Shown piece by piece: positions 1 through 64,000 of a stretch of DNA of 64,000 nt. The notes below the pieces were generated by a model. It made no database searches and was not told the DNA's origin. It worked only from the letters and a program-made list of their open reading frames with translations. Source of the DNA: Ruania alba (GTDB lineage Bacteria > Actinomycetota > Actinomycetes > Actinomycetales > Beutenbergiaceae); the NCBI RefSeq assembly GCF_900105765.1, contig NZ_FNTX01000002.1, positions 682,001 through 746,000 on the forward strand. Reading direction: 5' to 3'. Position 1 is the stretch's first letter; every line of letters begins with the position of its first letter. A program made the translations under genes and the position numbers.

Positions 1-1869
1 GAACTGGTCCTTGGCGATGTCCAGGATCTCCCGCGCCAGCTCGATCGCCCGGTCGGCGTCATAGGTCGTGCGCATCTCGTCGAACAACGCCAACTGGTGC
101 TGGATGATCTCAGGCGGCTCCACGCTGCTCTCGCCGCGGTACCACTGGGCCCAGTCGTGACCGTAGCGCGAGGATCCTCGCGGGTTCGACGGCACGAAGT
201 AGTGGTTCGAGCCCTGCGTGGCGCGGATCTCGAACCCGCCAGCCGTCCAGGTGGACAGCTCGGCCTGGTTCGCCTCAACCCGCTCCCAATACAGGGTCTC
301 CGCCAGCGGGGTGACGTTGACCTCCACGCCGACCTCCGCCCAGTCCTCCTTGATCATCTCGAACGCATCGAGTTGGTCGGGCATGGTCGACGGCACCAGG
401 ACCGTCATGGTGATCCGCTCGCCCTCGCTGAGCCGGAAGCCGTCGCCGTCCTTCTCGGTGTAGCCCGCGCGGTCCAACGCCTCGTTCGCCAGTTCCACCG
501 AATACTCGGTGAACTGCGTACCGAACTCCTCGTCGAAGGCCGGGTGACCTTCCACCGGGGCGCACTGCCAGGGAATCGTCTGGCTGCCGTAGATGGTGTC
601 GATGATGCGCTGCCGGTTGATGGCGTGGGACAGCCCGACCCGGAAGTCCTTGTTCGCGTAGATCTCTCGCTTGCGGTCGTCCTCCAGGTTCTGGTTGAAG
701 CCGATCACCATGGCGTTCGGGCCCTGCGGAGACACGCTGAACAGCCGGTAGTCACCGCTCTCCTGGTTGTCCGAGACGACGGGTAGGTTTCGGATGCTGT
801 CGAAGTTGCGCATCTGCATGTCGAGCTCACCGTTGGTGATCTTGAGCAGCTCGACCTCGATGTCCTGCAAGACCTCACAGCGGATCGAGTCGATGTAGGG
901 CAGCTGGCTGCCGTCCGGATCGACCTTCCAGTAGTAGGGGTTGCGCTCCGCCTCGACATAGCTGCCATCGCCAAGCGCTGCGGTGAGCTTCCAGGCATGG
1001 AGGGTGGGCCGGTCCACGTCGGTGAACTCTTCGCTCTTGGATTCCCAGAGCTGAATCCAGTCGTCGAGGCTGTTCTCGGCGACGACGTCGTCGAGGTTGT
1101 CCGCGTACAGCTCGTGGAACTGCTCGAAATGGTGCTTGGGCAGCACCATCGGGGTTCCGGACGCGAGCTCCTCGAGGAAGCCCGGCTTCGGGTCGTCGAA
1201 GACGTACCGGATCACATTGCCATCGCTCTCGAAGGTGCCCGGCTTCTCCGGATCGTTCACATTCGTCCAGAGCGTGTAGATCCCGCCGGGGTGCAGTCCC
1301 TCGTAGATGTTGACGTCCTCGAAGGCGAACCTGAAGTCCTCAGCGGTGACCGGCTCACCGTCGGACCACTTCATCCCCTCTCGGAGCGTGAACTGAAACA
1401 CCCGGCCGCCCTCGAGCTCTTCGAAGCTCTCGCAGATGTTCGGGATGATCTCGCTGGTACCCGGCTGGTCTGTCCATCCCGGGATCCACCGGATCAGCGG
1501 CTCGTAGCCGATGCTCTGCGTGAGCCAGGTCCGGTCCTCCTCGGTGATGATTGCCGAGCGCCAGGTGCCGCCGTACTGGCCGATCTGGCTGTGCGGCTCA
1601 ACCACCAGCGGTGTGCTCGGCAGCCGCTCCTCGACCGGTGGCAGATCGCCGGCCTCCACCTGGGCAGCCAGTGACGGCGCCTCCGCGCCCTTCGGTCCGG
1701 CGTTGCCGCCGGCGTTCTCACCTTGCGCAGGGTCGGTGTCAAAGAACGAACAGCCGGCCAACGAGGCGCCGGCAGCAAGCCCGCCTCCGGTCAACAGCAG
1801 GGACCGGCGACTGACAGCACTCGACCAGAGGCGGTCTCGGGTTCCCGATTCAGCAGTGGGTGGAAACAT
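1..1869 (-). CDS. ABC transporter substrate-binding lipoprotein, family 5 (partial, C-terminus outside window)
   Basis: Extracellular solute-binding protein of the peptide/nickel (family 5) type that would deliver a ligand to an Opp-like ABC permease. The frame is open from the start to the left window edge (623 codons seen). The N-terminus has twin arginines (SRRSLLLTGGG) and a lipobox LAGC, so it is exported and lipid-anchored. It closely resembles the binding protein at 12251-14278, with the same SRRSLLLTGGGLAA and LAGCSFFDTDPAQ blocks and a shared VEAGDLPPVEERLP segment, so the two are duplicates. Two ATGs are adjacent (1872 and 1869). Alignment with the paralogue's GAGGAGAACG-NNG-ATG leader favours 1869. 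No permease genes lie next to this copy, so it may share the transporter at 7.7-12.2 kb. An oligosaccharide ligand is inferred from context. Confidence 0.9.
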   Translation of the reverse strand, partial: MFPPTAESGTRDRLWSSAVSRRSLLLTGGGLAAGASLAGCSFFDTDPAQGENAGGNAGPKGAEAPSLAAQVEAGDLPPVEERLPSTPLVVEPHSQIGQYGGTWRSAIITEEDRTWLTQSIGYEPLIRWIPGWTDQPGTSEIIPNICESFEELEGGRVFQFTLREGMKWSDGEPVTAEDFRFAFEDVNIYEGLHPGGIYTLWTNVNDPEKPGTFESDGNVIRYVFDDPKPGFLEELASGTPMVLPKHHFEQFHELYADNLDDVVAENSLDDWIQLWESKSEEFTDVDRPTLHAWKLTAALGDGSYVEAERNPYYWKVDPDGSQLPYIDSIRCEVLQDIEVELLKITNGELDMQMRNFDSIRNLPVVSDNQESGDYRLFSVSPQGPNAMVIGFNQNLEDDRKREIYANKDFRVGLSHAINRQRIIDTIYGSQTIPWQCAPVEGHPAFDEEFGTQFTEYSVELANEALDRAGYTEKDGDGFRLSEGERITMTVLVPSTMPDQLDAFEMIKEDWAEVGVEVNVTPLAETLYWERVEANQAELSTWTAGGFEIRATQGSNHYFVPSNPRGSSRYGHDWAQWYRGESSVEPPEIIQHQLALFDEMRTTYDADRAIELAREILDIAKDQF

Positions 1870-1894
1870 CATCGTTCTCCTCTTCATTGTGGGG

Positions 1895-1906
1895 ACGGTA
1901 TGCCAG
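1895..1906 (-). promoter_or_regulatory. Candidate GntR operator upstream of binding protein 1
   Basis: Read on the minus strand this is CTGGCATACCGT, 10 of 12 matches to ATGGCATACCAT found at 3005-3016. It lies about 26 bp before the binding-protein start, in the short gap after the aldolase gene. It suggests separate control of the binding protein by the nearby FCD-type GntR regulator. Inference only. Confidence 0.45.
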
Positions 1907-1920
1907 GGGGCGGGGTCGGT

Positions 1921-2907
1921 TCAGGTGCGGTCGCCAGTCGGACTCTCCAGCCGGTCAACGGCCGGGAGCACGTGCTCGTCCAGGTGCCGGCGGTTCTCGG
2001 TCGAGAGCTGCGTGAGGGGCGCGGCGCTGAGATCGCAGTCGATCCGCCCCTGCCGAGCCAGCACGTACTTGTAGACGGTGGCGGTCAGACCAGGGCCCGG
2101 GCTGGTACCCGGAGGGTTCAGCAGCTCGATCAGGTCCTCGCTCTGCTCCTGCATGGCAAGAACGAGTGCCCACTCTCCGGCCCGGGCAGCCTCGTACTGG
2201 CGCACCAAGTGACCCGGGGTGAGGTTCCCGGTCGACGAGACCGAGCCGGCAGCTCCGAGCAGGTAGCCGAGGTCGGCGACGCTCGAGCCGCCGGTGAGGC
2301 AGGGCAGCGAGACACCGGCGGCACGGAGCCGCCGCTGCAACTGGCGGAACCAGACCATGTTCGAGCCGCTGTCCTTGGCTCCGCAGAGCACGCCCTCGAC
2401 GGTGAGCTCGACGATCGAGTCGATGGTCAGGGTGGCGGGGATGAACTGGGGCAGGTGGTAGGCGAGGACGGGGCCGCCGACTGCCCGTGCAATCGAGCGA
2501 TAGTGGCGTTTGAGCTCCTCCTGGCCGAATCCGACGAAGTACGGCGGGAGGACCGAGACGAAGGCCGCACCGGCGGCGATCGCTTCCCGTGCATGGCGCA
2601 CCGCGAGCCGCGTCGAGGTGTCCCCGACATGTGCCACCACCGGCACTCGACCCGCTGCGGCTTTCACACACTGGCGCACCACCTCGGCTCGCAGCTCTCC
2701 GTCCAGGGCGTAGAACTCGCCGGTGGCGCCGTTCGCCCAGAGCCCGTGCACGCCGGCTGCCACCAGGTGGCTGACGAGTGACTGCAACGAGGGCGAGTCC
2801 ACCTCGCCGTCCGGGGTCATCGGCAGTACGACCGGGGGAAGCACGCCGTACAGGTCGTCGGAAGAGGTCTCGTCAGAAGGTGTGAATGCCACTGGCATGT
2901 AGGCCAT
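1921..2907 (-). CDS. Dihydrodipicolinate synthase / N-acetylneuraminate lyase family aldolase
   Basis: Class I pyruvate-dependent aldolase of the DHDPS/NAL family, a TIM barrel of about 328 residues (family usually 290-310). A GATGEFYAL motif stands in place of the substrate-loop G-[TS]-T-G-E, and the Schiff-base lysine is in the GAKDSGSN segment. The family tyrosine is in AYHLP. The substrate cannot be read from the sequence. Lysine biosynthesis is unlikely, because the gene lies beside a sugar binding protein and GntR regulator and is divergent from a hydrolase. A 2-keto-3-deoxy sugar acid (KDG, Kdo or Dha type) is a reasonable inference from the pectin context. Start is uncertain: GTG 2919, ATG 2907 and ATG 2898 are in frame and none has a clear Shine-Dalgarno. 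Confidence 0.85.
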   Translation of the reverse strand: MAYMPVAFTPSDETSSDDLYGVLPPVVLPMTPDGEVDSPSLQSLVSHLVAAGVHGLWANGATGEFYALDGELRAEVVRQCVKAAAGRVPVVAHVGDTSTRLAVRHAREAIAAGAAFVSVLPPYFVGFGQEELKRHYRSIARAVGGPVLAYHLPQFIPATLTIDSIVELTVEGVLCGAKDSGSNMVWFRQLQRRLRAAGVSLPCLTGGSSVADLGYLLGAAGSVSSTGNLTPGHLVRQYEAARAGEWALVLAMQEQSEDLIELLNPPGTSPGPGLTATVYKYVLARQGRIDCDLSAAPLTQLSTENRRHLDEHVLPAVDRLESPTGDRT

Positions 2908-3004
2908 CTTTCGGCCCACACCAGCAACTTGTCAACCACAGCAGCGACCATGAGGCACTGACGGAGCACACTTCTGCCGGGAACAGCGTCACGCTGGAAG
3001 TCGA

Positions 3005-3016
3005 ATGGCATACCAT
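3005..3016 (+). promoter_or_regulatory. Candidate operator ATGGCATACCAT in the divergent aldolase/gntR promoter
   Basis: Twelve-base near-palindrome (one mismatched pair) lying 59 bp before the gntR start and about 98 bp before the divergent aldolase. FCD-type GntR proteins commonly bind short palindromes of this TGGTATACCA-like form, and many are autoregulatory. Similar copies occur at 7278-7289 and 1895-1906. Confidence 0.55.
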
Positions 3017-3074
3017 GGGGCGGGAGCGGGACGGACGTTGACGCTCAGTTGCTGGTGCCGATGGGAGGAACTAG

Positions 3075-3809
3075 GTGGCAAGGTCGACGGCCAGATTGCG
3101 GCCGCAGGAACCGGAGAGCCAAAAAACGCTGGAGAACCGTGCACACGACGCGCTGGTGACCTGGCTGACCGAGGAGCACCCGCAACCCGGTCAGACGGTG
3201 CCGATCCGAGAGTTCTCCCGGATGCTCGGGATGAGCCGCACACCGGTGCGTAGCGCTGTAGGCCGGCTGCACGAGCGCGGTCTACTCTCCTACGACTCCA
3301 TCGCAGGTTTCACCGTGGCGGTCCCCTCGCTCAGCTCGCTGTACGAGCTCTTTGAGCTTCGCCTGATGATCGAATCGCACAGCCTGCGCCGGTATACCGA
3401 GCAGGAAGGGCCCACGGTGCCGCAGTTCCTGGATGATCTGGTCGCCGAAGCGACCGAGCTCGCCGAGGGTGCGATCCAGGACACGGCGCAGTACATCGCG
3501 TTCCGCGAGAACGACAGCAGGTTCCACCGCACTCTGGTGGAGATGTCCGGCCTGCCCCGCCTGCTCGCACTGCATGACGACCTGCACTTGAGCATCCACG
3601 TCACCCGCGCCGGCCTGGAAGCCCCGATGAATCGCGAGCGACTGGACGCCGCCGTCGACGAGCACCGCAAGATCGTCGAAGCGCTCAGGGCCGGCGACGG
3701 CCTGGCTGCCCGTGAGGCGCTCGAGTCGCACATCCTCCGGGTCCGAGACCAGACGATCGTCTTCCTCTCCCGCCCACGGCCCACGGTCGGCGGGAGCTAC
3801 GCCCGATGA
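3075..3809 (+). CDS. GntR family transcriptional regulator, FCD (FadR-type) subfamily
   Basis: Transcription factor of 244 residues. An N-terminal winged helix (about 20-85) contains the recognition segment FSRMLGMSRTPVRSAVGRL, and an all-helical FCD ligand domain (about 95-230) has the usual metal-site pattern (RENDSRFH, AVDEHRKIVEAL, LESHI). The start is GTG 3075, chosen for the GGGAGGA Shine-Dalgarno at 3063-3069. It ends in an ATGA overlap with the downstream hydrolase, so the two are co-translated. FCD regulators generally respond to small carboxylates or sugar acids, which fits galacturonate or KDG-type intermediates of pectin breakdown (inference). The likely operator is ATGGCATACCAT. 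Confidence 0.93.
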   Translation: MARSTARLRPQEPESQKTLENRAHDALVTWLTEEHPQPGQTVPIREFSRMLGMSRTPVRSAVGRLHERGLLSYDSIAGFTVAVPSLSSLYELFELRLMIESHSLRRYTEQEGPTVPQFLDDLVAEATELAEGAIQDTAQYIAFRENDSRFHRTLVEMSGLPRLLALHDDLHLSIHVTRAGLEAPMNRERLDAAVDEHRKIVEALRAGDGLAAREALESHILRVRDQTIVFLSRPRPTVGGSYAR

Positions 3810-4897
3810 GCGTGACACGTCCCCGTCCCGTGGTGGACCCCGCGATCGAGGCGACCTACGGGCCGTCCTGGCGGACAATGCCCGAAGAAGCTGTCGGCGT
3901 CGACGTCGATCAACTGATCACGGTCCGCTCAGCAACGGACGTTCTCGACCGGCGGCGGCGCCTGATCGACAAGCTCTGGAAGGGGGCCGGGCTACCCACG
4001 TCAGTTCCGCGAATCGACCGCGACGCCTCGGTTCCCGAACTGGACTCCCTCCCGCACGACGGCGTGGACCGGGCCACCCTGACGATGGCGAACGGGCTCA
4101 CGTCGACCAGCTATCTGGCTCACCCTCGCCGTCCGGTGCCGGGACGCTTCGGCATATTCCTCGCCGGACACGGCAACGGCCGCAAGCCGGTATACCACCT
4201 GCCACAGCTCGCCGTGATGCGCACCTTCCTGGAGCGGGGCTACCGGGTCGCAGCAGTGGACATGCCTCTCCAGGGCTGGAACTCCCCGGACATGGACCCG
4301 CCCGCAGCCGGTGGCCCACTGCCTACCGATCCGGCGAGCCACGAGCGATTTGCCGCCTACGAAGGTCCGGATTTCTGTGCGGCCACCTACTATCTCGATC
4401 CGGTCATCACCCTGATCAACCACGTCGCAGAACTCGATCCACTGACCGAGGTGGCGACCTTCGGTTTCTCCGGTGGCGCGTGGACGACCGTGCTGCACGC
4501 CGCGATCGACCCCCGGGTCACGCTGAGTGTCCAGGTGGCCGGAACCTGGCCGTTCTACCTCCGCCCCCACCCCGCTCACCACCCGAACTTCGGTGACTGG
4601 GAACAGCGCCGGGAGAGCCTGCCGGAGCTCTACGACATCGCCGGCTATCTCGATCTCTACGTCGTGGGGTCGACCGGCGCGGGACGACGTCAGCTGCAGA
4701 TCCTGAACCGGTTCGACCCGTCCTGCTTCCCCGGAGTCGGGCACCGCAGCTACGCCCAGCCGGTGCGCGATCGGGCCACACTCCTGGGCGGGGATTGGGA
4801 GGTCGTCGACGATGCCACGCACGGCAAGCATCAGGTCTCGCCCTACGCCGTCTCGCTGCTCGCGCACGAGTTGGACCGGCGCTCCGGGCGCGGCTAA
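3806..4897 (+). CDS. Alpha/beta hydrolase family protein (esterase-like)
   Basis: Cytoplasmic-looking hydrolase of 363 residues without a signal peptide. The nucleophile elbow is GFSGG, the acid is probably the Asp of NRFDPSCF, and the histidine lies in the ATHGKHQ segment near the C-terminus, giving a plausible Ser-Asp-His triad. An oxyanion-type FLAGHGNGRKPVYHL stretch lies upstream. It overlaps the GntR stop by 4 bp. The pectin context suggests an acetyl- or feruloyl-esterase acting on imported oligosaccharides, but the exact family is not recognised. A perfect hairpin follows. Confidence 0.8.
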   Translation: MSVTRPRPVVDPAIEATYGPSWRTMPEEAVGVDVDQLITVRSATDVLDRRRRLIDKLWKGAGLPTSVPRIDRDASVPELDSLPHDGVDRATLTMANGLTSTSYLAHPRRPVPGRFGIFLAGHGNGRKPVYHLPQLAVMRTFLERGYRVAAVDMPLQGWNSPDMDPPAAGGPLPTDPASHERFAAYEGPDFCAATYYLDPVITLINHVAELDPLTEVATFGFSGGAWTTVLHAAIDPRVTLSVQVAGTWPFYLRPHPAHHPNFGDWEQRRESLPELYDIAGYLDLYVVGSTGAGRRQLQILNRFDPSCFPGVGHRSYAQPVRDRATLLGGDWEVVDDATHGKHQVSPYAVSLLAHELDRRSGRG

Positions 4898-4904
4898 GAC
4901 GCTA

Positions 4905-4933
4905 CGGGCCCCGGTTCGTCGAACCGGGGCCCG
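4905..4933. terminator. Bidirectional hairpin terminator between convergent genes
   Basis: Perfect 13-bp stem (4905-4917 with 4921-4933) and a 3-nt loop, between the stop of the hydrolase and the stop of the minus-strand pectate lyase. It can serve both. Confidence 0.85.
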
Positions 4934-4946
4934 CCGTCATTCTGGT

Positions 4947-7258
4947 TCAGCTGTTGATCCGGACCGCGGCGAACCGCCCGACTGTGTAGTTCTCGATCGC
5001 GTTCGCCTCCTTGTTCGCATCGACGGCCAACCCGATGTACACCCGGTTGCTCCGCATCGGGATCCGCTCGTACCCGATCCGGGTCCACTGCAATGAGTCG
5101 GTCCCGAGGTGGCACTCGAACTCGGTGCCGCGCTTGATGATGCGGATCCAGTACTCCTTCGGATCGAGCTCGGAGTCGTCATACGGGTAACCGCCCACGC
5201 TCGCCTCGTCACCGTTGTAGCTGATCCGGGACACCATCCCCTTGTATCCGCTCGCCACCCAGCTGAGCCCACCGGTGAAGTAGGGCGAGTCAGGTTTCAG
5301 GGACTCGCGAATCATCAGGCCCGCGTAGGCGCCCTCATAGGTGCGGTCGATCCCGTCGATCCGGGCGATGATCTCCACGACGTCGTTCTCCCGGGCGCGC
5401 ACCCGCTGGTGCAAGAACTGGAAGGCGTCCTCGCGGCCACGAATCTTGCCGGCTCCCTTGAGCACGACGTCACCGGACACGTCGTCGATGAAGGCCGAGC
5501 CTGGGATTGCCACGTGACCGATATCGGTCGATCTCCAGTCCCCGAGCCGGGAGGTGCGGTTCACATGAATCGGCGTGCCGGTTGAGTCCGCCTTCGCTCC
5601 CAGCTCGTCCCGCGCCCGGGCCACCAGGTAGTAGGTACCATCGGTCGCCGCCGGCCAGGTCAGCTCGAACGGGGCGCTGGTCGCGGTGCCGACGAGCTCC
5701 TCATTCACGAAGAAGTCCACACTCTCGATCGCGGCACCGCCGGCCCCCTCGGCCTCTGCGGTGATCTGCACCTGCTGCCGTTCGGCGGTCGAGGTGAACA
5801 CCTGATGGGGTGCCGGCGAGGTGATCGTCACCGTCGGGCTCGCGCCGGTCGAGGTGATCGAGTTCAGGTACACCTCCAGGTTCGTGTAGCCGGAGCGGTC
5901 GCCTGCTGGCGCTGCAGCATCGTCCGGGTTCTCCGGGTCCAGTCCGTGCTCGACCTCCCAGGCGTCGGGGATGCCGTCATGGTCGGAGTCGACCGGTGGG
6001 TCACCCCCGTCGATCACGGGGTAGCCGCCGACCTCGTTCTGGGAATTGATCAGCCGACCCGTACCGTTGCGCACGTCCGCCAGCAACCGCGCGTCCACCG
6101 AGTCGTACCGGGGAACAGAGCAACCGACGTCGGCGAGTACATCCTCATAGGCCTCTTCGGCTGTCTTCTCCGGAAGGGCGTTCACGAACTCCACCGGCTC
6201 CGGGAGCAGGTCGATTCCGCCGGCCGGGAAGCCGATGCCCACCACGTTGTCGGCGGTGACGTCCTCGTACCCCTCGATCAGATTCTCGGCCACGTACCAG
6301 CTGCCCCCGCGGTTCGGCGTGACGATCTTGTCGCCGACATCGGCCAGAGTGGCGGGACCGGGCTTGTAGTAGTTCCCGACCATGTTGATCCCCTCGGCCC
6401 ACTCGCCACCATAGGCCGTGGTGAAACCGTGGTTGTAGATCACGTTGTACCGCTGGTCGACAAGCTGCTTCATATCCTCCACGAAGCTGTACCGCGGGTT
6501 CCGACCGCCCTGGTGGATGAGCAGGTTGTGGTGATACGTGACGTTCTGGCCGCCCCAGAGACCGCCGTAGCCGTGCCGCCCCTTCTCGTGGGCGGACATG
6601 GCGAGCCCCTCAGCGATGATGCAGTACTGCACGGTCACGTCGTAGTTGCCGTACAGCGAGAAGCACTCGTCGACCCCCAGGAGATCGAGCAGTGGTCGAT
6701 CACCAGATTCCTCCGGGTCTCGCCGTTGAACGCGTCGATCGGGGTGCCCATCATGTCACCAGCCCGTACCCGCAGGTACCGGATGATGATGTTGTCGCCC
6801 TCGATGTTGAACTCGTTGTTGATCACGGAGATGCCGTCGCCGGGCGCTGTCTGGCCGGCGATGGTGAGGTTGGAACCGGTGACGTCCAGGCCGCTTTCCA
6901 GCTCGATCGTGCCACCCACCCGGAACACCACGACGCGGTTGTCCCCGGAGACCGCTTCCCGGAGTGAGCCTGCACCGGAGTCGGCCAGTGTCGTGACCTC
7001 GTACACCTCACCTCCCCGCCCACCGGTCGTGAACTTGCCCGCTCCTTCCGCCCCGGGAAAAGCCGGCACGGTGTTGTCGACGACGGCGGCGGGCTGCGGC
7101 GGCGGGTCTGCGTAATTAATGGGATCCGACGAGAGAACGTCGGGATCGGCGGACGCGCTAGGGCTGCTCAGGCGCTCGATCGCGACCAGAGCGGTCCCTG
7201 CCACGGCCGCTCCGGCGATCAACCCTCGCCGGCTCAGTCCGGATTGTGTGGTGGTCAT
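4947..7258 (-). pseudogene. Secreted PL1-like pectate lyase, frameshifted
   Basis: Two minus-strand reading frames join at the C-run 6674-6678. The upstream frame ends at 6635 after IDHCSISWG and continues as nonsense, while the downstream frame picks up with VTVQYCIIAEGL, the normal continuation of PL1-family lyases. Adding one G to the G5 run (TGGGGGTCGACGAG) restores WGVDECFSLYGNYDVTVQYC and gives about 770 residues. Seen parts: a Tat-like signal (SRRGLIAGAAVAG), a beta-helix lyase domain, a calcium-binding thrombospondin-3-like segment (DSDHDGIPDAWEVEHGLD), an Ig-like domain and a C-terminal beta-sandwich of about 180 residues, probably carbohydrate-binding. Start is ATG 7258, because GGAGG lies just upstream and inside the longer option at 7273. 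As read, only about 207 residues would be made. A sequencing error, pseudogene or slippage site are all possible. Confidence 0.85.
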
Positions 7259-7277
7259 CGTTGGTCCTCCCATACCG

Positions 7278-7289
7278 GTGGCATACCAT
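7278..7289 (-). promoter_or_regulatory. Candidate GntR operator upstream of the pectate lyase
   Basis: GTGGCATACCAT on the plus strand, 11 of 12 identical to the element before gntR (3005-3016), 20 bp before the pectate lyase ATG. A second looser version, GCCATACAATGG, lies at 7328-7339. This links the extracellular lyase to the GntR regulator 4 kb away. Confidence 0.5.
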
Positions 7290-7699
7290 CGAACCTATGG
7301 GCATCGCACTTGAGCGTCAACCCTCCTGCCATACAATGGTTCACCTTGAATGCCAGCCAGATGCCGTTTGACCCTCATGAGGCATCATCGGACGGCTCGG
7401 TGTCTTGCACAGCACCACGAGTGCCGGTTAGCATCGCCAAGCCGCATGTTCACGACGAAGTGTGTAAATATGCAAGGGAGCCCAGTGCGTTTCACGCTCA
7501 CGCGACGACCGGTACCCGCAGGGTCCGGACGTTCTCACCGGTCAGCGCGGCGCTGGCGCGGTCGGCCAGGGATGTGTGCCGGCACCGCGAGTGCCGCGAC
7601 TCGACGTCGACCCGGCCGGCTGCCGGCTGCACGCGCCGCACCACCGGGGCCGAGTTGCTGCCCGACCGCTACGCACTGACCCGCTGAAGGGATCTTCGA
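7290..7699. other. 410-bp intergenic region between pectate lyase and ABC transporter operon
   Basis: Divergent promoter region. Short reading frames here have no family resemblance and unusual composition, so none is called. The left part is relatively AT-rich (about 7320-7400 and 7440-7480), as expected for promoters. No riboswitch or tRNA is recognised. Confidence 0.5.
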
Positions 7700-8698
7700 A
7701 TGGGCAAGTACATGATCCGGCGCGTGGGTCTGATGCTGATCACCCTGGTCGCCATCTCCTTCGTGACCTTCTGGATCATCCAGCTTCCACCCGGCGACTA
7801 TGTGTCCACCCTGGTGGCGCAGGCCGAGTCGCGGGGCGAGACCATCAGCCCCGAGCAGATGGCTGCGCTGAGGGCCCGTTTCGGCCTGGACGACCCGTTC
7901 CTGCTGCAGTACTGGAACTGGATATCGAGCATCATCTTCCACGGCGACTTCGGCCAGTCCTTCGCCTGGAACCGGCCGGTCTCGACCCTGATCTGGGACC
8001 GGGTCGCGCTGTCCTTCTTCCTCTCGATCAGCACGCTGCTGTTCGTCTGGGCGGTCGCCTTCCCGGTCGGCATCTACTCGGCGGTGAAGCAGTACTCCAT
8101 CGGCGACTACGTCGCCACCTTCTTCGGCTTCGTCGGCATGGCCATCCCGAGCTTCCTCATGGCGCTGTTCTTCCTCTGGTTGGGAGTCAGGTACTTCGAC
8201 CAGAGCGCCGGTGGACTCTTCTCACCGGAGTACGTCGATGCCGCCTGGAACCTCGGCAAGGTCCTCGACCTGATGTCTCACCTGTGGCTACCGATCCTGA
8301 TCATCGGCATCTCCGGAACGGCGGGCCTGATCAGGATCACTCGGGCCAACCTGTTGGACGAGCTCTACAAGCCGTACGTCATCACGGCCCGCGCCAAGGG
8401 CCTGCCGGAGTGGAAGCTACTGCTCAAGTATCCGGTGCGGATGTCCTTGAGCCCCTTCTTCAGCACCATCGGATGGTTGCTCCCCGGCCTGATCAGTGGC
8501 GAGACGATCATCTCGATCGTGCTCAGCCTGCCCACCACCGGCCCACTGCTGTTCGGCGGGACGCTCAGCCAGGACATGTACCTCGTCGGCAGCTTCATCC
8601 TGATCCTCAGCACACTCACCGTGGTGGGCACGTTGATCAGCGACTTGGCGCTCGCCTGGTGGGACCCCCGAATCCGACGCCGCTACCAGGAGAGCTGA
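7700..8698 (+). CDS. ABC transporter permease, OppB/DppB type
   Basis: Inner-membrane permease of 332 residues, first gene of the transporter operon. An N-terminal membrane helix (RRVGLMLITLVAISFVTFWI) is followed by a periplasmic loop with the usual LDDPFLLQYWNW motif, then about five further helices. The EAA-type coupling loop with ITRANLLDELYKPYVITA and AKGLPEWKLL is near residues 210-240. It ends 3 bp before the OppC-type gene. Together with the next four genes it forms a complete Opp-type importer. Ligand is not evident; oligosaccharide import is inferred from the surrounding glycan enzymes. Confidence 0.93.
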   Translation: MGKYMIRRVGLMLITLVAISFVTFWIIQLPPGDYVSTLVAQAESRGETISPEQMAALRARFGLDDPFLLQYWNWISSIIFHGDFGQSFAWNRPVSTLIWDRVALSFFLSISTLLFVWAVAFPVGIYSAVKQYSIGDYVATFFGFVGMAIPSFLMALFFLWLGVRYFDQSAGGLFSPEYVDAAWNLGKVLDLMSHLWLPILIIGISGTAGLIRITRANLLDELYKPYVITARAKGLPEWKLLLKYPVRMSLSPFFSTIGWLLPGLISGETIISIVLSLPTTGPLLFGGTLSQDMYLVGSFILILSTLTVVGTLISDLALAWWDPRIRRRYQES

Positions 8699-8701
8699 CT
8701 C

Positions 8702-9964
8702 ATGCCGGAAGAGACAGACCGTTCCCTCGACCGCGTCGGGGCCAGGGCAAGCGAGGGCGCCGAACTGCACCCTGCCGGTGCGGGCTCCACGATGGTACAG
8801 GCCGGCATGGAGGTACCCAAGCCGGCCCCCGGCGATGACGCGGCGGGGGGAGCACCGACGCCCGACCCGAGCAGGGCGGCCGCCGTGCAGGGCGGAACGG
8901 CGTCACAGTGGCAACTGGTGTGGCGTCGGTTCCGCAAGCACAAGGTCGCCTTCGTCTCCGCCTGGGTGGTGCTCGCCATCTACTTCGTGGTGGCGTTCGC
9001 CGAGATCTTGGCCCCGACCACCGCGACCGCGCAGAACCCCGACTACACCTACGCCCCGCCTCAGGAACTGCACATCTACCACGAGACCGAGGGCTTCGGG
9101 CTGTACGTCCACGACCTCCTGGTGACCCGCAACCCGGAGACGTTCGCGAACGAGTTCGAGATCGACGAGAACAGCTACATCCCGGTCGGTCTCTTCGTCA
9201 GCGGCGAGCCGTACCAGATGTGGGGCCTGTTCCCGATGGACCTGCACCTCATCGGTCCCGAGAACCCCGACCACACGTTCCACCTGTGGGGCGCGGACCG
9301 CGCCGGACGCGACTCGCTGAGCCGGATCATCTACGGCTCCCGCGTCTCGCTCTCGATCGGCCTGGTCGGCGTGGCAGTCAGCCTGATCCTCGGTGTTGTC
9401 CTGGGCGGCATCTCCGGCTACTACGGCGGAAAGCCGGACACGCTGATCCAGCGGATCATCGAGTTCCTCATGTCGATCCCGACGTTGCCGCTGTGGTTGG
9501 CGCTCTCGGCAGCAATCCCCGCATCCTGGGGACCGTTGGCCCGCTACTTCGCGATCACGGCGATACTCTCCGTGATCGGCTGGACGGGGATGGCCAGAGA
9601 AGTCCGAGGGAAGTTCCTCTCGCTACGAGAGGAGGACTTCATCACCGCCGCACTGCTGGACGGCTGCAGCAGACCACGGATCATCTTCCGCCACATGGTG
9701 CCCTCCTTCTCCAGCCACCTGATCGCCTCGCTCACCATGTCGGTCCCAGGGATGATCCTCGGCGAGACGGCACTGAGCTTCCTCGGGCTCGGTCTTCAAT
9801 CCCCGGCGGTGAGCTGGGGGGTGCTCCTCCAGGATGCGCAGAACATCCGGACGATCGAGACGGCACCGTGGCTCATGCTTCCCGGTCTCGCACTCTTCGT
9901 CACAGTCCTGGCCATGAACTTCGTCGGAGATGGATTGCGTGATGCAGCAGACCCCTACAAGTGA
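8702..9964 (+). CDS. ABC transporter permease, OppC/DppC type
   Basis: Second permease, 420 residues, longer than the usual 280-320. The extra length is a low-complexity Pro/Ala/Gly N-terminus of about 65 residues before the first helix, and a periplasmic insert of about 95 residues between helix 1 and the HLWGADRAGRDSLSRIIYGS motif. An EAA loop is seen (LLDGCSRPRIIFRHMVPS). The segment SWGVLLQ is encoded by TGG GGG GTG with an intact run of six G at 9816-9821. This is a useful in-window control for the G-run frameshifts elsewhere. Confidence 0.92.
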   Translation: MPEETDRSLDRVGARASEGAELHPAGAGSTMVQAGMEVPKPAPGDDAAGGAPTPDPSRAAAVQGGTASQWQLVWRRFRKHKVAFVSAWVVLAIYFVVAFAEILAPTTATAQNPDYTYAPPQELHIYHETEGFGLYVHDLLVTRNPETFANEFEIDENSYIPVGLFVSGEPYQMWGLFPMDLHLIGPENPDHTFHLWGADRAGRDSLSRIIYGSRVSLSIGLVGVAVSLILGVVLGGISGYYGGKPDTLIQRIIEFLMSIPTLPLWLALSAAIPASWGPLARYFAITAILSVIGWTGMAREVRGKFLSLREEDFITAALLDGCSRPRIIFRHMVPSFSSHLIASLTMSVPGMILGETALSFLGLGLQSPAVSWGVLLQDAQNIRTIETAPWLMLPGLALFVTVLAMNFVGDGLRDAADPYK

Positions 9965-11084
9965 CCAGACCGCCGCACGTCGGCTGGATCCGGACGCACC
10001 ACCAGTGCTCCAGCTGCGCGGCCTGCGCACCGAGTTCCAGCTCGACGACGGTGAGGTGCAAGCCGTCGACGGCGTCGACCTCACGATTCATCGTGGCGAG
10101 ACGCTGGCCGTCGTCGGCGAGTCAGGCTGCGGCAAGAGCGTGATGGCCCGATCGATCCTGCAACTGGTGGACCGGCCCGGCAAGATCGTCGGCGGCCAGG
10201 TCTGGGTGCCCCGGCCCCCGGCCGACGAGGTGGAGGCAACGGCACGCAGATCCAGCTTCTTCCGCGGCCGGCTCAGGCGCAGAATCAAGCCAGAGGTGGA
10301 CACCGGCGCCGCACCCGAGGGCATGGTCGGGATGATCGGCGCCGACCCTGCCGTCATCCGCGCGGTCCGCGGGAAGCGCATCGCGATGGTGTTCCAGGAG
10401 CCGATGACGTCCCTGTCCTCGGTGCACAAGGTGGGCGATCAAATCATCGAGGCGATCCAGCTACACAACCCGGTGAGCAACGAGGTCGCCCGGGACAGGG
10501 CGATCGATCTCCTCCACCGGGTCGGCATCGCGGCACCCGAGACACGTGTGGATGCGTATCCGTTCGAGTTGAGCGGCGGGATGCGACAGCGCGTGATGAT
10601 CGCGATGGCGCTCTCCTGTGACCCGGAGCTGCTGATCGCCGACGAACCGACGACGGCACTTGACGTCACCACCCAGGCGCAGATCCTGGAGCTGCTGGCA
10701 TCCTTGCGCGACGAGCTCGGCATGGCGATCATGCTGATCACCCACGACCTCGGCGTGGCGGCACAGCTCGCAGACTCGGTCGCGGTCATGTACCTCGGAA
10801 ATGTGGTCGAGCGCGGTGAGATCACAGAGATCTTCCGGAGTCCGCGCCATCCGTACACGCAGGCGCTGCTGAACTCCATCCCGAAGCTGGGGCAAGGCAG
10901 CGACGTCCGGCTGGCGCCGGTGCGTGGAATGGTCCCGCACCCCTTCGCCCGGCCCAGTGGCTGCCCGTTTCACGACCGGTGCGACTTCTTCCAACCCGGT
11001 CGGTGCGATACCGCAGCACCACCGTTGATCCGCGACGAGCAGGGCCACGAAGTCCGCTGCGTGCTCTACGAGGAGACCACATGA
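9942..11084 (+). CDS. ABC transporter ATP-binding protein, OppD type
   Basis: Nucleotide-binding subunit of 380 residues. Walker A GESGCGKS is at about 59-66, signature LSGGMRQRV and Walker [10 protein letters not shown] follow, and the C-terminal oligopeptide-transporter domain has the cysteine pattern [11 protein letters not shown]. Between Walker A and the Q-loop (FQEPMTSL) there is an unusually long insert of about 50 residues, rich in Arg and Pro. ATG 9942 is preferred over ATG 9930 because GGAGA at 9926-9930 is spaced correctly. The start lies inside the OppC-type gene (23-bp overlap), implying translational coupling. Confidence 0.92.
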
Positions 11085-12151
11085 GCCAGGACACCCAGGC
11101 AGTCAGCGACACCTCCGAGGCGGGCACCTCCGACCTGCTGCTGGAGACTCGCCAGCTGAGCAAGTACTTCCCGATCAAGAAGGGCATGTGGGGCCGGACA
11201 GTCGCCCAGGTCAAGGCCGTCGATCGCGTGGACCTGCAGGTCAAGCAGGGTCAGACCGTCGGGCTGGTCGGTGAGTCGGGATGTGGGAAGAGCACCCTCG
11301 GCCGGTGCATCCTGCGGGCGTACGAACCCACCTCCGGAGAGATCCGGTACCGGCGCGACGACGGCGAGGTGGTGGATCTGGCACCGCTGACGGAACGACA
11401 GCTCAAGCCGTACCGGCAGAGCATCCGGATGATCTTCCAAGACCCGTTCTCCTCCCTGAACCCGAGGATGACCCTGGCGGACATCATCGGCGAGCCGTTG
11501 CGGGTGAACGGGGTGATTCCGGAGTCGGAGATCGAGGACCGGGTCGCCACGCTGCTCCGCCGCGTCGGGTTGCGGCCCGAGTACCTGCGCCGCTACCCGA
11601 ACGCCTTCAGCGGGGGCGAGCGGCAGCGGGTCGGCCTGGCCCGAGCGCTCTCCCTGAATCCTCGGCTGGTCGTGGCCGACGAAGCAGTCAGCGCTCTCGA
11701 CGTCTCGGTCCGGGCCCAGATCCTCAACCTGATGAAGGACCTTCAGGCGGACGAGGACCTGACCTACCTGTTCATCTCCCACGACCTGGGCATGGTCGAG
11801 TACATGGCCGACGAGGTGGTGGTCATGTATGTCGGCCACGTCGTGGAGACCGGGCCCACTGCCGACCTCTACCGCCGGCCGAACCACCCCTACACCGAGG
11901 CGCTGCTCTCGGCGGTGCCGAACCCCGACCCGAGCGCAGCACGCGCCCGGAAACGGATCGTGCTCCAGGGTGAGGTGGCCGACCCGACCAACGTCCCCTC
12001 CGGCTGCCCGTTCCGCACCCGGTGCGCCTACGCGCAGGAGAAGTGCAGGACCGATGTGCCCCCGCTCCGGGAGATCTCCCCCGGGCGTCGCGTGGCCTGC
12101 CACTTCAGCGAGGAGCTCGGGCTGCGTGGGATCGAGGACCTGGTGGCATGA
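11081..12151 (+). CDS. ABC transporter ATP-binding protein, OppF type
   Basis: Second ATPase of the importer, 356 residues. Walker [11 protein letters not shown]-loop FQDPFSSLNPRMT, signature SGGERQRVG, Walker B VADEAVSALD, and a C-terminal oligopeptide domain with GCPFRTRCAYAQEKC. ATG 11081 overlaps the OppD-type stop by 4 bp (ATGA) and has GAGGAG ten bases upstream. Opp-type importers pair one OppD and one OppF ATPase, so the set is complete. Confidence 0.93.
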   Translation: MSQDTQAVSDTSEAGTSDLLLETRQLSKYFPIKKGMWGRTVAQVKAVDRVDLQVKQGQTVGLVGESGCGKSTLGRCILRAYEPTSGEIRYRRDDGEVVDLAPLTERQLKPYRQSIRMIFQDPFSSLNPRMTLADIIGEPLRVNGVIPESEIEDRVATLLRRVGLRPEYLRRYPNAFSGGERQRVGLARALSLNPRLVVADEAVSALDVSVRAQILNLMKDLQADEDLTYLFISHDLGMVEYMADEVVVMYVGHVVETGPTADLYRRPNHPYTEALLSAVPNPDPSAARARKRIVLQGEVADPTNVPSGCPFRTRCAYAQEKCRTDVPPLREISPGRRVACHFSEELGLRGIEDLVA

Positions 12152-12250
12152 CAGGTCGACCCTGTCTCGCCCCGCACCCTGACGGCCGGGGCGCCCCGGC
12201 TGGTCCGCTCGGACTGCTCTACCGACCCCACCAAGAAGAGGAGAACGACG

Positions 12251-14278
12251 ATGTTTCCCCACCTTGATAATTCGAGTGCTCACCAGCCGATGTGGTCGCG
12301 CGCGGTCAGCCGCCGGTCCCTGCTGCTGACCGGCGGCGGACTCGCCGCCACCGCATCACTGGCGGGTTGCTCGTTCTTCGACACCGACCCGGCACAGAAC
12401 GGTGACGGTGGTGCGAGCTCAGGGCCGAAGGGTCCGGAGGCGCCCTCGCTGGCCGCCCAGGTGGAAGCCGGGGACCTGCCACCGGTCGAGGAGCGACTGC
12501 CGAGAACACCGCTGGTGGTGGAGCCGAACGCTGAGATCGGGCAGTACGGCGGCACCTGGCGCTCGGCGATGATCACCCAGGACGACACGTCCTGGTTGGA
12601 CAAGACGGTCGGCTACGAGCCGTTCGTGCGCTGGGCACGGGACTGGACAAACTCGCCGGGCACCGAGGAGATTCTGCCGAACATCGCCGAATCGTTCCGT
12701 GAATTGGAGGATGGATCGGTCTTCGAGTTCACCCTCCGGGAGGGACTGCGCTGGTCCGATGGCGAACCCGTCACAGTCGACGACTACCGCTTCGCGTTCG
12801 AGGACTGCAACGCCAGTGCGGAGTTCCACCCCTTCGGGATCTACAGCATGTGGACCAACCCGAGCGACGGCTCCCCGGCAACGTTCGAGCAAGTGGACGA
12901 CTGGACGATCCGCTACATCTTTGATGGTCCGAAGCCCGGCTGGCTGCACGAACAGTGCCGCAACCGGGTGATGGTGCTGCCGAAGCACTACCTGAAGGAG
13001 TTCCACCCCACCTACAACCCCGACGTCGATGAGCTCGTCGCAGCGGAGGGTCACGACGACTGGATCCAGCTGCTTCAGGTGAAGAGCCAGAACTGGATGA
13101 GTGCGGACCTACCGACGCTGCACGCCTGGAGGCTGGTCGAGGCCATCGGCGACGGCGATGCTGTGGTGTGTGAACGGAACCCCTACTACTGGAAGACCGA
13201 CCCGGACGGGTCGCAGCTGCCTTACATCGACGAGTTCCGTGCCGACATCCTGCTGGACCCGGAGGTCGAGGTCCTCCAGATCACCAATGGCGACCTGGAC
13301 ATGCAGATGGGGCACTTCAACACCATCGAGAACCTGCCGGTCATCTCTGACAACGCCGAGAGCGGGGGCTATCGGCTCTTCGACGTGGGGCCGGCTGGTA
13401 CGAACGCCATCGCCCTGGCATTCAACCAAACCATGACCGAAGGCCCGTTGGCAGGGCTGTTCCGGAACAAGGACTTCCGCGTCGGCATCTCGCACGCCAT
13501 CAACCGCCAGCGGGTGATCGACTCGGTGTACTCCGGTCAGGCAATCCCGTGGCAGATCGCCCCGCTGGAGGGGCAGTACGGCTACGACGAGGAGATGGGC
13601 ACGCAGTACACCGAGTTCTCGGTGGAGAAGGCCAACGAAGCACTGGACCAGGCCGGACTCACCGAGACCGACTCCGACGGGATCCGGCTGTTCGAGGGAT
13701 CACCTGTCGAGTTCTCGGTCCTGGTGCGGTCGGAGGAGTCGGGCCACATCGACGCGCTCGAGCTGATCGTCGCCGACTGCGCAGAGGTCGGGATCCGGAT
13801 GAACGTCCAGCCGGTCGCCGCCAGCCTGTTCTGGGAGCGAGTGGAGGCGGGCGCATCTGTGTGCAGCGTCTCCGATGCCGGCTTCTACGAGCCGCGGCCG
13901 ACGATGGGGTCCAACCACTACTGGGTCCCGTCCAATCCGCGCGGTAGCTCCATGTGGGGCCACGAGTGGAGCACCTGGTGGCGCAGCGACGGCTCCGACG
14001 GGTCCAGGCCACCGGAGCCCTGGCGCCGCTCACTCGACCTTTTCGAAGAACTCCTGCACACCTACGACACTGAGGAGGCCTCGGCACTGAGCCAGGAGAT
14101 CCTGGCGATCGCCAAGGAGCAGTTCAACCTCATCGGCGTCTGCACCCGTCCCACCACCTACGGGATCGCGACCAACACCATGGGCAACGTCCCGGCCAGT
14201 CTGCCTGGTGAGAGTGCTTACACGGCACCGGGTCCGAGCCACCCGGAACACTACTTCTTTGGAGTACAGGATGGATAA
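12251..14278 (+). CDS. ABC transporter substrate-binding lipoprotein, family 5
   Basis: Binding protein of 675 residues, longer than peptide-binding OppA proteins (about 540) and in the size range of oligosaccharide-binding members. It has an N-terminal twin-arginine stretch (SRRSLLLTGGG) and a lipobox LAGC near residue 38. The family signature region is seen at EFTLREGLRWSDGEPVTVDDY. GAAGAGGAGAACG precedes the ATG. It lies 99 bp after the OppF-type gene and overlaps the following sialidase-fold gene by 8 bp. It is a close paralogue of the protein at 1-1869. Confidence 0.93.
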   Translation: MFPHLDNSSAHQPMWSRAVSRRSLLLTGGGLAATASLAGCSFFDTDPAQNGDGGASSGPKGPEAPSLAAQVEAGDLPPVEERLPRTPLVVEPNAEIGQYGGTWRSAMITQDDTSWLDKTVGYEPFVRWARDWTNSPGTEEILPNIAESFRELEDGSVFEFTLREGLRWSDGEPVTVDDYRFAFEDCNASAEFHPFGIYSMWTNPSDGSPATFEQVDDWTIRYIFDGPKPGWLHEQCRNRVMVLPKHYLKEFHPTYNPDVDELVAAEGHDDWIQLLQVKSQNWMSADLPTLHAWRLVEAIGDGDAVVCERNPYYWKTDPDGSQLPYIDEFRADILLDPEVEVLQITNGDLDMQMGHFNTIENLPVISDNAESGGYRLFDVGPAGTNAIALAFNQTMTEGPLAGLFRNKDFRVGISHAINRQRVIDSVYSGQAIPWQIAPLEGQYGYDEEMGTQYTEFSVEKANEALDQAGLTETDSDGIRLFEGSPVEFSVLVRSEESGHIDALELIVADCAEVGIRMNVQPVAASLFWERVEAGASVCSVSDAGFYEPRPTMGSNHYWVPSNPRGSSMWGHEWSTWWRSDGSDGSRPPEPWRRSLDLFEELLHTYDTEEASALSQEILAIAKEQFNLIGVCTRPTTYGIATNTMGNVPASLPGESAYTAPGPSHPEHYFFGVQDG

Positions 14279-15380
14279 GCGGTTCGACGGCCGCCTCAGG
14301 CGCTCTACCACCGATCCCGAGCTGACCGAGGCTCTCCTCCCGGTGTTGCATCCGGTGGACAGCCATGCCGCGACGCTGGTGGAGACCAGCGCTGGCGACC
14401 TGCTCTGCGCCTGGTTCAACGGGCCCCAGGAGGGTGACCGCGAGACCAACGTGGTGCTTTCCCGCCTGCCCGCCGGAACGGCGCAGTGGGAACAGCCGCG
14501 ACTGATGGCCGCCGACCCGGACCGCTCGGAGCAGAACCCGGTGCTGTTCCGAGCGCCGGAGGGTCGGATCTGGTTGCTGCACACCTCGAACACCCCGCAC
14601 CACCGCACCGACGCCCACGTGCTTGCGCGCGTCTCCGACGACGATGGGGCCACCTGGTCTGAGCCGGAGACCCTGTTCACCGGTCCTGGCTTCTTCCTGC
14701 GCAACCCGCCGCTGTTCCTTCCTGATGGCACCTGGCTGCTCCCGGCCTATCAGGTGGATTCCGACGGCGAGTACAGCGTGGTGGCGCTCAGTGCCGACGA
14801 CGGCCGCAGCTGGGAGGTGCGCGAGGTACCGGGGAGCCGGCATCGCGTGCAGATGAGTATCGCCCCGCGCAGCGACGGCAGCCTGCTCGGCCTGTTCCGG
14901 TCCCGGGCGGCGGATCGGGTGTACGCCTCGGAGTCCACCGACCTGGGCCGCACCTGGACCGCGCCGGTGCGCACGACGCTGCCGAACAACAACTCGGCGG
15001 TGCACCAGATCGCCCTCGCGGACGGGCGGCTCGCCGCCGTCTACAACGACGCCACGATGGAGCGCGACCAGTTCCGCTTCGTCCCCTCCGGGGACAGCTG
15101 GCGGAAGAAGGCGGTGCGCACACCGCTCACGCTCGCGCTGTCCGACGACGGCGGCCGCACCTGGCCGGCGCATCGGAACCTTCAGGTGGCCGACCTCGAG
15201 TACAAGGATGCCCCGGCCGGCTACTCCTACCCGACGATGATCCAGACCTCCGACGGCGCCCTGCAGATCGCCTATTCCTACCTCCGCAAGACCATCAAGC
15301 ACGTTCGGCTACAGCCCGAGTGGATCGCGCGGCAGACGGAGGCCGGCCTGGCGCTGGATACGACCGAGGACGCCACATGA
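14271..15380 (+). CDS. Sialidase-fold (BNR/Asp-box) glycoside hydrolase-like protein
   Basis: Predicted six-bladed propeller of 369 residues with four Asp-box motifs of the S-x-D-x-G-x-[TS]-W type: SDDDGATW, SADDGRSW, STDLGRTW and SDDGGRTW. No signal peptide, so it acts in the cytoplasm on imported material. It overlaps the binding protein by 8 bp and is followed by an ATGA overlap with the DUF4038 gene. Sialic acid is not expected in this context. GH33 members that release Kdo/Dha-type sugars from rhamnogalacturonan II offer a precedent, and the DHDPS/NAL-family aldolase nearby would fit cleavage of such a product (inference). Start ATG 14271 is supported by GGAG at 14261. Confidence 0.82.
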   Translation: MDKRFDGRLRRSTTDPELTEALLPVLHPVDSHAATLVETSAGDLLCAWFNGPQEGDRETNVVLSRLPAGTAQWEQPRLMAADPDRSEQNPVLFRAPEGRIWLLHTSNTPHHRTDAHVLARVSDDDGATWSEPETLFTGPGFFLRNPPLFLPDGTWLLPAYQVDSDGEYSVVALSADDGRSWEVREVPGSRHRVQMSIAPRSDGSLLGLFRSRAADRVYASESTDLGRTWTAPVRTTLPNNNSAVHQIALADGRLAAVYNDATMERDQFRFVPSGDSWRKKAVRTPLTLALSDDGGRTWPAHRNLQVADLEYKDAPAGYSYPTMIQTSDGALQIAYSYLRKTIKHVRLQPEWIARQTEAGLALDTTEDAT

Positions 15381-16794
15381 CCAACCGACCGGACGCCGTC
15401 GAGCGGTGGGGGCTGTACGAGATCGAGCTGAACGGACCTTCGGCCGGCAACCCGTTCATCGACGTCGAACTGACCGCCACCTTCCAGCGCCGGAACCGGG
15501 AGGTGAGCGTCGGCGGCTTCTACGACGGCGACGGCCGCTACCGGATCCGGTTCAGCCCGGACCAGGAGGGCCGGTGGACCTTCCGCACCCACAGCGGCGC
15601 AGCCGAGCTCGACGGCCGGACCGGGGAACTGAACGTGACTCCTCCCGGCCCGGACAACCACGGCCCGGTGCACGTCGCCGGTGGATCCACCTTCCGCTAC
15701 GCGGACGGCACCCGGCACGAGTCGTTCGGCACCACCTGCTACCACTGGACCCACACCGGCGACCGGGCGCACGAGGCCGAGACGCTCGCCTCGCTCGCCG
15801 ACTCTCCGTTCAACAAGGTCCGGATGTGTCTGCTGCCCACCGGCGGGATGCGTCCGCCGCGGCTGGCGTTCGTCGGGGACGAACCCGGCCGGCTGGACAA
15901 GACGCGGTTCGATCCGGAGTTCTTCGCGCACGTCGAGGAACGCGTGCTCGACCTGCAGCGGCTGGGCATCGAGGCGGACCTGATCCTCTTCCACCCCTAT
16001 GACAAGGGGCATTGGGGGTGGACGACATGACCGCCGAAGAAGACCGCCGGTTCGTGCGCTACGTCGTCGCCCGGCTGGGAGCCTTCCGCAACGTGTGGTG
16101 GTCGATGGCCAACGAGTTCGACTTCAACAAAGCGAAGACGATGGCCGACTGGGACGATCTGCTGCAGTACCTGCAGCGGATCGACCCGTACCGCCGGCTG
16201 GCCTCGATCCACAACGGCACCGCCATGTACGAGTACGCCTCCGTCTACGACTTCAGCAAGCCGTGGACGACGCACCAGAGCATCCAGCACTGGGATGCCG
16301 GGCTGACCGACGAATGGCGCCGCCGCCACGCCAAGCCAGTCGTCCTGGACGAGATCGGCTACGAGGGAGACATCAGCCGGCGGTGGGGCAACCTGAGCGG
16401 GCGTGACCTCACCCGGAGATTCTGGCGCACGATGGCCGGTGGCGGATTCATGGGCCACGGCGAGTGCTACGTGGACTCCAAGCCGGCCTGGATCTCCGCC
16501 GGCGGCCGGCTCGTCGGCGAGAGCCCCGCCCGGATCGCTTTCCTCCGCCAGGTGATCGCCGAGGGCCCGCCGGACTGGATCGCGGCCCGCGCCGACGGTT
16601 ACCGGCTGGACTACCTGGGCGAGCGCCGGTACGCGCACCACGACCTGGACCTAGGCGACGACGAGCACACGGTGGACCTGATCGATACGTGGGAGATGAC
16701 CGTGACCACACTGCCGGGCAGCTACCGAGGCCAGTGTCGGATTCCGTTACCGGACCGCACCGACCTGGCGGTGCGGGTTCGGAGGACAACGTGA
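15377..16794 (+). pseudogene. DUF5060/DUF4038 apiosidase-like glycoside hydrolase, frameshifted
   Basis: Two frames encode one protein. The first (from ATG 15377, ATGA overlap) has the DUF5060 beta-sandwich and the start of the DUF4038 barrel, ending in LFHPYDKGHWG then WTT and a stop at 16030. The second resumes at VDDMTAEEDRRFVRYV and runs to 16794. The join is the G5 run 16014-16018. One more G restores WGVDDMTAEED and a 472-residue product. The barrel part keeps NVWWSMANEFDF and VVLDEIGYEGD, likely carrying the catalytic acids by comparison with the GH140-like family. No signal peptide. As read, the product is truncated at 217 residues before the active site. Confidence 0.85.
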
Positions 16795-18107
16795 GCAGCA
16801 CAGCATCGCCGCGCACCGTCGAGCGCTGGGACCTGATCGAGCTCGATGTCACCGAGGTCCACGCCGCAGAAGCGACCTTCAGTCATTCCGGCCGGTGGGC
16901 CGTGGCCGAACCGGTGACCGTCGGCGGGCGCCGGCTGATCCGGTTTGCACCGGACCTCCTCGGCAGCTGGGAATACACCGCGACCGGTCCGGACGGCGGG
17001 TCGCTCGGGACCGGGTCGTTCGAGTGCGTGGCCGCCGAGGGCGAGGACCCTGGCCCGGCGGGCGTGCGTGGCACCCGGTTCACCCACGCCGACGGCGCCG
17101 CGCACCATCCGCTCGGCACCACCGCGCTGTGGTGGCATGAGCAGGACGCGGAGGCCCGCGCCGGATCGCTGGCCACGCTGGCTCGCTCACCGTTCAGCGC
17201 AGTGCGGATGTCCGTTCTGGCACGGGGCGCCACGACGTGGCCCGAGCCGGCCGAGCTGGAGGACGTCGAGAGCGCTGTGGTGGCGTTGCGGGACACCGGC
17301 TTCCAGGCCGAGCTGGTGCTGTTCGACGCTGAGGGCCTGGCTCCGGGCCATCCGGGCTGGACCGAGCACCTGCTGCAGGTGGTGCACCGGTTCGCCGCCT
17401 ACCGCAACGTGTGGTGGTGCCTCGCTCTGGATGCGGACCGCGCCCATGTGGACGCCGCTACGTGGGACGAGGCGCTGCGCCTGGTTGCCGAGGCCGATCA
17501 CGGCCGGCGACCGCGCACCGTCCACGCCGGGCCACGGTTCGACTTCGGACGCCGGCTGATCAGCCACAGCAGCGTGCGTGACGACGCGCAATGGGAAGCG
17601 ATCGACCCCGTGCGTGCATTCGGCAAACCGGCATTGCTGGACGTAGGCACCGAAGGGGACCTACCGACCCCGACCGGTGGCCGGACCGCCGAGGATCTGG
17701 TCTCACTGGCCTGGTGGGCACTGGTCCGCGGCGGCTACTTCTGGCACGCCGAGGAGTTCGCGCGGCACTCCTGGAGCCGGCACGGTGGCAACCTGAGCGG
17801 CGAGTCCGCACCGCGGCTGGAGTTCCTTGCCGGTGTCCTCGCGAGTGCCCCGGCCGATCTGACACGCGATCCTGGCGAGTCGAAGACGTTCACCCTCTCC
17901 CGGCCCGGGCAGTACTACCTGCAGTACCACGGGCTGCACCGCTACTCGACGCACGGCTTCAGCGTTCCCCACGACGCCGAGTTCGCCGTCGAACTGCTGG
18001 ACACCTGGAACATGACCGTCGAGCGAGTACCCGGCACCTTCAGCGGCGAGTTCGTGCTGGACCTGCCACGCAAGCCGTACCTGGCCGTACGGGTGACGCG
18101 ATGCTGA
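16791..18107 (+). CDS. Divergent DUF5060/DUF4038-like protein, probable pseudoenzyme
   Basis: Protein of 438 residues, clearly related to the preceding gene (ERWDLIELDV versus ERWGLYEIEL, SPFSAVRMSVL versus SPFNKVRMCLL, a similar LLDTWNMTVERVPG end). The start is GTG 16791, overlapping the upstream stop as GTGA with GGAGGA at 16781. The motifs expected to hold the catalytic acids have changed: NVWWSMANEFDF became NVWWCLALDADR, and VVLDEIGYEGD became ALLDVGTEGD. It may be a carbohydrate-binding or regulatory partner, or an enzyme with a shifted mechanism. The frame is intact throughout, suggesting selection for a protein product. Confidence 0.75.
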   Translation: MSSTASPRTVERWDLIELDVTEVHAAEATFSHSGRWAVAEPVTVGGRRLIRFAPDLLGSWEYTATGPDGGSLGTGSFECVAAEGEDPGPAGVRGTRFTHADGAAHHPLGTTALWWHEQDAEARAGSLATLARSPFSAVRMSVLARGATTWPEPAELEDVESAVVALRDTGFQAELVLFDAEGLAPGHPGWTEHLLQVVHRFAAYRNVWWCLALDADRAHVDAATWDEALRLVAEADHGRRPRTVHAGPRFDFGRRLISHSSVRDDAQWEAIDPVRAFGKPALLDVGTEGDLPTPTGGRTAEDLVSLAWWALVRGGYFWHAEEFARHSWSRHGGNLSGESAPRLEFLAGVLASAPADLTRDPGESKTFTLSRPGQYYLQYHGLHRYSTHGFSVPHDAEFAVELLDTWNMTVERVPGTFSGEFVLDLPRKPYLAVRVTRC

Positions 18108-20197
18108 ACCAGCACGAGGTGACCGGCTTCATCACCGGAGCGCCCGCCACAACAGCCGACCTCCCGGGGTTGCCGGAGCAGCTCAGCCGGATGCTCGTCC
18201 TGTCCACGGGTCGGCCGTGGCGGGAGCAGGTGCCGGGACTGACCGATGCCGAGACCACCACGGACGGTGACGCACTCCGGGTCGCAGGCCGGGTCGGACC
18301 ACTCCGGGTGCAAGTGCGCGCCCAGCTGACCGAGCGAGGACTCGAGCTGGACCTGGAGTGGCACAACGACACCGCTTCGCGGATCGAGGACCTGGTGGTC
18401 GGGCTCCGGTTGCCGGGCCCCGCCGGCGCCCAGGTGACGATCCCGCAGGTGGTGCTGCACGACAATCCTTCCGCCGACCCCGGTGACGCGGTGGGGGCTG
18501 CGGTGCCGCACGTGAGCCGGGGCGGGTTCGTCACCGAGCTGCACCGGCTGCCGATCCCGGCCGTCTGCCTGCAGGACGAGGCGGGCGGCACGTTGACCCT
18601 GGTGTCCCTGCCCGATCCGGACGAGGACGCCGAGGGCCGCGTGCGCTACGGCTCGCTGGGCGCCGTCTCCGGCGACGACACCTATGCGCTCGGACTGAGC
18701 GGAGCCACGCTGTTCGACGGTGAGCCCGATGTCACCTACGTGCACAAGGCACGCACAGCCGCCTCCGAGGCCGGCTATCGGGACCTGCCTCCCGGCCAGA
18801 CGCTGCACCAGCAGTTCGTCGTGGACCGGGGATGGGCCGAACCCGGGCACGGCTTCCGCCGGCTGGTGCATCTCGGCCGCACGCTGTTCCACAGCGCCGA
18901 GCGAGCGCTGACCGGTCCGCTGGACGATCGCCGTCATGTGGACCTACGCCTGGCCGCCCTGGACGCGCGCGCGTTCGTCGACGGCGAGGTGGCCGGCTAC
19001 CTGAAGTTCCCCTCCTGGGGCGCGCCGCGGAAACGGCCTGGGCGCCCGGCTGTCGACTTCCTCTACGGCTGGACCGGACAGTGCCTTCGGCTGGCATGGT
19101 GCGAGGCGTGGGTGGGCCTGGAACGGGGCGAGCAGGATCGCCTCGAGCGAGCTCTCGCCGTCACGGAGTTCTACCTGCACGGGTCCAGGACCGCTGTGCC
19201 CGGGCTGCGGTACAACTCCTACCTGCACGACGAGCGCCGCTGGCAGGGCCTGCGCCGTCGGGGGCGCGAGGTCATCTCCGCACGAGCACACGGCGAAACC
19301 CTCAGCGACCTGGCCGACATGATCTCGCTGCTGCGCCGCTACCAGGTGCCGGTACCGCCGGCCTGGCCCGCCGCGCTGCAGGAGGGCGCCGAGTTCATCA
19401 GCACGGCGACGCTGCCCTCCGGACTCGTGCCGCTGGGGTGGACCGATGACGGCCGGCCGGTGACCGACCCGCCGTGGTCGGCCGGTATCCCGGCGGTCCG
19501 CGCCATCGCCCAGGCCGCGCAGGTCTGCGAGCAACCGGCCTTGCTCACCCGTGCCGTGGAGCTGGGCGAGGCGTACCACGAGCTCCACGCCCGGACCTTC
19601 GAGCGACCGTTCGCGCACTCCACCCTGGATGCCGCGTGCGAGGACAAGGAGGGCGGCCTCGGCTACTTCGAACTGCTGATGACGCTGCACGACCTGACCG
19701 GCGAGCAGGAGTACCTGCAGCGAGCGCAGGTGGTGGCTGATTGGCTGCTCTGCTGGGTCTACCACTGGAATCCGCAGCACGACGCCGACGCCCCGCTGCG
19801 CACCGCGGGCTTCAGCGCCATCGGCTGGCCCGGGGTCAGTGTGCAGAACCACCACCTGGACGTGTTCTTCCCCAGTTTCGACCTGTGGCGGCTGGGCCGG
19901 CTCACCGATGACACCCACCTGCAGCACTGGGGCCGGACGATCGTGGCCGCGATGGGTCAGGGCGTGTGCACCGCGCCGGGAGAGTGGGGCTTCGACGTGG
20001 TGGGAGAGCAGGGTGAGGCGTTCTTCGTCACCAACTGGCAGGACCAGGGCCACAGCAACACCTGGAACCCGTCCTGGGTGATCGCGCTACCGCTGTGGCA
20101 GCTGCTGCGGTTCGCCGATGCCGAGATCGGAGTCGACCACGTCCCGCACGATGTCCGGTCCGGCCACCCGGCCGACGGGGCAGTCCCGCAGGCGTAA
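18101..20197 (+). CDS. Uncharacterised glycan-associated protein with helical-barrel-like C-terminal half
   Basis: Protein of 698 residues without signal peptide or membrane helix. The first roughly 270 residues look like beta-sandwich (alternating strands, many Asp/Gly turns). The remainder is mainly alpha-helical, with Trp-, Tyr- and His-rich segments resembling (alpha/alpha)6 glycosidases or lyases (YGWTGQCLRLAWCEAW, ACEDKEGGLGYFELL, WDxGHSNTWNP-like QDQGHSNTWNPSW). I do not recognise the family. ATG 18101 overlaps the previous stop by 7 bp, so it ends the transporter-glycosidase operon. Its last 111 bp overlap the 3' end of the convergent polygalacturonase gene, an unusually long tail-to-tail overlap. 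Confidence 0.75.
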   Translation: MLNQHEVTGFITGAPATTADLPGLPEQLSRMLVLSTGRPWREQVPGLTDAETTTDGDALRVAGRVGPLRVQVRAQLTERGLELDLEWHNDTASRIEDLVVGLRLPGPAGAQVTIPQVVLHDNPSADPGDAVGAAVPHVSRGGFVTELHRLPIPAVCLQDEAGGTLTLVSLPDPDEDAEGRVRYGSLGAVSGDDTYALGLSGATLFDGEPDVTYVHKARTAASEAGYRDLPPGQTLHQQFVVDRGWAEPGHGFRRLVHLGRTLFHSAERALTGPLDDRRHVDLRLAALDARAFVDGEVAGYLKFPSWGAPRKRPGRPAVDFLYGWTGQCLRLAWCEAWVGLERGEQDRLERALAVTEFYLHGSRTAVPGLRYNSYLHDERRWQGLRRRGREVISARAHGETLSDLADMISLLRRYQVPVPPAWPAALQEGAEFISTATLPSGLVPLGWTDDGRPVTDPPWSAGIPAVRAIAQAAQVCEQPALLTRAVELGEAYHELHARTFERPFAHSTLDAACEDKEGGLGYFELLMTLHDLTGEQEYLQRAQVVADWLLCWVYHWNPQHDADAPLRTAGFSAIGWPGVSVQNHHLDVFFPSFDLWRLGRLTDDTHLQHWGRTIVAAMGQGVCTAPGEWGFDVVGEQGEAFFVTNWQDQGHSNTWNPSWVIALPLWQLLRFADAEIGVDHVPHDVRSGHPADGAVPQA

Positions 20198-21405
20198 CCG
20201 GCGGATCGGCGCCTGCGGCAGCCCGATCAGCCGCAGCCCGCTCCCGGCCGACTCGGCACTGACCCGGTGCACCTCGATATCGGTGACCTCGGGCGGGTGC
20301 GCCCCCTCGGTCACCCGGCCGTAATCGAGGGCGATCTCCAGCACTGCCTGGCGCACCACGCCCACCTCGATGTCAGCGAACAGGATGTCGCGGATGTGGC
20401 CACCGCGCTCGGCGTTGGTCTTGATCCGCAGGGCGCGTTCCAGGTCCGGGCTGGACATCTGGCACCGGTAGGCCACCACATCCGAGACTCCCCGCTGGTT
20501 TCGCTGCCCACGGTGACCCCGCCGTGACCGGCCCGCATCCGGCAGTCCCGCACCACCACTCCCGCAGTGGTCTCGTCGGGGTGCCAGCCGTCCGGGCCCT
20601 TCGCGGCCTTGATCGCGATGCAGTCGTCACCGGTGTCGAACGTGCAGTCTTCGATCAGCACATCCCGGGAGGACTCCGGGTTGCAGCCGTCGTTGTTCGG
20701 CCCGTGGCTGTCCACCAGCACCCCGCGGATGGTGACATTGCGGCACCGGACCGGATGGATGGTCCACATCGGTGAGCGATGGAACGTCACCCCGGAGATA
20801 AGCACGTTCTCGCAGTCGACGAACTGCAGCAGGTTCGGGCGCAGGTGGTCCCCCGGGCCGAACACGCGCTGAGCCACCGGCACACCCTCGGCCGCGGCCG
20901 CCAGGAGTCGCTGCTTGGCCGGGCCTTCGTGCGGCGCCGGCTTCTTCACCCAGTTCCACCAGTGCTGCTCGTCGGCGCCGCCGTCCACCACGCCCTCACC
21001 GGTCAGGGCGATGTTCCGCCGTCCGAAGGCATAGAGGAACGGCGAATAGTTGTAGCAGTCGACGCCCTCGTACCGGGTACGGACCGGCGGCAGGTAATCC
21101 TCGGGGTCGTCGCTGAACGCCAGCACCGCTCCGGCGGCCAGGTGCAGCTCCACATCGTCGAGCAGATGCACCGCCCCGGTGCGGAACCGTCCGGCCGGGA
21201 CGAGCACTCGCCCACCTCCGGCTGCGGAGCACGCCGAGATCGCGTCGGCGAACGCTGCCGTGCAGTCGGTCGCCCCGTCCCCGGTCGCGCCGAACTCGGT
21301 GATATCCAGGACCCGGTCGGCGAACTCCGGCGGTGCCACCCGGGAGAGGATCTGCGCCGCGCGTGCCTCGGCGCTGCCCGGACCCGCCGGAAAGGCGTCG
21401 CTCAT
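20087..21405 (-). pseudogene. GH28 polygalacturonase-like enzyme, frameshifted
   Basis: Right-handed beta-helix glycosidase. From ATG 21405 (AGGAG upstream) the frame shows GH28 hallmarks: NNDGCNPESS, DTGDDCIAIKAAKG and GHGGVTVGSETSG. It then becomes nonsense and stops at 20311. The other frame continues with VVAYRCQMSSPDLERALRIK down to 20087. The join is the C-run 20490-20493 on the plus strand (coding AGCGGGGAGTC). One extra G restores SETSGGVSDVVAYRC and about 439 residues. No signal peptide, so it would act on imported oligogalacturonides or related chains. As read it ends at residue 364 with a wrong tail. This is the third single-G loss in the locus. Confidence 0.85.
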
Positions 21406-21425
21406 CGTGCTCCTTTCGCGTGATG

Positions 21426-21463
21426 TGCGCAATCATCGTAGCGTCAGATGCGTATACTGCGCA
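21426..21463. promoter_or_regulatory. Divergent GH28/pectinesterase promoter with TGCGCA repeats
   Basis: TGCGCA (self-complementary) occurs at 21426-21431 and 21458-21463. The second is part of TGCGTATACTGCGCA (21449-21463), 13 of 15 identical to TGCGCATAGTGCGCA in the IclR-linked promoter at 59203-59217. A TATACT at 21453-21458 could be the -10 of the pectinesterase gene. Confidence 0.35.
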
Positions 21464-21527
21464 GACGGCGCGGGATCAGTCCCGTATAGAGGTCCCGTGC
21501 CGCAGTCCATCCTCGACGGGGGTAGCC

Positions 21528-22886
21528 ATGCCCGACGCTCACCTGTCTCCGGCTGGTGCCGGTGCGTGCGTGGACACTCCGCTACGCCTTCGGTTCGACC
21601 GTCCGGTCGAGATCGGGCAGCGCGGCCGGCTGCGCGTGCATCGCGGCGACGGTGCCGTGGTCGAGACCATCGACCTTGCCGATCCGGAGGTAGGCCGGCG
21701 ACCGATCGGCGGCGCCCGGTCCGACTACGGCGAGCTCCACCAGTGGCACTACCACCCGGTGCTGGTCACCGGTGGGGAGGTGACCGTCGTCCTGCCCGAC
21801 GCCCTCGATCCGGACGAGGACTTTTTCGTGACCGTGGATGCCGGGTTCGTCCGCGGCCACGGCGGCGTCACGGCTGAGGACGGCTGGCACTTCCGCACCC
21901 GAACCCTGCCGTCAGCCGGCGCGACCAGGCTGGAGGTGGACGCCGCCGGAGGGAAGGACTTCTGCACCGTGCAGGGCGCGGTCGACGTCGTCCCGGAACA
22001 CCACGACCGCGAGGTCCTGATCGCGATCGCGGCCGGGACCTACGAGGAGATCGTCTATGTCCCGCAGACCAAGCCGCACCTGACCTTCCGTGGCGCCGGC
22101 CGCCGTCGGACCGTGATCAGCTACGCCAACAATGACCTCCTCAACGGTGATGCGGCGATGCGCGGGGAACCGATCGAGATGAGCTGTTGCCCGAAGCGGG
22201 TGATCGAGCGATCCGACCGGTTCAACTGCTGGCGCGCGGTGTTCGGCATCGACGCCGACGACGTGCGGGTGGAGAACCTGACGATCCGGAACAGCACCCC
22301 CGCCGGCGGCGGCCAGGCGGAGGCGCTGCGCGGCAACGGCGAACGGATCACCGTGCGCAACGTCTCGCTGCTCAGCCACCAAGACACGCTGCGGCTGCAG
22401 GGGCGTTGCTACGTGGCGGACAGCTACATCGAGGGCGATGTGGACTTCGTCTGGGGCACCGGTGGCCTGTTCGTCGAGCGCACCGAGCTCAAGGCGCTCG
22501 GCCGGGGCTACTACACCCAGATCCGCAACACCGACGACGGTCCGGGGGCCGTCTTCGTCGACGTCCGGTTGACCAGGGCGACCGGCGTGCCGGACGGGTC
22601 CAGCTACCTGAGCCGGGTGGAGCTCTCCCGGTTCGGTGGGAGTCAGGTGGTGTTCATCGATACTGCGATGGACGCGCACGTCGCCGCCACCGGCTGGGTC
22701 ACCACCGATGTCAACGACGCGTGGGACACCTCGCGGCTGCGGCTGCAGGAGTACGGCAGCACCACCCTCGACGGACACCCACTCGACCTCAGTGGACGCG
22801 CGCCCGTCGCTGGCGAGCTGGACGCGGACGGGGCTGCCTGGTTCCGGAGCCCTGCCCACGTGCTGGGCGGGTGGGATCCTCGGTGA
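21528..22886 (+). CDS. Pectinesterase (CE8-like) with N-terminal beta-sandwich
   Basis: Pectin methylesterase family protein of 452 residues. An N-terminal domain of about 130 residues (Ig/fibronectin-like, LRLRFDRPVEIGQRGRLRV) precedes the beta-helix, which starts at DAAGGKDFCTVQGAVD. Family motifs are present: AEALRGNGERI, SHQDTL (Gln-Asp of the oxyanion region) and GDVDFVWGTG with the nucleophile Asp. There is no signal peptide, so it would demethylate imported methylated oligogalacturonides and release methanol. Unlike three neighbouring enzymes its frame is intact. Divergent from the polygalacturonase gene. Start ATG 21528 follows GGGGGTAG. Confidence 0.9.
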   Translation: MPDAHLSPAGAGACVDTPLRLRFDRPVEIGQRGRLRVHRGDGAVVETIDLADPEVGRRPIGGARSDYGELHQWHYHPVLVTGGEVTVVLPDALDPDEDFFVTVDAGFVRGHGGVTAEDGWHFRTRTLPSAGATRLEVDAAGGKDFCTVQGAVDVVPEHHDREVLIAIAAGTYEEIVYVPQTKPHLTFRGAGRRRTVISYANNDLLNGDAAMRGEPIEMSCCPKRVIERSDRFNCWRAVFGIDADDVRVENLTIRNSTPAGGGQAEALRGNGERITVRNVSLLSHQDTLRLQGRCYVADSYIEGDVDFVWGTGGLFVERTELKALGRGYYTQIRNTDDGPGAVFVDVRLTRATGVPDGSSYLSRVELSRFGGSQVVFIDTAMDAHVAATGWVTTDVNDAWDTSRLRLQEYGSTTLDGHPLDLSGRAPVAGELDADGAAWFRSPAHVLGGWDPR

Positions 22887-22919
22887 GCCGGGCCGTCGAC
22901 CGGGGGCCACCGGCAGGGG

Positions 22920-24131
22920 CTACCGGCGGCACCAGCGCAGCCGCTCGGCGAAGTCGCCGAGGAACTCCCGCCGGTAGGCGCTGATCCAGCGCGCACCAGG
23001 CCAGGGACCGACTGCTTTGCCGGGAGCCGGGTCATCACTCCACCACCGAGGGTGCCGGGTCGAGACCACCGCTGCCGCACTCTCGGTCGGAGTGACGGCG
23101 GTGAACGCACCGACACGGCTGTCGAGGTCCGCGTGTGAGCTCTGCAGCCGGTAGGTCACGGCACCGGCCTGGTAGACGCTCAGCCGGAAACAGAGCCGGC
23201 TCCCCGTGTCGTGGCCGGCCGGGAACGGCCCCTGGGTTCTGTCGTTGACCACGAGGTGGGTCCGGTCAGTACCGGTATAGTTCGGCGGCTTCGGCAGCGA
23301 GATCTCCACCACGGCGTTCACCTCGGCCACGTCCTCGATCGTGGTCAGCCGCTCGAATGAACGCTTCCGACCGTCCCAGAGCGGCACGAACCTCCCACCC
23401 CAGCTCGGCGTGGCCGGGTCCTGCGAGCCGTGCAGCAGCCAGGTGACCGTGGGAGAGTCGCCCATCTTCAGCCGCGGCAGCTGCGCGGCGAAGAACGACC
23501 CGAGCGCGCCGCTGCCAGCCGCGTGGTTGCGGACGAACTCGGCGTTCTCCGGCTCCGCCGGCTCGTCGGAGTGAGTCTCGAAGAAACCCCGGTAGGTCGA
23601 GTTCGACTCGATCATCCGCAGCGTCGGGTGCTGCTGTTCGATGTAGTCGTAGGCGTTGACGCTCCACATCGTGTTCGGCCCACCGATGTAGTGCACCCGG
23701 ATGCGCTCGGCGATGTCAGGGGCGTCGTGCAGCGCCTGGGCCACGTCGTCCAGGCCGCCCCAGACCAGGACGTCGAGGAGCCGATCGTCGCCGTCACGAG
23801 CCCGTTGGACGATCCACGTCGACCCCTCTGTTGCGCCAGTGGCTCCGTGATGGTCGGCAAGGTGCTCGGAGCCTTGCTTGACCACCGCACGTAGGGCTGC
23901 CGGCTCGGGGAAGTTGCCGTGCCGGCGTAGCTGGTCGAGGTCCCGGGCGTAGCAATCGATCACGCGGTGGATGTCCGCCGCGCGGCCCTTGCCGTACGGG
24001 GAGGCGATCAGTCCCTCGATGTCCAGGACGTTCGCATAGAGCAACAGGTGCACCATCGACTGGAAGTCGTCGGGGTCGGTGCCGCCGATGTCGGTGGAGA
24101 CGAGCACGCGTGGGGGTCGGGCAGCGGGCAT
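22920..24131 (-). CDS. DUF1593 nucleoside-hydrolase-like protein
   Basis: Protein of 403 residues. The N-terminal half has the nucleoside-hydrolase-like pattern STDIGGTDPDDFQSMVHLLLYAN with the Asp-rich metal-binding motif, plus DVLVWGGLDD and HYIGGPNTMWS. The C-terminal half has a beta-sandwich (SHADLDSRVGAFTAV). DUF1593 proteins often sit in plant-glycan utilisation loci and are thought to act on glycosides rather than nucleosides. The start is placed at ATG 24131, because GAGGAG lies 11-16 bases upstream. The GTG at 24143 would sit on top of that site. The tail-to-tail gap with the pectinesterase gene is 33 bp. Confidence 0.85.
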   Translation of the reverse strand: MPAARPPRVLVSTDIGGTDPDDFQSMVHLLLYANVLDIEGLIASPYGKGRAADIHRVIDCYARDLDQLRRHGNFPEPAALRAVVKQGSEHLADHHGATGATEGSTWIVQRARDGDDRLLDVLVWGGLDDVAQALHDAPDIAERIRVHYIGGPNTMWSVNAYDYIEQQHPTLRMIESNSTYRGFFETHSDEPAEPENAEFVRNHAAGSGALGSFFAAQLPRLKMGDSPTVTWLLHGSQDPATPSWGGRFVPLWDGRKRSFERLTTIEDVAEVNAVVEISLPKPPNYTGTDRTHLVVNDRTQGPFPAGHDTGSRLCFRLSVYQAGAVTYRLQSSHADLDSRVGAFTAVTPTESAAAVVSTRHPRWWSDDPAPGKAVGPWPGARWISAYRREFLGDFAERLRWCRR

Positions 24132-24343
24132 CGGCGCAACCACTCCTCACCCCGGTCTCGTTGCCGGGCAATAGCCAGCCTAGTCAACCGTGCATGGTCA
24201 GTCACGTGCGAGCTCCACGACGTGCTGGAGTCACTCGCGCGCGAGCCCTCGGGCGGCACCCGACGCCAGAGCGAAACCCGAATGTCCCCCACCTGAAACA
24301 CGCAGTGTGGCAATCTTCATCCACACATCGACAACGGGGGGCC

Positions 24344-25891
24344 GTGGTGGAACTGCTCGAGAGCATCAGCTCCGTGATCTGGAGCAACGTCTTCGTCTAC
24401 TTGTGTCTGGGCGCGGGACTGTACTTCTCGCTCCGCTCACGATTCGTCCAACTCCGTCAGGTACCGGAGATGGTGCGCCTGATGCTCAAGGGCGAGCGGT
24501 CGCCGTCGGGGGTGTCCTCCTTCCAGGCCCTCAGCATCTCGCTAGCCGGGCGGGTGGGAACCGGGAACATCGCCGGCGTCGCCACCGCGATCGCCTTCGG
24601 CGGCCCCGGCGCCCTGTTCTGGATGTGGGTGATGGCCTTCCTCGGCGCCTCCACCTCGTTCGTGGAGTGCACCCTCGGCCAGATCTACAAGGTGCGCGAC
24701 CCGCTCACCGGTGAGTACCGCGGCGGCCCGGCGTACTACCTCAGCCGCGCCTACCGGCACACCCGGGCCGCACCAGCGCTGAAGGTCTACGGCATGGTCT
24801 TCGCGATCGTCACCGTGATCGCGATGGGCACGCTCCTTCCCGGGGTGCAGTCGAACTCGATGGCGGTCGCGATGAACAACGCGTGGCAGATCCCCACCTG
24901 GGCGGTGGGCGCCGGGCTGATCATCGTGCTGGCGTTCATCATCATCGGTGGTGTGAAGCGGATCGCGAACTTCGCCTCCGTGGTGGTGCCGTTCATGGCG
25001 GTGCTGTACATCATCGCCGCGCTGGTGGCGGTCTTCGTGAACGCCGACGCGATCCCCGGAGTGATCAGCACGATCATCTCCAGCGCGTTCGGTGCCGACG
25101 CTGCCTTCGGTGCCATCATCGGCAGCGCCGTGCTGTGGGGCGTCAAGCGCGGCATCTACTCCAACGAGTCCGGGCAGGGCTCCGGCCCGCACGCCGCCGC
25201 GGCTGCCGAGGTCTCGCATCCGGCGAAGCAGGGCCTGGTGCAGTCCTTCGCCGTCTACATCGACACCCTGTTCGTCTGCTCGGCCACCGGGTTCCTGATC
25301 CTGTCCACCGGCGCCTACCGGGTGTTCGAGGGCGAGAGCGCCGACGGGGCCGTGATGGCGGACCCGGGGGTGCTCGACGCCGGCGTCGAGGTGGGACCCA
25401 CCTACTCACAGGCGGCCTTCGACACCGTGTTCACCGGTGCCGGCGCCTCCTTCATCGCGATCTCGCTGCTGTTCTTCTGCCTCACCACGCTGATCGCGTA
25501 CTACTACATGGCCGAGACGAACCTGCGATACGTGCTCGGCACCGCAGCCAAGAAGGCGGTCGCCGGAACGACCCTCGGCGGGATCGCTACCCGGGTGCTG
25601 CAGGCGGCGGCCCTGGCGGCCGCGTTCATCGGCTGCGTGAGCACCGCGCAGGAGGCCTGGCTGGCCGGGGACATCGGGGTGGGACTGATGGCCTGGCTGA
25701 ACATCGTCGGCATCCTCCTCCTGCAGGGCCCGGCGTTCAAGGCGCTGCGCGACTACGAGCGCCAGAAGAAGCAGGGCCTGGATCCGCTCTTCGACCCGGT
25801 CGCGGTCAGGATCGTGGGTGCGGACCTGTGGGAGACCCGCGATCCGGACACCGGGATGGAACGGGTCAGCGGCGCAGCTGCGCCGAAGTGA
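24344..25891 (+). CDS. Sodium:alanine/glycine symporter (AGCS family)
   Basis: Integral membrane transporter of about 515 residues with 10-12 hydrophobic helices. Family motifs: GRVGTGNIAGVATAIAFGGPG near the N-terminus, GGPAYYLSR, and RGIYSNESGQGSGPHAAAAA in the middle. It imports small neutral amino acids with sodium. The start is GTG 24344 or the adjacent GTG 24347, following a G6 run as a weak Shine-Dalgarno. Longer in-frame starts lack family similarity. The stop codon is inside the left arm of a long hairpin. Functional link to the neighbouring glycan genes is not evident. Confidence 0.92.
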   Translation: MVELLESISSVIWSNVFVYLCLGAGLYFSLRSRFVQLRQVPEMVRLMLKGERSPSGVSSFQALSISLAGRVGTGNIAGVATAIAFGGPGALFWMWVMAFLGASTSFVECTLGQIYKVRDPLTGEYRGGPAYYLSRAYRHTRAAPALKVYGMVFAIVTVIAMGTLLPGVQSNSMAVAMNNAWQIPTWAVGAGLIIVLAFIIIGGVKRIANFASVVVPFMAVLYIIAALVAVFVNADAIPGVISTIISSAFGADAAFGAIIGSAVLWGVKRGIYSNESGQGSGPHAAAAAEVSHPAKQGLVQSFAVYIDTLFVCSATGFLILSTGAYRVFEGESADGAVMADPGVLDAGVEVGPTYSQAAFDTVFTGAGASFIAISLLFFCLTTLIAYYYMAETNLRYVLGTAAKKAVAGTTLGGIATRVLQAAALAAAFIGCVSTAQEAWLAGDIGVGLMAWLNIVGILLLQGPAFKALRDYERQKKQGLDPLFDPVAVRIVGADLWETRDPDTGMERVSGAAAPK

Positions 25892-25950
25892 CGGATATGC
25901 GTCACGCCTCGCAGCCACAGGGCGAGGTTCAACGCATATCCGTCACTTCG
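25884..25950. terminator. Long bidirectional hairpin between agcS-type symporter and helR
   Basis: Perfect 19-bp stem (25884-25902 with 25932-25950). The 29-nt loop can form an inner CCTCGC/GCGAGG pairing. It contains the symporter stop codon and ends 3 bp before the helR stop, so it serves both convergent genes. Confidence 0.8.
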
Positions 25951-25952
25951 CC

Positions 25953-28091
25953 TCAGGTGAGGATCACGAGTTCCCGGGTGGTGCGGGTCATCGCGACATA
26001 CCGGTCCACGGCCCCCTCAATCCCCTCGCCGAAGGCCTCCGGATCCACGAGTACGACCAGGTCGAACTCGAGACCCTTGGCGAGCTCCGCCGTCAGCGAC
26101 TGCACCCGTTCGATCGGGGCGAAGGTGGGATCGCCGATCACGCACGCGACGCCGTCGGGGTTCTCGGCTAGCCACGCCCGGAGCACCTCGTCCCGCTCGG
26201 AGCGGGCGCCGTGGCGCACCCCGATGCCGCTGCTGCGGATCGAGGTCGGCACGTTCGCATCCGGCAGGGCGGTGCGGATCACCGGCTCTGCCTCGGCCAT
26301 CACCTCCGACGGCGTCCGGTAGTTGATACTGAGCGTCGCCTGGCGTACGCGGCGCACGCCCACCCGCTCCAGCCGCTCGGCCCACGTCTCGGTGAACCCG
26401 TGCCGGGCCTGGGCGCGGTCCCCGACGATCGTGAAGCTGGCCGAGGGGTTCCGCGCGAGCAGCATCTGCCACTCGGCGTCCGTGAGCTCCTGTGCCTCGT
26501 CCACCACGATGTGCGCGAACGGGCCGGCGAGCCGGTCCGGGGTGGCGCGCTCGAGGCCGGAGGTGTCCACCAGTGCGTCGCGCAGGTCCTCCCCGCGCAG
26601 CATCTGCATCACCTGCAGGTCGGAGTCATCGGTCTCCATCAGGTGCTCGACGACGTTCGACATCTCCTCCCGGTCGGCCTCGATGGCCGCCTGCCGGCGC
26701 CGGCGGCGGGCGGACTCCTCGGCGTCGCCGAGCAGTCGGCGGGCGGCATCGAGCATCGGTAGGTCGCTCACCGTCCAGGCGTCCGGGACCGGGCGCTGCA
26801 GGAGTCGGATCTGATCACGGCTGAGCCACGGGGCGCACAGACGCAGGAACGCCGGCACCGTCCACAGGTCACCGATCAGGTCGGTGGCGTCGAGCATCGG
26901 CCAGGACCGGCTGAGCTCCTCGCGCAACGCGTGATGCTGCCCCAGGGCCCGGCGCAGCTGGTCCGCGGGGACGTCGCCGGTGTGCTTGTCGATGACGATG
27001 TCCAGCAGCGCCTCCCACACGTCGTCCCGGGCCTCGTTGTGGGGCGCGTGCGGGTCGGCGGCATCGAACGCCTCGGCCCAGTCCTGCGGGGTCAGGCGCA
27101 CGATCGCCCACTCGGTCTTGACGGTGAACGCCTCGGTGGGTGGTTCCTGGTACCAGTGGATCCCCTTCTCGACCGCGTCGATCATCCGGGCATCGGCCTT
27201 GAGGTGGGCGACCTCGACGTCCTGCTCGACGGCCGCGTCCACGCCCTCGGGGATCAGGTGGCGCAGCGTGCAGGTGGCCACCCCGTCCTCACCGAGGCTG
27301 GGCAGCACATCGCTGACGTAGTGCAGGTAGGGCTGGTGCGGCCCGACGACGAGTACCCCACCCCGGCCTTCGCCGAGCCTGGGGTCGGAGTACAGCAGGT
27401 AGGCGGCCCGGTGCAGCGCCACCACGGTCTTGCCGGTGCCGGGGCCGCCGTCGACGACGAGGCCGCCGTCGGACGGGGCGCGGATGATGGCGTTCTGGTC
27501 GGCCTGCAGGGTGCCGAGCACGTCGCGCATCTTGGCCGATCGGCTGGTGCCGAGAGTGGCGATGAAGGAGGACTGGTCGTCCAGGGCGGCGTGGCCCTCG
27601 AGGCCGTCGGGGGTGAACACCTCGTCCCAGTAGTCGGTGATCCACCCGCGGCTCCAGCGGTACCGGCGGCGGCTGGCCAGACCCATCGGGTCGGCGTGGG
27701 TGGCGCCGAAGAACGGCTCTGCCGCGGGTGAGCGCCAGTCCACGAGCAGACGGCGGCCGGTGGAATCGGTCAGGCCGAGGCGGCCTACGTAGGTGGCCTC
27801 TCCGCCGTCGGAGATCATCCGGCCGAGCACCAGGTCCAGGCCGAACCGGCGGATGGTGCGCAGGCGTGAGGTGAGGCGGTGGATGTTGAGGTCGCGTTCC
27901 AGGGCGTCCTGGCCGCCACCGCCGGGCTGCTTGCGCAGGGCGGCGATGCGGTCGCTGAGGTCGGTGACCTGGTTCTCGACCGTCTCGGCGAGGAGTGCGA
28001 AGTACTGGTCGTCGGCCTCGATGAGAGCGGGATCGGCCTTGGCGGCGAGGGAGTCGGGAAGGTGGAATGCGGTGAGCGAAGCAGGGATCAC
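25953..28091 (-). CDS. helR: HelR-type RNA polymerase recycling/rifamycin protection helicase-like ATPase
   Basis: UvrD/HelD-related superfamily 1 protein of 712 residues. Walker A GGPGTGKT is at about 215-222, with motifs VDEAQELTDAEWQMLLAR, TIVGDRAQARHGF and SINYRTPSEV downstream. The N-terminal helical region (EADDQYFALLAETVENQV) resembles the RNA-polymerase-binding arm of HelD/HelR. HelR proteins of actinobacteria are reported to dislodge rifamycins from RNA polymerase. The assignment is supported by the rifamycin-associated-element-like palindrome about 70 bp upstream. A plain HelD homologue is the alternative. Confidence 0.87.
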   Translation of the reverse strand: MIPASLTAFHLPDSLAAKADPALIEADDQYFALLAETVENQVTDLSDRIAALRKQPGGGGQDALERDLNIHRLTSRLRTIRRFGLDLVLGRMISDGGEATYVGRLGLTDSTGRRLLVDWRSPAAEPFFGATHADPMGLASRRRYRWSRGWITDYWDEVFTPDGLEGHAALDDQSSFIATLGTSRSAKMRDVLGTLQADQNAIIRAPSDGGLVVDGGPGTGKTVVALHRAAYLLYSDPRLGEGRGGVLVVGPHQPYLHYVSDVLPSLGEDGVATCTLRHLIPEGVDAAVEQDVEVAHLKADARMIDAVEKGIHWYQEPPTEAFTVKTEWAIVRLTPQDWAEAFDAADPHAPHNEARDDVWEALLDIVIDKHTGDVPADQLRRALGQHHALREELSRSWPMLDATDLIGDLWTVPAFLRLCAPWLSRDQIRLLQRPVPDAWTVSDLPMLDAARRLLGDAEESARRRRRQAAIEADREEMSNVVEHLMETDDSDLQVMQMLRGEDLRDALVDTSGLERATPDRLAGPFAHIVVDEAQELTDAEWQMLLARNPSASFTIVGDRAQARHGFTETWAERLERVGVRRVRQATLSINYRTPSEVMAEAEPVIRTALPDANVPTSIRSSGIGVRHGARSERDEVLRAWLAENPDGVACVIGDPTFAPIERVQSLTAELAKGLEFDLVVLVDPEAFGEGIEGAVDRYVAMTRTTRELVILT

Positions 28092-28157
28092 AGGGCGGCT
28101 CCGAGATGGTGAACGTGCCCCGGTGAGCGGGCACGAGCGTCGATTCTCCGCCCTGGA

Positions 28158-28180
28158 GGGGGCCTTGCCGCAAGGCCCCC
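28158..28180 (-). promoter_or_regulatory. Rifamycin-associated element (RAE)-like palindrome upstream of helR
   Basis: Perfect 11-bp arms around one base. The minus strand reads GGGGCCTTGCGGCAAGGCCCC at its core, matching the RAE consensus as I recall it (GGGGCTTGCGGCAAGGCCCC) with one extra C. A possible -10, TATATC, lies just upstream on the minus strand (28186-28191). RAEs are known from promoters of rifamycin-inducible genes in actinobacteria. Confidence 0.8.
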
Positions 28181-28270
28181 CATGGGATATACCTTGGAAA
28201 GGGCAAGGGGAATGGGGCGAGCCGTGTCGGCGCCATGGCGCGACGAGCCGCGCGACGTAGGATCACCACC

Positions 28271-29266
28271 ATGCGAGCGGTTCGGATCCACGGCCCAGGT
28301 GACATGCGGTTCGACGAGCGTCCCGCTCCGGAACTCACGCCCGGCCAGGTGCGGATTCGGCCGGCCTATGTGGGCATCTGCGGCTCGGACCTGCACTACT
28401 TCGCCGACGGCGCCGCCGGGATCTTCCGCATCGTCGATCCGCTCATTCCAGGTCACGAGATGTCCGGCACGGTCGAGTCCGACCCCTCGGGCCTGCTCAA
28501 CCCCGGCACCCCGGTGACGGTGCATCCCTCCACGTGGGGGCCGCCGTCGGACGGGCCACGGCACACCTGGCCGGGTGGGACCTTCCTCGGCAGCGCCTCC
28601 ACCTCCCCGCACACGCAGGGGGCCATGGCCGAGTACCTCATCGTGACCGCCGACCAGGTGCGCCCGCTGCCGGCCGGCCTCTCGCTCCGGACGGCCGCAC
28701 TGGTGGAGCCGCTGGCTGTGGCACTGCATGCCCTGGCGGTGGGTGGTCCCGGGCGCCGGGTGCTGGTGTCCGGTTCCGGGCCGATCGGGCTACTCACGGC
28801 AGCTGCGGCGCTCGCGCACGGGGCGGAGGAAGTCTGGTGCGCGGATGTGCGGTCCGGGCCACTGGAGCGGGCGCGCTCCCTCGGGGTGCACCACGCGGTC
28901 GATGTGTCCCAGGCGCCGCTGCCCGAGTCGTTCTTCGACGTCGTGTATGAATGTGCGGGGCTGCCCCAGACGCTGCACGCACTGCTCGGTGCGTGTCGGC
29001 GTGGTGGCACGCTCGTGCAGGTCGGGAACGTGCCGAACGAGGACCGCCCGGTGAACCTGGCACCGATCGTCTCCAAGGAGATCACCCTGCGAGGGACCTT
29101 CCGCTACGACGCCGAGATCGACGAAGCGATCACGGTGCTCAGCGACCATCCCGAGATCGCCTCGGTGATCACCCACGAGTTCGCCCTGGACGAGGTGGCT
29201 GATGCCTTCGCGGTGGCCGCGGATGCGGAAGCGTCGGGGAAGGTGATCGTGCGGGTGAGCGAGTAG
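28271..29266 (+). CDS. Zinc-dependent dehydrogenase, L-idonate 5-dehydrogenase-like (MDR family)
   Basis: Medium-chain dehydrogenase of 331 residues. The catalytic zinc site is visible (GICGSDLHYF and IPGHEMSG, later LVEPLAVALHA), as is the Rossmann motif GSGPIGLL. The fold and motifs resemble L-idonate 5-dehydrogenases. The lobe that normally carries four structural-zinc cysteines has none here (HPSTWGPPSDGPRHTWPGG). The start ATG 28271 is chosen because homology begins there. The gene is divergent from helR and shares its intergenic region, but a rifamycin link is not implied. Sugar alcohol or sugar acid oxidation is inferred. Confidence 0.82.
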   Translation: MRAVRIHGPGDMRFDERPAPELTPGQVRIRPAYVGICGSDLHYFADGAAGIFRIVDPLIPGHEMSGTVESDPSGLLNPGTPVTVHPSTWGPPSDGPRHTWPGGTFLGSASTSPHTQGAMAEYLIVTADQVRPLPAGLSLRTAALVEPLAVALHALAVGGPGRRVLVSGSGPIGLLTAAAALAHGAEEVWCADVRSGPLERARSLGVHHAVDVSQAPLPESFFDVVYECAGLPQTLHALLGACRRGGTLVQVGNVPNEDRPVNLAPIVSKEITLRGTFRYDAEIDEAITVLSDHPEIASVITHEFALDEVADAFAVAADAEASGKVIVRVSE

Positions 29267-29275
29267 CGGGCACGG

Positions 29276-29695
29276 ATGGCACCGATGTTCACCGTCACCG
29301 AGCGAGGGGCAATTCGAGACTCCCTGGTCGAGCGCGCTCGCGTCGACGACGGCGTCGTGGCCGCGGCGCTGGTCGGCTCAGCCGCACGTGGCGAGGAGGA
29401 CGCGTTCTCCGACATCGACCTCGTCCTGCGCGTGGCGCAGGACGCCGATCCGGCCGAGGTGAGCCGGCGCTGGACCGAGCACCTCTATGCCGAGCATCGC
29501 GCGGCGCACCATCTCGACGTGATCGCAGGTGGCGTGCTCTATCGGGTGTTCCTGCTCCACTTCTGGCGTCGGGTCAGCGGCCGTACCGGTCCGGTCGCCT
29601 CCACGGCCACTCCGCCGCAATCCAGGTGGCGACGGCGTCAGCGAGCAGGGTATCGAGGTCGGCATGGTCGGCACGCACCCAGGACTGCACGCTGA
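29276..29695 (+). pseudogene. Truncated nucleotidyltransferase domain protein
   Basis: The first roughly 85 residues match a minimal nucleotidyltransferase: ALVGSAARGEEDAFSDIDLVL carries the G-S-x9-D-x-D metal motif, and LDVIAGGVLYRVFLL follows. After that the translation is Arg-rich and unrelated (HFWRRVSGRTGPVAS onward), and it is antisense to the acetyltransferase gene. Family members of this type continue for another 100-150 residues. The 3' part seems to have been lost, so this is probably a remnant. It starts 9 bp after the dehydrogenase stop. Confidence 0.55.
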
Positions 29696-30029
29696 CGTCG
29701 TAGCCGTCCGCCTCGGGCGGATACAGATAGACGCAGCCGATCACGTCATTATCCGGATCCAGGACGGTGAATGTGAACCCCTTGCCCGCCGCGAAATCCT
29801 CGGCGTGGCGGCGCAGATCGGCGAGATTGGCCTCCGGGGTCATCCCATCGAGCGGTGGCCAGCTGCCGTCCGGATACCCCGGCGTCGACCGGATGTGCTC
29901 GATACTCGACGTCCACGCCGCAAGGTCGGCGGCATTGTGCTGCGGCCCCAGGGGCTCGAGGCGGAACTGCTCGGTGACCAGGGACGTCGGCGCTGTGAAA
30001 CCGGCCGGTGCGAAACGCTCTGTCGCCAT
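29574..30029 (-). CDS. GNAT family N-acetyltransferase
   Basis: Acyltransferase of 151 residues. TEQFRLEPLGPQHNAADLAAW is the typical start, and FTVLDPDNDVIGCVYLYPPE is the central beta strands. There is a C-terminal helix ending in AAEWPWRRPDRYGR. The acetyl-CoA loop is not clear (QSWVRADHADLD). The start is ATG 30029, where similarity begins. Upstream in-frame codons overlap the neighbouring gene. Substrate unknown. Confidence 0.8.
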   Translation of the reverse strand: MATERFAPAGFTAPTSLVTEQFRLEPLGPQHNAADLAAWTSSIEHIRSTPGYPDGSWPPLDGMTPEANLADLRRHAEDFAAGKGFTFTVLDPDNDVIGCVYLYPPEADGYDVSVQSWVRADHADLDTLLADAVATWIAAEWPWRRPDRYGR

Positions 30030-30063
30030 GGCGGGGACGGTAGCAGGCCGTCTGGCGCGGAAG

Positions 30064-31239
30064 TCAGCGCAATTCCCGGTGCGCGACGAGCAGGGTGATG
30101 TCGTCGAACAGTCCGTCGCTGGGATCGGCACCGAGATCGGCACGGATGCGTTCCACGGTGTCGCGGGCCAACCCCGATTCTGACGTCAACAGCTCAAGCA
30201 GACGCTCCTCTGAGTAGCGCTGGCCGTCCGCATCGACCGCGTCGGTGACCCCGTCGGTGTACACCACAAGGGTCTCGCCCGGGGCGATGGTCGCACGCTC
30301 CGCGCCGAACTCCAGCCCAGGCAGCAGCCCGACGGCGGGCCCGGTCGGGTTCAGGCGAGCGCGCGGACCGTGCGGGCCGCTGATCACCGGTGGCTCGTGA
30401 CCGCCGTTGACGTAGACCACATCGCCGGTCCCGGCATCAACGATCGCGAAGAACATGGTCGCGAACATGTGGTCCCGATGGTGGGTGCGAGCGATGTAGT
30501 CACTGACCGCGGTGATCAGCTCCCGTGCTTGTACGGCGGGCTCGCCGTGCTCGGTGACGATGCGCTCGGCCAAGGCACGGACGAGGCTACGGATCAGCGC
30601 CATGAACAGCGCCGCGCCTACCCCCTTGTCACAGACGTCGGCCACGACGAGGCCGACCCGTCGCCCACCGGGCAGCGCGAAGGCGTCGTAGAAGTCGCCG
30701 CTGACCTGACGCGCGGGCTGGAACCACGCGGCCATGTCCCAGCCGTCGATCATCGGCAGCGTCTCGGGTAGGAAGCCGGCCTGGATCGCGCGGGCGATGT
30801 CGAGCTCGCGCTCGAGGCTGCGTGCATGAATCTGCTCGCGGTCATGCAGGCGCTTGCGAGCCAGGCTGGCACCAACCCGCGCGCGCAGGATGTGCGGGTT
30901 GAACGGCTTCGGCAGATAGTCCTCCGCGCCGAGCTCCAGTCCCTTGGTGATGCTGTCGGTGTCATCGAGCGCGGAGATGAGAATCACGGGAATGTGGCGC
31001 AGTTCCTCGTCGGCCTGCATGTGCTCCAGCACCTGATAACCGTTGATGTCCGGCATCATGATGTCGAGCAGCACCAGGTCGAAGTCGTCGGCGCTGAGCA
31101 GGTCGAGGGCCTCGCGCCCATCGCCGGCCACGGCGGTGGCGTGGCCCTGACGGTGCAGGCGTCGGACCAGCAGGTCCCGGTTGGCCTCGGTGTCGTCGAC
31201 CACGAGGATCCGCGCCTGGGCATCGACCACAGTGCTCAT
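30064..31239 (-). CDS. Response-regulator PP2C phosphatase (receiver + SpoIIE domain)
   Basis: Signalling phosphatase of 391 residues, RsbU/RsbP-like. An N-terminal receiver (about 10-125) has ILVVDDTEANRDLL, phospho-acceptor Asp in LVLLDIMMPD and the Lys in YLPKPFNP. A helical linker (REQIHARSLERELDIARAIQ) leads to the SpoIIE phosphatase domain with ARQVSGDFYDAF, LVVADVCDKGVGAAL and a late FDDITLLVAHR. It would dephosphorylate a STAS antagonist, here most likely the one encoded at 33002-33340. Last gene of a seven-gene operon. Its ATG overlaps the patatin stop (ATGA). Confidence 0.93.
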   Translation of the reverse strand: MSTVVDAQARILVVDDTEANRDLLVRRLHRQGHATAVAGDGREALDLLSADDFDLVLLDIMMPDINGYQVLEHMQADEELRHIPVILISALDDTDSITKGLELGAEDYLPKPFNPHILRARVGASLARKRLHDREQIHARSLERELDIARAIQAGFLPETLPMIDGWDMAAWFQPARQVSGDFYDAFALPGGRRVGLVVADVCDKGVGAALFMALIRSLVRALAERIVTEHGEPAVQARELITAVSDYIARTHHRDHMFATMFFAIVDAGTGDVVYVNGGHEPPVISGPHGPRARLNPTGPAVGLLPGLEFGAERATIAPGETLVVYTDGVTDAVDADGQRYSEERLLELLTSESGLARDTVERIRADLGADPSDGLFDDITLLVAHRELR

Positions 31240-32120
31240 GGCGCCTCCTCGACCAGGTCAAGCCGGCGCAGGTACGGCAGCACCTCAAGAGTGGCGCGCT
31301 CGCCGTGCTCCATGATCGAGGGCAGGAGGTGGGTGTCGCCGACGCCGATCGGGGTGTCGAACTCAGGCATGATCGGCACAATCTCGGCGTGATGGACGGC
31401 ACTGTAGAACGCGTAGGTCGACTGCAGCAGGTGGTTCGTCGTGGTCGAGAGTGCTTGGCGGGCAACGCCGAGCAGCGAGTCCATCCGCTCCATCGCGGGT
31501 GTCTCGAACCCCATCGCCACGATGACGTCGGCACCCTCCCGGATCGCCAGGCTGATCGGCAACGGGTCCGACACACCGCCGTCGATGAGGAGGCGGTCGC
31601 CGACGGGCCACGGCCGGAGCAGCAGCGGCATCGCGATGCTCGCCCGCACCGCGTCGAACACCGCACCGGAAGTCAGGCCCACGCGTTCACCGGAGTGCAG
31701 GTCGGTAGCGGCGATGTGCAACGGGATGCGCGTGTCCGTGAACCGCGCCTCACCATAGAGCTCGCGCAATACCGTGGCGATGCCCCGATCGTCGACCAGG
31801 CCGATGCGTTCACTGAAGCCCAGCCTGCGCGGCAGCACACTGCGTAGCAACGAGCGGTAGTGCACCCGAGAGAACAGCCCGTGCCACATCCGGAAACTGT
31901 GTCGTTCGGCTTCCAGCGCATCCATACCCAGCGCCATCGCCGCGGCGTACAGGCTCCCGCCACTACACCCGACCACCAGATCAGGGCGGATGCCCTCACG
32001 TTGCAGCACCTTCCACATCCCGACGGCGGCCGCGCACTTCACGCCACCCGAACCGATCACGAGGGCGAGCCTCGGGCGGCCACGAGGCGGCGCCACGCCG
32101 TCGGGAACTTCTTCAGCCAT
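31236..32120 (-). CDS. Patatin-like phospholipase (second of tandem pair)
   Basis: Predicted serine acyl hydrolase of 294 residues. Nucleophile motif GCSGG (G-x-S-x-G) is near residue 50. The oxyanion-type glycine stretch is IGSGGVKCAAAVG, and the Asp of the dyad is in IDGGVSDPLP. No signal peptide or membrane helix. Start ATG 32120 overlaps the upstream patatin gene by 8 bp, and its stop overlaps the phosphatase start. About half the residues match the upstream copy (MWKVLQREGI versus LWKVLKREGI), so it is a tandem duplicate. Its place between STAS and PP2C genes suggests regulated membrane-lipid hydrolysis in a stress response (inference). Confidence 0.9.
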   Translation of the reverse strand: MAEEVPDGVAPPRGRPRLALVIGSGGVKCAAAVGMWKVLQREGIRPDLVVGCSGGSLYAAAMALGMDALEAERHSFRMWHGLFSRVHYRSLLRSVLPRRLGFSERIGLVDDRGIATVLRELYGEARFTDTRIPLHIAATDLHSGERVGLTSGAVFDAVRASIAMPLLLRPWPVGDRLLIDGGVSDPLPISLAIREGADVIVAMGFETPAMERMDSLLGVARQALSTTTNHLLQSTYAFYSAVHHAEIVPIMPEFDTPIGVGDTHLLPSIMEHGERATLEVLPYLRRLDLVEEAP

Positions 32121-33012
32121 CCACGGCCGCCAGCGCCTGCCGAAGGTAGCCCACCTGCGCATCGGCGGCGCGCTCGCCCTCCTCGATCACGTACGGGATC
32201 TCGTGGGTGTCGAACAACCGGATCGGTCGATCGAACTCCGGCAGCACCGGGATGATCTCGGCGTGATGGGCCAGGTTGTGAAAGGCGTAGTTGGCGCGAA
32301 ACAGGTTGTTCGTATAGATGCTGTTGACCTGGAACGCGTATCGGGTCGCCGACCGGACCCGGCTCGGGAACGGGCTCTCGAAACCCATCGCGAGGATCAC
32401 CTCCGCACCCTCCCGGATCGCCACATCCACCGGCAGTGGATCCGATGCGCAGCCGTCGAACAGCATGCGCCCGTCCACCTCCCAGGGCTTCCAGATGTAG
32501 GGGATGGCGATGCTCGCGCGCACGGCGTCGCGCACCCGTCCATCCGCGAGTGCCACCATCTGACCGTCTGCCGCGTCGGTGGCCACCACGCGCAACGGCA
32601 CGGCAGAGTCCTCCAGCCGCCTGTCGCCGAACAGTTCCTCGAGCGTGACCATGAGCTGGCGGTCGCTGACCATGCCGAACGAACCATCGAAGCCGAAGAC
32701 TCGCGGCAGCGCCGCCGAGAGCAGTGACCTGACATCACGACGCCTGGTGAGCGCCGGCGACCACAACTCCCGGGTCAAGCGTTCGCAGGTGTCCACGTCA
32801 TAGCCCAGCGCCATCACCGAGGCGTACAGACTCCCGCCGCTGCACCCGACCAGCAGGTCGATGTCGATTCCCTCGCGCTTCAGTACCTTCCACAGACCCA
32901 GGGCGGCCGCGCACTGCACGCTGCCCGAACCGATGACCAGGGCCACGCGCTTGCGCGGCACGGGCGCCGAGGCGGTCTCCACGCGGCCGGCTTCGGGGTC
33001 CTCAGCCGGCAT
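32113..33012 (-). CDS. Patatin-like phospholipase (first of tandem pair)
   Basis: Patatin-fold protein of 299 residues. Nucleophile motif GCSGG is in LLVGCSGGSLYASVMAL and the glycine-rich stretch is IGSGSVQCAAALG. The catalytic Asp motif reads FDGCASDPLP, DGC rather than the usual DG[GA]. The Asp is kept, so activity is plausible. It overlaps the STAS gene by 11 bp and the second patatin gene by 8 bp. The N-terminal 20 residues are unstructured. The pair may have diverged in lipid specificity. Confidence 0.9.
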   Translation of the reverse strand: MPAEDPEAGRVETASAPVPRKRVALVIGSGSVQCAAALGLWKVLKREGIDIDLLVGCSGGSLYASVMALGYDVDTCERLTRELWSPALTRRRDVRSLLSAALPRVFGFDGSFGMVSDRQLMVTLEELFGDRRLEDSAVPLRVVATDAADGQMVALADGRVRDAVRASIAIPYIWKPWEVDGRMLFDGCASDPLPVDVAIREGAEVILAMGFESPFPSRVRSATRYAFQVNSIYTNNLFRANYAFHNLAHHAEIIPVLPEFDRPIRLFDTHEIPYVIEEGERAADAQVGYLRQALAAVDG

Positions 33013-33340
33013 AGCTGCCTACAGCACTGGGCACGTCGTCGAAGCACTTCATGATGCTGGTGAAGCCGCTCAGCTCCAGCACCTTGCGCACCGGCGGATT
33101 GATGCTGGCCAGGCGCAGATCACCGCCATGCTGGCGGGTCTGCTTCACCGTGGCGAGCAGGGCTCGCAACCCGGCACTGCTGGTGTACTCCACCTGGGTC
33201 AGGTCCGCGACCAGTCGGGTGTGGCCGGCCTCGACGTAGCCCTGCAGAGTGCCGAGCAGTGTCTCGGCCGTCAGCCCGTCGACACTGCCTGAGATGACGA
33301 CGACCGCGGCATGCTCATCGGGGTGGATCTCGATCTCCAT
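33002..33340 (-). CDS. STAS-domain anti-sigma factor antagonist (RsbV-like)
   Basis: Protein of 112 residues with a single STAS domain. The phosphorylatable serine is in VEYTSSAGLRALL (the conserved [DS]-S-[AS]-G), and ADLTQV precedes it. Start ATG 33338-33340 has an AGGAGAGGAAG ribosome site. In partner switching its phosphorylation state is set by the RsbW-like kinase encoded 16 bp upstream and the PP2C phosphatase at the end of the operon. No sigma factor gene is present nearby, so the output partner is elsewhere or is not a sigma factor. Confidence 0.92.
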   Translation of the reverse strand: MEIEIHPDEHAAVVVISGSVDGLTAETLLGTLQGYVEAGHTRLVADLTQVEYTSSAGLRALLATVKQTRQHGGDLRLASINPPVRKVLELSGFTSIMKCFDDVPSAVGSYAG

Positions 33341-33356
33341 GGATCTTCCTCTCCTG

Positions 33357-33809
33357 TCACCTGTCGCCGCTGCCCGGCGGGCCGGCGGAAAGTCGCTTGA
33401 CCAGCGTGAACACGTTGCCGTTCTGGGCCCCGCGCTCGTGTGTGACCTGGTCCATGACGCGGTGCACCAGGTGCCAGCCCAGGCCACCGAGCGCGCGGTG
33501 CTCGCCGTCGGAGGCCAGATCGGGCGCATCGACGTCGCTCGGGTCGAACACCGGCGCGTCGTCGGTCAGGATGACGGTGATCTGCATCGGGGTGGCTTCG
33601 ATCTGCACCGTGACCGGTCCAGTCTGCTCGGTGTATCCGTGCTGGAGGATGTTGGTGAAGACCTCTTCAGTGGCCAGGCGTACGTCCGACGTCGTCTCCT
33701 CGCTTGCGCCCACGCTGGCACAGGAGCGTTGGACGAATGCCACCAGGCCGGGAAGCTCGGCCATGCACGTGACCACATACTCGGCACCGTCTCCCGCCGG
33801 GCGGATCAA
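33357..33809 (-). CDS. RsbW-like serine kinase / anti-sigma regulatory factor (HATPase_c)
   Basis: GHKL-fold protein of 150 residues. N-box EEVFTNILQHGY, G1 region LTDDAPVFDP and G2 region GGLGWHLVHRVMD are seen. Such proteins bind a sigma factor or other partner and phosphorylate the STAS antagonist. The start appears to be TTG 33809, overlapping the upstream receiver stop as TTGA. No better in-frame ATG or GTG precedes the conserved region, the next ATG being at residue 16. Confidence 0.88.
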   Translation of the reverse strand: MIRPAGDGAEYVVTCMAELPGLVAFVQRSCASVGASEETTSDVRLATEEVFTNILQHGYTEQTGPVTVQIEATPMQITVILTDDAPVFDPSDVDAPDLASDGEHRALGGLGWHLVHRVMDQVTHERGAQNGNVFTLVKRLSAGPPGSGDR

Positions 33810-34180
33810 GGCTGCACGCTATCGCGGGTGACCGCGGCGATCTTGCCGCACAGTCGATCCAGATCTACGGGTTTGGTGTCGAAGTCGTCGCAGCCCGCCG
33901 CCAGGGCACGGGCGCGATCGTCCGCCATCGCGTGCGCGGTCAGGGCAATCACCGGGATCGCCGCCGTCCGCTCATCAGCCTTGATCCTGCGCGCGGCCTC
34001 CCATCCGTCCAGCACCGGAAGACCCAAGTCCATCAGCACCACGTCCGGCTGTTCCCGCACGGTGGACTCCACAGCGGCGCGACCGTCGACCGCCGTCACC
34101 AGGACGTGTCCGCGGCGCACCAACCGGCGCGAGAGCATATCGAGATTCATCTCGTTGTCTTCGACCAGCAAGATCTTCAT
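33806..34180 (-). CDS. Single-domain response regulator (DivK/CheY-like)
   Basis: Receiver domain alone, 124 residues. Acidic pair in [13 protein letters not shown], phospho-acceptor Asp in [13 protein letters not shown], Thr in ALTAHAM and Lys in DTKPVD. No output domain, so it likely acts as a phosphate relay or by protein contact. Its ATG overlaps the hybrid kinase stop by 4 bp, so the kinase is the probable partner. Confidence 0.93.
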
Positions 34181-36303
34181 TCGAGCGCCTCGCCGGCCGC
34201 GTGGAGCTTCCCCCGAGGCCGACCCTCAGCGAGGGTGCGGCGCACCTCCTCCTCCAATTGGCCGCCAGTATAGCGACCCTTGGCAATGACCGACCCGGCC
34301 CGAGCGGAGAGCTCCTCTCGCTCGGCGTGCGTCAAGTCCCGGCTCGTGAGGATGATCACCGGCACTTCGTGGGCGTCCTGGCGGCCGCGCACCTCATCGA
34401 GGAACGCGAAGCCGTCCATGCGCGGCATGACCAGATCGAGCAGGATCAGCGCCGGCGCACAGTCGTCGAGGCGCGCCAACCCCTCGATACCGTCGGCGGC
34501 CTCCGCTACCCGCCAGCCCGCTCGTTCCAGTTGCCGCCGCAGCATCTCGCGCGTGGTGGCGTCGTCGTCGACCACGAGGATCGGCTCCTCGAGCGCCGAC
34601 GTTCCCAGATGCCTGCGGACGGTCTGGACGAGACTGTCGTTGTGGACCGGTTTCACCAGATAGTCGGCCGGACCAAGCGCGAGGCCCAGCGTCTGCTGAC
34701 CGGTCACGGAGATCATGACGACGGGGATCGGCGCCAGCTGCGGATCCGCCTTCAGGCTCGCCAGCACGTTCCACCCGTCGGTGCCGGGCATCCGCACATC
34801 GAGCAGGATCAGGCTGGGCTGCAGCTCGCGGGCGCGCTGCAGCCCATCATGGCCACTGGTCGCAGACTCCACCCGCAACCCCTGCCGCGCGAGAATCCGC
34901 TCGATCAGTGCGCTCCCTGCGGCGTCATCGTCGATCACCAGGACGACGGGTGCGTCGGCCGGCACGGACGTGGGCTCGTCGCCACCGGCCGGGACGGCAC
35001 CGGAGTCGACCGGGATCCGCACGGTGAAGGTCGTGCCGGTTCCAGGGATGCTGCTCAGGTCGATGTCGCCGCCCAGCAGCCGCGCACAGTGGCGTGAGAC
35101 CGCCAGGCCGAGGCCGGTCCCGCCGTACTCACGCGTGGTCGAGGAGTCGGCCTGAGCAAATGGCTGGAAGAGCCCCGCCTGCTGCTCCGAAGTCATGCCG
35201 ATTCCGGTGTCCGCGACCTCGAAGATCATCCACTCGCCCGACTCCATCGACTCTCGCCGAGCGCGGAGGTGGATCTCGCCGTCGTGAGTGAACTTCGCCG
35301 CATTCCCGAGCAGGTTGAACAGCATCTGCCGCACCTTGGTCACGTCGGTGTTCATCGTGCCCGGCGTCTCGGCCTCGAGGAACAGTCGGCTGTTCGACTT
35401 CTCTGCCAACGGCCCCACGGTGGCCACCACATCCTGGAGCACCGGCCCGACCTCCACCTGCTCCAGGTGGACCTCCATCTTCCCGGCCTCGATCTTGGAG
35501 AGATCGAGTACTTCGTTGATGAGACCGAGCAGGTGCCGACCGGCTGCGTGGATCTTTTCCAGGTCGGGCACGAGGTCGTCGTCGCCGGCCTCCCGCGCCT
35601 CCTCCTCCAGCAGCTCGCTGTAGCCGATGATGGCGTTCAGCGGCGTCCGCAGCTCATGGCTCATGTTCGCCAGGAACAGGCTCTTGGAGCGGTTGGCAGC
35701 ATCCGCGGCCTCCTTGGCCTGCGCCAGCTCCGCGCTCTTCTCCTCGATCTTGAGCTTCTGCTCCTCCAGGAGCTTGCGATTGTGCACGAACTTCTTGCTC
35801 TGCAGATAGGAGTGCAGCGCGAACACCGAACTGGTGAGGAAGATGCCGACGATGCTCGCCGCCGTCGCGAGCGGGGTCGATTCAAGCTCTTGCGCAAACC
35901 CGGTGACGAGACCACCACCGGCCACTCCCAGTGCGATGCCGATCCACCCACGCCCGGCGAGGCGGACGCCGCCGACACCGAGATTGCCGAGGTTGACGGC
36001 CGTGACGAACATGATGCTCGGCCAGAGGGTGAAGTGCATCCCCGCAATCCAGGCTCCGACCAGCACCGAGTCGATGAACATGTTGCGGTGCTCGGCGCGC
36101 TTGGAGTCTGAGCTGTGGCGCGCGTGCAGGAACGCCACCTGGGGCCACACCAAACCCCAGAGCACCAGGAGGGCGACCACGAGCGGGTCTGCCCGCCCTG
36201 AGGCATGGAACACCGAGAAGAAGACGGCGATCAACAGCGGAAAGCACGTCATCCGGACGATGTAGTCGAGTCGGACGATCGGGTGCAGCCGCGGTCGTCT
36301 CAT
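34177..36303 (-). CDS. Hybrid sensor histidine kinase with two C-terminal receivers
   Basis: Membrane sensor of 708 residues. Six hydrophobic segments (about 10-175) form the N-terminal sensor without a large external loop. A coiled coil ([20 protein letters not shown]) leads to the HisKA domain with [20 protein letters not shown] (His near 221). HATPase motifs follow: [26 protein letters not shown]. Then two receivers: [12 protein letters not shown] with [12 protein letters not shown], and [12 protein letters not shown] with [12 protein letters not shown]. The second receiver has ILTSRD and IAKGRYTG in place of a K-P, so its lysine context is unusual. First gene of the operon. Confidence 0.93.
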
Positions 36304-36530
36304 CGGCGCAGGTGGGGCCGGTGCCGAGACACAAGGGCGGACGTCGTGCCGTACACCGTGCTGCGTGCGCTACGCGCGCGGATGGCCCGTTCCTCCCCCG
36401 AGGCCCGGTCCCACCCGACGGCGCGCACGGGTCCACTCTGCCCCCAGGCACCTCAGGCCACAAGCCCCAGTCCTGACGGCGGCGGGTCAGGTTCGTACTC
36501 CGGCTTCCTGTCGATGCGAACGAGTGCTGG

Positions 36531-37883
36531 TCAGTGCGCCATGTCCACGAACCGTGCATAGTGGCCCTGGAACGCCACCACGATGGTGTCCGTGGGGCCG
36601 TTACGGTGCTTGGCCACGATCACGTCGGCCTCACCGGCCCGCGGGGACTCTTTCTCGTACATGTCCTCGCGGTGGAGCAGGATCACCATGTCGGCATCCT
36701 GCTCGATCGAGCCCGATTCACGAAGATCGCTCACCTGCGGCTTCTTGTCCGTGCGCTGCTCCGAGCCACGGTTCAGCTGCGAGATCGCGATCACCGGCAC
36801 CTCGAGCTCCTTCGCGAGCAACTTGATCGCACGAGAGAACTCGGAGACCTCCTGCTGACGGGACTCGACTCGCTTACCGGAGGACATCAACTGCAGGTAG
36901 TCGATCACGACGAGCTTGAGGTCGTGGCGCTGCTTGAGCCGGCGACACTTGGCCCGGATCTCCATCAGCGACATGTTCGGACTGTCGTCGATGAACAGCG
37001 GTGCTTCGGACACCTTGCCCATGGTGCGGGCCAGGCGAGTCCAGTCCTCGTCCCGCATCGTGCCCTTGCGCATGTTCTGTAGCGGCACCTGAGACTCCGC
37101 GGAGAGCATGCGCATGGAGATCTCGTTGCGGCTCATCTCCAGAGAGAAGATCACCGACGTCAGACCGTTCTTGATCGACGTGGCGCGCGCGATGTCGAGT
37201 CCCAGGGTGCTTTTCCCCATCGCCGGCCTGGCCGCGATTACGATCATCTGCCCCGGGTGCAGACCGTTGGTCAGCGCATCCAGGTCGGCGAACCCGGTGG
37301 GCACCCCGACCATGCCGTCATCGCGGTGGGAGGCGGCGTCGATCTCCTCCATCGTGGAGTTGATGACATCCTTCAGCGGCACATAGTCCTCGGACGTGCG
37401 CCGCTCGGTGACCGCGTAGATCTCGGACTGCGCCGTGTTCACCAGGTCGTCCACGTCACCGCCATCGGTGGCGTAGCCGAGCTGCACGATGCGGGTGCCG
37501 GCATCGACCAGGCGCCGCAGCACCGCCCGCTCGCGCACGATCCGTGCGTAGTAGCCGGCGTTGGCCGCGGTCGGCACCGAGGAGAGGAGCGTGTGCAGGT
37601 ACGGCGCCCCACCGATCCGGCTCAGCTCGCCGCGCTTGGTCATCTCCGCGGCCACGGTCACCGCGTCGGCCGGCTCACCGCGCCCGTAGAGGTCGAGGAT
37701 GGAGTCGTAGATCGCCTCGTGCGCGGGCCGGTAGAAGTCCGTCCCCCGCAGGACCTCCACCACGTCGGCGATGGCGTCCTTGGAGAGCAGCATGCCGCCG
37801 ATCACGGACTGCTCGGCGGCCACGTCCTGCGGTGGGGTGCGCTCGAAGGTCTCCGGCGCGTCGGTCATCTCGGAGACGCTCAC
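36531..37883 (-). CDS. dnaB: Replicative DNA helicase DnaB
   Basis: Hexameric replication fork helicase, 450 residues, no intein. N-terminal domain begins PPQDVAAEQSVIGGMLLSKDA. RecA-like domain has Walker A ARPAMGKSTLGLD, Walker B LKLVVIDYLQLM, and the arginine finger region near QDADMVILLHRED. Start is GTG 37883, as similarity begins shortly after. In many actinobacteria it follows rpsF-ssb-rpsR-rplI, which are found here 2.4 kb away, separated by a lipoprotein and a MATE gene. Confidence 0.97.
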   Translation of the reverse strand: MSVSEMTDAPETFERTPPQDVAAEQSVIGGMLLSKDAIADVVEVLRGTDFYRPAHEAIYDSILDLYGRGEPADAVTVAAEMTKRGELSRIGGAPYLHTLLSSVPTAANAGYYARIVRERAVLRRLVDAGTRIVQLGYATDGGDVDDLVNTAQSEIYAVTERRTSEDYVPLKDVINSTMEEIDAASHRDDGMVGVPTGFADLDALTNGLHPGQMIVIAARPAMGKSTLGLDIARATSIKNGLTSVIFSLEMSRNEISMRMLSAESQVPLQNMRKGTMRDEDWTRLARTMGKVSEAPLFIDDSPNMSLMEIRAKCRRLKQRHDLKLVVIDYLQLMSSGKRVESRQQEVSEFSRAIKLLAKELEVPVIAISQLNRGSEQRTDKKPQVSDLRESGSIEQDADMVILLHREDMYEKESPRAGEADVIVAKHRNGPTDTIVVAFQGHYARFVDMAH

Positions 37884-38078
37884 GTCACTGCCCTCGCTCG
37901 CATCGACCGGCTGTGCGCCGCCATCACCTGCTCCTCACTGTTCGACCCACCCCGCTGCGCGGTGTCATCACACCTATCAGCACCTACCGACATCGCCCTC
38001 GAGCGTGCGGCGGGTTTCACAGGTCACCGGGCGACGCTACGCACCCGCGCACCCCCCGGCAAACGCCGCACACACCTG

Positions 38079-38113
38079 CCTGGGGACGAACCGGCGTCAA
38101 CCTGGGGACGAAC
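38079..38113 (+). repeat. Direct repeat CCTGGGGACGAAC, 22-bp period
   Basis: The 13-mer occurs at 38079-38091 and 38101-38113, so copies are spaced by two helical turns on the same DNA face. It lies between dnaB and the DnaA-box cluster and could be an operator. Confidence 0.5.
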
Positions 38114-38124
38114 ACCACTTAGGC

Positions 38125-38243
38125 TGTGGATGGAGTGTGGATCGTTCCGCGATCGGTTGTGCACAGGGCACGAGACACGATGTGGACAAGCCGATGGATC
38201 CGCACCGTTCCGCCCAGAACCGCACCCCACAGCCTGTGGATAG
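38125..38243. promoter_or_regulatory. Cluster of DnaA-box-like sequences in the dnaB/MATE intergenic region
   Basis: Five 9-mers in 119 bp resemble the actinobacterial DnaA box (TTGTCCACA or TTATCCACA): TGTGGATGG 38125-38133, TGTGGATCG 38136-38144, TTGTGCACA 38157-38165, TGTGGACAA 38181-38189 (exact), TGTGGATAG 38235-38243. It lies in the 378-bp gap between divergent dnaB and MATE genes. No AT-rich unwinding region is evident, so it is more likely a DnaA-regulated promoter or titration site than an origin. Confidence 0.5.
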
Positions 38244-38261
38244 AAGAAACTCGGAGGATCG

Positions 38262-39668
38262 GTGGACGACACGCCGGGCCCACACGCCGGTCGAGACGAG
38301 GAGCGCTCCATCGACCCATCAGCCACCGCCCGCTCCCCCACCGAGACACCCCACGGTCGCGTCCTCGACCGTCGGATCCTCGGCCTCGCCGTCCCTGCTC
38401 TGGGCGCGCTCGTGGCCGAGCCGCTCTTCGTACTGGTGGACTCCGCCGTCGTCGGTCACCTCGGCACTGCTGAGCTCGCCGGGCTCACCCTCGCCTCCAC
38501 CCTGCTGGTCACCACCGTGGCCCTGTTCATCTTTCTCGCCTACGCCACCACGGGCGCAGTAGCCCGGCGCCTCGGTGCCGGCGACGAGAAGGGCGCCCTC
38601 GCCGTCGGGATGGACGGCATCTGGCTCGCCCTCGGCCTCGGAGCGGTCCTGCTCATCGTCGGCTACGCCGGTGCCGAACCGGTCGTGGCGGCGATGGGCG
38701 CCTCGGCCGACGTGGCCCCGCACGCGCTGGCCTACCTGCGGTTCAGTCTGCCGGGCATCCCCGGCATGCTCGTGGTACTCGCCGCGACCGGCGCGCTGCG
38801 CGGCTTGCTGGACACCCGCACCCCTCTCCGGGTCGCCGTCACCGGTGCCGTGGCCAATGCCATCGGCTCGGTGCTCCTCGTCTATCCGGCCGGGATGGGG
38901 ATCGCCGGATCTGGGATGGCGACGGCGATCGCTCAGATCGGCATGGCCCTCGCCCTGATGTGGGTGGTGGTGCGTGGCGCCCGCGCCCGCGGCGTCTCCC
39001 TGCGCCCCGCCCCGGGCGGCATCATCGCCAACGTTCGCGCCGGGCTCCCCCTGCTGATCCGTACCCTCACGCTGCGCGCCGCGATCCTGCTCACCGTCGC
39101 CACCGCCACGTCCCTCGGTGACGTGCAGCTGGCGGCACACCAGATCGTGAACTCGGTGTGGGGGTTGGCCGCATTCGCCCTGGACGCGCTCGCCATCGCC
39201 GCGCAGGCCCTGGTCGGCCATGGGCTCGGGGCGCGTCGCCCCGAGGAGGTGCGGGCCGTCGTCCGGCGGTGCCTGCAGTGGGGAACCCTCGCCGGCGTGG
39301 GAATCGGTGCCATCATCGCCCTGGGCGGCGGACTGCTGACGCCCCTGTTCACCTCGGACCCAGCGGTGCAGCATGCCGCTCACCTGGGGCTGATAGTGAT
39401 CGGTGTGCTGATGCCGGTGGCCGCGTGGCCGTTCGTGCTGGACGGGGTGCTGATGGGCGCCGGAGATGGCGTGTACCTCGCCGTGGCCGGGGCGATCTCG
39501 CTGGTGGTGTACCTGCCGCTGCTCGCCGCCGTGGCGCTGTGGGCCCCTGACGGCGCACTCGGGCTGGTGTGGTTGTGGGTCGCCTTCGCCGGGGGTTTCC
39601 TGGGCGCACGGGCTCTGACCACCTGGCTGCGGTCGCGGGGGCAACGGTGGATGGTGCTCGGGGTGTAG
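38262..39668 (+). CDS. MATE family efflux transporter (DinF-like)
   Basis: Multidrug/toxin extrusion protein of 468 residues with 12 predicted helices. MATE features: LAVPALGALVAEPLFVLVDSAVVGHLG at the N-terminus, and the paired half with AAHQIVNSVWGLAAFALDALAIAAQ. The first 30 residues are a hydrophilic tail. Start GTG 38262 follows CTCGGAGGATCG. DinF-like MATE genes often neighbour dnaB in actinobacteria. Substrate unknown. Confidence 0.93.
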   Translation: MDDTPGPHAGRDEERSIDPSATARSPTETPHGRVLDRRILGLAVPALGALVAEPLFVLVDSAVVGHLGTAELAGLTLASTLLVTTVALFIFLAYATTGAVARRLGAGDEKGALAVGMDGIWLALGLGAVLLIVGYAGAEPVVAAMGASADVAPHALAYLRFSLPGIPGMLVVLAATGALRGLLDTRTPLRVAVTGAVANAIGSVLLVYPAGMGIAGSGMATAIAQIGMALALMWVVVRGARARGVSLRPAPGGIIANVRAGLPLLIRTLTLRAAILLTVATATSLGDVQLAAHQIVNSVWGLAAFALDALAIAAQALVGHGLGARRPEEVRAVVRRCLQWGTLAGVGIGAIIALGGGLLTPLFTSDPAVQHAAHLGLIVIGVLMPVAAWPFVLDGVLMGAGDGVYLAVAGAISLVVYLPLLAAVALWAPDGALGLVWLWVAFAGGFLGARALTTWLRSRGQRWMVLGV

Positions 39669-39673
39669 AGATT

Positions 39674-39732
39674 TCGACGGCCCTGAGCAACTTGCTACCG
39701 AAATGCGGCAGACAGGCGCTCAGGGCCGTCGA
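39674..39732. terminator. Bidirectional hairpin terminator
   Basis: Perfect 14-bp stem (39674-39687 with 39719-39732) and 31-nt loop, between the convergent MATE and lipoprotein genes. Confidence 0.75.
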
Positions 39733-39748
39733 TAGTTGCAGCGCGGGA

Positions 39749-40078
39749 TCACATCGGGGTCTCGGCCACCTGGATGTCCCAGCCCACGTCGGTCCCGTCC
39801 ACCGAGGTCACGGTGAGCGTGACCTGGTACTGATCCGGCTCGCCGTCCACGGAGAGGACGCAATCCATCGTGACGCCCACCTCCGCATCGAGGTCGTCCG
39901 GGCAATCGATCGTGGGGAGCGGGGCTCCCTCTCCGGCCATCGCCTGCAGTTCCTCGGCGGTCTGCGTCTCCAGATCGCTCTCGGACACGGCGGTGCTGGA
40001 ACTGCATCCGGCGAGCAGCAGGGTGGCCACGGTCGGAATCGCGGCCGCAGCCAGGAACTTTCGCTTAAGTGTCTCCAT
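39749..40078 (-). CDS. DUF4333 domain lipoprotein
   Basis: Small lipoprotein of 109 residues. Signal peptide KRKFLAAAAIPTVATLLLAGCSS with lipobox LAGC. The rest is one DUF4333 domain containing two cysteines, CPDDLDAEVGVTMDC, with the usual spacing around the Asp-rich turn. Start ATG 40078; longer in-frame options are hydrophilic and would bury the signal. Function of DUF4333 is unknown; it is common in actinobacterial envelopes. Confidence 0.85.
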   Translation of the reverse strand: METLKRKFLAAAAIPTVATLLLAGCSSSTAVSESDLETQTAEELQAMAGEGAPLPTIDCPDDLDAEVGVTMDCVLSVDGEPDQYQVTLTVTSVDGTDVGWDIQVAETPM

Positions 40079-40185
40079 GGCACTCACTCTGTCGGAACCG
40101 GGGAGCGGGTTCCACGTCAGAACTGCCCATGTGTGCTGGCCCACACCAGACACGGGTGAGAACGGGCCGCGGCCCCGAACGCACG

Positions 40186-40220
40186 ACGGCCCGACCACCC
40201 ACGCAGGGTGATCGGGCCGT
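40186..40220 (-). terminator. Terminator of the rpsF-ssb-rpsR-rplI operon
   Basis: Fifteen-bp stem with one G-U type pair (40186-40200 with 40206-40220) and a 5-nt loop, 18 bp after the rplI stop. Confidence 0.8.
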
Positions 40221-40237
40221 GTGTCAGTGGCTGGGCG

Positions 40238-40690
40238 TCAGGCGCCCGGCACCACGTTCAGGTCCACCGTGGCCGAGACGTCGGCGTGCAGGCGCACCTG
40301 CACCTGGTGGCCGCCGAGGCTCTTGATCGGCTGACCGATCTCGATCGTGCGGCGGTCCACCTGCTGCCCACCGGAGGCCTGGATGGCCTCGGCGATGTCC
40401 GCCGTCGTGACCGAACCGAACAGGCGCCCGTTCGGGCCCGCGTTCACGCGAACGACGAACGGCTTGGCCTGCAGGGAGTCACGCACTGCGCGAGCGTCCT
40501 CGATCGAGGCGATCGCACGCTTGCGGCGCGCTGCGGTGATCTGGTCGATCTGCTTCTGCCCGCCCTTGGTCCACGGGGTGGCCAGGTTGCGCGGAAGCAG
40601 GTAGTTGCGGGCGTAGCCGTCCTTGACATCGACGACGTCTCCCGCAGTACCGAGGCCGGTGACCTCATGGGTGAGAATGAGCTTCGCCAT
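40238..40690 (-). CDS. rplI: 50S ribosomal protein L9
   Basis: Large-subunit protein of 150 residues. N-terminal domain [20 protein letters not shown] with the [12 protein letters not shown] signature, connecting helix and C-terminal domain ([16 protein letters not shown]). Co-transcribed with rpsR 17 bp upstream. Confidence 0.98.
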
Positions 40691-40707
40691 GGCTGTTCCT
40701 CCCCGGT

Positions 40708-40953
40708 TCAGCGAGCAGAGCTCGAGTAGGGGAGCAGAGCCATCTCGCGGGCGTTCTTCACGGCCCGCGCGATCTGGCGCTGCTCCTGCACGGTGACACC
40801 GGTCACGCGGCGCGCGCGGATCTTGCCGCGGTCCGAGATGAACTTCCGCAGCAGAGCGGTGTCCTTGTAGTCGATCGGACCCTCGAGCTTGATGGCCTTG
40901 AGAGGGTTCGCCTTCTTCTTGATCACAGGCTTGCGAGTCTCACGCTTCGCCAT
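40708..40953 (-). CDS. rpsR: 30S ribosomal protein S18
   Basis: 81 residues. Basic N-terminus ([19 protein letters not shown]), then [25 protein letters not shown] and [10 protein letters not shown], the normal S18 core. No CXXC in the N-terminal part, so it is the zinc-independent form, unlike the C+ paralogue. Lies 57 bp after ssb. Confidence 0.97.
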
Positions 40954-41010
40954 AGTTGGAACTCCTTGGATGCTCGCACCGCATCAGGTGCGGTGCGCAG
41001 TGGTGATGGT

Positions 41011-41550
41011 TTAGAAGGGGGGCTCGTCGCCGAAGCTCGAGCCGCCCGTTGCCCACGGGTCGTCTGCCTGGCCGCCGCCGGAACCCTGACCGCCGCCGAA
41101 GCCGCCGCCCTGGTTGCCGCCGAAGCCGCCGCCGCCCTGGTTGCCGCCGCCTCCGCCGCCGCCGAAGCCACCGCCGCCACCACCGCGCTGGGCGCGGGTG
41201 ACCTTGGCCGTGGCGTATCGCATGGAGGGGCCGATCTCGTCGACCTGCAGCTCGACGACGGTCCGCTTCTCGCCTTCCCGGGTCTCGAAGGAACGCTGGA
41301 CCAGACGACCCTGCGCGATCACCCGCATCCCCTTGGTGAAGGACTCAGCGACGTTCTCCGCAGCTTCGCGCCAGATCGAGCAGCGCATGAAGAGCGTGTC
41401 GCCGTCCTTCCACTCGCCCGACTGACGGTCGAACTGGCGGGGGGTGGACGCGATCGTGAAGTTGGCCACGGCCGCACCCGACGGGGTGAACCGGAGCTCG
41501 GGGTCAGCCGTGAGGTTGCCGATCACGGTGATGACGGTGTCGCCTGCCAT
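41011..41550 (-). CDS. ssb: Single-stranded DNA-binding protein
   Basis: 179 residues. OB fold (about 1-110) beginning [19 protein letters not shown], a Gly-rich linker from about 120 and the acidic tail FGDEPPF that recruits replication proteins. The linker is encoded by CCGCC/GGCGG repeats, which explains the low-complexity DNA at 41095-41190. Position between rpsF and rpsR is conserved in bacteria. Confidence 0.97.
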
Positions 41551-41573
41551 GACGCTCCTTTACGAGACAGCGC

Positions 41574-41864
41574 TCAGCGCGCGTCGGGTCGGATGAGCTT
41601 GGTGCGGAGGACGGACTCGCTGAGGCCGAGCTGTCGGTCGAGCTCCTTGGCGAGCTCCGGCGTGGCGTGCATGTCCACGACGGCGTAGATGCCCTCGGCG
41701 TTCTTCGCAATCTCGAAGGCCAACCGGCGCTTGCCCCAGATGTCGACGTTGTCAACGGTTCCACCACCGCTGGTGATCACGCCGAGAAACTTCTCGAGCG
41801 CCGCGGGAACGGTTCGCTCATCGATCTCGGGGTCGAGAATCACCATCAGTTCGTAGTGACGCAT
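41574..41864 (-). CDS. rpsF: 30S ribosomal protein S6
   Basis: 96 residues, starting [15 protein letters not shown], with [21 protein letters not shown] in the middle. ATG 41864 is chosen over 41876 because GGAGG (41875-41879) would overlap the longer start. First gene of the S6-ssb-S18-L9 operon. Confidence 0.97.
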
Positions 41865-42058
41865 ACTTGAACCCACCTCCTTCGGACTTGGCGGTCACGG
41901 TCTCTCCGTGACAGGAGGGTGATGCGTACTCTCGTGCTCCGGTGTCCGAACAGGTGCCCGGCGTGCAGAGGCACGAGATACCCGGACATCGTAACGGACA
42001 GATGCCCTCTGCGGCAGCGTGATGTGGATGACGCCGGCGTCTGACGCGCGCAGGCCCC

Positions 42059-44452
42059 CTACCCGCCACCGGACGCATCGCCGCCACCGGAACTGTCTCC
42101 GCTGCCGAGCAGCCCGGCGTCACCGTCGGGATCCCCGTTTGCCTCGTCGGTCGGCTCCTCGGTGGGATCCTCCGTGGGTTCCTCGGTCGGCTCCTCCGTG
42201 GGCTCCTCCGTCGGCTCCGGCTCCGGCGTCGTGGGTTCCTCCGTGGGCTCCTCGGTGGTCTCCTCCTCGGTCGGCTCCTCGGTGGTCTCCTCCTCCGTGG
42301 GCTCCTCGGTCGGCTCCTGCGTGGTCTCCTCCTCGGTGGGGCGCGACGGCGGAACGTACACGTACTCCGGTGCGGACCGCTCCGGGAACTCCTCCACCGG
42401 GAGGTCGGCCACCGCAGCCGTCATGTACTCGGTCCAGATGTCGGTGGGGTAGCTGCCGCCGGAAATCGGCGCGACCCCGCCCCAGCCGTCCACCATGGAG
42501 ACCTCTTCGCCGTCCTCGCCGATCTGGTACATCGCCACCGAGGTGGTGATCTGCGGCACGAACCCGACGAACCACGCGGACCGGTAGTCGTTCGAGCTCC
42601 CCGTCTTCCCGGCTGCGGGCCGCCCGATCGCCGCGGCGGTGGATCCGGTGCCGCCCTCCACCACCTGTGTCATGGCGTAGGTCGCGTCGGCCATCACCTG
42701 CGGGTCCACCACCTGCTCGGACTCGCCGCCACCGGTGTAGACGGTGTCACCACCGGCATTGACGACGTCCTCCACGATGTAGGGGTCGCGGTGCACCCCG
42801 CCGGTGGCGATGGTCGAGTACGCCTCGGCCATGTCCGCCGGGTTCGGGGACGCGGTTCCGAGCACGTTGACCAGGTTCCCCTCCAGTCCGGGAGTGTCCT
42901 CGGGCAGACCCATCCGGTGCGCCACGTCCACCAGCGCTTCCGGCCCGGTGGCGGAGTTGAGCTGCACATAGGCGGTGTTCACGGAGTATTTCGTGGCGGT
43001 GACCAGATCGATGTACCCGCGATTGATGGAGTCGAAGTTGTTCACCTCGTACCCGGCGATGTCCATCGGCGCATAGCTGGTGTACCGGGTCTCCAGGGTG
43101 GCCTCGCCCTCGAGGGCCGCGATCAGGGCGAACGGCTTGAACGTGGACCCGCCCTGCGCGTTGTCCTGGGTGGCTGCGTTGCGCTGCCGCTCGATGTAGT
43201 CCGGCCCGCCGTACAGGGCGGCGATCCCACCGGTCTCGTTGTCGATCGAGGTCAACGCCACCCGGACGCCGTCGGGGGTGTCCTCGGGGAGGTTCTCGGC
43301 GGCCACCACGGCCTCCTCCTGCAACTGCGGATCGATCGTCGAGGTGATCTGCAGCCCGCCGCCGTCGATCTCGTCCTCGGTGAACCCCGCAGCGACCAAC
43401 TCGTCGCGCACCATGGCGAGCAGGTATCCGTTGGGCCCGCCGTAGGTGTCGGTGCGCTCCGGCTCGACCACCTCAGGGAACTCCAGCTCATCGGCCTCAG
43501 CCTGGGTGATGGCCCCGTTCTCGACCATGAACGCGAGCGTGCGCTCCCAGCGCGCCTGCGCCTGGTCCGGCGCGACGGCCGGGTCCCAGTTGCCGGGCGA
43601 GGGGATGATCCCGGCGAGCAGCGCCGATTCCGACAACGTGAGCTCGGTGGCCGGGTGTCCGAAGTACTCCTGCGAGGCCCGCTCGATCCCGTAGGCGCCG
43701 CGACCGAAGTAGATCGTGTTCATGTACGCGCCGAGGATCTCCTCCTTGCTCTGCTGCTGGTCGATCTTCAGCGCGAGCACGGCCTCGCGGAACTTGTCGA
43801 GGTACCCGGACGTCTGCCCGGTGTAGTACCGCTCCACATACTGCATGGTGAGGGTGGACCCACCCTGGGTGTCGTTCCCCCGCAGGTTGTTCCACAGGGC
43901 GCGCAGGATGCCCACTGGGTCGACCCCGACGTTGGAGTAGAAGCGCCGGTCCTCGGAGGCCACGATCGCCGCGCCCACGTGCTCGGGCAGCTCGGAGGTG
44001 TCGATGAGGTCACGGTCCACCTCGGCGAAGGTCCCCATCGGGGTCTCCCCGTCGGAGAACGTGACAGTGGACCCTTCCGCGAGCGCGATGTCGTCCGGCT
44101 CGGGCACGTCGATGAGGGCATAGGCGATGGCGAACAGCAGTACGCCGGCCACCAGACCCAGCCCCGCGGTTCCGAGGACGAATCGCCAGCCGGGCAGCCA
44201 CCGCAGCACCGGGCCCTTGCCGCGCCGCGGGTAGTTCCAGAACCGCTTGCGCGTCTTCGTCGCGGCGCCACTGGACGCGGCCGAACGTGACCCGGTGCCC
44301 TTGGCCCCGGCGGCGGCACCCGAGGTGCTCTTCCACGAGGGCGCGCCCGTCCCGGACGTGCTGACGCCGCTCTCGCGCACACTGCGTCGCTTCGGCCCGC
44401 CGGCCCCCTGACCGGAGGCGCCACGCCCCGACGATCCGCGTCCTTGTGCCAC
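42059..44452 (-). CDS. Class A penicillin-binding protein (transglycosylase/transpeptidase)
   Basis: Bifunctional peptidoglycan synthase of 797 residues. A basic cytoplasmic N-terminus of about 85 residues, then one membrane helix (VLGTAGLGLVAGVLLFAIAYAL). The GT51 domain has VASEDRRFYSNVGVDP and GGSTLTMQYVERY. The transpeptidase has serine motif GGSTFKPFAL, SxN-type YSVNTAYV and KTG in AGKTGSSNDYRSAWFVG. The C-terminal 90 residues are Thr/Glu/Pro repeats ending in a Gly/Ser-rich tail, external to the membrane. GTG 44452 has AAGGGG upstream. In mycobacteria this PonA-type gene is likewise close to ino1. Confidence 0.95.
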   Translation of the reverse strand: MAQGRGSSGRGASGQGAGGPKRRSVRESGVSTSGTGAPSWKSTSGAAAGAKGTGSRSAASSGAATKTRKRFWNYPRRGKGPVLRWLPGWRFVLGTAGLGLVAGVLLFAIAYALIDVPEPDDIALAEGSTVTFSDGETPMGTFAEVDRDLIDTSELPEHVGAAIVASEDRRFYSNVGVDPVGILRALWNNLRGNDTQGGSTLTMQYVERYYTGQTSGYLDKFREAVLALKIDQQQSKEEILGAYMNTIYFGRGAYGIERASQEYFGHPATELTLSESALLAGIIPSPGNWDPAVAPDQAQARWERTLAFMVENGAITQAEADELEFPEVVEPERTDTYGGPNGYLLAMVRDELVAAGFTEDEIDGGGLQITSTIDPQLQEEAVVAAENLPEDTPDGVRVALTSIDNETGGIAALYGGPDYIERQRNAATQDNAQGGSTFKPFALIAALEGEATLETRYTSYAPMDIAGYEVNNFDSINRGYIDLVTATKYSVNTAYVQLNSATGPEALVDVAHRMGLPEDTPGLEGNLVNVLGTASPNPADMAEAYSTIATGGVHRDPYIVEDVVNAGGDTVYTGGGESEQVVDPQVMADATYAMTQVVEGGTGSTAAAIGRPAAGKTGSSNDYRSAWFVGFVPQITTSVAMYQIGEDGEEVSMVDGWGGVAPISGGSYPTDIWTEYMTAAVADLPVEEFPERSAPEYVYVPPSRPTEEETTQEPTEEPTEEETTEEPTEEETTEEPTEEPTTPEPEPTEEPTEEPTEEPTEDPTEEPTDEANGDPDGDAGLLGSGDSSGGGDASGGG
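42130..42345 (-). repeat. Low-complexity EPTEE / EETTEEP repeat in the PBP tail
   Basis: Tandem 12- to 15-nt units (GGTCGGCTCCTC, CGTGGGCTCCTC, GGTGGTCTCCTC) encode alternating EPTE and EETT repeats. It is part of the coding sequence and a likely hotspot for length variation between strains. Confidence 0.8.
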
Positions 44453-44792
44453 GTGGGCCCCTTCTCCTCGCTGCCGTGCCCGCAGGTCATGCGGTCCCGC
44501 AGTTTCCCAGTATGCGTCGCATACCTGAGCGAAGGCGCGCCTTCACGTGGTCCACACAGGATTCGCTCACCCGGGGTGAGTGTCGTCACAACTGCCGACG
44601 GCGTCCCTCACCCTGGGCGCGCACAACGTCGCCTGACGTGTGGCGCGGGTTGAGCACCCCGCGACACGGCATAACATAGAAGACCGAACATACTCATCAC
44701 TTTGTTCGTGCTGAGGCGCTCTGGCGCCGGTGCCGGGTTGCCGTCCAGGGAGCCGTCCGTGGCGCGAGTCGTTCCATCCGAAGGAGAAGATC
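44453..44792. promoter_or_regulatory. Divergent PBP/ino1 intergenic region with palindrome
   Basis: 340 bp. It contains a perfect dyad, GTATGCG-T-CGCATAC (44510-44524), 58 bp before the PBP start, and CGAACA-N12-TGTTCG (44685-44708) 85 bp before ino1. The AT-rich stretch 44669-44705 is a likely ino1 promoter. Short open frames here have no similarity to known proteins. Confidence 0.5.
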
Positions 44793-45872
44793 ATGACCAG
44801 CATCCGCGTGGCGATCGCGGGGGTCGGCAACTGCGCCGCCTCCCTCGTGCAGGGCGTGCACTTCTACGCCGGCGCCGACCCGGCCGGGACTGTCCCGGGA
44901 CTGATGCACGTGCAGTTCGGTCCCTATCACGTGCGTGACATCGAGTTCGTGGCGGCGTTCGACGTCGATGCGAAGAAGGTGGGCTTCGATCTGTCCGAGG
45001 CGATCGGAGCGAGCGAGAACAACACGATCCGGATCGCTGACGTCCCGCCGCTGGGAGTCCCGGTCCAGCGTGGACCGAGCCTCGATGGCCTCGGCAAGTA
45101 CTACGCGGAGATGATCGAGGAATCCCCTTCTCCCGCCGTCGATGTGGCCCAGGCGCTCCGCGAGGCCAAGGCAGACGTGCTCATCTGCTACCTGCCGGTC
45201 GGTTCGGAGGACGCGGCGAAGTTCTACGCCCAGGCGGCACTGGATGCCGGAGTGGCGTTCGTGAACGCGCTCCCCGTGTTCATCGCCTCGGATCCGGAGT
45301 GGGCGGCCAAGTTCACCGAGGCCGGGGTGCCGATCGTGGGTGACGACATCAAGTCCCAGGTGGGCGCCACGATCACGCACCGGGTGCTCGCCCGGCTGTT
45401 CCAGGAGCGAGGCGTGGTGCTGGACCGCACCTACCAGCTCAACGTCGGCGGCAACATGGACTTCAAGAACATGCTCGAGCGCGAGCGCCTCGAGTCGAAG
45501 AAGATCTCCAAGACCCAGTCGGTCACGTCGAACCTGAAGCACGACCTCGGCGCCCGGAACGTGCACATCGGGCCCTCCGACTATGTGCAGTGGCTGGATG
45601 ATCGCAAGTGGGCGTATGTGCGACTGGAGGGGCGTGCGTTCGGCGAGGTGCCGCTGAACCTGGAGTACAAGCTCGAGGTGTGGGACTCGCCGAACTCGGC
45701 GGGGATCATCATTGATGCGCTGCGCGCCGCGAAGATCGCCAAGGATCGCGGAATCGGCGGACCGGTGCTCTCCGCCTCCGGGTACTTCATGAAGTCGCCG
45801 CCGGAGCAGTACGACGACGACGCTGGCCGGGTCAAGGTGGAGGAGTTCATCGCCGGCGACGCCGAGCGCTGA
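44793..45872 (+). CDS. ino1: Inositol-3-phosphate synthase
   Basis: NAD-dependent isomerisation of glucose-6-phosphate to myo-inositol-1-phosphate, feeding phosphatidylinositol and mycothiol-type thiols in actinobacteria. 359 residues. N-terminal Rossmann segment [18 protein letters not shown], then [39 protein letters not shown] and [12 protein letters not shown], all typical. ATG 44793 has AAGGAG at the right distance. A hairpin follows the stop. Confidence 0.97.
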
Positions 45873-45900
45873 CCGGCCCATCACCACACCCCGCGACGTG

Positions 45901-45948
45901 GGGTGCGTTGCCGTCCCTGCACGGCACGATCAGGACGACAACGCACCC
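45901..45948 (+). terminator. Terminator after ino1
   Basis: Perfect 10-bp inverted repeat GGGTGCGTTG/CAACGCACCC (45901-45910 with 45939-45948). An alternative 6-bp hairpin, CACCCC/GGGGTG at 45887-45905, overlaps it. Confidence 0.65.
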
Positions 45949-46041
45949 TAGGGACAGCCAGATCGACGGCTGATTCCGAGGGGCGGAACATTGGCGCCGC
46001 GGCACTCGTTCACCCCGGGGAACCTGCGACAAGGAGCGTCT

Positions 46042-46446
46042 ATGAAGTGCCCGACCGATGGGGCGACCCTGGTGATGAGCGAGCGCAGCGGGGTGGAGAT
46101 CGACTACTGCCCCACGTGCCGCGGCGTCTGGCTGGACCGTGGAGAGCTGGACAAGATCATCGAGCGCGTCGCAGTCAACGCCGGCCCGCCGCCCCCGCCT
46201 CCCGCAGCTCCCACGCCGGTGACGCCCGACCCCGCCTACGGCAGCCCGTTCGACGACGGCCCCGCGCCGGGACCTCCTCCCGGCCCGCCGGGTGGGGTGC
46301 CCGGGTACAGCGGTTCCGAGTACGGCATGCCCGGGTACGGCGGTCATCACCAGGATGACCGTCGCTACGACCGCCGTCAGGATCCTCGGTACCGCAAGCG
46401 CAAGCGCCGGGAGAGCTGGCTGGAGGATCTCTTCGACTTCGACTGA
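46042..46446 (+). CDS. Zinc-ribbon (TFIIB-type/zf-TFIIB) protein
   Basis: 134 residues. N-terminal zinc ribbon: CPTDGATL and CPTCRGVWLDRGELDKI, the four-Cys pattern of zf-TFIIB family proteins. A Pro/Gly-rich middle and a strongly basic region (RYRKRKRRESW) follow, ending in DLFDFD. No signal peptide. Role unknown; the family is widespread and may bind nucleic acid or act as a chaperone. ATG 46042 has AAGGAG upstream. Confidence 0.88.
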   Translation: MKCPTDGATLVMSERSGVEIDYCPTCRGVWLDRGELDKIIERVAVNAGPPPPPPAAPTPVTPDPAYGSPFDDGPAPGPPPGPPGGVPGYSGSEYGMPGYGGHHQDDRRYDRRQDPRYRKRKRRESWLEDLFDFD

Positions 46447-46458
46447 CGAACCCGCGCC

Positions 46459-46512
46459 GAACGCAACCTCGTGCGGCATCCAGGGCCAGGCCCGCCGCAC
46501 ACGGTTGCGTTC
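46459..46512 (+). terminator. Hairpin terminator after the zinc-ribbon gene
   Basis: Nineteen-bp arms with a 2-nt internal mismatch (46459-46477 with 46494-46512), 16-nt loop, 12 bp after the stop. Confidence 0.7.
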
Positions 46513-46608
46513 GCGCTCGGGTGGGCGCTGGCTGTGTCGCGGATCGGACGGTCGCCCTCGTGCCTGCGGGCTAGGCATACGGTGGGGGTCCTGACGGAGG
46601 GAGCACGG

Positions 46609-47658
46609 GTGCTGGCCTACGAGTACGGCAGCGATTCTCGCCTGCACCTGCGGGAGAAGGACGTCCCGCAGGCAGCTGACGGCGAGGTGACCATCGATGT
46701 GGTGGCCGCGGGGATCTGCGGCACGGATCTGAAGATCGCGCGCGGGGAGCATCGCCTCTTCCCACCGGGCACCGTGCGGGTGCCCGGCCACGAGTCGGTG
46801 GGACGAGTCCGGGAGAACCGGTCCGGCCGGGACGACCTGGCACCGGGGACCCCGGTGGCGATCGCGCCGAACATCGCATGCGGGCAGTGCCCGCCCTGCC
46901 GGATCGACCTGGGCAACTTGTGCGAGGACTACACCTCGGTGGGACTCACCTTCGACGGCGGGTTCGCCGAGGTCGTCCGCGTTACCGCTCGAGGGGTCGC
47001 CGGCGGCAATGTGCTGCCGCTGCCGTCGGGGCTGGACCTGGTGACCGCGGCGATGATCGAACCGGTCGCGGCCGTCGTGCGGGGCCTGCGCCCGCTGCGC
47101 CTGACCAGTACCGACACGGTGCTCGTGTGCGGTGCGGGACCGATCGGCCTGACGGCGGTGGTGCTCGCCAAGCAGGCGGGGGTGCGCCGGATCATCGTCA
47201 GCCAGACCTCGGCTGCCCGGCGTGAGCTGGCCCGTGAGTACGGCGCCGACGAGACGATCGACCCCCGCGCTGAGGACCTGGTGCAGCGGGTCTTCGAGAT
47301 CACTGGCGGGATCGGTGCCGAGGTGGTGATCGCGGCGACGCCGGTGCATCAGGTGTTCACCGACGCCGTCCAGGCCGCGGCCAAGGGCGGCCGGGTGAAC
47401 TTCTTCGCCGGGCTCCCCTCGGGCAAGGGCGAGGTCACCGTGGACGCGAACCTGATCCACTACCGCGAGCTCATCGTCACCGGGTCCACCGCGAACACGG
47501 CCGACGACTGCGCCGAGGCGATGGAGATTGTGGCAGGCGCGCCCGAGGCGTTCGCCGCGCTGATCACCCACCGGGTGCCACTGCGGGAGGCCGACCGCGC
47601 CTTCGAGCTGGCGACATCCGGTGAAGCGTTGAAGGTGCTGCTCGAACCTCAGGTGTGA
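46609..47658 (+). CDS. Zinc-dependent alcohol/sorbitol dehydrogenase-like protein (MDR family)
   Basis: 349 residues. Catalytic zinc motifs GICGTDLKIA and VPGHESVG. The structural zinc lobe has a CGQCPPCRIDLGNLC cysteine pattern. NAD-binding GAGPIGLTAVVLAKQ. It resembles sorbitol/threonine dehydrogenase-type enzymes for polyols. GTG 46609 is supported by GGAGGG seven bases upstream; longer in-frame starts lack similarity. It overlaps the convergent signal peptidase gene by 10 bp. Confidence 0.87.
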   Translation: MLAYEYGSDSRLHLREKDVPQAADGEVTIDVVAAGICGTDLKIARGEHRLFPPGTVRVPGHESVGRVRENRSGRDDLAPGTPVAIAPNIACGQCPPCRIDLGNLCEDYTSVGLTFDGGFAEVVRVTARGVAGGNVLPLPSGLDLVTAAMIEPVAAVVRGLRPLRLTSTDTVLVCGAGPIGLTAVVLAKQAGVRRIIVSQTSAARRELAREYGADETIDPRAEDLVQRVFEITGGIGAEVVIAATPVHQVFTDAVQAAAKGGRVNFFAGLPSGKGEVTVDANLIHYRELIVTGSTANTADDCAEAMEIVAGAPEAFAALITHRVPLREADRAFELATSGEALKVLLEPQV

Positions 47659-48239
47659 TCGAGCGTGTCACGCTCCTGATCGGGGTCGGCCCGGGCGGGC
47701 TCCGGGTCGACCGCTCGTCGTGACTGACGCGGCCAGAACGCCCAGGTGACGAGCCCTGCCGCAACCAGCGTCAGGCACCCGAGCACCACCGGGTCCTGGA
47801 ACCACACGATCACGGACGCCAGGTGCGGCACCGAGCCCAGCACCAGCCGGACCTGCGAGACCGTGTACGGGGCCGGGTCCGGGTCGGCATTGGCATCACC
47901 CTGCATGGTGAAGGTGACCTGCTCGCCGTCGGTGCCGAGCACCTCGGTGACCCGGTGCGTCACCGGCAGCGCCGCTGGACGATCCACGGTGACGACGTCT
48001 CCCACCTCGATCTCGGTGGCGGGGACCTCGCGTACCAGGGCGACCGACCCGGCCGGGATGGTCGGCGTCATCGAGCCGGTGGAGAACATGATCAGCGAGA
48101 TGTTCAGGGTGAACGCCAGCACCACGAGCACGATGCACAGGGCGCCCGCGGCGGCGAGGACGGTGAGCGCCACATCGCCGACGCGAGCCAGCGCACCGAC
48201 GCCGGCGGTCCGTCGGGCCCGCTCAGCCACGATCCGCAC
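47649..48239 (-). CDS. Signal peptidase I, ER/SipW type
   Basis: 196 residues with two membrane segments, near residues 28-50 and 152-170. Catalytic Ser in MFSTGSMTPTIPAG, and VTHRVTEV supplies a His where bacterial enzymes have Lys, so this is the Ser-His (archaeal/eukaryal, SipW) type. This class processes TasA/camelysin-like precursors, four candidates for which precede it in the operon. It is last in the operon and directly abuts the preceding gene. Confidence 0.9.
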   Translation of the reverse strand: MRIVAERARRTAGVGALARVGDVALTVLAAAGALCIVLVVLAFTLNISLIMFSTGSMTPTIPAGSVALVREVPATEIEVGDVVTVDRPAALPVTHRVTEVLGTDGEQVTFTMQGDANADPDPAPYTVSQVRLVLGSVPHLASVIVWFQDPVVLGCLTLVAAGLVTWAFWPRQSRRAVDPEPARADPDQERDTLDHT

Positions 48240-48731
48240 CTAGTTCCATGAGCAGGATCCGATCAGGGTGAGCCCCAGGGCACCCAGGATCGTCGTGACA
48301 GTGGCCGTCCGCCAGGTGCTCTCCCAGGTCCCGGACACGGTCCGGATCCGGAACGTGTATGTCGTCGCGAGCGAGACCAGCTCGCTGGTACTGACCTCGC
48401 GGGCCGAGGTGGTGCTCGGGTCGGAACCTGAGCGAACCACCGTCCCCGTCGCGGTCCGGATCAGTTCCCAACGGTAGGTGTAGGCGGCCCCTGGTGCTGG
48501 TGACGGCGCCAACCACCTCAGGGTCGCCGTCGGACTCAGCAGCGGGACCGAGCAGCCGTTCGCACGCGGCGCGTTGAGCGTCGACGCGGTGACGGCGGCC
48601 CGTGCGTGTTCACTGTCCGTCCAGGCCGCGGTGGTCGGCTGGGCGGTGCCAGTGGCGACGGTGGCCGCCACGAGGACCAGGCCGACCACCGCCGCGGCGA
48701 GGCGGGTACGGAGGGTGCGGAACGTCGTCAT
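48240..48731 (-). CDS. Exported protein with SipW-type leader, unknown function
   Basis: 163 residues. Leader: RLAAAVVGLVLVAATVATGTAQPTTAAWTDSE, where A-x-W-[TN]-D-S-E after the hydrophobic stretch is the pattern shared with the two camelysin-like proteins of this operon. A fibronectin-like domain (YTYRWELIRTATGTVV, TYTFRIRTVSG) follows, then a second hydrophobic stretch at the C-terminus. ATGA overlap with the previous gene. Confidence 0.7.
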   Translation of the reverse strand: MTTFRTLRTRLAAAVVGLVLVAATVATGTAQPTTAAWTDSEHARAAVTASTLNAPRANGCSVPLLSPTATLRWLAPSPAPGAAYTYRWELIRTATGTVVRSGSDPSTTSAREVSTSELVSLATTYTFRIRTVSGTWESTWRTATVTTILGALGLTLIGSCSWN

Positions 48732-49372
48732 GAGGGCCCAGCCTGCCTGCGTGCGCCGGCACGGCTCGCCCTGCGCAGCGCTGTCCCCCCGAGCAGGAGC
48801 ACACCGGTGAGCGCGAGTGCGAGCACCGGTGCCAGCACGCCGGTCGGGGGCAGGTCCAGGCCGGGGTCGCCGCGGGGTGCCCCGGGATCACCGGCCGACA
48901 CGTCCTCCCCGTGCCCGTCCGCGGTGAAAGTCAGCACCGTGGTCGCGCCCTGATCGGGCGCCACCAGCTCGGTGGTGATGCGATACCAGACCTCCTCCGC
49001 CGCCGACTGGGTGCCCACCTCGACGGTGCCCGCACCGACCACGGTGGGGGCCAGCAACTGTTCGGTGCACCCCGCCCCCTCTCCGGTGCACGCGGCCACC
49101 TGCATCTGGAAGACACCGTCAGGTCCGGTGCCGTTCAGGGAGAGGTCGATCTCGCCGTCGGGACGGTTCGCGCTGACCTGCACGTCCCAGGTGACCGCCT
49201 CCCCCGGGTCCATCGCCCCCATGGCGGCGGGATCCTGCACCGAGACCAGCCGGAGCACCTGCCCGGTGACCACCTCGCGCACCGGCGCATCACTAGCCGT
49301 GGCCCAAATCTCGGACGCACCGGCGCTCAGCACACCAGCCCCGAGCACCGCAGCGATCATCCGAAAATTCAT
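48728..49372 (-). CDS. Cell-wall-anchored surface protein with LPPTG motif
   Basis: 214 residues. Signal peptide MNFRMIAAVLGAGVLSAGASE. Beta-rich exported domain with two cysteines (AACTGEGAGCTEQ). The C-terminus has LPPTG, a hydrophobic helix (VLAPVLALALTGVLLLGG) and an Arg-rich tail, the classic sortase signal. No sortase gene is in the window. The ATG overlaps the preceding stop (ATGA). It may form the anchor of a surface fibre made by the TasA-like proteins (inference). Confidence 0.8.
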   Translation of the reverse strand: MNFRMIAAVLGAGVLSAGASEIWATASDAPVREVVTGQVLRLVSVQDPAAMGAMDPGEAVTWDVQVSANRPDGEIDLSLNGTGPDGVFQMQVAACTGEGAGCTEQLLAPTVVGAGTVEVGTQSAAEEVWYRITTELVAPDQGATTVLTFTADGHGEDVSAGDPGAPRGDPGLDLPPTGVLAPVLALALTGVLLLGGTALRRASRAGARRQAGPS

Positions 49373-50043
49373 AGCGACGTCGCGAGGAACTGCCAGGTGA
49401 TCGTGGTGCTCTGCCCCTGTACAGATGTCGCCGCCGAACTGAGCATGGAGATGCGCACGCAATAGGGCGCGGCATGGGCGCCGGCGGCCTCCAGCGGTCG
49501 GGAGTTGGCACCCACCGTCGCGGTGAGGGCGGAGTCGTTCGCAACGACCACCGGAGCCGAGGCGTTCGAGAACAGCGCGGCGTTGCACGATGCCCCGGAC
49601 GGGATCACCCGCACGGCGTACCGCAACGCGTCCCGCAGCGCGGTCGAGCCGGCGATGGTCGGCGTCTGCATCCCCACCGTCCCACCGACCGAGCTGGCCG
49701 CCGTGGTCCGCACCGCGAACTGCATGTATCCGGCGTCTCCGGGCGAGAGCGCCGGCAGCGCCGGAGAGAACTCGAGGGTCGCTGCGGCATCGCTGGTGGC
49801 GTGCTCGGCGTAGCCGCCGCCGTTCACGCTCCCTTCGATCCCGAACGTGCTCGATCTGACGGTGCCGGTGGCGTACTCGCTGTCGTTCCAGGCAGCGACC
49901 GTGGCGGCCGCGCCGAGACCGAGCACCAGCCCCCCGGCGAGCAGGGCTCGCAGCCTCAGCCAGGTTCGGCGCCGGCCCGGCGATTCCTCATGCGCGGCGC
50001 TCGTGACCGCGCGACTCACTCGGAGGTTGCGGTGAACTGCCAC
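49369..50043 (-). CDS. TasA/camelysin-like exported protein (second)
   Basis: 224 residues. After about 28 residues, LRALLAGGLVLGLGAAATVAAWNDSEYATG is a SipW-type leader. The mature part is beta-rich, with TLEFSPALPALSPGDAGYMQFAV as in camelysin-like chains. Start as shown overlaps the upstream gene by 28 bp; an internal start is possible. Its LLAGGLVLG-GAA...AAWNDSE leader is nearly identical to that of the next gene upstream, showing duplication. Confidence 0.75.
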   Translation of the reverse strand: MAVHRNLRVSRAVTSAAHEESPGRRRTWLRLRALLAGGLVLGLGAAATVAAWNDSEYATGTVRSSTFGIEGSVNGGGYAEHATSDAAATLEFSPALPALSPGDAGYMQFAVRTTAASSVGGTVGMQTPTIAGSTALRDALRYAVRVIPSGASCNAALFSNASAPVVVANDSALTATVGANSRPLEAAGAHAAPYCVRISMLSSAATSVQGQSTTITWQFLATSL

Positions 50044-50648
50044 ACGGCTGTGGTCTGGCCGCCCTGCTCGAGGTCAGCGCCGGCCGTGACGATCGTGCAC
50101 AGCTGGGTCGCCGCACCGGGCGAGGTGGTGGGGCTGCCGACCGGCAGGGCCACCGCGCCGCCGGCAACGGCGGTCTCGTCCGCGAGGGTGGCGCCCGAGC
50201 CGAGCTCCGTGCTGGCGGTGGCGGTCTCGTCGCACGCCGCATCCGGAGCGATCGCGTACACCGCGTAGCTCAGGTTGGCCGAGTTGTTGCCAGCGTCATC
50301 AGTGGAGTCGAGGGCCACCAGGTCGAGCTCGGCCGGACTGGTGGTGTCGGCCCCCAGGCGTACCCAGAACGGGGCGTACACGACGTCGTCCGGTGCCAGG
50401 TTGTCGACCGGCGTGGTGAAGGTGAGCGCGGCCGCCCCGTCGGCGGACTCGTGGTCGGAGTATCCGTCCACGGCGCTCGTGGACGATCCCTGCAGGTTGA
50501 AGGAGCCGGCCCCGAACAGGCCGGACGTGAACTCACTGTCGTTCCAGGCCGCAAGCGTGACAGCGGCTCCCACACCGAGGACGAGTCCTCCGGCGAGAAG
50601 GGCCCGGACCTTCCGGCTGCTCTGCGGGCGTGGCTGAGTACTGGTCAT
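50016..50648 (-). CDS. TasA/camelysin-like exported protein (first)
   Basis: 210 residues. Leader VRALLAGGLVLGVGAAVTLAAWNDSEFTSG, processed after the hydrophobic run. The mature chain has LTFTTPVDNLAPDDVVYAPFWVRL, typical of fibre-forming TasA/camelysin family proteins, and two cysteines far apart. ATG 50648 is chosen because GAGGGG lies 10 bases before it; ATG 50657 is the alternative. First gene of the five-gene export operon. Confidence 0.75.
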   Translation of the reverse strand: MTSTQPRPQSSRKVRALLAGGLVLGVGAAVTLAAWNDSEFTSGLFGAGSFNLQGSSTSAVDGYSDHESADGAAALTFTTPVDNLAPDDVVYAPFWVRLGADTTSPAELDLVALDSTDDAGNNSANLSYAVYAIAPDAACDETATASTELGSGATLADETAVAGGAVALPVGSPTTSPGAATQLCTIVTAGADLEQGGQTTAVWQFTATSE

Positions 50649-50917
50649 GCGAAACATCCCCTCGTGTGCGGTCCAGGCGCAGGACGCGACCGGTTCCGCG
50701 GTGCCGACACGCGCCCCATCGCCCGGCCGTAACCCCGTAGTGACAGGGTACGTCGCCGTTGCACGGGCGAACAAGGCTTCGCTTGCAACGTTTACATCAC
50801 GTTTGCACCGGAACCCCTGGCGCGAGTCTCACGGATGCATGGCACGACCCCGGTGTAGCCTGCACGGCACCGAGCACAGCCCTGCCCGGGCGCACCGGAC
50901 CAGCAGAAAGCGAACCC

Positions 50918-52345
50918 ATGTCGGCTCCATCCGGCCACAGTCCCACGTCCGACCAACCCCGGCTGCTGCTGCACGGCGGCCGCTGGGCCGCGCTTATCCC
51001 GGCCGTCGTCCTGATCGCGGTGATGTGCGTCCTGTCCATCGCCGAGCGCGCCGCGATCTCCGCCTTCTGGGTGGGCGGTCTCGTCGCCCTCGTCGTGGGG
51101 ATGGCGCTCGCGGTGAACCGCACGGCCTACGCCCAGACCGTGGTGCGGGGCCTCACCGACCGCACGGGCGCCGTCGTGATCCTCGCGTTCATCTTCGCCG
51201 GGGTGTTCGGCACCATCATGAAGGCCGCCGGCCTGGTGGACGGACTGCTCTGGGTGGGTCTGCAGACCGGGCTCACCGGCGCGGCGTTCACCGTGCTCGC
51301 GTTCCTGCTGGCCTGCGTGTTCGCGGCCGGGACCGGCACCAGCGTGGGCACCGTGCTGGCGATGGTGCCGGTGCTCTACCCGGCAGGCGTGGCGCTCGGC
51401 GCGGACCCGACCATGCTCGCGGTCGCCCTGATCGCCGGTGGTGCCTTCGGTGACAACATCGCCCCGATCTCAGACACCACAGTGACGTCCGCGTTCACCC
51501 AGGACGCCGAGATGGGCGACGTGGTGCGATCCCGCCTGCCGCTCGCGCTCACCGCGGCGGCCGTGGCCGTGGTGGTCTTCGCGCTGACCGGCGGCGGCGG
51601 CGAGGTCACCGCCACCGACACGGGGGAGCTGAGCGCGCTCGGGCTGATCCAGCTCATCCCGTTCGCGCTCGTGCTGATCCTCGCGGTACTCCGCCGGCAC
51701 ATCTTCGTGGCACTCACCTGGGGCATCGTCGCCGCCGTCCTGATCGGCGCGGTGACCGGGCAGCTCAGCCTCGGCGAGGTGTTCAGCATCCCGGCCGAGC
51801 GCGGCGAGTCCACCGGGCTGCTCGAGGACGGGATCGGCGGCGTCACCGGTGTGGTGATGCTGGTGCTGTTCATCATGGCGCTGGGCCGGGTGCTCGCCGA
51901 GAGCGGGATGATGGACGCGGTGCTGGAGCGGTTGGAGCGGTCCGCCGCCCGTGGGGTGCGCAGCGCCGAGCTGACCATCATCGTCGTCACGCTGATCTTC
52001 ACCGTGCCGCTGGGGGCCAACGCCCCCGCGATCCTGCTGGTGGGTCCGACCATCGCGAAGCCGCTGGGCAGCCAGTATTCGCTCAGCCCGGCTCGCCGCG
52101 CGAACCTGCTCGACTGCAGCGCGTGCACCGTGTTCTACATGCTGCCCTGGCACAACGCGGTGATCGTCTGGTTCGCCACCGTCTCCACGGTGGCTGCCGA
52201 GGCCGGAATCGAGGGACCAGGTATCGGCGCGGCCTTCCTGAACCCGTACGCCTGGGCGATGCTGGTGGTGATCGTCGTCTCCGCGATCACCGGCTGGAAC
52301 CGCTCGTACAGCAAGGTCGAGAGCGCGGAGCCCGTGGCGCCGTGA
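50918..52345 (+). CDS. NhaC-family Na+/H+ antiporter-like transporter
   Basis: Membrane protein of 475 residues with about 11 helices. Conserved motifs: GTGTSVGTVLAMVPVLYP and GGAFGDNIAPISDTTVTSA in the middle, and SACTVFYMLPWHNAVIVW near the end. The family exchanges sodium and protons, or arginine/ornithine-like or malate/lactate substrates. The stop overlaps the racemase start (GTGA), so an amino acid substrate is possible. ATG 50918 has weak AAAG upstream. Confidence 0.88.
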   Translation: MSAPSGHSPTSDQPRLLLHGGRWAALIPAVVLIAVMCVLSIAERAAISAFWVGGLVALVVGMALAVNRTAYAQTVVRGLTDRTGAVVILAFIFAGVFGTIMKAAGLVDGLLWVGLQTGLTGAAFTVLAFLLACVFAAGTGTSVGTVLAMVPVLYPAGVALGADPTMLAVALIAGGAFGDNIAPISDTTVTSAFTQDAEMGDVVRSRLPLALTAAAVAVVVFALTGGGGEVTATDTGELSALGLIQLIPFALVLILAVLRRHIFVALTWGIVAAVLIGAVTGQLSLGEVFSIPAERGESTGLLEDGIGGVTGVVMLVLFIMALGRVLAESGMMDAVLERLERSAARGVRSAELTIIVVTLIFTVPLGANAPAILLVGPTIAKPLGSQYSLSPARRANLLDCSACTVFYMLPWHNAVIVWFATVSTVAAEAGIEGPGIGAAFLNPYAWAMLVVIVVSAITGWNRSYSKVESAEPVAP

Positions 52346-53028
52346 CCTCCCCGTTGATCGGTGTGCTCGGCGGGATGGGCCCCGCGGCGAGCGTGCACTT
52401 CCAGGCACGCCTGGTCCAGCTCACCCCCGCCGAGCGGGACGCCGACCACCCCACCACCGTGGTCTGGTCCGACCCTCGGGTGCCGGACCGGGTGGCCGCG
52501 CTGCGCGGTACGGGCGCGTCGCCGGTCCCGGCGCTCCGGCGCGGGGTCGGGGTGCTCCGGTCCGCCGGCGCGTCCGTGATCGCCGTACCGTGCAACACGG
52601 TGCACCCGTTCTTGCCCGAGGTGCTCCCGCCGGGTGGCTGGGTGGACATGATCACGACGGCGGCCGCTCGCCTGGCAGCGGACGGTGCCACCCGGGTGGG
52701 GGTGCTGGCCACGGCCGCCACGCTCGAGCACGGCATGTACACGCACGCGTTGGCCGAGCATGGGATCGAGGCGCACGCGCCCGCTGACCAGGAGGCCATC
52801 CTCGAGCTGATCGCCGCGGTCAAGGCCGGCCGGGCGCCGTCGGACCTGCTCGCCCGGCTCGGCACCACCGTGCGCACCGTGCTGGCCGACGGGTGCGACG
52901 CGGTGCTGATCGCGTGCACCGAGCTGTCCGTGGTCGCCGCCGCCGGCGGGGAGGAACCGGGCATGGTGGACGCGCTGGACGAGCTGGCCCGGGAGACGTT
53001 GCGCCGGGTAGGCGTCACGCCATGGTGA
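52342..53028 (+). CDS. Aspartate/glutamate racemase family protein
   Basis: 228 residues. Starts LIGVLGGMGPAASVHF, first catalytic Cys in AVPCNTVHPFL and second in LIACTELSVV, as expected for the PLP-independent two-cysteine mechanism. GTG 52342 overlaps the transporter stop. Together with the transporter it suggests import and racemisation of an amino acid. Confidence 0.92.
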   Translation: MTSPLIGVLGGMGPAASVHFQARLVQLTPAERDADHPTTVVWSDPRVPDRVAALRGTGASPVPALRRGVGVLRSAGASVIAVPCNTVHPFLPEVLPPGGWVDMITTAAARLAADGATRVGVLATAATLEHGMYTHALAEHGIEAHAPADQEAILELIAAVKAGRAPSDLLARLGTTVRTVLADGCDAVLIACTELSVVAAAGGEEPGMVDALDELARETLRRVGVTPW

Positions 53029-53031
53029 ACC

Positions 53032-54327
53032 TCAGCGCCGGGCGGTGAACCGTTCGTCCAGGTGCTCGCGGAGTACCTGGTCGTCGATCCGGCCACCCCG
53101 CACCATCACGCCGTAGGAGGCGCCGGAGCCCTCGGGCGCCTGCCCGGCCGCGGCCTCGGCCACCGCGTCACGCACGTCGGTGAGGAAGGTCTCCACGATG
53201 TCGGCGTGCCGCGGGAAGGTCACCACGTGCAGCGAGGGTGGGCTGTCCTGGGTGTCGATCCACCAACCACGGGTACCCAGAGCAGAGGCGATGGAGGCGA
53301 TGGACGGGCCCGACGAGGTCGCAGCGAAGACACCCATCGGTGGTGTGCCGATCACCTGCAGCCCGTTCTCGGTGAGGCCGGCTTGGATGGTGCGGGCCGT
53401 CGTCATCACCTGGGCCACCAGCTCGCGGTACCCCGACCTGCCCAGGGCGCTCATCGCCGTCCAGGCGGCGGCCGCCGGGCCCACGGCGCGGGTGCCGATC
53501 ACCCCGGAGGCCGCGTAGGCACCACCGGGCCAGCCGGTGGAGACGTAGTAGCTGGCGTGCCGCAGCTCCGGGGTGGCAAAGAGCAGCACCGAGGCACCTT
53601 TCGCCCCGTAGCCGTACTTGTGCAGGTCCACCGAGACCGAGGTCACGCCTGGGACGTCCAGCCCGAACCGTGGCGGTGTGGTGCCGGCGGCGTCCAGGAA
53701 CGGCAGGAACAGCCCACCCATCGCGGCGTCGATGTGCAGCCCTACACCGGTGCCCGCGAGCGCCGCACCGACCTCCTCGATCGGGTCCACCACCCCGAAC
53801 GGGAAGCACGGGGCGGACAGGCACACCGCCGCGGTCGATTCGTCCACGGCGGCGAGCAGCTCGGCCACGTCCGGCAGCCCGTCGGCACCCACCCCGACGA
53901 GCTCGACAGTGAAGCCGAGGTAGTCGGCGGCCTTCCAGAAGCCGGGGTGCGCCGTCACCGGCATCACCAAGCGGCGCTTGTTCACGTTGGCGGGCAGGTC
54001 CCGGTACCCCTTGAGCGCCACCATGATCGACTCGGTGCCACCGGAGGTGAACACCCCGTAGAAGTCCCGCCCGGGCGCCACGATCGATCCGACCATGTCC
54101 ACCACCTCGGACTCGAACTGCTGCACGCTCGGGAAGGCCGAGGCGGACAGGGCATTCTCGTGCGCGAACAGGGCACCGGCGTCGTCGACGAGCTCCTGGT
54201 GCCAGGCCGGGGAGTCGTACACCAGCGACCAGCCGCGCCCGCCGCGCCAGTCCACGTCGTCGGAGGTGGCCTCCGCCCATCCGGTGCGGATCTCGGCCGG
54301 GTCCATGCCGTGTTCCGGAAGTTGCAT
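53032..54327 (-). CDS. PLP-dependent decarboxylase / sphingosine-1-phosphate lyase-like protein
   Basis: 431 residues, fold type I. Cofactor lysine in SVDLHKYGYGAKGASVLLF, and the Asp binding PLP in GLHIDAAMGGLF. GVFTSGGTESIMVALKGY is the phosphate-binding segment. The same arrangement is found in glutamate decarboxylase and S1P lyase families; this one is nearer the lyase-like group. The tail-to-tail gap with the racemase is 3 bp. Substrate unknown. ATG 54327. Confidence 0.85.
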   Translation of the reverse strand: MQLPEHGMDPAEIRTGWAEATSDDVDWRGGRGWSLVYDSPAWHQELVDDAGALFAHENALSASAFPSVQQFESEVVDMVGSIVAPGRDFYGVFTSGGTESIMVALKGYRDLPANVNKRRLVMPVTAHPGFWKAADYLGFTVELVGVGADGLPDVAELLAAVDESTAAVCLSAPCFPFGVVDPIEEVGAALAGTGVGLHIDAAMGGLFLPFLDAAGTTPPRFGLDVPGVTSVSVDLHKYGYGAKGASVLLFATPELRHASYYVSTGWPGGAYAASGVIGTRAVGPAAAAWTAMSALGRSGYRELVAQVMTTARTIQAGLTENGLQVIGTPPMGVFAATSSGPSIASIASALGTRGWWIDTQDSPPSLHVVTFPRHADIVETFLTDVRDAVAEAAAGQAPEGSGASYGVMVRGGRIDDQVLREHLDERFTARR

Positions 54328-54590
54328 GGCGTCGACCTTACTGCGCCGAGGTGGTGCGACCGGTGCGCTGTTCAGCACTCGAGCCGGGTACGGACCCAGC
54401 GGGCGAGGTCGTCCTGGCGGGCCCGTCGCCGGTCTCGTCGGCCCAGCTCCACGCCTCGAGCGCGTGCAGGAGGAAATGAGCGAGACGCGAGGGAGCCGCA
54501 CTCGCTACGATCGGGCGATGTACCTCACACGTGAAAGGGCGAACCAACCCCGCCCACTCAGGCGGGAGTTGTCCTGAGAGTGAGAAGTTC

Positions 54591-54890
54591 ATGGCACGTC
54601 CCTCGTTCTACCGACGCCGTTTCCTCAACCGGCGCGGACATCACGCCGGTGCGTACGCGCTGGCTCAGGTGCGCACCGAGGCATCCTGGGAACCCGGTTC
54701 CGATGACCGTCGCGTCGATGCCCAGCTGACCCTCGCGGACTGCGGGCGGGTGGTCTCGCTGGAGTTCGACGTCGACACTGCTGGAGACGCGCGCAACGCC
54801 TTGTACAAGGCACGCCTTCTTCGGTCGATCATCATCGGATTCACCGAGGCGCTCGAGCAGGCGGTCGCTGAGACCGGCCACCAGCAGTGA
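54591..54890 (+). CDS. Small protein of unknown function
   Basis: 99 residues, basic N-terminus (RPSFYRRRFLNRRGHHAG), then strands (DAQLTLADCGRVVSLEFDVD) and a helix (ARNALYKARLLRSIIIGFTEAL). It looks like a folded domain and is not recognised. AGAGTGAGAAG precedes the ATG. Its leader contains a CCCGCC/GGCGGG stem-loop (54549-54566). The 263-bp region before it (54328-54590) holds no other gene. Confidence 0.6.
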   Translation: MARPSFYRRRFLNRRGHHAGAYALAQVRTEASWEPGSDDRRVDAQLTLADCGRVVSLEFDVDTAGDARNALYKARLLRSIIIGFTEALEQAVAETGHQQ

Positions 54891-54896
54891 CACGCA

Positions 54897-54935
54897 CGAC
54901 GGCGTCCGTCCCCGCGAAGGGAACGGACGCCGTCG
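54897..54935. terminator. Bidirectional terminator
   Basis: Perfect 13-bp stem (54897-54909 with 54923-54935), loop 13 nt, between convergent small gene and catalase. Confidence 0.85.
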
Positions 54936-54948
54936 GGAATGGTGAGCG

Positions 54949-56409
54949 TCAGCTCACGGTGGCGTGCAACGCCTGCACCGCATCACGCACCCGAGCCCCG
55001 AGTGCGGTATCCACCTGGTCCCAGTAGGCGAAGGCCCGCTCACGGATGTCATCCGAACGCACCTGGGCGACGTGCCCGGCAATGTTGCCGACGAGGCGCT
55101 CGCGCGCGGCGTCGTCGAGCACCTCACGCACGAGGGTGCCGGCCTGGCCGAAGTCGTCGTCCTCGGCGTGCAGCGTCTGCGCGGCGCGCTGCATCTCGCC
55201 GTCGGACTCCCAGTTGCCCTCACCCGCGGCCGCCGGGTCGCCCGCCGGGCCACCGAAACTGTTCGGGGCGTAGACCGGGGCGTCGGCGGCGCGGTAGTGG
55301 TGCCGCATGGCGCCATCCTTGGAGTAGGAGTGGATCGGCGACTTCGGCGCGTTCACCGGCAGCTCGGCATGGTTCGTGCCGACCCGGTAGCGGTGCGCGT
55401 CGGCGTAGGAGAAGATCCGGGCGAGCAGCATCTTGTCCGGGCTGGCGGCGATCCCCGGCACGAAGTTCGACGGCGCGAAGGCGGCCTGCTCGATCTGGGC
55501 GTGGAAGTTCTCCGGGTTCTTGTTCAGCGTCATCGTGCCCACCTCGATCAGCGGGTAGTCGCTGTGCGGCCACACCTTGGTGAGGTCAAACGGGTTGAAC
55601 CGGTAGGTCTTGGCGTCCTCGTCGGGCATCACCTGCACCTTGAGGGTCCAGGAGGGGAAGTCGCCGGCCTCGATCGCCTCGTACAGGTCGCGGCGGTGGT
55701 GGTCGGCGTCCTGGCCGGCGAGCTCGTCCGCCTCGGCGCCGGAGAGGAACTCGTTGCCCTGGTTCGTCTCAAAGTGGTACTTCACCCAGAACCGCTCACC
55801 GTCGGCGTTGATCCACTGGTAGGTGTGCGAGCCGAAGCCGTCCATGTGCCTCCACGTGGCGGGGATGCCCCGGTCGCCCATCAGCCAGGTGACCTGGTGG
55901 GCGCTCTCGGGCTGCAGGCTCCAGAAGTCCCACTGCATGTCGTTGTCGCGCAGGCCCGAGCCGGGCAGGCGCTTCTGCGAGCGGATGAAGTCGGGGAACT
56001 TGATCCCGTCCCGGATAAAGAAGACCGGGGTGTTGTTGCCCACGAGGTCGTAGTTGCCCTCACTGGTGTAGAACTTCACCGCGAAACCGCGCGGGTCGCG
56101 CCAGGTGTCGGGGCTGCCCTGCTCCCCGGCCACGGTGGAGAAGCGGATGAGCATGTCGGTCTCCACACCCGGCTGGAACAGTGCCGCGCGGGTGTACTGC
56201 GAGACGTCGCCGGTGGTGACGAAGGTGCCGAAGGCGCCGCCGCCCTTGGCGTGCACCACGCGCTCGGGAACGCGTTCGCGGTTGAACTGGGCGAGCTTCT
56301 CGACCACGTAGTGGTCGTGCAGGGCGATCGGTCCGGTGTTGCCGACGGTGAGCGAATGCTGGTCGCTGGCTACCGGGGAGCCGGTGTTGGTGGTGGTCAC
56401 ATCAGTCAT
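54949..56409 (-). CDS. katA: Catalase, monofunctional heme type
   Basis: Hydrogen peroxide dismutation in the cytoplasm. 486 residues, a small-subunit clade catalase. Active-site His in [12 protein letters not shown], the Asn in [14 protein letters not shown], heme-ligand Tyr in [14 protein letters not shown]. Lies just after the Fur-family regulator, 51 bp apart, so likely co-transcribed and induced by peroxide. Confidence 0.97.
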
Positions 56410-56460
56410 GGGTGTGCAACTCCTCGTTCGGGGATCTGGGAAAAGGCCGGGCGCGGCGGG

Positions 56461-56913
56461 TCAGGCCGTCTCGCCGTCGGGCGTGGCCTCGCACGCGGCG
56501 CACAGGCCGCGGAACAGCACATCGGCCGCCACGATGCGCATCCCGCCGGTCTCGGCCGGGGTGAGGCACGGCGCATGCCCGACGACGCAACTCACGTCTT
56601 CGACCGCGCCGCACCGCACGCACATCACGTGGTGGTGGTTGTCGCCGATCCGGGTCTCGTACCGGGCCGGGGAGTCGGGGGTCTCCAGCTTGCGGAGCAG
56701 TCCCCACTCGCTGAGATCGGTGAGCACCTGGTACACCGACGGTGCGGTCAGGGCGGGCAACTCGGCCCGGGCGGCGTCGAGGATCGTCTCGGCGCTCGCG
56801 TGCGGGTGCCGGTGGGCGGCCTCGAGCACGGCGAGACGTTGCCGGGTCACCCGCCGACCCATCGACCGCAGCGCGGCCGACCAGGTCTGGCTGCTCTTCG
56901 GCTCGACGTCCAT
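56461..56913 (-). CDS. Fur/PerR-family transcriptional repressor
   Basis: 150 residues. Winged helix (RRVTRQRLAVLEAAHRHPHA, TAPSVYQVLTDLSEWGLL). Metal site in HHHVMCVRCGAVEDVS, and the C-terminal CAACE provides a second CxxC for structural zinc. Position before katA suggests a peroxide or iron sensor of the PerR/FurA kind. Start ATG 56913. Confidence 0.92.
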   Translation of the reverse strand: MDVEPKSSQTWSAALRSMGRRVTRQRLAVLEAAHRHPHASAETILDAARAELPALTAPSVYQVLTDLSEWGLLRKLETPDSPARYETRIGDNHHHVMCVRCGAVEDVSCVVGHAPCLTPAETGGMRIVAADVLFRGLCAACEATPDGETA

Positions 56914-56929
56914 GACTCGACCTTAGCAC

Positions 56930-56954
56930 CTTATTCCGATCTATTCGTAATAAG
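56930..56954. promoter_or_regulatory. Candidate Fur/PerR box
   Basis: CTTATT-N13-AATAAG inverted repeat (56930-56935 with 56949-56954) in an AT-rich island of the otherwise GC-rich region, 16 bp before the regulator start. It is likely autoregulatory and may also cover the divergent MFS gene. Confidence 0.65.
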
Positions 56955-56985
56955 CGGGATGCTCGGGCGCGATAGCCTCCGACAA

Positions 56986-58302
56986 GTGAGCATCCTCGCC
57001 GACCTGCGTACGGTGGCCGTCCACCGCGGATTCCGCCGACTCTTCACCGTGCGGCTGGTGTCCCAGTGCGGGGACGGCATGTTCCAGGCCGGCTTGGCCA
57101 CCCTGTTCTTCTTCTCCCCGGAGAATCTCGCCACCGCCGGGGCGGTGGCCACGGCGTTCGCGGTGCTGCTGCTGCCGTTCACCGTGGTGGGGCCGTTCGC
57201 CGGGCCACTGCTGGACCGGTGGCGACGCCGGCAGGTGCTGTTCGTCGGCAACGCCGCCCGGGTGGTGCTCACCGCGGTGCTGGCGCTGCTGATGGCTACC
57301 GACGGCGTCTCCGTGGTGGTCTACGTTCTCGCCCTGGTCACGCTCGGGGTGAACCGGTTCCTGCTCGCTGCGCTCTCGGCGGCCCTGCCGCGGGTGGTGC
57401 CGCGCGAACAGCTGCTCATCGCGAACACACTCAGCCCGACGCTCGGTGGGGTCTCGGCAGTGGTGGGTGCCGCGATCGGATTCGGCATCGGGTTGCTCGT
57501 GCCGGAAGGTCCGGGAAAGGACGGGCTGGTCCTGGCCGTGGCAGCGGTGCTGTTCGGGGCGGCGTCCCTGCTGGCGCTGCGCCTGGGCAAGAACCAGCTG
57601 GGTCCGGAGATCCACCAGGGGCGCACCGGCGGGGCCGCCCAGGTGTGGGGAGACGTCCGGGCCACCGCAGCGGATCTGGTCAGCGGCGCGCGGTACCTGG
57701 TGGCACGTGCGACGCCGGGGATGGCGCTCGGGGTGATGGCCACGCACAACTTCCTCTACGGCATGAACTTCATCGCCCTCATCCTCATCTCCCGGAACGT
57801 GCTCAGCGATCCCCTCGATGCGGTGGCCGGGCTCGGCACCTTCGGGCTACTCACCGGGATCGCCTTCGCCGGGCGAGGGCTGGCGATCGTGCTCACCCCC
57901 CTGGCCCACGAGCGGATGACACCGTCGCAGTGGGTGGTGGTGTGCCTGGGCATCGGGATGATCAGTCAGGTGCTGCTGTGCACCCGGCCCACCTTCGCGG
58001 TGGTGGCGGCCGCGGCGGTGCTGATAGGGCTGTCGGTGCAGGGCGCAAAGATCGCGGTGGACACCATCGTGCAGCGCGACACCGCCGACGAGTTCCGCGG
58101 CCGGGCGTTCTCCCTGTACGACACCCTCTACAACGGGGCGTTCGCGGGTGCTGCCGCTGTCGCCGCGGCGGTGCTGCCCGACACGGGGTGGGAGCGTGGC
58201 CCGTTCGTGGGGCTGGCGGTGGTGTTTGCCGTCCTCGCGGTGGTCTACCAGCGGGGAGTGTCCATCCTCCGCGACCGGCCACGCTCGGTGGGTGCCGTCT
58301 GA
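56986..58302 (+). CDS. MFS transporter
   Basis: Major facilitator with 12 helices, 438 residues from GTG 56986. Loop 2-3 has LLDRWRRRQVLFVGN, an MFS motif A variant. TPGMALGVMATHNFLYG and other glycine-rich helices follow, and FRGRAFSLYDTLYN near the end is typical of actinobacterial drug-efflux-like MFS. ATG 56959 is an alternative start but would overlap the region of the Fur box. Substrate unknown. Confidence 0.85.
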   Translation: MSILADLRTVAVHRGFRRLFTVRLVSQCGDGMFQAGLATLFFFSPENLATAGAVATAFAVLLLPFTVVGPFAGPLLDRWRRRQVLFVGNAARVVLTAVLALLMATDGVSVVVYVLALVTLGVNRFLLAALSAALPRVVPREQLLIANTLSPTLGGVSAVVGAAIGFGIGLLVPEGPGKDGLVLAVAAVLFGAASLLALRLGKNQLGPEIHQGRTGGAAQVWGDVRATAADLVSGARYLVARATPGMALGVMATHNFLYGMNFIALILISRNVLSDPLDAVAGLGTFGLLTGIAFAGRGLAIVLTPLAHERMTPSQWVVVCLGIGMISQVLLCTRPTFAVVAAAAVLIGLSVQGAKIAVDTIVQRDTADEFRGRAFSLYDTLYNGAFAGAAAVAAAVLPDTGWERGPFVGLAVVFAVLAVVYQRGVSILRDRPRSVGAV

Positions 58303-58320
58303 CGAGCCGCGGAGGCGCCG

Positions 58321-59136
58321 CTAGCGTTGCCGGTGGCCGAGCTGTGCGGAGATCTCGGCGGCGCCGCGCATCACCGCGTCGCGGACCCGCGGGAACTGCT
58401 CCTCGGTCATCCGGTAGCCGGGACCGGCGACGCTGAGCGCCGCGACGACGGCGCCGGTGAAGTCACGGATCGGCGCCGCCACCGCGTTCAGCCCTTCCTC
58501 CAGCTCCTCGGCCGCCACGGCGAAACCTTGGGCGCGCACCTCACGCAGCGTCTGGCGCAATGTCGCCCGGGCGGTCACCGTGCGGGAGGTGAAGCGCTCC
58601 AACCGGGCGGGCAGCGCCGCGCGCAGCGCACCCTCATCGAGCGCGGCCAGCAGGACCTTGCCGTTGGAGGTGGCATGCGGCGGCGTGGACTGACCGATCC
58701 AGTTGCGGGTGCCGATCGCCGTCGACGCCTCGGCCTGGCAGACGTTGACCGCCATGCCCTCGCGCAGCACCGCAACGTTGCAGGTCTCCTCGAGCTCCTC
58801 GGCCAGTCGATCGCACACCGGTTGGGCGACCTGGCTCACGTCGAGCGTCGCCGCCGTGGCCGCGGCCGCGGCGAGTCGCAGGCAGCCGGCACCCAGGCGG
58901 TAACCGGATCTACCTCCGGCGGGCTCGATCAGCCCGTGCCGGATCAGGTCCTCGTTCAGCCGCAGCACCGTGGACTTGTGGACGCCCAGCTCGCGCGCCA
59001 GCCGTACCAGGGTCGCCTCCCCCTCGTCGGCGATGATCTCCAGTACGCGTAGCGCGCGATCGACGGAGCGCACGGATGGGCCCCTGACGGCCTCGGGAGA
59101 GATGACCTGGGTGCGCATATCGTCCAGCGCGCCCAC
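58321..59136 (-). CDS. IclR family transcriptional regulator
   Basis: About 271 residues. N-terminal winged helix (VDRALRVLEIIADEGEATLVRL, ELGVHKSTVLRLNEDLI), then the IclR effector domain (HATSNGKVLLAAL, GFAVAAEELEEGLNAVAAPI), both standard. GTG 59136 has AAGGGAG just upstream; ATG 59163 is the longer option. Divergent from the one-carbon cassette, so probably its regulator. Confidence 0.92.
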   Translation of the reverse strand: MGALDDMRTQVISPEAVRGPSVRSVDRALRVLEIIADEGEATLVRLARELGVHKSTVLRLNEDLIRHGLIEPAGGRSGYRLGAGCLRLAAAAATAATLDVSQVAQPVCDRLAEELEETCNVAVLREGMAVNVCQAEASTAIGTRNWIGQSTPPHATSNGKVLLAALDEGALRAALPARLERFTSRTVTARATLRQTLREVRAQGFAVAAEELEEGLNAVAAPIRDFTGAVVAALSVAGPGYRMTEEQFPRVRDAVMRGAAEISAQLGHRQR

Positions 59137-59181
59137 GACGCTCCCTTTCGTCTCCCATGTCATCGCCCCAGCCTAGCTATG

Positions 59182-59217
59182 GTTGCGCGATACGCAACCT
59201 ATTGCGCATAGTGCGCA
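59182..59217. promoter_or_regulatory. Candidate IclR operators between iclR-type gene and demethylase
   Basis: GTTGCG-CGATA-CGCAAC (59182-59198) and TGCGCA-TAG-TGCGCA (59203-59217) lie back to back. IclR proteins bind palindromes of this kind. The second is shared with the pectinesterase/GH28 promoter at 21449-21463 (13 of 15). Confidence 0.55.
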
Positions 59218-59265
59218 CGCCTGGTAGACAGGAAACCACCGTCGGAACTCGGCGAAAGGACGACG

Positions 59266-60495
59266 ATGTCCGTGAATCCAGACCCTCGGATCCTGCTGTA
59301 CCCCAGGATTCGCAAGTCCCCCTTCTTCCACGCCTCCCGGCAGCATGGCGTCGCCATGTACAGCGTCTACAACCGCACGTATCATGCCCGGCACTACGGC
59401 GACCCCGTGGCGGAGTACTGGTCGCTGCTGAACGGCGTCACGCTGTGGGATGTCGGCGTCGAACGCCAGGTGGAGATCACCGGCCCCGACGCCGCTGCCT
59501 TCACCGATTACCTCATCACGCGGGACCTGAGCAGATGTGCGGTCGGGCAGTGCAAGTACGTCTTCGTGACGAACGAGGCCGGCGGCATCCTGAACGACCC
59601 GGTGCTGCTGCGCCTGGGCGAGAATCACTTCTGGCTCTCACTCGCCGACAGCGACGTCCTGCTGTGGGCCCAGGGTGTCGCCCACGGATCGGACTTCGAC
59701 GTGACGATCCGCGAAGCCGACGTGGGCCCGGTGCAGGTGCAGGGACCGCGGTCCCCCGAGGTCATGAGCGCGCTGTTCGGGCCGAGCGTGCTCGAGATCG
59801 GCTACTACCGCCTCGGCGTGTACGAGCTGGACGGGATGAGCCTCGTGGTCTCCCGCACGGGCTACACCGGCGAGGCCGGGTTCGAGATCTACGTGCGGAA
59901 CGCCTCGCGCGACGGTGTCCAGCTGTGGGAGAGGGTGATGGCTGCGGGCTCGCCCTACGGCCTGACGCCGATCGGCCCCTGCCACATCCGCCGCATCGAG
60001 GCGGGGATGCTCGCCCAGGGCTGCGACATCACCTTCGACACCAATCCCTTCGAGATCGGCATGGGCTACGACTGGATGGTCAGCCTCGACAAGGGCGCCG
60101 ACTTCATCGGCAAGCAGGCGCTGTTGCGTATCCGTGAGGAGGGCGTGACCCGCAAGCTCGCCGGAGTGGAGATCGGCGGGGCCGAGCTCGGCAGCTACAA
60201 CGACGGATCGATGATCGAGCCGTTCCCGGTGCGCCACGAGGGCGCCGAGGTCGGCCAGGTCACCTCGGCCTGCTGGTCGCCGCGGCTGGAGAAGAACATC
60301 GGATACGCGATGGTCCCGGTGGCGCTGGCAGAGCTGGGAACCACGCTGGAGATCGTCACGCCGGACGGGACGGCGGACGCCGTCGTCGTGCCCAAGCCCT
60401 TCATCGACCCGAAGAAGGACCTGCCCAAGCAGGTGCTGAGCGGCACCAGGGGTCCGCAGGACCCGGGAGGGAGCAGGAAGTCCGATGCTGCCTGA
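59266..60495 (+). CDS. DmdA/GcvT-like THF-dependent methyltransferase (demethylase)
   Basis: 409 residues of the aminomethyltransferase family, transferring a methyl or methylene group to tetrahydrofolate. Features shared with DMSP demethylase and related GcvT-like enzymes: VTLWDVGVERQVEITGPDA, SLADSDVLLWAQGVA, VSRTGYTGEAGFEIYV. THF contacts sit in the Glu of RRIEAGML. Substrate unknown: DMSP, methoxylated compounds and betaine-type N-methyl donors are all possible. ATG 59266 has AAAGGA upstream. The following genes handle the resulting 5-methyl- or 5,10-methylene-THF. Confidence 0.85.
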   Translation: MSVNPDPRILLYPRIRKSPFFHASRQHGVAMYSVYNRTYHARHYGDPVAEYWSLLNGVTLWDVGVERQVEITGPDAAAFTDYLITRDLSRCAVGQCKYVFVTNEAGGILNDPVLLRLGENHFWLSLADSDVLLWAQGVAHGSDFDVTIREADVGPVQVQGPRSPEVMSALFGPSVLEIGYYRLGVYELDGMSLVVSRTGYTGEAGFEIYVRNASRDGVQLWERVMAAGSPYGLTPIGPCHIRRIEAGMLAQGCDITFDTNPFEIGMGYDWMVSLDKGADFIGKQALLRIREEGVTRKLAGVEIGGAELGSYNDGSMIEPFPVRHEGAEVGQVTSACWSPRLEKNIGYAMVPVALAELGTTLEIVTPDGTADAVVVPKPFIDPKKDLPKQVLSGTRGPQDPGGSRKSDAA

Positions 60496-61339
60496 GGCCC
60501 TCACCTCCGAGGCGCTCCCCCCCGAGGCGCTGGTCAGCCGCTGGCTGCGCGACCCGCGCTACGAGGTGATGCCCACCGACGACGTCGTCGACGAGGTCGC
60601 CGCGCACCTCGAGGCGCCGGCGACCGTGACGGTGACCTTCTCCCCGACGCGCTCCGCTGCGACCACGGTCTCCATCGCCCTGCGCCTCGCGGCGCTCGGC
60701 CACCGCGCCGTCCCCCACCTCGCCGCCCGGCGGATGCGCGATCGCGCCGAGCTGGAGGACATCGCCGCGCGACTGGCGGACGGCGGCATCAACGAGGTCT
60801 TCGTCGTGGGCGGCGATGCCGACTCTCCCACGGGCGCGTTCTCCTCGGCGATCGAGGTTGTCCGGCCGCTCCGGGAGATCTCCCCCGGGCTGAGCATCGG
60901 CGTCGCCGGATATCCGGAGTCGCACCCGCACATCCCCGACGCGGCCATGCACGGCGCGCTGGCCGAGAAGGCGGCGTACGCGGACAGGGTGGTCAGTCAG
61001 ATCTGCTTCTCCCCGCAGACGACGCTCCGCTGGGCCTGCGACGTACGCGCCCGTGGGATCGAGCTGGATGTGCTCGCCGGGATCGCCGCGCCCGTACCGC
61101 GAGGGCGGCTCCTGCGCATTGCGACGCGGATCGGCGTCGCGCAGTCGGCGCGCTTCCTCTCCGGCCACCCGGAGATGCTCCGGCTGGGCGCAGGGCGCTA
61201 CGATCCCGGCCCGCTGCTGTGGGCTCTGGCCGAGGCCCCGACCCCGATCTCGGGTATCCACATCTACACCTTCAACGCGATGGCGGCCGTCCAGCGATGG
61301 CGGCGCAGCCTGCTGGACCCAGCGCCGGAGGCAGCATGA
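60485..61339 (+). CDS. Methylenetetrahydrofolate reductase-like protein
   Basis: 284 residues, TIM barrel of the MTHFR family (TVTFSPTRSAATTVS, RAVPHLAARRM, EVFVVGGDADSP, VGVAGYPESHPH). Here it probably runs 5-methyl-THF to 5,10-methylene-THF oxidation. It overlaps the demethylase gene by 11 bp, and its stop overlaps fhs (ATGA). No signal or membrane segments. Confidence 0.88.
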   Translation: MLPEALTSEALPPEALVSRWLRDPRYEVMPTDDVVDEVAAHLEAPATVTVTFSPTRSAATTVSIALRLAALGHRAVPHLAARRMRDRAELEDIAARLADGGINEVFVVGGDADSPTGAFSSAIEVVRPLREISPGLSIGVAGYPESHPHIPDAAMHGALAEKAAYADRVVSQICFSPQTTLRWACDVRARGIELDVLAGIAAPVPRGRLLRIATRIGVAQSARFLSGHPEMLRLGAGRYDPGPLLWALAEAPTPISGIHIYTFNAMAAVQRWRRSLLDPAPEAA

Positions 61340-63063
61340 CGAACGCGCTGAGCACCGAGGCCTCGCGGGCGCACAGCCTCACGCTCTCCCAGCAGGCGAC
61401 GCTGGCGCCGATGCGGGACATCGCCGCCGGGATGGGGATCGACGAGGAACTGGTGGAGCCCTACGGCCGCGGGGCGGCGAAGATCGACCTCGCCACCGTT
61501 GAGCAGCTCTCCGCACGCCCCCGGGCGAAGTACGTCGTCGTCACCGCGATCACACCCACCCCGCTCGGCGAGGGCAAGACCACCACCGTGATCGGGCTCG
61601 GCCAAGGGCTGAACCGCACCGGTCGCAGTGCGACGATCGCGATCCGGCAGCCGTCGATGGGCCCCACGCTCGGCATCAAGGGCGGCGGGGCCGGCGGCGG
61701 ACGCAGCCAGGTCGTGCCGATGGAGCGGCTGAATCTCCACCTGACCGGCGACATCCACGCCGTGACCGCTGCGCACAACCAACTCGCCGCACAGATCGAC
61801 AACCATCTGTTCCGCGGCAGCCGGTCCGGGCTCGCCCCCGACAGGGTGACCTGGCGCCGCGCCCTCGACGTCAACGATCGCGCCCTGCGGACCATCGTGG
61901 CGGGGCTCGGCGCCCGCACTGACGGCCCGACCCGGCAGTCGGGCTTCGACATCACCGCCGCCAGCGAGGTCATGGCCACGCTCGCGCTGACCACCTCCCT
62001 GCAGGATCTACGCGAACGGCTGGGCCGGATCGTAGTCGGGTACACCCGCGACGGCGAGCCCGTCACAGCGGAGCGGATCGGCGCCGCCGGCGCCATGACC
62101 GTACTGCTGCGCGAGGCAATCAAGCCGAACCTGATGCAGACGATGGAGAACACTCCCGCCCTGGTGCACTGCGGCCCCTTCGGGAACATCGCCACCGGGA
62201 ACTCGTCCGTGGTGGCGGACCTGATCGGCATCCACACCGGGGAGTTCCTCGTCACCGAAGCGGGCTTTGCCGCCGACATGGGCGCGGAGCGGTTCTTCAA
62301 CATCAAGTGCCGCGTCTCCGGGCTGATCCCGGACGCCGCCGTGGTGGTCGCCACCGTGCGAGCGCTGAAGGCCCACTCCGGCCGACACCGCGTGATCGCG
62401 GGCAGGCCCCTGCCGCAAGGCCTGCTTGAGGAGAACCCGGACGACGTGCGGGCCGGAGCCGACAACCTGCGCGCCCAGCTCGCGATCATCCGGCACCATG
62501 GCGTGACACCCGTCGTCGCGATCAACGCCTTTCCGAACGACCACGCCTCCGAGGTCGCCGCGATCCGCGAGATCGCCGCCGAGGAGGGCGTACGCTGTGC
62601 CGCCTCGACGCACTTCGCCGACGGCGGACGCGGTGCCGAGGAACTGGCGGAGGCCGTCGCCGAGGCGGTCACGGAGCCGGCGACGTCCTCCTTCCGGCTG
62701 CTGTACCCGGATGAGGCGCCGCTACGGGAGAAGATCGACCTCATCGCCCGGGAGATCTACGGCGCCGACGGCGTGGACTTCTCCGCCACGGCAGCCGCGG
62801 ACATCGACGGATTCCAGAGCGCTGGATACGGTCGGCTGCCGATCTGCGTCGCCAAGACGCACCTGTCGCTCTCGTCCGACCCGGCGCTGAAAGGCGCGCC
62901 GCGCGGCTGGCGGCTGCCGGTGCGCGAGGTGCGGCTGTCCGCAGGGGCGGGTTTCGTCTATCCGATCTGCGGAACCATGCAGACCATGCCGGGACTCGGC
63001 TCCGCACCGGCCGCGGAATCGATCGACATCGACTCAGACGGGAACACCGTGGGGCTGTTCTGA
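61336..63063 (+). CDS. fhs: Formate-tetrahydrofolate ligase
   Basis: 575 residues. ATP-binding TPTPLGEGKTTTVIGLGQGL, then QPSMGPTLGIKGGGAGGG and LTGDIHAVTAAHN, the family signatures. Couples formyl-THF and formate with ATP, so one-carbon units from demethylation can leave as formate or enter biosynthesis. ATG 61336. Confidence 0.96.
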   Translation: MTNALSTEASRAHSLTLSQQATLAPMRDIAAGMGIDEELVEPYGRGAAKIDLATVEQLSARPRAKYVVVTAITPTPLGEGKTTTVIGLGQGLNRTGRSATIAIRQPSMGPTLGIKGGGAGGGRSQVVPMERLNLHLTGDIHAVTAAHNQLAAQIDNHLFRGSRSGLAPDRVTWRRALDVNDRALRTIVAGLGARTDGPTRQSGFDITAASEVMATLALTTSLQDLRERLGRIVVGYTRDGEPVTAERIGAAGAMTVLLREAIKPNLMQTMENTPALVHCGPFGNIATGNSSVVADLIGIHTGEFLVTEAGFAADMGAERFFNIKCRVSGLIPDAAVVVATVRALKAHSGRHRVIAGRPLPQGLLEENPDDVRAGADNLRAQLAIIRHHGVTPVVAINAFPNDHASEVAAIREIAAEEGVRCAASTHFADGGRGAEELAEAVAEAVTEPATSSFRLLYPDEAPLREKIDLIAREIYGADGVDFSATAAADIDGFQSAGYGRLPICVAKTHLSLSSDPALKGAPRGWRLPVREVRLSAGAGFVYPICGTMQTMPGLGSAPAAESIDIDSDGNTVGLF

Positions 63064-63129
63064 CGCCCGTCGGCGCCGGTGCGGCAGAGAGACACGGCAC
63101 AAAGACGCGGGGAAGGAGGCGAGAGGGAC

Positions 63130-64000
63130 ATGAGCATCCCGTCACAGGCCGCCGTCGTGATCATCGGCGCCGGCATCGTGGGCAACGCGGTGGCCCGGCA
63201 TCTCACCGATCTCGGGCAGCGGGACATCCTGATCCTCGACAAGGGCCCGCTGCCCGATCCCGGCGGCTCCACGGGACACGCCTCGAACTTCGTCTTCCCC
63301 GTCGACCACTCCCGCGAGATCACCGAGCTGACCACCGACTCGATGCGCCAGTACGCCGAGCTCGGCGTCCTCACCACCTGCGGCGGCATCGAGGTGGCTC
63401 GCTCCGCCGAACGACACCAGGAGCTGCGGCGCCGGATGTCCTCGGCGCAGTCCTGGGGTGTGGAGGCGGAGCTGATCGACCCCCATCGGATCAAGGAGCT
63501 CTCGCCGTGGATCCGCGAGGATCTGCTACGGGCGGGTTTCCACACGCCCTCCGGTGCGATCGTGGACGCGGTGCGCGCCGGAGAGCTGATGCGCGCCCGC
63601 GCCGTCGCACAGGGCGCGTCCGTCGCATCCGGGACCGAGGTGCTCGGTATCGACACCGTCGCGGGACCGGACGGGCGAGCACGCGTGACCGGGGTGCGCA
63701 CCGACCGCGGCGACGTCGCCTGCGAGACCGTGATCGTCGCCTGCGGCGTGTGGAGCCCCGCAGTGGCCGCGCTGGCCGGTGCGCGCATCCCCCTCACCCC
63801 GATGGTGCACCAGATGATGGACCTGGGGCCGATTCCGCAGCTCGCCGCGACCAGTGAGTGGATCTCGTACCCGCTCGTACGCGACATGGACGAGAAGATG
63901 TACGAGCGCCAGCGTGGCGCGAACCTGCAGGTGGGCTCCTACGCGCACCGGCCCCTGGTGCATCGCCCCACAGAGATTCCCGCTCTCGGGAAGGCCCGCA
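63130..64000 (+). CDS. FAD-dependent oxidoreductase, dimethylglycine/sarcosine dehydrogenase-like (partial)
   Basis: Open to the right edge (290 residues seen). FAD-binding GxGxxG: VVIIGAGIVGNAVARHL, then STGHASNFVFP, and CGGIEVARS, as in dimethylglycine dehydrogenase-type flavoproteins. Such enzymes often carry a C-terminal GcvT domain that passes methylene groups to THF. It supports a methylated-amine substrate for the cassette. ATG 63130 follows AAGGAGGCGAGAGGG. Confidence 0.87.
   Translation, partial: MSIPSQAAVVIIGAGIVGNAVARHLTDLGQRDILILDKGPLPDPGGSTGHASNFVFPVDHSREITELTTDSMRQYAELGVLTTCGGIEVARSAERHQELRRRMSSAQSWGVEAELIDPHRIKELSPWIREDLLRAGFHTPSGAIVDAVRAGELMRARAVAQGASVASGTEVLGIDTVAGPDGRARVTGVRTDRGDVACETVIVACGVWSPAVAALAGARIPLTPMVHQMMDLGPIPQLAATSEWISYPLVRDMDEKMYERQRGANLQVGSYAHRPLVHRPTEIPALGKAR

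What the first reader, a model, noticed from the sequence alone, without database searches (positions are those of the whole stretch)
30064..36303. Partner-switching operon with two built-in patatin-like phospholipases
Seven genes overlap or nearly abut: hybrid kinase, receiver, RsbW-like kinase, STAS, patatin, patatin, receiver-PP2C. No sigma factor is present. Two serine acyl hydrolases between antagonist and phosphatase suggest that the switch controls lipid hydrolysis, or that lipid products feed the sensor. I know of no described system with this layout.
Basis: partly seen in the sequence, partly recalled or inferred. Interest (0 to 1): 0.75.

Follow-up and report, generated by a model that had tools for sequence, protein, structure and literature searches.

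The report
Phosphorylation switch that controls lipases
A set of seven bacterial genes joins a phosphorylation switch, of the kind that usually controls gene expression, to two fat-splitting enzymes; the same combination recurs in distantly related bacteria and seems to move as a unit, so the switch probably controls breakdown of membrane lipids directly.

Summary
Confirmed: window 36303-30064 (minus strand) is one operon: MASE2 hybrid kinase, receiver, RsbW-like kinase, STAS, patatin A, patatin B, receiver-SpoIIE phosphatase. It is not a one-off. The patatins belong to a monophyletic subfamily with switch genes beside it: STAS in 32 of 36 loci, RsbW-like kinase 30, phosphatase 28, at least one 34, in four named phyla besides the window's. 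None of 49 other patatins has such neighbours within 1.5 kb, against 12 of 12 family loci (limited profile sensitivity; Pfam cross-check). A same-genus genome shows the empty site: about 6.48 kb entered between dnaB and an acetyltransferase gene. Patatins and STAS group with Luteimonas, implying transfer between phyla. Best reading: a sigma-less partner switch whose output is the patatin pair, working like SiaABCD. STAS is about as conserved as patatin A and more than the kinase, so I favour direct STAS-patatin contact; no binding or activity was tested. Eight paper searches showed no such system. New variant of a known kind.

The parts
34177..36303 (-). Hybrid histidine kinase: MASE2 sensor, HisKA, HATPase_c, two receiver domains (P0001)
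   Evidence: Pfam; counterpart 78% identical in G003, 72% in Luteimonas L025
33806..34180 (-). Stand-alone receiver protein (P0002); start overlaps the kinase stop
   Evidence: Pfam
33357..33809 (-). RsbW-like serine kinase, HATPase_c_2, TTG start overlapping the receiver stop (P0003)
   Evidence: Pfam (1.2e-23); below NCBIfam RsbW cut-offs; [DE]E...N box in 30 of 30 rows
33002..33340 (-). Single-domain STAS antagonist with SSAGLR site (P0004)
   Evidence: Pfam (6e-20); TIGR00377 above cut-off; SSAGLR in 32 of 32 rows
32113..33012 (-). Patatin A (P0005), overlaps the end of STAS; Ser58 and Asp186, D-G-C dyad motif
   Evidence: Pfam (7.2e-28); AlphaFold2 pLDDT 86.3, closest solved fold PlpD
31236..32120 (-). 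Patatin B (P0006), start inside the end of patatin A; D-G-G dyad motif
   Evidence: Pfam (1.6e-29); phmmer match to PlpD 5fqu
30064..31239 (-). Receiver-SpoIIE (PP2C) phosphatase (P0007), start overlaps the patatin B stop
   Evidence: Pfam (SpoIIE 2e-44); full-length match to a Pseudomonas response regulator, 3eq2 (3EQ2 is named as P. aeruginosa RssB)
36304..36523 (-). Non-coding stretch carried in with the operon; presumed promoter region (inference)
   Evidence: Inside the insertion boundaries; the consensus scan found no sigma-70-type site there
30047..36523 (.). Extent of the inserted unit relative to the empty site in G002
   Evidence: Collinearity with L187 ends at 30046 and resumes at 36524

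Best explanation
The operon is a self-contained, horizontally moving partner-switching module whose output is enzyme activity, not transcription. The membrane hybrid kinase senses an unknown signal and passes phosphate to the receiver protein and to the receiver of the phosphatase (inferred). The phosphatase strips phosphate from the STAS protein; the RsbW-like kinase puts it back (inferred from domain identity). In one phosphorylation state STAS is free to act on the patatin pair, most likely by direct contact that promotes an active dimer or heterodimer, and the patatins then hydrolyse membrane lipid (inferred). Shown: gene content, order, conservation, coherent transfer, intact catalytic motifs. 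Not shown: any phosphorylation, binding, lipase activity or the signal. I put about 0.75 on 'patatins are the output of the switch', about 0.45 on 'STAS itself is the contact' and about 0.2 on 'the RsbW-like kinase holds the patatin'.
For: No sigma factor in the operon and none among the 25 of 113 Pfam families shown for 103 flanking ORFs of 30 of the 36 loci. In 36 loci: STAS 32, kinase 30, phosphatase 28, all three 25, tandem patatins 23, STAS directly upstream on the same strand 26. Eight loci fetched after the first survey (six new genomes, two second copies in known genomes) all have STAS directly upstream; 7 of 8 have the kinase and 7 of 8 the phosphatase. 49 other patatins: 0 with such neighbours; family loci at equal flank 12 of 12. 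Set kept through rearrangement: divergent in L046 and L048, phosphatase inverted in L039. Empty site. Catalytic Ser in 44 of 45 and Asp in 45 of 45 family patatins; the exception, L050-A, lies in a locus without STAS or kinase. Median identity over 239 distant pairs of 24 loci: patatin A 52.4%, STAS 50.9%, phosphatase 45.1%, kinase 34.7%; STAS exceeds kinase in 236 of 239. Precedents: SiaC activating the cyclase SiaD by direct binding (PMC8457831, abstract) and HsbA-HsbD (PMC6482189, passages). After PlpD the closest solved folds include the nucleotide-bound phospholipases CapE and CapV.
Against: No interaction, phosphorylation or lipase assay exists. The 239 pairs are not independent; in a locus such as L040 the only kinase in reach belongs to another cassette, which lowers the kinase figure. 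The within-locus control is small: patatin-linked STAS 72-75% against 60-63% for a neighbouring STAS and 62-63% for its kinase in the three pairs with L040, but no consistent gap among L036-L038. In the STAS tree the patatin-linked rows are not resolved as a clade apart from six generic STAS. In L036-L038 the kinase, not STAS, is the switch gene nearest upstream of the patatin. L035 and L050 have the patatin without any of the three switch genes at the threshold used. Operon membership alone could reflect a shared stimulus. A sigma-factor target elsewhere in the genome was not ruled out.
Confidence: 0.6

Rival explanations
1. Kinase-held lipase: the RsbW-like kinase binds and silences the patatins as it would a sigma factor, and dephosphorylated STAS releases them.
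For: This is the classical partner-switch logic (recalled). In L036-L038 the kinase is the switch gene nearest upstream of the patatin. The kinase is present in 30 of 36 loci.
Against: The kinase is the least conserved of the four components compared (median 34.7% against 50.9% STAS and 52.4% patatin A). L034 and L083 have STAS and patatin but no kinase within 4 kb.
Confidence: 0.2
2. The switch acts on an unlinked sigma factor or other regulator; the patatins are only co-expressed enzymes of the same response.
For: RsbV/RsbW-type proteins usually act on sigma factors (recalled). No interaction data exist. In P. aeruginosa a receiver-phosphatase and STAS pair, RssB-RssC, serves sigma-S degradation (PMC12143880, passages).
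Against: No sigma factor among the flanking families shown (capped list); the unit has moved with patatins but without a sigma factor; 2 of 36 family loci lack all three switch genes.
Confidence: 0.15
3. Stress- or phage-triggered self-digestion: the module is a defence or dormancy device in which the patatins damage the cell's own membrane.
For: Patchy, transferable distribution; weak PADLOC match of patatin B to phospholipase effectors, E 2.1e-7; CapE and CapV among the closest folds; nSTAND1 in 3 and SIR2-like in 2 of 103 flanking ORFs.
Against: No cyclase in the operon by Pfam or PADLOC; it sits next to dnaB in one genome and gatB in the other, though wider flanks were not scanned with PADLOC; a membrane-sensor phosphorelay is unusual for abortive infection (judgement).
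Confidence: 0.12
4. Feedback loop: patatin products (lysolipid, fatty acid) are what the membrane sensor reads, so the patatins are part of the input.
For: MASE2 is a membrane sensor domain (recalled); 7 of 103 flanking ORFs, the operon's own kinases included, match it.
Against: Chloroflexota loci keep patatins with other sensors, PAS-phosphatase in L029 and CHASE2-phosphatase in L041.
Confidence: 0.08

Closest known systems
SiaABCD of Pseudomonas aeruginosa
   Same: PP2C phosphatase, kinase, a protein resembling anti-sigma factor antagonists (section heading and abstract) and an effector enzyme that it activates by direct binding (PMC7647112 and PMC8457831, abstracts and section lists). Which phosphostate of SiaC binds is recalled.
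   Different: Effector there is a diguanylate cyclase, here two patatins; SiaC is phosphorylated on a threonine (abstract); input here is a separate hybrid kinase and receiver-phosphatase.
HsbR-HsbA-HsbD of Pseudomonas aeruginosa
   Same: PP2C phosphatase and kinase domains and an antagonist that binds a diguanylate cyclase (PMC6482189, passages).
   Different: Phosphatase and kinase are one protein there; also tied to FlgM/FliA and RpoS; no lipase.
E. coli rssA-rssB and Pseudomonas rssB-rssC
   Same: rssA is a patatin gene next to rssB, whose product is a receiver plus truncated phosphatase domain (PMC12143880, passages). Pseudomonas RssB matches P0007 end to end and lies in an operon with the rsbV homologue rssC.
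   Different: RssA falls outside the patatin family here. No STAS or RsbW-like gene is annotated at the E. coli locus. RssB is an RpoS adaptor. Scores are far under the NCBIfam cut-offs.
CBASS phospholipases CapV and CapE
   Same: Patatin-fold lipases that answer to a signal; among the next-best fold matches.
   Different: Bind cyclic nucleotide (entry titles) made by a cyclase (recalled); here no cyclase, and gating would be by protein contact.
RsbU-RsbV-RsbW partner switches
   Same: Phosphatase, STAS antagonist and serine kinase.
   Different: Target is a sigma factor (recalled); none here.

Membership tests
Partner-switching module (RsbUVW type) | GHKL serine kinase (HATPase_c_2) | tested here: met
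   P0003 PF13581 1.2e-23; below RsbW equivalog cut-off, 41.5 of 145 bits
Partner-switching module (RsbUVW type) | Single-domain STAS with phosphorylatable Ser | tested here: met
   P0004 PF01740 6e-20, TIGR00377 over cut-off, SSAGLR in 32 of 32 rows; phosphorylation itself not tested
Partner-switching module (RsbUVW type) | SpoIIE/PP2C phosphatase | tested here: met
   P0007 SpoIIE 2e-44
Partner-switching module (RsbUVW type) | Sigma factor as linked target | tested here: not met
   None among the seven genes nor among the 25 of 113 families shown for 103 flanking ORFs of 30 loci
Partner-switching module (RsbUVW type) | Exchange of binding partners with phosphorylation | not testable with these tools
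   Needs protein biochemistry
Patatin-like phospholipase (PF01734) | Patatin fold, GxSxG Ser and DGx Asp dyad | tested here: met
   Pfam; Ser 44 of 45, Asp 45 of 45; fold match PlpD
Patatin-like phospholipase (PF01734) | Glycine-rich oxyanion loop ending in basic residue plus Gly (recalled; a common motif, not required by Pfam) | tested here: not met
   Family loop is G-x-G-x-x-x-C: Cys34 in 45 of 45 where PlpD has Gly
SiaABCD | Diguanylate cyclase effector | tested here: not met
   No GGDEF match in the seven proteins
RssA/RssB | Patatin of the RssA equivalog next to RssB equivalog | tested here: not met
   RssA model 67.8 and 88.1 bits against 272; Pseudomonas RssB model 118.5 against 700; tree separates RssA
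CBASS phospholipase | Linked CD-NTase cyclase (recalled) | tested here: not met
   None among the seven proteins by Pfam or PADLOC; wider flanks not scanned with PADLOC

The most novel reading that the evidence does not exclude
A transferable 'lipid switch': STAS itself is the activating subunit of a patatin A-patatin B heterodimer, in which A serves mainly as the regulatory half and B as the catalytic half, so that a membrane sensor converts a stress signal into rapid membrane-lipid hydrolysis without transcription. Phospholipases would thus join diguanylate cyclases as a second class of enzyme output of partner switches, spread over at least five phyla.
Probability: 0.25. Interest if true: 0.8.

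Novelty: new variant of a known kind. Interest (0 to 1): 0.64.

Why it matters
Partner switches are best known as sigma-factor controls (recalled); the enzyme outputs in the papers seen here are diguanylate cyclases. A phospholipase output, conserved and mobile across phyla, would give bacteria a fast signal-to-membrane route with no gene expression step and would give a concrete, testable role to a patatin subfamily of unknown function. It also bears on why a patatin gene (rssA) sits beside rssB in E. coli, although the tree does not make RssA a member.

Tried and rejected
RssA kinship: considered because rssA-rssB has the same patatin-to-receiver-phosphatase order; rejected as membership by tree and score cut-offs. 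Plasmid or phage carriage: patatin A matched 105 plasmid records, all under 60% identity, the 20 listed at 26.5-34.0%; 4 phage records at 26-29%; viral contigs none; STAS on 14 plasmid records at 24-38%, viral contigs none. Defence system: only weak PADLOC matches. Insertion mechanism: between two short edge stretches one shared 9-mer and no inverted one; no integrase among the genes; not solved. GC does not mark the insert (65-69% inside, 66-72% around). Structure of the extra Chloroflexota protein: model too poor (pLDDT 58.8), not searched. Promoter scan uninformative. Complex prediction was not possible (single chains only), and direct-coupling analysis was not tried (about 30 rows).

Dropped or limited rows: L084 is the same contig as L050 and was left out of the 36; L045 (near-identical to L044) is in the 36 but left out of the identity comparison, the STAS tree and the flank scan. 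The flank scan covers 30 of the 36 loci because of the residue limit, and its 103 ORFs include the operons' own kinases. The control scan took up to three ORFs for each of the 49 loci. Alignment A2 held one row (L034) in a wrong frame; replaced by A3. Prevalence searches scored only the best few candidates per genome (for example 6 of 23), so they are lower bounds.
Full report
OBSERVATION. The ORF map, DNA and Pfam scan confirm seven minus-strand genes from 36303 to 30064: MASE2-HisKA-HATPase-REC-REC kinase, receiver, HATPase_c_2 (RsbW-like), STAS, patatin A, patatin B, REC-SpoIIE. Five of six junctions overlap and the sixth is a 16-base gap with a ribosome-binding-like stretch, so it reads as one transcription unit. 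No sigma factor is among them. The Pfam patatin profile finds three matches in the genome, two of them here. The organism is very probably an actinobacterium: the 12 listed best DnaB matches (of 1339 plasmid-collection records) and the four best of 55 for ribosomal protein L9 are all of actinobacterial genera (genus-to-phylum recalled).

CONSERVATION. Of 59 genomes searched with patatin A, the own one included, 14 matched at E 0.001, but only the window's genome and one same-genus genome (G003) above 73 bits. G003 carries the same seven genes in the same order, 67-88% identical gene by gene, beside gatB instead of dnaB. One scan of a collection of 84,980 species' genomes with an alignment of four patatins gave 26 loci: Luteimonas, a Burkholderiales, Gemmatimonadota, Chloroflexota, Thermoanaerobaculia, an unclassified bacterium and one Syntrophaceae bin; all but the three Luteimonas are metagenome-assembled, with the usual binning risk. 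Mapping the seven window proteins on them showed the full seven-gene order in the three Luteimonas loci and the kinase-STAS-patatin(-patatin)-phosphatase core in many others. Larger samples with the 45-sequence profile A3 found the family in 1 of 396 genomes of the window's phylum (the window's own), 7 of 346 in the phylum of the Gemmatimonadota locus L043, 3 of 400 in the phylum of the Chloroflexota locus L030 and 4 of 247 in the family of Luteimonas L025. Nine of these 15 were already known and six are new; the figures are lower bounds because only the best few candidates per genome were scored. The family is rare and patchy.

COUNTS AND CONTROLS. With profiles built from the first loci I counted neighbours within 4 kb in 36 loci (window, G003, the 26, and eight fetched later): STAS 32, kinase 30, phosphatase 28, all three 25, at least one 34, tandem patatins 23, STAS directly upstream on the same strand 26. 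STAS misses: L033 and L049 are cut off on the upstream side; L035 and L050 have room and lack all three (L035 shows only a 24-bit kinase fragment, under the threshold). L034 is cut off downstream. Of the eight later loci (six new genomes, two second copies in known genomes) all eight have STAS directly upstream, seven the kinase and seven the phosphatase. Among 61 distinct patatin loci with about 1.5 kb flanks, 12 of 12 of the family and 0 of 49 others had any of the three domains. That control is weakened by the limited reach of my profiles: at a looser threshold they saw a STAS in 15 of 30 Pfam-found STAS loci, two of those being the family's own. I therefore scanned 132 neighbouring ORFs of the 49 other patatins with Pfam: STAS, HATPase_c_2 and SpoIIE are absent from the families matched by two or more ORFs, so each occurs at most once among the 132.

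PHYLOGENY AND TRANSFER. In a tree of 73 patatins the 59 family rows form one group (100/100) apart from 13 control patatins and E. coli RssA. A-type rows form a supported group (98/89), B-type rows fall into two; I read this as an old duplication. The window's A and B each group with Luteimonas A and B, and the STAS tree repeats this (97/86 and 100/99); but in that tree the patatin-linked STAS are not resolved as a clade apart from six generic STAS. Same-genus G002 has dnaB followed directly by the acetyltransferase gene that lies beyond the operon in the window. Similarity breaks at 30046 and resumes at 36524: the insert is about 6.48 kb, replaces about 95 bases, and holds the seven genes plus about 220 bases upstream. 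So the unit travels whole and presumably brings its own promoter. The direction of transfer is not settled.

PATATIN ANATOMY. The nucleophile Ser is present in 44 of 45 and the dyad Asp in 45 of 45 rows. The exception, L050-A, lies in a locus without STAS or kinase, in a genome with a second copy that has both and a phosphatase. The family has Cys in place of the Gly after the basic residue of the oxyanion loop in 45 of 45 (PlpD comparison). A-type and single proteins carry C, S, A, F or Y after DG, B-type G or A. The patatin A model (pLDDT 86.3) matches PlpD best, then CapE, another lipase entry and CapV.

MECHANISM. Sensors vary: 7 of 103 flanking ORFs match MASE2, L029 has PAS-SpoIIE and L041 CHASE2-SpoIIE; STAS and patatin stay. 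A part that stays while inputs vary is more likely output. In 239 pairs of 24 loci with patatin A under 60% identity, medians are patatin A 52.4, STAS 50.9, phosphatase 45.1, kinase 34.7%; STAS exceeds kinase in 236 of 239. The pairs are not independent, and in L040 the nearest kinase belongs to another cassette. In Chloroflexota loci that also hold a second STAS-kinase cassette, the patatin-linked STAS is 72-75% identical in the three pairs with L040 against 60-63% and 62-63% for the cassette's STAS and kinase, but among L036-L038 there is no consistent gap. This points, modestly, to extra contacts of STAS, most simply with the patatin. Against it, the kinase is the nearest switch gene upstream of the patatin in L036-L038. 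SiaABCD shows that a protein resembling anti-sigma antagonists can activate an enzyme by binding it and shifting its oligomer (abstracts). The proposed chain is: membrane kinase, receiver and REC-phosphatase, STAS dephosphorylation, patatin activation, lipid hydrolysis. Every arrow is inferred.

LITERATURE. No paper in the held library contains patatin with STAS domain and partner-switching, with SpoIIE and STAS, with anti-sigma factor antagonist, or patatin-like with partner switching. Patatin with response regulator, operon and PP2C gave one broad review (listing only). rssA/rssB/patatin gave one E. coli evolution paper (listing only) and rssA/rssB/rpoS/operon/phospholipase one Serratia review (listing only). 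STAS domain/PP2C/phospholipase and related terms gave eight papers (listing), of which PMC7159879 has no occurrence of patatin (passages). The STAS-only review PMC8256260 has no occurrence of patatin or phospholipase in its main text. Subscription papers are mostly not held.

VERDICT. A real, conserved, mobile, sigma-less switch operon with lipase output as the best reading: a new variant of partner switching, worth bench work.

Noticed in passing
L030:4136-5023, also L029, L031, L036, L037, L038, L042, L080, L081: A conserved protein of about 295 aa lies directly upstream of an RsbW-like kinase in nine Chloroflexota patatin loci. No Pfam match in the 4 members scanned, no NCBIfam match better than E 0.2 in 9, no PDB match better than E 1.4. 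AlphaFold2 model is poor. Not found in the window's genome. It may be a kinase partner.
   Followed up: partly
window 36531-37883; L189, L190, L191 and G004, G007: The window's dnaB is uninterrupted (450 aa), but in five of eight same-genus genomes the DnaB match is split into two or three pieces within one long open frame, near residues 210-230 and/or 390-400, as inteins would do.
   Followed up: no
L036, L037, L038, L040: Four Chloroflexota loci carry a second STAS-kinase-STAS cassette upstream of the patatin switch, with an opposite-strand phosphatase in three of them; none was found in L037.
   Followed up: partly
L041:834-3215: An MFS-type membrane protein with a cyclic-nucleotide-binding domain sits between STAS and patatin, and the phosphatase has a CHASE2 sensor.
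   Followed up: no
flanks of 30 family loci: nSTAND1 (3 of 103) and SIR2-like domains (2 of 103) occur among flanking ORFs; the link of these families to defence is recalled.
   Followed up: no
window 47872-47958 (+): ARAGORN reports one tRNA of undetermined identity with an odd anticodon call; Rfam finds nothing in the window at gathering cut-offs, so it may be spurious.
   Followed up: no
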